From contig JALGZR010000072.1 in assembly GCA_025774805.1 (NCBI GenBank), positions 1 through 20,118 of the forward strand: a DNA stretch of 20,118 bases, written 5' to 3'. This stretch comes from a bacterium (GTDB taxonomy: Bacteria > ARS69). Below the pieces are notes generated by a model that saw only the letters and a program-made list of their open reading frames with translations, did no database searches and had not been told where the DNA came from. Shown in pieces: positions 1-20,118 of the stretch. Positions within the stretch are counted from its first letter, which is position 1. Every line of letters begins with the position of its first letter. The position numbers and the translations under genes were made by a program.

Positions 1-763
1 TCCTTTGCGTCTCAGAAGTTCTTTGCACAAACCTCTGATAACCGCTCCGGACGGGCATTTCGAGTGTTTTATGCCCTCAACTCACTTCCAATCGCGCTTG
101 TCCTGGGTCTAGAGAAGGCGCTCGTAGTGATCCTGAAGGAGACGGTAGAGGGGGGAGGATTCGGGACGCCGGGGACGGTAGACGGCACTCGAACCCATGC
201 CGGCCCGAGGGTATCAGGATCCGTGCCAATCAATCAGCCGTACCCGAGAGGCTGCGCCCGAGCCTTGCTGGCCTCAGTCGTTCCTCCTTGTTTCCGACTT
301 CCCTTCAGAATGGCTTAACTGCGGGCATTTTGCATGACAAAGTGCCCGCTATGTATACACGCGTGGCAAGGGTCCCGGACCACTCGTTCTTTCTGTCACT
401 CATCTACACGGACTCGTTCTACGGAGATCGTTCGCGGCGATAGGCCGGACCCGAGAGGGTGCCGGTCAGGGCGAGGAGGAGCGCTGTGCCGGGGCCCGCG
501 CCGGCCCGGACTCGGGGGCGGGACGGGCGAATCCTCCACGGCGGGGCGATCAAGGGCACGGGGGGCTCCCCGGGGCGCGGGATGCGGAGTCGGACACACT
601 CTCTCTCACCGGATAGGACGGGCGGAGCGCGCATTGCGTTCGGTCGGGAACTCCGGCCGGGCCGGGTCGGTTCTCCGGAGGGAGGCGGGCCCGACGGGAG
701 CTCGACGGTTGCCCCTCGACAGCGTAATTCTCGCAATGCAATGTACTTAGGGAGGGGGCGCGG
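1..763. other. Non-coding region with no convincing gene
   Basis: No reading frame here looks like a real protein. The candidates (64-318, 334-750 on the plus strand and several on the minus strand) are short, rich in Arg/Gly/Pro, overlap each other in several frames and have no recognisable domain. The first about 350 bases are clearly less GC-rich (the first 60 bases are about 50% G+C) than the rest of the window, and GC rises steeply after about 420. The region holds two inverted repeats: GGGCAT/ATGCCC at 53-58 and 71-76, and a stronger hairpin at 321-349. It ends at the promoter of the downstream operon. It could be the 3' flank of an upstream transcription unit, a decayed gene, or an unannotated RNA; the sequence alone does not decide. 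Confidence 0.6.
321..349. other. Stem-loop in the upstream intergenic region
   Basis: A near-perfect inverted repeat: GCGGGCA at 321-327 pairs with TGCCCGC at 343-349. The stem continues through a T-G wobble, three T-A pairs and a G-C pair to leave a 5-base loop at 333-337, giving about 12 pairs. No T-run follows on either strand, so it is not a textbook intrinsic terminator, although it could end transcription coming from outside the window. A weaker repeat with the same GGGCAT arm lies at 53-76. Confidence 0.45.
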
Positions 764-792
764 TTGACACTCCGCTCCCGTCCGGCTACCTT
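764..792 (+). promoter_or_regulatory. Sigma70-type promoter for the S55 peptidase operon
   Basis: A perfect -35 box TTGACA lies at 764-769 and a -10 box TACCTT (4 of 6 consensus) at 787-792, separated by exactly 17 bases. Transcription would start near 799, giving a leader of about 60 bases before the start codon at 858. It is placed directly ahead of a long, tightly packed plus-strand gene run, which supports its being real. Confidence 0.65.
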
Positions 793-857
793 TTCGGTTC
801 GGCCTCCGCTCCCGGCCGGTCGACTTCTTACATAGCTCCCACCGACGAAGGCGGCTC

Positions 858-2720
858 ATGCCCTCTTTTTACCGTCCCCTGCTCGTGCTCCTCCCCCTCG
901 CCGCGGGCGCCGGAATCGCGCTCGCCGACTCCCCCGAGCTCCGGGCCTTCCCGCCTCCCGCCTCGCTGTCCCTCGACGAGATCGAGCCGGGGATGATCGC
1001 CACCGCGCGGACCGTGATGAGGGGGACGGAAATCGAGGACGTCGAGCTGGAGATCGTCTCCGTGATCCACGGCGTCGGACCGGATCAGGACATGATCCTC
1101 GCGAAGGGAATCAGCGAGTCCCTCGAGCCCCACGGGATCGCCCGGGGAATGAGCGGGAGCCCGGTCTACGTGGGAGACAAGCTGATCGGGGCCCTGTCCG
1201 CCACCTGGTCCTTCTCCCTGGAGCCCTACGTCGGGATCACGCCGGTCCTCCAGATGGCGCGCGAAGCGGCCTGGGGCTTCGCCCACGCCGGGGAAAAGGC
1301 CGACGCGGCACGACGGCCGGACGGTCGGCTCCCGGGCGGAGCGGAACCGCGATCCGGCCTCTGGCCTCGCGACGACCCATACGACCGCCCCGACGGGAGG
1401 GCCCGCGATCCCCTGCGGTCCGGGCCCGCCCCCACTCCGACCCCCTCCGGCTTCGCTCCCATCGGCGCGCCGCTCGTGCTCTCCGGATTCGATCGCCGCC
1501 TGGTGAGCCTCGCCGCCGATCTGTTCGAGCCGTGGGGATTCACCGTGGCGGAGGGGGGAGTGGCCGGCCGGACGCAGCGCGGCGGCGCGATCCAGCCGGG
1601 GGCGACCCTCGGGGTCCGCCTCGCCGGAGGCGACGTGGACATGACGGCGATCGGGACCGTGACCTGGATCGACGGGGATCGGGTCCACGGCTGGGGTCAT
1701 CCGTTCTTCCAGATGGGCGAAGTGGAGATGCCCCTCGTCTCCGGGTACGTGCACTCGATCATCCCGAGCCGTCTTCTCTCGTTCAAGCTCGCGAGCGGTG
1801 CGGAGGTGGTGGGAACCGCGATCGGAGATCGGAGGTCCGGCATCTTCGGCCGGCTGGGCGTCGAGCCCCGTCTCGTGCAGTTCGATCTGTCCGTGACGCG
1901 ATTCGGCGCGACCGAGACGTATCACTACGAAATCGTGAGGAATCGCTTCCTCGGGTCGACCTTGGTCGGTCTGGCGGCGGCGAACTCGGTGCTCTCCCGA
2001 GGGGGCACTCTCTCCGAGGAGACGATTCGCTTCCGCCAACGCATCGTTCTCGATGACGGGCGGGAGACGAGCGTCGAGACCCTCTTCACCGGCGACCGGA
2101 CGATCGCCCAGATCGTCCGGATTCTCTCCGACATCACGCGTCTGATCGCCACGAATCCCTTCGAAGACGTCGATGTCGATCGCATCGAGGCGGAGCTCGT
2201 CTACGAGTCGGGAATCCGGGCGGCGTTTCTCACGGAGGTCGCCATCGACGAGGACCTCCCCGCACCCGGGGACGTGTTGCGGGGATCCTACACGCTCCGC
2301 GACTATCGCGGTGACGAGAGCCGGCACCGCTTCACGGTCCCGATCCCCGAAGATGCCCGAGAGGGGCGCCACCTTCTTCTCGTCGGCGACGCCCGGACCG
2401 CGGAGCAATACGAGGCCGAGCGGGATCCGCGATCGTTCGGCCCCCGCACTCTCGACGAGTACCTGGAGCGACTCGCGACCCTCCGGCGCACCGACCAGAT
2501 TCACGTCCACCTCTACCGGTCCTCCCCCGGCGTGCTGATCGACGGCCGACCGCTGCCCGACCTCCCTCCCACGGCGATGTCGATTCTGCGGGGACCCGCG
2601 CGCACCGGCATCCAGGCCGGGCTACCCGCCGAGCTCGTGCACGAAGCTCGTCTGCCCGCGGGCAAGTTCATCCAGGGGGGGCACACCGTCCTGTTCGAAG
2701 TCCAAAAGGAGAAACCGTGA
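858..2720 (+). CDS. Exported SpoIVB-type (S55 family) serine peptidase domain protein
   Basis: A 620-residue protein with a signal peptide (about residues 1-23, hydrophobic core then ALA before Asp). Residues 40-140 match the S55 pattern: an EIEPGM start, then GMSGSP at 97-102, whose Ser99 sits where the nucleophile of trypsin-like GDSGGP lies, followed by VYVGDKLIGALS. A second conserved block around 265-300 holds GWGHPF with His281, the likely catalytic His. A Pro/Arg/Gly-rich linker (about 143-200) separates the two. The C-terminal part (about 440-620) is probably beta-rich and unassigned. In Bacillus SpoIVB the His comes before the Ser, as I recall; here the order is reversed, as in related proteins of other phyla. 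The ATG is chosen for its GAAGG ribosome site six bases upstream and the signal peptide. It is first in the operon and its stop overlaps the next gene by 4 bases. The substrate is unknown. Confidence 0.85.
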   Translation: MPSFYRPLLVLLPLAAGAGIALADSPELRAFPPPASLSLDEIEPGMIATARTVMRGTEIEDVELEIVSVIHGVGPDQDMILAKGISESLEPHGIARGMSGSPVYVGDKLIGALSATWSFSLEPYVGITPVLQMAREAAWGFAHAGEKADAARRPDGRLPGGAEPRSGLWPRDDPYDRPDGRARDPLRSGPAPTPTPSGFAPIGAPLVLSGFDRRLVSLAADLFEPWGFTVAEGGVAGRTQRGGAIQPGATLGVRLAGGDVDMTAIGTVTWIDGDRVHGWGHPFFQMGEVEMPLVSGYVHSIIPSRLLSFKLASGAEVVGTAIGDRRSGIFGRLGVEPRLVQFDLSVTRFGATETYHYEIVRNRFLGSTLVGLAAANSVLSRGGTLSEETIRFRQRIVLDDGRETSVETLFTGDRTIAQIVRILSDITRLIATNPFEDVDVDRIEAELVYESGIRAAFLTEVAIDEDLPAPGDVLRGSYTLRDYRGDESRHRFTVPIPEDAREGRHLLLVGDARTAEQYEAERDPRSFGPRTLDEYLERLATLRRTDQIHVHLYRSSPGVLIDGRPLPDLPPTAMSILRGPARTGIQAGLPAELVHEARLPAGKFIQGGHTVLFEVQKEKP

Positions 2721-4870
2721 AGGAACGTGTGGCCATCGTCGGGATCGTCGCCGCCCTCGTCACGCTGACCTCCCCCGCTGCGGGCGTCACCACGAAGTAC
2801 TTCATCCACGACACCGCCGAGGAGCTCCAGGCCGGGAAACCCCTCGGGGTCTCGATCATGAGCGAGGGCACGCTCCGGCTCGCTCCTGCAATCGAGCTTC
2901 TGGCCGAGCCCGAGGAGCCCTACCTATGGGATCTGGCGGTCGCCCCCGACGGCCGGGACGTCTATCTGGGCACCGGCGACGACGGTTGGGTCCTCCGGGT
3001 CCGGGGAAGAGACGCGGATCGGTTCTTCCAGTGCGCGGCCATGGAGGTGCTGTCCCTCCTCACCGACGAGTCGGGACGGGTGTTCGCCGGTACGATGCCC
3101 GAGGGATTCGTCTACCGAATCGACCCGGACGGAACGGGTGAGCTCCTGTTCGACGCGGACGAGCAGTACGTGTGGGATCTGACGCTCGGACCGGACGGGA
3201 AGATCTACGCCGGCTACGGTCCGGAAGCGGTCGTCTATCGCATCGATCCCGAGACAGGGCAGAGTGAGCGGTTCTATGAGGTGGACGATCACCACGTCGT
3301 GAGCCTCGCATTCGACGAGGCGGGCCGGCTGCTCCTGGGGACCGAGGGTCGGGGGCTCGTGATCCGAGTCGGACCGGACGGGCGCGGCCGGGTCCTTCAC
3401 GACACTCCGCACGCGGAGGTCGGAGCGGTCCTCGCCGGTCCGGGCGACGAGGTGTGGGCCGCGGCCTCGGCGGCGTCGGAGGCGCGCGAGGGGGCGACCC
3501 CCGAGAAGAACGCGGACGGGGCGGGACCCGAGGAGGCGGACGAGCCCGTGTTCGAGATCACTCCCGCCGGAGCGGGTCGCGGGGTCCTCTACCGGATCGA
3601 CGCGGAGGGCAACGCGACGCGGCTCTGGGAATCGGGACAGGGAGCGATCTACGCGCTCGCATGGGATCCGGGGGGCGATCTTTTGGCCACGACCGGCGAG
3701 GAGGGAGCCGTCTACGCGGTGGACCCGGAGGGAGGGGCGAGTCTCCTTCTCGATGCCGAGGCGGATCAGGTCGTCGGGATCGTTCCGGATCCGAAGGGCG
3801 ACGGGTTCTTTGTCGCATCCGCGAATCCCTCCCGGCTCGAACGCATGTCCTCCGGCTACGCCCGGGAGGGGACCTACGAGTCGGAGATCCTCGATGCCCG
3901 GCACCCCGCGCGCTGGGGAAGGATCGAGAGGGTCGGCGAAGGGAGCGGCGTGAGCCTCGCGGTGCGCACCGGCAACACCGACGAGCCGGACGTCACCTGG
4001 TCCGAGTGGGGCGAGGAGCTGCGTGAAGAGAGCGCCACCCTCTCCTCTTCGGAGAGGACGCGCTACCTGCAGTGGAGGATCACGCTGAATGGGGAGGGCT
4101 GGTCCACGCCGACGGTGCGGCGGGTCCGTGTCTCCGCGGTCGAGAACAACCTTCCGCCCATCGTGGGTCGGGTCGTGGTCGTGCCCGCCGGGAACCGATT
4201 CTACGATGACGTGCCCGAGCTGCGCCCGCGCCCGCTCTTTCAGAGCCTCCCCGGGGGGGTGAAGGTCCAGTACAGCTACGAAGGGGGAGGTGAAACAGAG
4301 CTTCCGCCCGAGCAGCGCGCGCCCTGGACCCAGGGAATGCGTCAGATCCACTGGGAGGCGATCGATCCGAACAACGACTTCCTCACCTACATTCTCGCCT
4401 ACCGGGCGGAGGACGAGGTGCGGTGGAAGGACTTCGCCGAGGACGTGGAGGGTCAGAACTTCACCTTCAACTCCAACGGAGTCCCCGACGGCGAGTATCG
4501 CATCCGGGTGACCGCGAGCGATCGGCGCTTCAATCCGGGGAACGAGCTGACCGCCTCGAAGGAGAGCGAGATCTTCCTCGTGGACAACTCCGCCCCCGGG
4601 TTCCGCGGGGTGAAGCACCGCCGAGAGACCGGAAGTGTCCACATCACGGGTGAGATCGTTGACGAGCTCTCCGACATCGTGCGCCTCGAGGTGTCGGTGA
4701 ACGGGGAGGACTGGCTCGACGAGCACCCCCGCGACGGCGTTTTCGACTCTCCGGGAGAGCGCTTCGAGGTGGACGTCGAGGCGCCGCCGGGGGCGGAGCA
4801 CTCGATCCTGCTGCGGGGAACCGATCTCGCCGGAAATCTCGGGACGACGCGGGTGCTGATCCGACCGTGA
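2717..4870 (+). CDS. Exported seven-bladed beta-propeller protein with C-terminal Ig/FN3-like domains
   Basis: A 717-residue protein with a signal peptide (about 1-23). From about residue 65 to 375 a unit of about 41 residues repeats: blades begin near 72, 113, 154, 196, 236, 313 and 354, with recurring patterns such as PDGKIYAG and VYRIDP. Seven units suggest a closed propeller. An acidic Ala/Glu/Gly-rich insert (about 250-283) lengthens blade five. Residues about 385-480 look like a beta-sandwich, 485-620 resemble fibronectin-type or Ig modules, and 625-717 form a last Ig-like module with a DLAGN motif. There are no obvious catalytic residues, so it is probably a binding or scaffold protein in the periplasm or on the surface. 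The GTG start overlaps the S55 stop in a GTGA tetranucleotide and has AAGGAG five bases upstream, so the two are probably translationally coupled and functionally linked. Confidence 0.8.
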   Translation: MKERVAIVGIVAALVTLTSPAAGVTTKYFIHDTAEELQAGKPLGVSIMSEGTLRLAPAIELLAEPEEPYLWDLAVAPDGRDVYLGTGDDGWVLRVRGRDADRFFQCAAMEVLSLLTDESGRVFAGTMPEGFVYRIDPDGTGELLFDADEQYVWDLTLGPDGKIYAGYGPEAVVYRIDPETGQSERFYEVDDHHVVSLAFDEAGRLLLGTEGRGLVIRVGPDGRGRVLHDTPHAEVGAVLAGPGDEVWAAASAASEAREGATPEKNADGAGPEEADEPVFEITPAGAGRGVLYRIDAEGNATRLWESGQGAIYALAWDPGGDLLATTGEEGAVYAVDPEGGASLLLDAEADQVVGIVPDPKGDGFFVASANPSRLERMSSGYAREGTYESEILDARHPARWGRIERVGEGSGVSLAVRTGNTDEPDVTWSEWGEELREESATLSSSERTRYLQWRITLNGEGWSTPTVRRVRVSAVENNLPPIVGRVVVVPAGNRFYDDVPELRPRPLFQSLPGGVKVQYSYEGGGETELPPEQRAPWTQGMRQIHWEAIDPNNDFLTYILAYRAEDEVRWKDFAEDVEGQNFTFNSNGVPDGEYRIRVTASDRRFNPGNELTASKESEIFLVDNSAPGFRGVKHRRETGSVHITGEIVDELSDIVRLEVSVNGEDWLDEHPRDGVFDSPGERFEVDVEAPPGAEHSILLRGTDLAGNLGTTRVLIRP

Positions 4871-4907
4871 GCACCCGGCGCGCGCCACGAGAGGACGGTA
4901 GGACCCC

Positions 4908-5462
4908 GTGAAGCGCCGGGCGGTTCTGCTCGACCGGGACGGCACGCTCAACGTGAATCCCTCGGCCTACGTGACCCGGCTGGAGGAGTTCGAGCCGATC
5001 GCCGGGGCGTTCGAGGCGGTGGGCCGGCTCTGTCGTGCGGGGTGGAGCGTCTCCGTCGTCACGAATCAATCGGGAATCGGGAAGGGCCTCGTCACGTCCG
5101 CGGCCGTCGGCGAGATCCACCGGGAGTGCGAACGACTCGCCGCCGCGCACGGAGGCGCGTTCGACGGGTTCTACGTCTGTCCCGACCTCCCCGGATTCGG
5201 CAGCGAGCTTCGCAAGCCCCTTCCCGGAATGCTGCTGGCCGCGGCCCGCGACCACGACTACGATCTCTTCCGATCCTACACGATCGGCGATTCGGAGCGG
5301 GACCTGGTCGCCGGGCGCGCCGCCGGCACGACGCCGCTTCTCGTCCTCACCGGACACGGCGAGCGGACCCGGCGGGAGACCGACCACCCGGAAGACCGGA
5401 CGTTCGCCAGCCTCGCCGAGGCGGTCGACTGGATCCTCACTCGCGCCGCGCCGCGCGGCTGA
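4908..5462 (+). CDS. HAD-IIIA phosphatase, D,D-heptose 1,7-bisphosphate phosphatase-like (GmhB family)
   Basis: A 184-residue cytoplasmic enzyme of the histidinol-phosphate/heptose-bisphosphate phosphatase group. Motif I is DRDGT (9-13, nucleophile Asp9 and acid/base Asp11), motif II is VTNQSGIGKG (51-60), the Lys is in RKP (102-104), and motif III is IGDSERD (126-132). The length and order match GmhB, which removes the C7 phosphate of heptose 1,7-bisphosphate during LPS or S-layer heptose synthesis. GmhB enzymes usually hold a zinc with CxH and CxC motifs just before RKP; here only Cys91 remains (CPDLPGFGSELRKP), so the zinc loop is lost and the substrate may differ. The GTG start has AGGA five bases upstream. 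It lies 37 bases after the propeller gene and 29 before a GT2 gene, which fits sugar-nucleotide or glycan work. Confidence 0.8.
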   Translation: MKRRAVLLDRDGTLNVNPSAYVTRLEEFEPIAGAFEAVGRLCRAGWSVSVVTNQSGIGKGLVTSAAVGEIHRECERLAAAHGGAFDGFYVCPDLPGFGSELRKPLPGMLLAAARDHDYDLFRSYTIGDSERDLVAGRAAGTTPLLVLTGHGERTRRETDHPEDRTFASLAEAVDWILTRAAPRG

Positions 5463-5491
5463 GTCCGTCGGGATCGATTCGGAGAGAGAGG

Positions 5492-6259
5492 ATGACCCAG
5501 GACGCTCCCGAGCTCACGGTCGTGATCCCCGCCTACAACGAGGAGGGCCGGTTGCTCCCCACGTTGGAGCGGATTTGGGAGTGGATGACGGCGGCGGCTC
5601 GACGGTTCGAGGTGATCATCGTCGATGACGGAAGCGAGGACGGGACGGTGGCGGTGGCCCGTGGGTTCGCGAACGGCCGGGACCGGGTGGAGGTCGTGGC
5701 GAGTCGGGAAAACCGCGGCAAGGGGGCGGCGGTGCGGGAGGGCTTCGCGCGGAGCCGGGGGGAGCTCGTGCTCTTCACCGACGCCGACCTGTCCACGCCG
5801 ATCGAGGAGATCGCTCCCATGCTCCGGGAGATCGAGGAGGGGGCCGACTTCGTTCTGGCCTCGCGAGGGCTCCCCGATTCGAGACTGGAGATCCGGCAGG
5901 CGTGGTACCGGGAGCGGATGGGGAAGACGTTCAACGTTTTGGTGAGATTGTGGACGGGAATCCCCTTCCGGGACACGCAGTGCGGGTTCAAGCTGATCCG
6001 GGGGGAGTTCGCCCGCGCCATCGCCGGGGAGATGATCGAGAACGGATTCTCGTTCGACGTGGAGCTGATCCTCCTCGCGGGCCGGCGCGGAATGGTCGTA
6101 CGCGAGCTTCCGGTGACCTGGCGGAACGATGAGCGGAGCCGGGTGGATCCCCTGACGGACTCGTGGAGAATGCTCCGGGCGCTCCCGGGCATCCTCCATC
6201 GCACGGGGCGCTACGGAAGCCGGAAGAGGCGTGGAAAGGACACGGAACATGCGACGTAG
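5492..6259 (+). CDS. Family 2 glycosyltransferase, polyprenyl/dolichyl-phosphate sugar synthase type
   Basis: A 255-residue GT-A fold enzyme. It shows PAYNEE (13-18), the nucleotide-binding DDGSEDGT (45-52), the metal-binding DADLSTP (97-103) and the QCGFK block (163-167) typical of dolichyl-phosphate glucosyl/mannosyltransferases (Alg5/DPM1-like). It has no C-terminal membrane anchor. It would transfer a sugar from a nucleotide donor to polyprenyl phosphate at the inner face of the cytoplasmic membrane. The start ATG is chosen because GGAGAGAGAGG lies just upstream and the family N-terminus (ELTVVIPAYNEE) begins a few residues later; the frame is open further upstream but that part is not homologous. 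Its end overlaps the start of the next gene by 11 bases, and that gene encodes a GT-C enzyme that could use its product. The exact sugar cannot be read from sequence. Confidence 0.88.
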   Translation: MTQDAPELTVVIPAYNEEGRLLPTLERIWEWMTAAARRFEVIIVDDGSEDGTVAVARGFANGRDRVEVVASRENRGKGAAVREGFARSRGELVLFTDADLSTPIEEIAPMLREIEEGADFVLASRGLPDSRLEIRQAWYRERMGKTFNVLVRLWTGIPFRDTQCGFKLIRGEFARAIAGEMIENGFSFDVELILLAGRRGMVVRELPVTWRNDERSRVDPLTDSWRMLRALPGILHRTGRYGSRKRRGKDTEHAT

Positions 6260-8612
6260 CGGTCCGATCGAGCGCGCCTACGGCGTGATCCTTCTCGCGA
6301 TCTTCGTCACGCTCGCGATCTCCTCGATGCGGGTCAAGAGCCCGACATTCGACGAGACGACGCACCTCGCCTCCGGAATCTCCTACGTGCAGACCGGGGA
6401 CTACCGGATGAACCCGGAGCACCCCGCCCTTCCCAAACGTCTGGCCGGCTGGGCCGCGACGGCCGCCGGCGCGCGGGTTCCGGCCGAATCGGAAGCCTGG
6501 GAAGAGGGCGAACAGTGGGACTTCGCCCGGGAGGTTCTCTACGAGGGCGATACGGACTGGCGTCGTATCGTCTTCGCGGGGCGGCTTCCGATGGTGATGA
6601 TCGGAGTCCTTCTCGGAGTCACGCTCTGGGTCTGGGCGCGGAGCCTGATCGGCGGCGGGGGAGCGGCCGTCGTGATCACGCTCTACGCGTTTTCGCCGAA
6701 CTTCCTCGCCCACACCCGTCTCGTCACCACGGACGTTCCGCTCGCCTTCACGGTCGTGGGAACGGCGGCCTGCCTCTGGGCCGCCTGGAGATCGGGGAGG
6801 CTGTCGTGGATCGTGGCCGCGGCGGCCTTCGTCGGGCTCTCCATGGCGACGAAGTACTCCGCCTTCTCCTACGGACCCGCCTGGGTGTTGCTGATCCTGA
6901 TTCCCTCCGAGAACCGGCCCTTTCGCCGCTCCCTCGTTCATCTCGTCGTTTTCGCCGTCGCGGCGGTGGTGTTCACGCTGTTCCTCGTTTCCGCAAGCTA
7001 CGGCTTTGCATTCGAGTGGGTCACGATCCGCGAGCTCGGAATGGCGGGACGCGGCGTCACTCCGGACGAGATGGGCATCCTCCGCCGTGTCCCCTACGAG
7101 ATGTTGGCCCTCATTCCCTGGCCCTCCGCGGCCTTCGCGGAGGGGTTGAAGGACGTCCTCCTCCACGTTTCCACGGGACACCCGGTGTATCTGGCGGGAA
7201 TGCGCGGGACGGAGGGGTGGTGGTGGTCCTCGCTGGTGACGCTGGGGGCAAAGACGCCGCTCCCGCTCTTGATTCTCGTCGTCCTGGCGATCGTGCTTCT
7301 GGTGAGATCCCCACGGGGCCGGGGGCGCGAGCTCGCGTTTCTGATCGTTCCCGTCGTCCTGGTGCTCGCGACGAACATGGCGGCGAAGCTCGGTCTCGGC
7401 GTCCGGCACCTCCTGCCGATCTACCCGTTCCTGATGCTTCTGGTGGCCTGGCCGCTGCGCGGGGGAAGCTTCACGGGAGGGGCGTACTCCTATGGCCTCC
7501 TGATCGTGGCGCTGCTCTGGCACGCGGGCGGAACGCTGCGGGCGCATCCCCACTACCTCGCCTTCTTCAACGAGGCGGTCGGGGGAGCCGGCGGAGGCTA
7601 TCGCCTGCTCGGGGACTCGAATCTCGACTGGGGACAGGATCTCTCCCTCGCGACGCAGCGATTGCGGGAGCGGGGGGCGAGCGGAGCGATCCTCTGTTAC
7701 TTCGGAACGGCGAGCCCCTTCGGGGAAGACTTCGAGTGGCAGATTCTCCCGCCGGCGCAGAGGGAAAGGAACCGGGATCCCTGGTCGGTCCTTCCGACGG
7801 AAGGGGAGCAGTGGCTCGCGATGAGCGCGACGAACCGCCAGGGTGTCTTCTACCGTGGCACCGGTTCGCAGAAGCCCTACTCGTGGCTCGAGGACGTCGA
7901 GCCGGAGGAGACCGTGGGAGGCTCGATCTTTCTCTATGAGATCTCGAACGAGGCCGCGGTGCACAAGGGACTTCTCCAGCTCTACCGGCGACACGGTCTG
8001 AGAGAAGAGGCGGGGGCCGCGTTGCGGCGCATCGTCCGACGCTGGAAGTACGACGCCGAGGCACGGCGTCAGCTCGTGAGGTTCCACCTGGAACGGGGGG
8101 AGTCCGAGGAGGCCGAGAACATCCTCTTCGCCATGCCGAATCCCGACCCGAGCGACGCCATCTGGCTCGCCGACATCCGGCTTCAGCGCGGTGACATCGA
8201 GGGCTCGATCGGCATCCTCGAGGGGACGATCAAGATGTTCCCCGACGATCACGAGTCGAAGAACGCCTTTGCGTGGTTCCTTCAGGACATCGAGCGCGAT
8301 CTGCCGAGGGCCCTGTCCATGATCGACGAGGCGCTTCGATGGGCCCCGGAGGATCCCTACTACCGGGACACGAAGGGGATGGTGCTTCTGAAGCTCGAGG
8401 AGCCGGACGCGGCGCTCGCGGAGTTCGACGCCGCCTTGGCCGCTCCGGAGGGGGACCTGCCGGCCATCCGCTGGCACCGGGTCTGGGCCCTGCGCGCGGC
8501 CGGTCGAAACTCCGAGGCGATTGCGGAAGCCAAGGCCCTCCGGGCCCGGGAAGAAGCGACGGTGGAGCTGCTCGAGGAGGTTGAGGCCTGGCTCTACGAC
8601 ATCGGGGAGTGA
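6249..8612 (+). CDS. GT-C membrane glycosyltransferase (ArnT/PMT-like) with C-terminal TPR domain
   Basis: A 787-residue polytopic protein. After the first membrane segment (about 11-27) comes a loop with FDETTH (Asp35-Glu36) and NPEHPALPKRL (55-65). This is the acidic pair and HP-x-L motif of GT39/ArnT-type enzymes, which take sugar from a polyprenyl phosphate outside the membrane. About ten hydrophobic segments run to about residue 440. A soluble region follows, and residues about 565-787 are helical repeats of TPR type (for example near 690-740: GMVLLKLEEPDAALAEFDAA). The TPR tail is expected in the periplasm and may bind partners. The ATG at 6249 has AAAGGA eight bases upstream and overlaps the GT2 stop; a GTG at 6231 in the same frame is less likely. 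The acceptor is unknown. Confidence 0.8.
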   Translation: MRRSGPIERAYGVILLAIFVTLAISSMRVKSPTFDETTHLASGISYVQTGDYRMNPEHPALPKRLAGWAATAAGARVPAESEAWEEGEQWDFAREVLYEGDTDWRRIVFAGRLPMVMIGVLLGVTLWVWARSLIGGGGAAVVITLYAFSPNFLAHTRLVTTDVPLAFTVVGTAACLWAAWRSGRLSWIVAAAAFVGLSMATKYSAFSYGPAWVLLILIPSENRPFRRSLVHLVVFAVAAVVFTLFLVSASYGFAFEWVTIRELGMAGRGVTPDEMGILRRVPYEMLALIPWPSAAFAEGLKDVLLHVSTGHPVYLAGMRGTEGWWWSSLVTLGAKTPLPLLILVVLAIVLLVRSPRGRGRELAFLIVPVVLVLATNMAAKLGLGVRHLLPIYPFLMLLVAWPLRGGSFTGGAYSYGLLIVALLWHAGGTLRAHPHYLAFFNEAVGGAGGGYRLLGDSNLDWGQDLSLATQRLRERGASGAILCYFGTASPFGEDFEWQILPPAQRERNRDPWSVLPTEGEQWLAMSATNRQGVFYRGTGSQKPYSWLEDVEPEETVGGSIFLYEISNEAAVHKGLLQLYRRHGLREEAGAALRRIVRRWKYDAEARRQLVRFHLERGESEEAENILFAMPNPDPSDAIWLADIRLQRGDIEGSIGILEGTIKMFPDDHESKNAFAWFLQDIERDLPRALSMIDEALRWAPEDPYYRDTKGMVLLKLEEPDAALAEFDAALAAPEGDLPAIRWHRVWALRAAGRNSEAIAEAKALRAREEATVELLEEVEAWLYDIGE

Positions 8613-8623
8613 GGGGCGACCTG

Positions 8624-10318
8624 GTGGCGCGAGGGGGGAGGCGGGCCGGCATCGCGACCGCGCTCCTCGCGATTCCGTATCTTCCCTTTCTCGCCGGTCT
8701 CGATCCGGGAGAGGGGCTCCTGGGCGCGGTCTTCGTCGGGGGCGCGTCGCTCGGAGCCCCCGGCGTCGTCGGCCTCGCCGGGCCCGGCGGCCACGGCCCC
8801 GCCCGGCGTTTCGTGAGGGGTCTCCTCTTCGTCTCCGCCCTGAACATCCTCGCCGCGGTGGCCCTCGTTCTTCTGGAGCTCTCCCCCACGCCGCGGACCT
8901 TCGCCGCCGCGTTGGGCGCACTCACCGTGGGGGCGGGCGCGCTCGTCTTCGGGCGGGGAGGAACGCTCCCCGACCCGAGGCGCGAGACGCTCGCGATCGC
9001 CGTCGCCGCGGTCACGTTCCTGCTCGCGCTCTTCGCCGGCACCTCCGTCGTTCCGCTCCTGGAGGATCAGGACACCGAGGTGCAGTGGACGGCGTACGGA
9101 CTGGCGCACGACCTCCAGCCGATATGCCTGACGAACCGGAGCACGCTTTACTTCTTCGCCCATCCCCTGCTTCTCCACGCGCTGAACGCCTCCACGCTCG
9201 TGCTCGCGGGAGACCTGGAGACGATCCGGCCGGCGTACGACGCGGCCGTCGCCGAAAGGGAGCGATCGACCGTCGCGGAGCGGGAGCGAGGGATCGGAGC
9301 CGTGCTGCGGGCGCTGCGAGATCCCACTCCTCCTCCCGATCGGGATCGGATCTGGCGCCGGGACGTCTACGCGCGCTTCGTCGAGCGACCCGCGCTCTTC
9401 GGCACCCGCGCCCCCAACTTCGTGCTCGCGGCGGCGGCCGCGGTCCTCGTGTCGCTCTGGTCGCGGCGTCTCGGCGCGAGCTCGACGGACGCCGCGCTCG
9501 TCACGCTCGCCTACGTGACGCTGCCCGAGATCTTCGTGCGCTCGGCCTACGGCGGTTACTACCCGGTGACGGTCGCGACGTTCCTCTCGGGAGCGTGGCT
9601 GGCGTCGGGGGCGGCCGGCGGCGGACGGAGTGGGTTCGCGGCCGGTGCGCTGACCTACCTGGCGAACCAGAAGGCGTTCCTGATCGCCGCGGCGGTCGCC
9701 GCGGTTCGTGGGTCGCGACTCCTGTTCCACCGGACGTTCCGCGAGCTCGGCCCCGCGCTTCCGATTCTCCTCGGAACGCTGGCGGGGACGGTCGCCTTCT
9801 GGATCTACGGTCTCGGTCTCGCTCCCGCCGACTTCGTCGCCGACCACCTCGTCGAGCACGGTCTCGAGCGCTTCTCGGGCCGAGAGGTGCTCACCCGATC
9901 CGGACAATCGTTCTACCCGTCGCGCCCCGCGCTCTGGCTGGAGTTCGCCCGCCACACGGGCTGGGTTTGGACGGGCCTCGCCGGGCTGGCGTTGACCGTG
10001 GGGGTGCGGAAGGCGTGGCAGGGGATCCGACGGACGAACGGAGTTCCCGCCCCGCTGTCCGCCGTCGGTCATCTCACGCTCTGGGTGATCGTGGGGGCGA
10101 TCCTGTTCACCGCGATCGACTGGAGGCAGACCAAGCACCTCTGTCTTCTCGTGCCGGCGCTCTCCGTGCTGATCGGAGGGGTGTTGCTTCCCGCCGTCGG
10201 TTCCCGGACTCGCCTCGCTCTCCGGGCCGCCCTCGGCGTCTCGATTCTCTGGAACGTCTCCTGGATCATCCGGCTCGCGCGCGACTTCGACGCGATGACC
10301 ATGAGCACGATGTGGTAG
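8624..10318 (+). CDS. Polytopic membrane protein, probable GT-C type glycosyltransferase
   Basis: A 564-residue protein dominated by hydrophobic helices (for example about 8-25, 31-52, 64-86, 92-110, 121-145 and several between 280 and 560). After the helix ending near 145 there is an acidic loop LLEDQDTEVQ (Asp148, Asp150, Glu152) followed by YFFAHPLLLH (177-186). This arrangement resembles the acidic and HP motifs of the preceding GT-C gene, so a GT-C fold is inferred; overall similarity is too low to name a family. The GTG at 8624 is preferred because GAGGGG lies seven bases upstream. An in-frame GTG at 8609 would overlap the previous stop by four bases but has its ribosome site too close. 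It is last in the plus-strand run and is followed by a hairpin at 10330-10347. Confidence 0.65.
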   Translation: MARGGRRAGIATALLAIPYLPFLAGLDPGEGLLGAVFVGGASLGAPGVVGLAGPGGHGPARRFVRGLLFVSALNILAAVALVLLELSPTPRTFAAALGALTVGAGALVFGRGGTLPDPRRETLAIAVAAVTFLLALFAGTSVVPLLEDQDTEVQWTAYGLAHDLQPICLTNRSTLYFFAHPLLLHALNASTLVLAGDLETIRPAYDAAVAERERSTVAERERGIGAVLRALRDPTPPPDRDRIWRRDVYARFVERPALFGTRAPNFVLAAAAAVLVSLWSRRLGASSTDAALVTLAYVTLPEIFVRSAYGGYYPVTVATFLSGAWLASGAAGGGRSGFAAGALTYLANQKAFLIAAAVAAVRGSRLLFHRTFRELGPALPILLGTLAGTVAFWIYGLGLAPADFVADHLVEHGLERFSGREVLTRSGQSFYPSRPALWLEFARHTGWVWTGLAGLALTVGVRKAWQGIRRTNGVPAPLSAVGHLTLWVIVGAILFTAIDWRQTKHLCLLVPALSVLIGGVLLPAVGSRTRLALRAALGVSILWNVSWIIRLARDFDAMTMSTMW

Positions 10319-10329
10319 GGTCGGGGGCC

Positions 10330-10347
10330 GGTTCGGATGACCGAACC
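10330..10347 (+). terminator. Hairpin after the glycosyltransferase operon
   Basis: A perfect 7-base inverted repeat, GGTTCGG (10330-10336) and CCGAACC (10341-10347), with a 4-base loop ATGA, begins 12 bases after the stop at 10318. It marks a likely 3' end or processing point. No T-run follows, so termination activity is uncertain. Confidence 0.35.
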
Positions 10348-10392
10348 CCGTTCGAGGACAGCGAGTCGATGAACGCGAGAGAAGGGGCTCCG

Positions 10393-11091
10393 ATGTCGGA
10401 ATCAAGGTCTGGCGGGCGGCGCGTCGGTCGGAGCGTGGTCGCGGCCCTCTTCGTGAGCGCCTCGTTTCTGGCGAGCCCGCTCTCTCCCGTGTACGCGGGA
10501 GAGTGCAGCGACGGCGCGCAGGACTACCTGACCTGCATCGAGCGCTTCGCGGAGGGTCTGACCGACGCCCGGCCGCTCCACTGTCTGGGTTGTCTGCGCT
10601 GGGACGGTCACGCGGCCCGGAACCGGTGGGCGGGACCCAACGCGGCCGCGCGTTTCCGGAGCTGCCGTAAGAGCTCACTTCGGCCCCGGCTCGCGACCGC
10701 CGGTCGGCGCATCCTCGATGGCCACCTCGAGACGGGCGGCTCCCGAACCCTCGTGCGCGAGCTGTTGCGGACGCTCGCCCACTACGGCATCGACCGGGTC
10801 GGAGAACACGACGTCTTTCAGCTCCTGACCGCGAACTCGGAGACGCTCTTCTACATCGATCTGGCGTCCCTCGGCGATCCCCGCACGGTTCCGCTTCTGA
10901 GAACCCGGTACCAGGCCCTTCGGGATCGCGGGCTCGGGAGCGATGCCGACCGCGAGGAGCTGGTGGCCGTTCTTAACTGCCTCTATCACGTTCCCACGGC
11001 GGCGGCGGTGCGTCTCGCGGCGGAGATCCGCGACGCCGAGAGCGACCCACTGGTCGTCGAGCGAGCGCAGTTGGTCGTGGACCGGCCGTAG
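10393..11091 (+). CDS. Exported cysteine-containing protein of unknown function, helical C-terminus
   Basis: I do not recognise this 232-residue protein. It has a signal peptide (about 1-35, hydrophobic core VVAALFVSASFLASPL, likely cleavage after VYA). The mature N-terminus has Cys38, Cys48, a CLGC pair (Cys64, Cys67) and Cys91, and a sixth Cys is at 196. CXXC with nearby Cys and His could be disulphides, a metal site or, with one His only, less likely haem (a CXXCH is absent). Residues about 118-230 look like alternating helices and recall HEAT-like repeats (LGDPRTVPLLRTRY, then a helix, then a similar one). The ATG at 10393 has AGAAGGGG six bases upstream; an in-frame ATG at 10369 is possible and would add 8 residues. 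It is separated from the glycosyltransferases by a hairpin and followed by a terminator-like structure, so it may be monocistronic. Confidence 0.6.
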   Translation: MSESRSGGRRVGRSVVAALFVSASFLASPLSPVYAGECSDGAQDYLTCIERFAEGLTDARPLHCLGCLRWDGHAARNRWAGPNAAARFRSCRKSSLRPRLATAGRRILDGHLETGGSRTLVRELLRTLAHYGIDRVGEHDVFQLLTANSETLFYIDLASLGDPRTVPLLRTRYQALRDRGLGSDADREELVAVLNCLYHVPTAAAVRLAAEIRDAESDPLVVERAQLVVDRP

Positions 11092-11100
11092 TCCGCTTTT
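11077..11100 (+). terminator. Candidate intrinsic terminator overlapping the stop codon
   Basis: GTGGAC (11077-11082) pairs with GTCCGC (11091-11096), six pairs including one T-G wobble, around an 8-base loop that contains the palindrome CGGCCG. The run TTTT at 11097-11100, then CT, follows at once. The stop codon TAG (11089-11091) lies inside the structure. The stem is short, so this is only a candidate. Confidence 0.35.
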
Positions 11101-11296
11101 CTCACCAGGCTCGTCGTGAAGAGATCACCCCCGAACCGACCGCGAACTCCATTCCTGGGGGCAAGGCGGGCGCACGGTGCTCACCGGTGCTATCCTCGCC
11201 TCTCTGGTTCGTACAGAGGAACCGGTACGGGGGAGGCGCGGGATCGGCGATTCAACGCGAGTCCGCATCCGGTTCGCTTCGAGGAGTAGAGTCGGA

Positions 11297-12577
11297 ATGA
11301 GGCCGCTCCTTCGCACAGCGTTCGCGGGCCTTCAGTTCCTCCTCGCAGCGCTCTCGCTCGGGGGGCGTCCTCCCGCGACGGGAGCCGAGCGTCCGGGGAG
11401 CTCCCCGGACCTCGTGCCGATGCCGACCCGTCTGATTCGCGCCCTCGTCGAGGACGGCTTCGAGAACCTGGCCGTTCGGCAACACGCGGGTTCGACCTCG
11501 GTCTGGTACGAGAATCGATCGTACCGCGACGAGCTCGCCGCCCTCGGAAGGGTGGCCTTCCTCGCCGCGTCCGACGTCCCCCCCGAAGGGCACCTCGAGC
11601 TCATCCCGCAGAACCGTGGTGTTCCTCTTCTCTCGGTCGCCGCCGCCGCGGCGGACTGGCTGGCCTTTCTCCGAGGAGAGAGGCCCGCCGGCTGGTTTCG
11701 AGAGAGGCTCACCGTTCGAGCCGCCGACGGCGGGCCGGAGTCGATCCGCGCCGGCTCCCCACCGCGCGAACACCTGTCGTTCCGGAGAACGGACGTTCGC
11801 GTCCGCCCGCTCTTCAACTTCGAGCTCGGCAGCTCGTTCGATCCGTTTCGCTCCGAGTTCCAGATCGCGCCCGAAGCCGTGATGGCTCCGCTTCCCGGAA
11901 CTCTGCTCTCGGCTCAGGTGATCGTTCAGGTCGACAACGACCTGGACCGGAACGCGGCCCGAGTCTCCCCGGGGCGGTCGACCGTGTCGTGGGGGGGGTG
12001 GCTGCCGGGCGGGTGGCTCGCCGCTCTGAGCGGAGGGTACTTCTCCGGCGACCGGTACGGTCTGGCGGGAGAGACCGGCAAGCTCCTCTGGTCCGGAGGG
12101 CTGGAAGTGACGGCGGGGGGCGATCTCAGCGGGCTGCTGGAGTTCACGGAGGAGACCACTCGATACTCCGACCCGGAAACCTGGTCGGCGTTTCTCGGCC
12201 TGACGCACCGATTGCGGGGGGTCGATCTCGAAACGTCGGTGAAGGCGGCGCGATTCATGGAGCAGGAGCTCGGAGTGCGCCTCGACGTCGCTCGACGCTT
12301 CGGAGAGGTCGAGGTGGGTTTCTTCGGCATCAAGACGGAACAGGATGACCTGGTCGGGCTCCTCCTGAGGTTGCCGTTGCCGGTGGAACGATGGTCGAGG
12401 CCGTCGCGCCTCCGACTGACGACGGTCCCGGCCTTTCCCTTCGAGTACCGGGACTCGGTCGCCGACGTGGGGCGCCAGGTCTCTCTGTTCGACAACCTCG
12501 ATCGCCTTCGCAAGAGACTGTACCCGACCTTCCTTTGGAACAACCTAGAGGATGTCCGAAGTGCCGTTCACCATTGA
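11297..12577 (+). CDS. YjbH-like outer-membrane exopolysaccharide protein, middle plus C-terminal portion
   Basis: A 426-residue exported protein (signal peptide about 1-30). Compared from memory with E. coli YjbH (about 700 residues), it matches the second half. Residues 54-127 (GFENLAV through VWYENRSYRDEL to FLRGE) correspond to the YjbH soluble module with KYRDSREGIIRANR and KNHLAGE. Residues 166-300 correspond to the barrel strands, and the end (LDVARRFGEVEVG near 355, then GRQVSLFDNLDR) corresponds to LEIAKRF and GRKFQLYDMTSDR. YjbH-type proteins are beta-barrel outer-membrane proteins tied to exopolysaccharide production. The ATG has GAGGAG ten bases upstream; earlier in-frame codons lack signal-peptide character. 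The expected YjbH N-terminal barrel half is absent here but is encoded by the next gene, which overlaps this one by 26 bases. Confidence 0.75.
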   Translation: MRPLLRTAFAGLQFLLAALSLGGRPPATGAERPGSSPDLVPMPTRLIRALVEDGFENLAVRQHAGSTSVWYENRSYRDELAALGRVAFLAASDVPPEGHLELIPQNRGVPLLSVAAAAADWLAFLRGERPAGWFRERLTVRAADGGPESIRAGSPPREHLSFRRTDVRVRPLFNFELGSSFDPFRSEFQIAPEAVMAPLPGTLLSAQVIVQVDNDLDRNAARVSPGRSTVSWGGWLPGGWLAALSGGYFSGDRYGLAGETGKLLWSGGLEVTAGGDLSGLLEFTEETTRYSDPETWSAFLGLTHRLRGVDLETSVKAARFMEQELGVRLDVARRFGEVEVGFFGIKTEQDDLVGLLLRLPLPVERWSRPSRLRLTTVPAFPFEYRDSVADVGRQVSLFDNLDRLRKRLYPTFLWNNLEDVRSAVHH

Positions 12578-13307
12578 GGAGACGGGCCGGAGGCTCCGCG
12601 GAGGCGTCGCGGTGTCGCTGCTTCTGGTGCTTCCGGGCGCGGGCCGGGCGTCCGGGGACGAGCCGACCGTGTCCGGCTTCTCCCTGAACGGAACCACGGG
12701 GCTCGCCAACACTCCGACTGCGGAGATCTTGCCGGATCGGTCTTTCCGAATCGGAGTCGCCGTCATCGACGAGAAATGGGCCTACAAAGAACGGGGAAGA
12801 GCGGACAACGAGATCTACTTCGTGTCCGTGGGATTCCTGCCCCGCATCGAGGTGTCCGTCCGGGCGACCGCCTTCCGGGAAGTGCCCTTCCCCCGGGACA
12901 GCGGCGTTCCCAGCGTGGATCGCATGGGCAGTGCGCGGTTGCTCGTGCTCGAGGAGGGGAGATTGCCGGCTCTGGCGGTCGGAATCGACGACGCTCGAGG
13001 GACCCGCCTGTTTCACGCACTGTATATCGTTGCCACGAAGTCCGTTCTGAAAACGGAGACGGTTCGGGCGCGGATCTCGGCAGGGTACGGATCGAAGGCG
13101 CTCGACGCCCGGGGCCACGTGCTGGACGGGTTCTTCGGGGGGACGGAGCTCACGGTCTCCGATCGCGGCTCGTTTCTGCTTGACTATGACACCGAGAAAG
13201 TCAATGCTGGTATTCGTTTCCGAGTGCTCGGCCGGGTAGGCTTGCACGCGGCGCTCCTGCACCTGGACACCCTCTCCGGGGGAGTTGACTGGACGCAGGG
13301 GTTGTGA
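12552..13307 (+). CDS. YjbH-like outer-membrane protein, N-terminal portion
   Basis: A 251-residue protein that resembles the first part of YjbH. GTTGLANTPTAEILPD (47-62) matches the YjbH start block GVGLLQTPTARMAREG. It is followed by alternating strand patterns (EIYFVSVGFLPRIEVSVRAT) and AVGIDDARGTRLFHALYIVATK, which matches AVGARDIGGTGLFDAEYLVASK. It has its own signal peptide (about 17-35). The ATG at 12552 has GAGG almost touching it; a GTG at 12561 would have GAGGA at a normal eight-base distance and may be the true start. Either start lies inside the end of the preceding gene, so translation is probably coupled. No downstream C-terminal half follows: the protein stops after about one barrel half. 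The two products probably assemble together, or are two separate smaller barrels. Confidence 0.72.
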   Translation: MSEVPFTIEETGRRLRGGVAVSLLLVLPGAGRASGDEPTVSGFSLNGTTGLANTPTAEILPDRSFRIGVAVIDEKWAYKERGRADNEIYFVSVGFLPRIEVSVRATAFREVPFPRDSGVPSVDRMGSARLLVLEEGRLPALAVGIDDARGTRLFHALYIVATKSVLKTETVRARISAGYGSKALDARGHVLDGFFGGTELTVSDRGSFLLDYDTEKVNAGIRFRVLGRVGLHAALLHLDTLSGGVDWTQGL

Positions 13308-13441
13308 GGACCTCCGCCCGGCCGCGTCCGTCCCCGAATTCGCTCGCTCTGGACGAGCCGACCCGCACGTCCCGGCGCGCTACAAGTCCTTACTGCCACC
13401 GTTTCGATCCAATCCACCTCTATCGTTGAGGGATTTCAATC

Positions 13442-13933
13442 ATGGTCAACGATCGTCGCTCCCTTCGCTCGAGAATGGCGCTACCGGTGCTCTTTCTCGC
13501 CCTGATCGCGCTCGCCGGCGCCTCTCAGTGCTCGAAAGTCGACGACGGGGTTTCTTCGACGAACGAGGAACTCGACATCGACCAGCTTCTGCGCGATGAG
13601 CTTCTCCAGGGGGAGCTTCTCGATGACGAGGTTCTCATCGAGCAGCTCTTCAACGATGAACCTCTGCACGATCAGCTTCGAAGCGCCCCGCCCAGGGACG
13701 ACCACAACCCACTCTGGGTCTGCCTCCATGATTGTCTGAGGGAGGCGCACGACGCACTGCGCGCGGAATCTCAACTGCACCGACAGAACGTGCGCGACTG
13801 TCGTGGAGACCCGGAGTGCCTTCGAGCCGAGAATCAGCGCCACGCCGCGGCCGTGAGGGCGATCATCCGAGAACTCACCCACTGCATCTGGGGTTGCCTG
13901 CATACCCAGGGAGAAGGGGCGGGCGGTCAGTAG
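13442..13933 (+). CDS. Small exported protein with acidic 5-residue repeats and twin CX3C helical hairpin
   Basis: A 163-residue protein I do not recognise. The N-terminus has basic residues and a hydrophobic segment (13-28) ending in ASQC (Cys30); the Gln before Cys makes this a poor lipobox, so signal peptidase I or II are both possible. Residues 42-81 are eight degenerate repeats of five residues, consensus [D/E]-[E/Q]-L-L-x. Residues 92-154 are helical with Cys94-x3-Cys98 near the start, Cys120-x5-Cys126 at the probable turn and Cys148-x3-Cys152 near the end. This spacing suggests two antiparallel helices stapled by disulphides, as in alpha-hairpinin or twin-CXnC proteins. GAGGGA lies eight bases before the ATG. 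It follows the YjbH pair after 134 bases and faces the minus-strand cluster. Confidence 0.7.
   Translation: MVNDRRSLRSRMALPVLFLALIALAGASQCSKVDDGVSSTNEELDIDQLLRDELLQGELLDDEVLIEQLFNDEPLHDQLRSAPPRDDHNPLWVCLHDCLREAHDALRAESQLHRQNVRDCRGDPECLRAENQRHAAAVRAIIRELTHCIWGCLHTQGEGAGGQ
13565..13684 (+). repeat. Eight tandem 15-base units encoding 5-residue repeats
   Basis: The units read EELDI, DQLLR, DELLQ, GELLD, DEVLI, EQLFN, DEPLH and DQLRS. Position 1 is acidic in seven of eight, position 2 is Glu or Gln in all eight, and position 3 is Leu in six. At DNA level units 2-4 still share GAGCTTCTC-like cores, with CTT for Leu, which is unusual next to the CTC/CTG preferred elsewhere, suggesting fairly recent duplication. 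It is not a canonical pentapeptide repeat (A-D/N-L-x-x), because position 1 is charged rather than small. Confidence 0.75.
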
Positions 13934-13983
13934 GGCTTCCCTCGGGATCTCCGCGAACGGGGAGACCCCCGCGACCAGGACCA

Positions 13984-14013
13984 CCGCCTGACCGGTTTCC
14001 GGTCGCTCGGCGG
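13984..14013. terminator. Two-part hairpin between convergent genes
   Basis: GACCGG (13990-13995) pairs perfectly with CCGGTC (13999-14004) around TTT, and an outer pair CCGCC (13984-13988) and GGCGG (14009-14013) extends it. It lies between two convergent genes (ends 13933 and 14093), where a bidirectional terminator is expected. No T-run is present. A weaker hairpin, TCTCC/GGAGA, lies just before it in the same gap. Confidence 0.4.
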
Positions 14014-14092
14014 ACGAGGAACGCCCCTCTCCCCGCCGGGCGGATTTCGTCGGTGGTCCGGGAAAGCGGGCGGCTATGAAACCGTCATCGGG

Positions 14093-14692
14093 CTACCGAG
14101 CCGCCGCGCGGAGGATCACGTCGAGCCCTCCCCACGTGACCGAGTCGAGGATGTCCTTGATCGTCTCCGTCTGCTCGGCATCGGCGCTCAGGAGAGCACC
14201 CTCGCACAGGAACGCTTCGTATTCGCGGTCCATGGCCCCGAAGTACGTTGCCAGGACGCACCCGGTGGCACTGAGACCGCAGAGGAAGACGGTGTTCACG
14301 TCCCGTTCCTTCAGAACATCGTCCAATTCGGTCTTCGTGAAGGCGCTGGGGTGGTTCTTGACGACCTTGGGATCGTCCTCCTCGATGAGGACCGACTCCG
14401 GGAACTCGAAGTCCTCGCTGTCCGGATCCGGACCCCATTGGAGATCGGTGTGATAGACGCGGATCACCGGCCGTCCGTGCTGTCGGAACTTCCAGATGTA
14501 TCCGTTGATCATCCGCAGGGCCGAGTCCCGCTCCCGTTCGTCCATCATCGGCAGGTACTTGTTCTGAATGTCGATGACCAGAAGCGCCGGTTTCACCGGC
14601 GCGATCTCGGCTTCCGGAGCCGGTTCCTCGGAGATGGCCGCCGCCGCCGGGAACAGGACAGCCAGCGCGCCGGCCAAGAGGACACATCGCAT
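14093..14692 (-). CDS. Exported isochorismatase-like cysteine hydrolase
   Basis: A 199-residue member of the isochorismatase-like hydrolase superfamily. The catalytic triad is visible: Asp41 in VIDIQN, Lys112 in VVKNHPSAF and Cys145 in GLSATGCV. Relatives include nicotinamidases, N-carbamoylsarcosine amidases and isochorismatases, and the substrate cannot be assigned. Most of these enzymes are cytoplasmic, but this one begins with a signal-peptide-like segment (MRCVLLAGALAVLFPAAAA, 1-19) followed by an acidic Pro-rich spacer before the domain, so it is probably periplasmic. Cys3 lies too early to be a lipobox. The ATG at 14692 has GGAGGG six bases upstream, which decides the start over longer in-frame options. 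It lies 155 bases downstream of the barrel gene on the same strand and may or may not share its transcript. Confidence 0.82.
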   Translation of the reverse strand: MRCVLLAGALAVLFPAAAAISEEPAPEAEIAPVKPALLVIDIQNKYLPMMDERERDSALRMINGYIWKFRQHGRPVIRVYHTDLQWGPDPDSEDFEFPESVLIEEDDPKVVKNHPSAFTKTELDDVLKERDVNTVFLCGLSATGCVLATYFGAMDREYEAFLCEGALLSADAEQTETIKDILDSVTWGGLDVILRAAAR

Positions 14693-14847
14693 GATCAACC
14701 CTCCGCAAATCCTTCGATACGAGCTGCTCGCGACGGCACGGTAGCACGGGGAGCGGGTTCGAACCAGTCGGGCGCTCGGACCGGGGCCCGAGGGCGGTGC
14801 GAGGGCCGCCGCGTCGACGTGGACCGAGCGAGCGCCTCCTCTTCGCC

Positions 14848-16323
14848 TCACCACGCGCTCGTCAGGATCGCGCGCAGCGTGATACCCCCGCGCTCGCTCT
14901 TCTCCGACGCCTCGATCGGAGGCTCCCCGTCGCCGTCTCCCGTCTCCGGCTCACCGTCCTCCCGATCCCCGAACGGTGCGACGATTCGAGCGTCGAGGCG
15001 CAGGTGGGTACCGGGCCCGATCGGGAACCGCGCGAACGCGTCGGCCTGGAGCCCGTTCGTCGCGTCGAGTGCGAGAGACTCCCGATCGTGTACGAAGCGG
15101 AAGAAGAAGAACGGGAATACCGGGACCCGTTTCTTCCAGAAGAGATCCCCTCCGCTGCTCCACCACTCGAGGCGAGCGTCGAGACCGAGGTCGATCGATC
15201 TCCCGAACTCACCCTGCCACGAACCTCGGGCGTAGACCGCCGTCCAGTGCTGGCGGAGCCGCTCCAGACGGTAGCGGGTCGCCGTGAACACGTCCCAGAC
15301 CGTGAACGGCCAGACGTCGAGGAAGCTCGGATCGTTGCTGTGCAGCCACCGTCCCTCCCCTCCGAGGGCGAGACGGACCTCTCCGCGTTCGCGCCGGGTC
15401 CCCCATCGCCACCCGAGCTCCGTCCCGCCGTGATAGGAGCGGAGGTCCCTCGCTCGCCCGTAGACCGTGCCGCCGAGAGCCATTTCCGCTCCGAGGACCG
15501 TACGCCCCACGAACGTCCGGAGATCGAGGCGGGGATCGTCCGTGCGCTCGACGTCGACCTCGGCCCGCAGGCGCATGACGTCGATCACGTTGTACCAGTC
15601 GGACCGGTGCTTCCGCCCGAGCACCTGCTGGACCTCGCCACCGCCGCGGAACCGCAATCCTCGGATGGGACGGGACCGGGCCTCGATGGCGGCGTTCGCG
15701 TCCCGGTACGGAAACGGAAAGAAGAACGTGGTCCCCCGCACCGTCTGCCGGAGGTCCGTCCGTGACTCCCGGACCCAGGTTCGCCAGCGCAAGCTCTCGA
15801 GCAGACCCCCGGAGCCCCGGAGCTCGAGCCCCGCCTCGTAGGGCCGGGACATGCCGATGAGCAGTCGAAGGTCTCCGCGCTCGTCGCGTGCGGCGAGCAG
15901 CAAGGCGTGGTGCCCCACGTCCCGCTCCCCGTCGAGGACGTCCTCCTCCTCGTGGACCTCCCTCTGCGCGAAGTCGATGCGATCCCTTCCGTGCCGCCAC
16001 CCGGCCCAGATTCGCCCCGTCCGCACGAGGGCGGCCCATCGCACGTTCCAGAGGCTGAAGTTCTGGAACTCGGGATCCCGCTCGTAGTGATACAGCTCCC
16101 GGTACTCGCCGAGAGCCCGGACGGCGCCCCGTTCCGGCAAGGTCTCCGGGAAGACGGCGAGGGGGTCGGACGTTCCCAGAATCGTGTCGATGCGCGGCAA
16201 ATCGAAGGCCCGGCACACGGGGGGGGAGCCGCCCCCGGCGACTCCCCCGATCAGAATCGCTCCCGCGAGAACGAACGTCTTCCGCCCCGCTACCACCCCG
16301 CGTTGTCGCGAATCGTTTCCCAC
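14848..16323 (-). CDS. Predicted outer-membrane beta-barrel protein, unknown function
   Basis: A 491-residue protein with an N-terminal hydrophobic segment (about 14-30; likely cleavage near CRA-FD, about residue 39). The mature part has many alternating hydrophobic/polar stretches rich in Arg, Trp, Tyr and Gly (for example LRFRGGGEVQQVLG and GGTELGWRWGTRRERGEVRLALGG), as in barrel strands with turns. It ends in ITLRAILTSAW, an alternating last strand with a terminal aromatic residue, as in the signal recognised by the BAM complex. An acidic Glu/Gly/Asp-rich loop lies about 35 residues from the end. I cannot name a family; porin or export channel are guesses. The GTG at 16323 overlaps the lipoprotein stop by 34 bases, and a GTG at 16296 would reduce this to 7; neither has a clear ribosome site, so coupling to the upstream gene is likely. 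Confidence 0.65.
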   Translation of the reverse strand: MGNDSRQRGVVAGRKTFVLAGAILIGGVAGGGSPPVCRAFDLPRIDTILGTSDPLAVFPETLPERGAVRALGEYRELYHYERDPEFQNFSLWNVRWAALVRTGRIWAGWRHGRDRIDFAQREVHEEEDVLDGERDVGHHALLLAARDERGDLRLLIGMSRPYEAGLELRGSGGLLESLRWRTWVRESRTDLRQTVRGTTFFFPFPYRDANAAIEARSRPIRGLRFRGGGEVQQVLGRKHRSDWYNVIDVMRLRAEVDVERTDDPRLDLRTFVGRTVLGAEMALGGTVYGRARDLRSYHGGTELGWRWGTRRERGEVRLALGGEGRWLHSNDPSFLDVWPFTVWDVFTATRYRLERLRQHWTAVYARGSWQGEFGRSIDLGLDARLEWWSSGGDLFWKKRVPVFPFFFFRFVHDRESLALDATNGLQADAFARFPIGPGTHLRLDARIVAPFGDREDGEPETGDGDGEPPIEASEKSERGGITLRAILTSAW

Positions 16324-17897
16324 GTGGCCCGAGTCGCGCCGGGGAAGAGCCCGCCGAGCGTGTAATTGTCGAAGTAGGGGATCTTCACCACATCGAGGTC
16401 GATGACGGAACCGCCCGGACCGTCGAGGAACTCGATGGGATTGACACTGTAGTTGATGTCCAGACGGCGGGTCTCGAAGACGTCGCTCCGCCAGGTCTCG
16501 ACCCCGGTCTCGCAGTCGATGACGCTGTGAGGCACTCCGTAGGGCGAGCCAAAGGTGACGTCGAGGGTGGTGTCGGCCTCGACCCAGCTCGCCGGCGGCC
16601 TGAACTGATGGAAAGGCAGCAGGGAATTCCAGTCCAGGGGCGCGTTACCGAGGAACCCGGCGAGATCCACCGTGATCTCGATGGGCCCGAACTCTCCGTC
16701 CTCCTGCACGTCGTAAGGGCCGGAGAGAATCTGATTCACCCAGTTCAAGACGTCCTCGATCGTCGTGAAGTTCTCCGCGAAGTTCGGCGGATCCGTCGCA
16801 TTCGCGATGTCTTGGTCGATGTCCGTGAGGTCGACGATCTTGATCACGTCGTTCATCTGGTCGTCGCTCTCGCCCTTGACCGCGGCGACACCCAGCGAGA
16901 GGAGCTCCCGGATGCGGCGCATGTCCGCGAGCACCCCGGCCAGACCACCCGTGCGCTGCCGCAGGAAATCGGGCCGCTGCTCGAGGTTGTACTGGATGAT
17001 CGCCACGCCGACGGAGTCCTTCGCCGCCGAGCCGGGATCCTGTCCGTAGTTGATCGAGATGCGGCGGCTCGAGTCGGCGGAGACGAGCTCGAACTCCCCG
17101 TCCCTCTCGCACGTCGGGATGTCGTTCATCGTGTCGATCCAGCCGTACGTACCGTCCGGTCCGGGTAACCCGAGATCGTAGGCGGTGAGAAGGCGGAACG
17201 CGGCCCGCGCGGCGTGGGTCGCCGCGTGAAACGCGTAGATCTCCCCGATGTCGATCTCGTAGCTCTCGTCCTCGACGGTCAGGTTGAACACGGGCCCGCC
17301 GTCCGCCTCCGCCTGCTCCAGATGAGTGATCGACTCCGTGAGGGCCGGAATCACGACGCTGTCGATGAGCGCCTGAGCTCGGGCCACGGTCAGGCTCGAG
17401 GGGATCGCCCGCATCGACCGTCGCATCAGCTCCCGCGGCGCCGTGGCGAGAAGCGTGAACTGGTTTCGGAGGATTGGAGATCCCAGTCGGACAAAGAGGC
17501 CGCCGGAGCTGCTACGGCCGCTCGTCGAGTCCGAGTAGTCGATGAGGTCGTCGAGAAACGCCCACAGATCGGCGTCGTAGTTGATCTCGAGGACCTCCAG
17601 GATTCCGACACCCAGGTGGGCAATGCGATTGGACGGGTCCGCGGCCAAGATCGCGTCGAATCCGTTGCGGATCACCGTGTAGCGTCTCGGACGGATGTCG
17701 TCCTCGTCGGGATCGTCCGGGATGTTCGCGAGCGAATCGGCGAGAGCCTGCATGAGCGCCACGGCGTCGGGGAGATCCTGGACCACGACCGGACCGTCGT
17801 CGTCCCCGCAGCCGGTCAGCAGAGCGGACGCTCCGAGTCCCAGAGCGAGCATGAGAACCAGGGCCGCGCGGGAGCGGCCGGGAAGGAGCGAGCGCAT
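16290..17897 (-). CDS. Large lipoprotein of unknown function, partner of the barrel gene
   Basis: A 535-residue protein with a clear lipoprotein signal: Arg-rich start, hydrophobic core and lipobox LLTGC (Cys30), then GDDDG. The Asp residues begin at position +3 rather than +2, so by the enteric rule the outer membrane is the likely site. The mature part is acidic. Residues about 40-260 are helical with a weak TPR-like look (DALAADP-type turns, HLGVGILEVLEI), and the C-terminal part is richer in beta patterns. No enzyme motif was seen. The ATG at 17897 has AGGAGG eight bases upstream, which selects it over the in-frame upstream codon at 17966. A promoter lies at 17975-18004. The end overlaps the barrel gene, so a lipoprotein-plus-barrel outer-membrane pair is inferred. 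Confidence 0.72.
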   Translation of the reverse strand: MRSLLPGRSRAALVLMLALGLGASALLTGCGDDDGPVVVQDLPDAVALMQALADSLANIPDDPDEDDIRPRRYTVIRNGFDAILAADPSNRIAHLGVGILEVLEINYDADLWAFLDDLIDYSDSTSGRSSSGGLFVRLGSPILRNQFTLLATAPRELMRRSMRAIPSSLTVARAQALIDSVVIPALTESITHLEQAEADGGPVFNLTVEDESYEIDIGEIYAFHAATHAARAAFRLLTAYDLGLPGPDGTYGWIDTMNDIPTCERDGEFELVSADSSRRISINYGQDPGSAAKDSVGVAIIQYNLEQRPDFLRQRTGGLAGVLADMRRIRELLSLGVAAVKGESDDQMNDVIKIVDLTDIDQDIANATDPPNFAENFTTIEDVLNWVNQILSGPYDVQEDGEFGPIEITVDLAGFLGNAPLDWNSLLPFHQFRPPASWVEADTTLDVTFGSPYGVPHSVIDCETGVETWRSDVFETRRLDINYSVNPIEFLDGPGGSVIDLDVVKIPYFDNYTLGGLFPGATRATWETIRDNAGW

Positions 17898-17974
17898 CGG
17901 GAACGCCTCCTGGAACGTGATCGAAGAGCCGGCGGGGAGCCGGCGCAGAGGATCCGCGGGGGCCACACGCGCGG

Positions 17975-18004
17975 ATTATCGACCGTCGGTCTCGATCCGG
18001 TCAA
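17975..18004 (-). promoter_or_regulatory. Sigma70-type promoter for the lipoprotein-barrel operon
   Basis: Reading the minus strand, the -35 box TTGACC (plus 17999-18004) and -10 box GATAAT (plus 17975-17980) each match 5 of 6 consensus bases and are 18 bases apart. Transcription would start near 17967, giving a leader of about 70 bases to the ATG at 17897. A small dyad (ATC, GACC, loop, GGTC, GAT) fills most of the spacer and could be an operator. Confidence 0.65.
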
Positions 18005-18034
18005 GCCGAGCACGGGTGAGCGCGTTCGCCTTCC

Positions 18035-19129
18035 TCAGCGGAGGAACCCCCGCTCGAGCTCCGCGAGATCTTCGCGCGTGTTCACGTTTCGCCACGCGGG
18101 TGCCAGGGCGGAGGGTGGGGCGGGCGAGTGAACCCGTGGATGATCCGCGAGTGCGGTCGGGGCGAGACACCCCGTCGACGCCAGGCCCTCGAGAACGCGG
18201 CGGGCCCGCGCGTCGTAGACGGCCAGAAGCGGCTCGACCCCGTCGGCACCCCTACGGGGCAGGACCGCCCACCTGCCCGGGCCCCTCTCGGAGAGGAGCC
18301 ACTCGACGGCTTCGGGGGTGATGAGCGGCTGATCACATCCGGCCAGGATCCAGGTGGCTTCCGGCGCCCAGCGCATCGCGCCGAGAATGCCGGCCAGAGG
18401 TCCCTGCAGCCGGGGCGGATCCGAGAGGCGGGGGAGCCCCTCGCCGCCGGCGGGAAGAGGCCCGTCCCCGAGAACGACGACCCTCTGAGCGTGCGGGGCG
18501 AGAGCGTCCACCGCGCGGCGCAGAAACGTCTTCCCCCCGAGCTCCAGCATCTGCTTGGGGCGCCCCATGCGTCGGCTCGCCCCTCCTACGAGAACCCCGG
18601 CGTAGACCGGGGGCCGCCTCCACGCGTCCGGTAGCCAGGCATCGATGATCCGGCGAAGGGCCTCCGGTCGGGATCCGTTCCAGGGCAGCACCTCGATGAC
18701 GTCGGTTATCTCCGGCGGCGGCTCTCCTTCGGACTCCGAGGCGAGCCATACCTTGGGCAGCGGGGTCCGTTTGTGTCCTTCCACGAGCACGAGGTCGTAC
18801 GCACCGAGAAGCGAGCCCAGCACGGCGGGAAGATCGTCCGTGCGGGTCCGGATCAGCGACTCCTGAGGTCCCCGTAGGAAGACGTCGGCTCCCGCCCGAA
18901 ACAGGCGGTCGGAGTCCTTCCCCTCGGGATCGACGTCGAATCCGTGCGCCGCGTGCTTGACCGCCGCGACGGAAAGGCCCCGTGCCACCAGATCGGAGAT
19001 GACGGCGCGGAGCAGCGTCGTCTTGCCCGAGCCGCTCCACCCACAGACGGCGAGCACCGGGCCCGGTGGAATCGAAATCGGTGGGGACTCTTTGCGTTTC
19101 CTCGCGCTCGCGTCCATGGGCGACAGCAT
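18035..19129 (-). CDS. MobB-MobA fusion, molybdenum cofactor guanylyltransferase with GTP-binding adaptor
   Basis: A 364-residue two-domain protein. The N-terminal MobB-like domain (about 20-170) has a Walker A loop GWSGSGKT (30-37), the MobB signature GKDSDRLFRAGA (about 70-81) and VEGHK (116-120). The C-terminal MobA domain (about 174-364) has LVGGASRRMGRPK (180-192), GPLAGI, GCDQP (264-268) and a final WRNVNT block. MobA transfers GMP from GTP to molybdopterin to make the guanine dinucleotide cofactor of DMSO-reductase-type enzymes; MobB assists. The two are separate genes in E. coli; fusions are known in other bacteria, usually in one order or the other. The ATG at 19129 has a weak GAGAGA upstream; ATG 19117 is the alternative. 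No molybdoenzyme is in the window. Confidence 0.88.
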   Translation of the reverse strand: MLSPMDASARKRKESPPISIPPGPVLAVCGWSGSGKTTLLRAVISDLVARGLSVAAVKHAAHGFDVDPEGKDSDRLFRAGADVFLRGPQESLIRTRTDDLPAVLGSLLGAYDLVLVEGHKRTPLPKVWLASESEGEPPPEITDVIEVLPWNGSRPEALRRIIDAWLPDAWRRPPVYAGVLVGGASRRMGRPKQMLELGGKTFLRRAVDALAPHAQRVVVLGDGPLPAGGEGLPRLSDPPRLQGPLAGILGAMRWAPEATWILAGCDQPLITPEAVEWLLSERGPGRWAVLPRRGADGVEPLLAVYDARARRVLEGLASTGCLAPTALADHPRVHSPAPPSALAPAWRNVNTREDLAELERGFLR

Positions 19130-19186
19130 AGACGATTCTCTCGGGCCCCGCGACGCCCCCGCTGGCCGGACACCGACGCGGCGCGG

Positions 19187-19192
19187 TACAAT
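19187..19192 (+). promoter_or_regulatory. Possible -10 box upstream of the second GT2 gene
   Basis: TACAAT (5 of 6 consensus) lies in the 135-base gap between the divergent mobAB-like and GT2 genes, about 73 bases before the proposed GTG start. No good -35 box is found 16-18 bases upstream (the region is GC-rich, GGCCGG), so this is weak. Confidence 0.25.
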
Positions 19193-19264
19193 TCTCTTCA
19201 AGCTCCCACCCGGCCCCGGAGAGTCCGGGAACTGCCTCTTCTCTCGCCCCACGCGAGCCCGTCC

Positions 19265-19995
19265 GTGCCCGAGACTCCCGCGAACGATCCGGTCCCTCCG
19301 CGCATCGACATCGTCGTCCCGGTCTACAACGAGGAGCGGATCCTCTCCCGGAGCGTCCCGGCGCTTCTGGCGTTCCTTCGGGAGAACGTGGATCCGCCCT
19401 ACCGGGTGCTCATCATCGACAACGCCTCGATCGATAACACGGAAGAGGTGGCCCGCCGTCTCGCCGCGGAGCACGACGTCGTCGAGTACCGGCGTCTTCC
19501 CGTCAAGGGACGGGGGGGAGCTCTGCGCGCGGCATGGCTCGACAGCCCGGCCGAGTTCCTCACCTACATGGACGTGGATCTCTCGACGAACCTGAACGCG
19601 TTCCCCGAGATGATCCGCCTCCTCGAGGATGGCTGCGACGTGGTCATCGGCTCGCGCCTGCGGCGGGATGCGGACACGACGCGCAGCCTGAAGCGCGAGA
19701 TCCTCTCGCGCGGCTACAACCTCGCGGGTTCAAGGGAATCCGCCGGGCCGCGGCCAGACGGCTCATTCCGCACGTGGAGGACCGAAAGTGGTTCTTCGAC
19801 ACCGAGCTCCTCATTCTCTCGGAGAAGTCGGGCCATCGCATGGGCGAGGTGCCGGTGGACTGGATCGAAGATCTCGACACACGTGTCCAGCTCCTGCTCA
19901 CGATCTACGACGACCTCGCCGCGCTCGTCCGGCTGAAGGGGTCGTTGAGACGCATTCTGGAGCGGATCGCTCATGAGGGCGACCCGGCGAGCTGA
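19265..19995 (+). pseudogene. Family 2 glycosyltransferase broken by an apparent out-of-frame deletion
   Basis: The first 153 codons encode a typical GT2 N-terminal half: VVPVYNEE (17-24), IIDNASIDNT (50-59), GRGGALRAA (82-90) and the metal-binding MDVDLSTN (102-109), ending at SRGYNL. From 19724 this frame becomes Ser/Arg-rich nonsense ending at 19936. The family C-terminal half instead continues in another frame from 19726: GFKGIRRAAARR, then EDRKWFFDTELL, EVPVDW and DTRVQLL, to the stop at 19995. Compared with the intact GT2 at 5492 (FNVLVRLWTGIPFRDTQCGFK), the stretch between the Asn-Leu/Val and the Cys-Gly-Phe-Lys is missing, about 14 codons plus one base. The GTG start is the best placed but has no clear ribosome site. 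A real mutation or an assembly or sequencing fault are both possible; there is no homopolymer at the junction. Confidence 0.75.
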
Positions 19996-20118
19996 AGGTG
20001 GGGGGGGCGGCACCCTCCGCGCGGCCCTCCTCGCGTTCGGGCCTCTCGCCGCCGCCGTCGCGCTCACCCATCTCGTGGCTCGTCTCGACGGGACCTCGTT
20101 CGCCGAGGCCGTCCTCTT
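19973..20118 (+). CDS. Membrane protein, 5' part only
   Basis: Only the first 48 or so codons are present; the window ends inside the gene. The ATG overlaps the last 23 bases of the GT2 remnant and has GGAG about ten bases upstream. After a basic start (MRATRRAE) and a Gly run encoded by eight consecutive G bases (20000-20007), residues about 15-36 form a hydrophobic helix (RAALLAFGPLAAAVALTHLV), followed by a loop (ARLDGTSFAEAVL). This looks like the first transmembrane segment and outside loop of a polytopic protein. By analogy with the GT2/GT-C pair at 5492-8612 it could be another GT-C or flippase-like protein, but that is inference from position. Confidence 0.55.
   Translation, partial: MRATRRAEGGGGGTLRAALLAFGPLAAAVALTHLVARLDGTSFAEAVL

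Follow-up and report, generated by a model that had tools for sequence, protein, structure and literature searches.

GfcD of Escherichia coli was reportedly first described as a multi-barrel protein in a PNAS-era study. With YjbH it forms a family counted among the most widespread of the outer membrane (PMC11494523), and in E. coli these proteins are single chains with the order N-M-C. In the GfcD model, an N-terminal 12-strand barrel (N; residues 19 to 278) is followed by a periplasmic middle domain (M; 279 to 423) and a 13-strand C-terminal barrel (C; 424 to 698) that has a lateral opening and a C-terminal plug (PMC11494523). Limited proteolysis of GfcD produced two stable 30-kDa fragments (PMC8592465), which fits separable modules. 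GfcD has been linked to capsule export (PMC8592465, PMC11494523) and it has been suggested that what it exports may be a polysaccharide conjugate of protein or lipid, GfcA being a candidate (PMC8592465). Unfused forms have been glimpsed earlier as lone YjbH/GfcD C-terminal barrels near OPX genes, single-module relatives of which Table 1 of PMC9603273 counts two and three cases; that table describes no paired N gene, swapped order, permuted fusion or tailed partner of the kind reported here. Apart from these counts, our search of open-access portions of the literature returned no earlier split or permuted YjbH.

The gene pair and its family match

The window (the whole stretch of DNA analysed, 20,118 nucleotides) belongs to a fragmented draft genome of 284 contigs. 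Its gene pair resembles GfcD/YjbH of E. coli in that both modules match Pfam family PF06082 and together are predicted to provide both barrels as well as the periplasmic middle domain (PMC11494523). It differs in that these parts are divided over two chains, M+C followed by N, and whereas gfcB and gfcC adjoin gfcD in E. coli, an HxQG-tailed partner gene is found here instead. The pair is laid out as follows.

11297..12577, + strand: gene A, the M+C protein (P0001, 426 aa), with signal peptide, periplasmic middle domain, C-terminal barrel and C-terminal tail segment; PF06082 275-453; recurs elsewhere, with full-length alignment to M+C proteins of other phyla
11429..11776, + strand: middle (M) alpha/beta periplasmic domain of gene A, residues ~45-160; Pfam match starting at residue 45, modelled by AF2 as helices with short strands, boundaries approximate
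11786..12457, + strand: C barrel of gene A, residues ~164-387, with ~13 strands from AF2 secondary structure (pLDDT 63 overall; strand count approximate)
12458..12574, + strand: C-terminal segment of gene A (GRQVSLFDN to the end), at the plug position of GfcD; position conserved in alignments, low-confidence helices in the AF2 model
12552..13307, + strand: gene B, the N protein (P0002, 251 aa), with signal peptide and a predicted 12-strand N-terminal barrel; PF06082 6-140, AF2 model pLDDT 48, best PDB fold match FapF
12552..12577, + strand: overlap of genes A and B, 26 bases, from the ORF coordinates

The first-pass annotation had read this pair as a YjbH split into two genes with its halves swapped, and had suggested a profile search against the family. 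In the Pfam search, residues 45 to 222 of gene A matched profile positions 275-453 (E = 6e-11) and residues 47 to 192 of gene B matched positions 6-140 (E = 3e-16); both scores exceed the curated cut-off, and the profile regions covered do not overlap. The products therefore map to different parts of the family, the second aligning to the N-terminal part, and the reading of a swapped split stands. So do the 26-base overlap of the two frames and the motifs quoted for both products, which are all present. Each product begins with what looks, by eye, like a signal peptide. The barrel of gene A is unscored by Pfam past profile position 453; this part was assigned via alignment to relatives, a relative from genome G049 whose protein matches PF06082 278-598, and the low-confidence AF2 model. 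We consider it practically certain that gene A is the M+C part and gene B the N part of the GfcD/YjbH architecture, encoded as separate secreted proteins in swapped order. By analogy with GfcD (PMC11494523), the C-terminal segment of gene A may act as a plug.

An alternative GTG start of gene B at 12561 has better spacing from an AGAGG and would shrink the overlap to 17 bases; the A/B-type genes of four other loci (L142, L133, L135 and L137) likewise have short overlaps or gaps. A promoter and terminator scan gave no signal above chance. Downstream of gene B and the third gene described below, on the opposite strand, lie two genes that match nothing in Pfam at E values up to 1: 14848-16323 (-; 491 aa), which has a beta-rich look and is possibly an outer-membrane protein, and 16290-17966 (-; 558 aa).

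Both AF2 models are weak, with shallow input alignments (the window proteins and four related loci), and were used as consistency checks only. Gene A is modelled at low confidence as an alpha/beta domain, ~13 strands and C-terminal helices (pLDDT 63), and gene B, also at low confidence, as 12 strands (pLDDT 48). Among PDB structures the N model comes closest to FapF (5o65, 5o68), the 12-strand functional-amyloid secretion barrel of Pseudomonas, which exports a protein; the match is made via a low-confidence model at 11-14% identity, and we do not claim family membership for the N protein. Fold recognition published for the N-terminal half of GfcD is in agreement with this match (PMC9603273). 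For M+C, Foldseek with the model returned general porins only, at low TM-score, which is uninformative, and a PDB sequence search using the profile gave no meaningful match.

Recurrence and phylogeny of split and permuted forms

HMMs built from seven M+C and seven N sequences were run across the open frames of the collected loci, in which genes are mechanical ORF calls and genomes are mostly drafts; given the genome samples, first-look searches and cut-offs, the resulting counts are lower bounds on prevalence. A survey of related genomes had been suggested together with the profile search, and it reveals the same M+C-then-N order in many genomes, plus forms fused in the swapped order. Split M+C then N, at times with one intervening gene, occurs at 20 loci in 19 genomes (the window, L013, L118, L119, L122, L126, L128-L139, L142 and L148), and split N then M+C at two loci, L123 and L124, from two genomes of one genus. 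Permuted single-chain M-C-N proteins, which have short linkers between their modules (Pro-rich in L058), are encoded at ten loci, all in one phylum: eight are intact (L058, L143-L147, L149 and L150), L151 is truncated by a contig end and L152 is frame-broken. The canonical N-M-C order was found at L017, L021-L023 and L153-L155 as well as in E. coli. Counted by genome, M+C is present in 23 of 82 members of the G049 phylum (candidate division KSB1) and in 12 of 47 members of the G198 phylum. A Caldithrix sp. record (L077) has the gene order M+C, tailed protein, N, and in G108, a bin labelled Gemmatimonadetes, separate M+C and N genes are dispersed across contigs. The protein adjoining a lone M+C gene of this bin (L052, 101-1006 in reverse-oriented coordinates) has a C-terminal domain resembling a type IX secretion sorting domain.

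In the M+C tree all permuted fusions group in a single clade (support 100/100), as they do in the N tree (99/93). In both, the sister of this clade is the split locus L148, followed by the window and L142, and the whole group has support of 99/98 (M+C) and 97/99 (N). The fusions are nested among split pairs and are most simply explained by a single end-to-end fusion of adjacent M+C and N genes. Both trees have a weak root and several weak deep forks, and some rows have long branches; the split may represent either the ancestral unfused state of the family or a later fission. Pairwise M+C and N distances correlate across 28 non-canonical loci (Mantel r 0.87, 0 of 5000 permutations), as expected of co-inherited genes, with a contribution from shared species history. 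The natural splits and permuted fusions indicate separable barrel modules with no fixed chain order, each of which can be tested alone. The first-pass annotation also suggested that the products are two interacting barrels. This would suit the way AlphaFold builds GfcD (PMC11494523), the evolution of the two halves in step and the existence of natural M-C-N fusions; that the barrels pair physically is our inference.

A profile search of the window genome (G000) returned genes A and B again, along with a weaker, third match of N type on contig C31. This extra barrel gene (7564-7944, - strand, in L014) has an orthologue in G004 (contig C228; L016 1448-2269), and in both genomes it adjoins acetyl-CoA carboxylase alpha-type and DNA polymerase III alpha genes. 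Neither an M+C gene nor an HxQG tail was seen near it in L014 and L016, and it probably represents a separate stand-alone family. Further stand-alone N-type barrels accompanied by no M+C gene occur in other phyla (L019 3277-4089, L020 7716-8486, L018 7289-7939 and L056 6207-6863), the one in L056 directly downstream of an OPX-like gene.

The third gene and HxQG-tailed partners

A third gene, overlooked in the first-pass annotation, changes the likely function of the locus.

13442..13933, + strand: gene C, a 163-aa Cys-rich secreted, probably lipid-anchored partner; in other genomes, homologues immediately follow N or fused M-C-N
13721..13900, + strand: Cys domain of gene C (CxxxC, two central Cys, CxxxC); Cys columns invariant in alignment A6
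13901..13930, + strand: C-terminal HxQG tail of gene C (HTQGEGAGGQ), common to homologous and apparently unrelated partner proteins

Gene C begins with a hydrophobic signal ending in Cys and, judging from its sequence, is probably lipid-anchored. Partner proteins often have Q immediately ahead of the presumed lipidated Cys, an unusual residue for a lipobox. Gene C belongs to no Pfam or NCBIfam family. Its homologues adjoin N or M-C-N in G004 and in loci of the G198 phylum, with ends such as HHQGGG. KSB1-type loci have another kind of neighbour, a protein of 250-550 aa, often a clear lipoprotein, that ends H-[NDTY]-Q-G. In all, the partners make up five families, and the majority of partners end H-x-Q-G; profile comparison with the tails removed detected no homology among them beyond signal peptides, suggesting that the tail is what the machinery reads.

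The HxQG tail is present at 29 of 40 non-canonical loci, most commonly on one gene per locus. Near the barrels it occurs in 34 of 588 same-strand frames, versus 3 of 1481 elsewhere. This comparison serves as a guide only, as there is partial homology among the rows, a few of the frames are spurious and we had spotted the motif in the same loci before counting. At the other 11 loci the exact tail is missing nearby: contig ends truncate some of them, no neighbour is tailed at L133-L135, the partners of G285 and G108 end in the variants HSSGVGG and THDQ, and in G431 and G432 the partner is encoded elsewhere. The latter two partners were located by body sequence and then found to be tailed, and further partner copies in G496 are tailed as well. 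Several tailed paralogues can coexist, with six matches to the tailed Cys-type partner in G489. At L149 (3969-6014), four tandem Cys-rich HxQG paralogues directly follow the permuted M-C-N gene, and that genome has two further matches elsewhere.

Partners and barrels are inherited together. In the G198 phylum the genomes with the Cys partner and those with M+C are exactly the same, 12 of 47, a coincidence of probability 1.9e-11 if genomes were independent, which these are not. Full-length Ig-type partners occur in 11 genomes, all within the 23 that have M+C in the phylum of 82. Within the window's own family, G000 and G004 have both N and the Cys partner, and G001-G003 have neither. A role of the tail as a genome-wide sorting tag is not supported: in the 1.17 Mb of G425, H.QG is no commoner at C-termini than scrambled motifs, and the local partner is the sole plausible tailed gene. 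GfcA and YjbE lack an HxQG tail.

Possible roles of the barrels and their partner

In the mechanism we propose, gene A would supply a periplasmic adaptor and a ~13-strand barrel and gene B a 12-strand barrel, the two being inserted and paired in the outer membrane; in one phylum, the adjacent M+C and N genes would have been fused end to end, giving the permuted M-C-N chain. Gene C, a small and probably lipid-anchored secreted protein, would be the dedicated substrate, whose HxQG tail would be read by the barrel pair before the protein is moved to or through the outer membrane. A lateral gate has been proposed in the C barrel of GfcD for a lipid-anchored sugar, and it would also suit a lipid-anchored protein. 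We give this reading as a whole, a split double barrel acting as a pair on a tailed, lipid-anchored cargo, about even odds (roughly 0.5), the cargo role included.

A tail conserved on proteins that otherwise vary usually marks a targeting signal. Its constancy here, together with the several tailed paralogues of some genomes, favours cargo over subunit. The resemblance of the N model, itself weak, to the polypeptide secretion barrel FapF counts for protein export. So does the distribution of the canonical partner GfcC (PF06251), which was not found in the window genome and was found in only one of 30 genomes searched. Counting against this reading are the 11 of 40 loci with no exact tail nearby, the single tailed gene in G425, the Q before the Cys and the low confidence of the AF2 models. 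The Slam surface-lipoprotein translocon (PMC9090332) is an outer-membrane barrel that delivers dedicated lipoproteins to the surface; we compare it for function only, and that system is not known to have a C-terminal HxQG tail. Conserved on partners that have no detectable homology, the tail is a candidate recognition signal and the partner a candidate substrate, through which the question of whether GfcD/YjbH proteins export polysaccharide, lipid or protein becomes directly testable. Tentatively, and with a chance somewhat short of even, the locus would belong to an undescribed outer-membrane system for protein export, present in several phyla, in which a split or permuted GfcD-derived two-barrel translocon recognises the HxQG tail on a dedicated (lipo)protein with a lineage-variable body.

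A possible, though rather doubtful, alternative is that the barrels form a split GfcD-like exporter of polysaccharide or glycolipid and that the HxQG protein is a stoichiometric accessory lipoprotein, its tail plugging or bracing the barrel like LptE in LptD. The homology of genes A and B to GfcD/YjbH and the tie of GfcD to capsule export (PMC8592465, PMC11494523) are in keeping with this, as are the usual single tailed gene per locus, that of G425 being alone in 1.17 Mb, and the glycosyltransferase genes beside the N gene of one bin (L053). However, a structural subunit would not be expected to have its body swapped between lineages for one of no detectable homology while the tail is kept, nor to come as six tailed paralogues in one genome, and 29 of the 30 genomes searched yielded no GfcC.

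We regard as improbable that the tail works independently of the barrels, in metal binding, anchoring or dimerisation, with gene linkage reflecting shared regulation only. From inspection of the sequence, a His-containing, Gly-rich tail near Cys pairs could bind metal, but the tail is also present on partners that have no Cys domains, and both the exact co-occurrence with M+C over 47 genomes and the restriction of the Ig-type partner to M+C genomes in a second phylum argue for a link to the barrels. Finally, a broken or misassembled fused YjbH, or two paralogues of one family part, could be suspected in a draft of 284 contigs but is extremely unlikely: paralogy is ruled out by the different profile regions of two products that each have their own start and signal-like stretch, and an assembly or frameshift artefact by recurrence of the layout in other genomes and phyla, with the same order in 20 split loci and ten permuted fusions.

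Follow-up and report, generated by a model that had tools for sequence, protein, structure and literature searches.

The gene at positions 13442 to 13933 of the window (the whole stretch of 20,118 nucleotides that was analyzed) encodes a small, apparently exported protein of a family found only in YjbH-carrying genomes of two little-known phyla and nearly always located right behind YjbH, the gene of an outer-membrane barrel for sugar export, so the protein is probably a partner of a YjbH exporter. A functional link between the family and YjbH is, from this linkage, quite likely. None of the Pfam and NCBIfam models searched represents the family, which, being unannotated, would be missed by routine annotation. 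Its presence follows that of YjbH from one genome to the next in both phyla, which makes the protein a concrete and testable candidate for a subunit or substrate still missing from the system.

The six-cysteine family and the acidic repeat

The gene and its parts are as follows.

13442 to 13933, + strand: gene for the six-cysteine hairpin protein, 163 amino acids plus stop (open reading frame, homologues in 13 other genomes, family alignment)
13442 to 13528, + strand: signal-peptide-like segment, residues 1 to 29 (RR/R n-region, hydrophobic core, ALAGASQ before C30)
13529 to 13531, + strand: C30, the invariant seventh cysteine of the family alignment, in a lipobox-like setting
13565 to 13684, + strand: acidic/leucine repeat, eight 15-nt units, residues 42 to 81 (missing from the 25 relatives)
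13709 to 13915, + strand: predicted helical hairpin, residues 90 to 158
13721 to 13735, + strand: first CX3C (C94, C98), invariant in all 26 members
13799 to 13819, + strand: turn CX5C (C120, C126), cysteines invariant, turn length variable
13883 to 13897, + strand: second CX3C (C148, C152), invariant in all 26 members
13898 to 13930, + strand: Gly/His-rich tail LHTQGEGAGGQ (family consensus HxQGxGxxG)

The translated protein, rich in Leu, Arg, Asp/Glu and Cys, has cysteines at residues 30, 94, 98, 120, 126, 148 and 152. A preliminary description of this DNA had placed the reading frame and the last six of these cysteines exactly, including their symmetry about the 120-126 turn (residue 123 is the center of all three pairs, 94/152, 98/148, and 120/126), while C30 was absent from its list. 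Because an antisense open reading frame (13481 to 13984) has similar codon-position GC, composition alone leaves the strand unsettled, and it is homology that settles it. That the frame is translated is borne out by its retention in 14 genomes, by differences from the closest homologue that are most frequent at the third codon position (24/21/35 for positions 1/2/3), and by GGAGG-type ribosome-binding sites just 5' of the ATG in several homologues. The window gene's own start lacks a strong site of this type, and no promoter or terminator signals were found above chance.

A gene with all seven cysteines and without the repeat was found in a genome of the same taxonomic family (G004; JALGZO010000585.1). 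A profile built from these two sequences recovered a third homologue in another phylum (G198, E = 9.1e-10), and when the 47 genomes of this second phylum were searched, 12 of them yielded 24 matches in total. The final alignment comprised 26 members, including the window protein, from 14 genomes of the two phyla. Two weaker matches to the two-sequence profile (L027 and L028) had no such cysteine pattern and were lost with the 26-member profile. All 26 members share the frame C-X3-C-X21-C-X(5,10,11)-C-X21-C-X3-C, together with the seventh cysteine ending the signal peptide, and the invariant columns are C30, C94, C98, C120, C126, E130, C148, and C152. The X3 spacings and the 21-residue arms are thus constant on both sides in every member while the turn takes 5, 10, or 11 residues, which fits an antiparallel stapled hairpin. 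With all six hairpin cysteines kept throughout the homologues, the module is, judged from the alignment, not a product of chance. The hairpin proposal of the preliminary description thereby survives the refutation it had set itself, loss of the six cysteines among homologues.

No convincing known family was found for the protein in Pfam or NCBIfam, nor any credible sequence match in the PDB, and no homologue appeared in the plasmid and viral collections searched. Scattered Pfam matches (OATP at 5e-4 in four members, others weaker) were inconsistent across members and were discarded. A profile search of 386 diverse genomes returned only the three genomes already known to have the hairpin, and in 12 genomes from other lineages the cysteine-rich small proteins encoded next to YjbH bore no resemblance to the family.

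The repeat has a different standing. It had been described as eight copies of [D/E][E/Q]LLx; the eight units are there (EELDI, DQLLR, DELLQ, GELLD, DEVLI, EQLFN, DEPLH, and DQLRS) and the DNA period is real, but the motif is looser, with the literal form in 2 of 8 units and E or Q at unit position 2 in all eight. Shifted by 15 nt, the DNA has an identity of 0.57 with itself, which codon shuffling reached about 5 times in 100,000, or 2.5 times in 10,000 if the highest value over all lags was counted; at the protein level the period-5 identity is borderline (0.049, all lags from 2 to 12 tested). The idea that repeat and hairpin form a defining pair of modules did not survive the comparison with relatives, since profile searches recovered the cysteine pattern and the repeat occurs in none of the other 25 members. 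Nor could the repeat be taken as a family module by length, the linker after the N-terminal cysteine being 18 to 35 residues in other measured members and 63 in the window protein. The repeat is a private lengthening of this linker, and repeat plus hairpin is therefore not the family architecture.

Predicted hairpin and probable membrane anchoring

AlphaFold2 models, which rest on only two aligned sequences, were made for the window protein and for the repeat-less homologue (L025). The former was predicted to form helices at residues 90 to 120 and 124 to 158 with pLDDT of about 85 to 94 over most of the hairpin, and fell below 50 over most of residues 1 to 66, which take in the signal segment and run into the repeat; the latter showed helices at 50 to 78 and 83 to 114 (pLDDT 92 to 98). 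Together with the invariant cysteines and arms of the 26 homologues, these models agree with the helical hairpin proposed earlier. From the symmetry of the cysteines we infer that disulfides would join 94 to 152 and 98 to 148 across the helices and 120 to 126 at the turn. VKOR, sought as a disulfide-forming enzyme, was present in 3 of the 14 family genomes, including that of the window.

The closest solved hairpin was that of AAPP (4okv), which matched both models with an rmsd of 1.7 to 1.8 Å over about 60 residues (probability 0.95 to 0.96, TM to target 0.77 to 0.79, Foldseek E of 1.2 to 1.8), although many structures give a match to helical hairpins. The architecture proposed for the window protein, a disulfide-stapled hairpin preceded by low-complexity sequence at the N-terminus, recalls that of two mosquito saliva proteins, AAPP/aegyptin (30 kDa family) and SG7/albicin. 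In albicin, a relative of AAPP, the pairs are C58-C113 and C81-C91, with arms of 22 and 21 residues and a turn of 9 residues (PMC7948415), the same topology as that proposed for 98-148 and 120-126. These, however, are eukaryotic secreted collagen or complement binders with two disulfides, whereas three are expected here. With Foldseek E values above 1, homology to AAPP/aegyptin is not supported, and the AAPP/aegyptin profile (PF25001) did not match the window protein and matched one of the 26 members at E = 0.014. The likeness is most likely convergence; by analogy, it supports the feasibility of a stapled hairpin and not descent.

A signal-like N-terminal segment was seen in all 26 members, in line with the export suggested earlier, and in every one of them the hydrophobic segment ends with the cysteine equivalent to C30. 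Several paralogues have a canonical lipobox (LAGC, FAGC, LAAC, or LVSC) and most have L[ST]QC; the window protein, with ASQC, does not match [LVI][ASTVI][GAS]C, as Q precedes C30. Atypical lipoboxes have precedent, of another kind (PMC8038367), and signal peptidase I cutting before Q is common in Bacteroidetes (PMC5837995). The segment may hold either an atypical lipobox at C30 or a signal peptidase I site before Q, and lipidation of C30 appears likely.

Linkage to split and permuted YjbH genes

Two genes upstream of the hairpin gene encode the halves of a YjbH-like protein, and both matches pass the curated cut-off of PF06082.

11177 to 12577, + strand: separate gene for the C-terminal half of YjbH, lying 5' of that for the N-half (PF06082, E = 7e-11, profile positions 274 to 451)
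12552 to 13307, + strand: N-terminal-barrel half of YjbH as a separate gene, directly upstream of the hairpin gene (PF06082, E = 3.1e-16, profile positions 6 to 140)

In E. coli GfcD/YjbH the N-barrel comes first in the chain (PMC11494523), and the single-chain order of N-barrel, middle domain, and C-barrel is not kept in the window, where two genes follow each other as C-half then N-half. The same two-gene arrangement was found in G401 and G403, and in the other genomes with a chain complete enough, YjbH is one chain with the C-half first. Swapped halves, fused or as two genes, thus occur in both phyla (L029, L057, L056, L068, and others); this natural split and permutation means that the two barrels of YjbH can be encoded apart. 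In a further contig (G049:C214), the halves are swapped and lie about 2.3 kb apart. Two loci, L055 (G000:C31, in the genome of the window) and L071 (G004:C228), have a second YjbH-like protein that matches the N-barrel part of PF06082 only, with no hairpin gene nearby.

The link to YjbH-like genes that had been suggested from adjacency in the window proved far stronger. In the second phylum, the hairpin family and YjbH (PF06082) occur in exactly the same 12 of 47 genomes, which belong to three families, and in the window's phylum they share the same 2 of 5 genomes. The probability of such exact overlap is 1.9e-11 for independent genomes, a figure weakened by the relatedness of these genomes. 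Genus g352 includes a genome with both and two with neither. In 13 of the 14 family genomes, a hairpin gene lies directly 3' of the N-half of YjbH on the same strand, usually at about 100 to 150 nt (range 25 to 224), while the further neighbors differ. The association is specific to the two phyla: among the 386 diverse genomes, YjbH was matched in 33 and the hairpin in 3, so YjbH in general can do without the hairpin.

Family genes and YjbH are on different contigs in G417. Four tandem paralogues with turns of 10 residues, mixing canonical lipoboxes with LSQC, follow one YjbH gene in G410:C142 (L068, 4104 to 6011), and two follow it in G418. Paralogues away from YjbH were found in G420:C49, G421:C162, and G417:C346. 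At the first of these (L064, 6222 to 8967), a DDE transposase gene (PF13701) sits between two hairpin paralogues.

No YjbF/GfcB (PF11102) was found in the 14 family genomes, the E. coli control being positive, and a Pfam scan gave no PF11102 match among the 26 family members. Genes for Poly_export (OPX) proteins are present in all 14 genomes but on other contigs, which supports the pathway and not linkage.

Possible roles beside the exporter

The closest parallels are the small proteins of the gfcABCD and yjbEFGH operons. GfcB/YjbF (PF11102) is likewise a small envelope protein encoded with a GfcD/YjbH barrel; the GfcB lipoprotein binds GfcC and GfcD, and the three form an outer-membrane complex in E. 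coli (PMC8592465). GfcB is, however, an 11-stranded beta-sandwich, in contrast to a helical hairpin. GfcA/YjbE is also a small exported protein of the operon, but GfcA is 30% threonine (PMC8592465), unlike the helical window protein with its leucine, arginine, acidic residues, and cysteines. GfcD has been modeled as a two-barrel lateral-gate exporter (PMC11494523).

With these parallels in mind, we give about even credence to the window protein being an accessory subunit, anchored in the envelope, of a YjbH/GfcD exporter whose halves are permuted or split, a partnership suggested by the linkage. The hairpin protein would be exported by Sec, its disulfides would close in the periplasm, and its N-terminus would anchor it to a membrane, probably by a lipid at C30. 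A flexible linker, made longer in the window protein by the acidic repeat, would let the rigid hairpin dock on the periplasmic side or in the lumen of the YjbH barrel, where, as polysaccharide is exported, it could help to assemble, plug or gate the barrel, and so would stand in for the lipoprotein GfcB/YjbF. LptE, a small outer-membrane lipoprotein serving the lateral-gate barrel LptD, which exports glycolipid, offers a working analogy only, as its fold is different. Physical contact with YjbH, a role in export, and indeed polysaccharide export by these YjbH proteins are presumed in this scheme. Counted in favor of an accessory subunit are the co-occurrence, the adjacency, the g352 pattern, the constancy of arms and turn cysteines across variable turn lengths, the helical models, the canonical lipoboxes of some members, and the absence of PF11102. 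Against it stand the tandem and unlinked paralogues, superfluous for an obligate one-to-one subunit, the contig separation in G417, the count of 33 of 386 diverse genomes with YjbH and only 3 with the hairpin, the N-barrel-only protein of G000:C31 without a hairpin gene of its own, and the non-canonical Q before C30. A stronger version, in which the protein is a triple-disulfide helical hairpin lipoprotein, plugs or gates the barrel and, as a new obligate component of the exporter, replaces the GfcB/GfcC pair in two uncharacterized phyla, is tentative and rather doubtful.

The accessory reading is the most economical one; given the tandem paralogues, a role as cargo or at the surface is also conceivable. 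The hairpin protein could be exported or displayed by the N-half barrel of YjbH and stay at the surface as a matrix or adhesion element, as the paralogues behind YjbH, the variable linkers, the private repeat, and the suggestion that the GfcD N-barrel is FapF-like and could secrete protein (PMC9603273) would allow. The hydrophobic N-terminus ending in an invariant cysteine nevertheless suggests anchoring in a membrane, the core of the hairpin is under tight constraint in both phyla, and the Ser/Thr-rich composition of GfcA is lacking, and we regard such a role as unlikely. It is still less probable that the gene is a neighbor with an unrelated envelope function (e.g., metal or redox binding via Cys/His) and moves together with YjbH in a genomic island: patchy presence could reflect joint horizontal transfer, and the conserved His and Cys residues and the paralogues away from YjbH are compatible with it, but adjacency and co-orientation persist despite differing further neighbors, and co-occurrence is exact over several families and two phyla.

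Small TIM proteins of mitochondria are twin CX3C hairpins that escort membrane-protein precursors and have roughly 11 to 16 residues between the CX3C motifs. A similar role as a periplasmic chaperone dedicated to the two barrel halves of YjbH, attractive because CX3C pairs lie at both ends of the hairpin and barrels in swapped or separate pieces need assembly, is the least probable of those considered, since 49 residues separate the motifs in the window protein and as many as 55 do so in relatives, the turn cysteines are extra, the N-terminus is probably anchored, and small TIMs were matched neither in sequence nor in fold.

Three other genes of the window were noted. Just 5' of the YjbH C-half (about 10440 to 11091, + strand) lies a small protein with a signal-like N-terminus and several cysteines (GECSDG...CIERF...CLGC). 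An isochorismatase-family hydrolase (PF00857; 14096 to 14854, - strand) has a signal-peptide-like stretch before its domain, seemingly unusual for the PF00857 family, and the gene at 18038 to 19255 (- strand) is an apparent MobB-MobA fusion (PF03205 plus PF12804).
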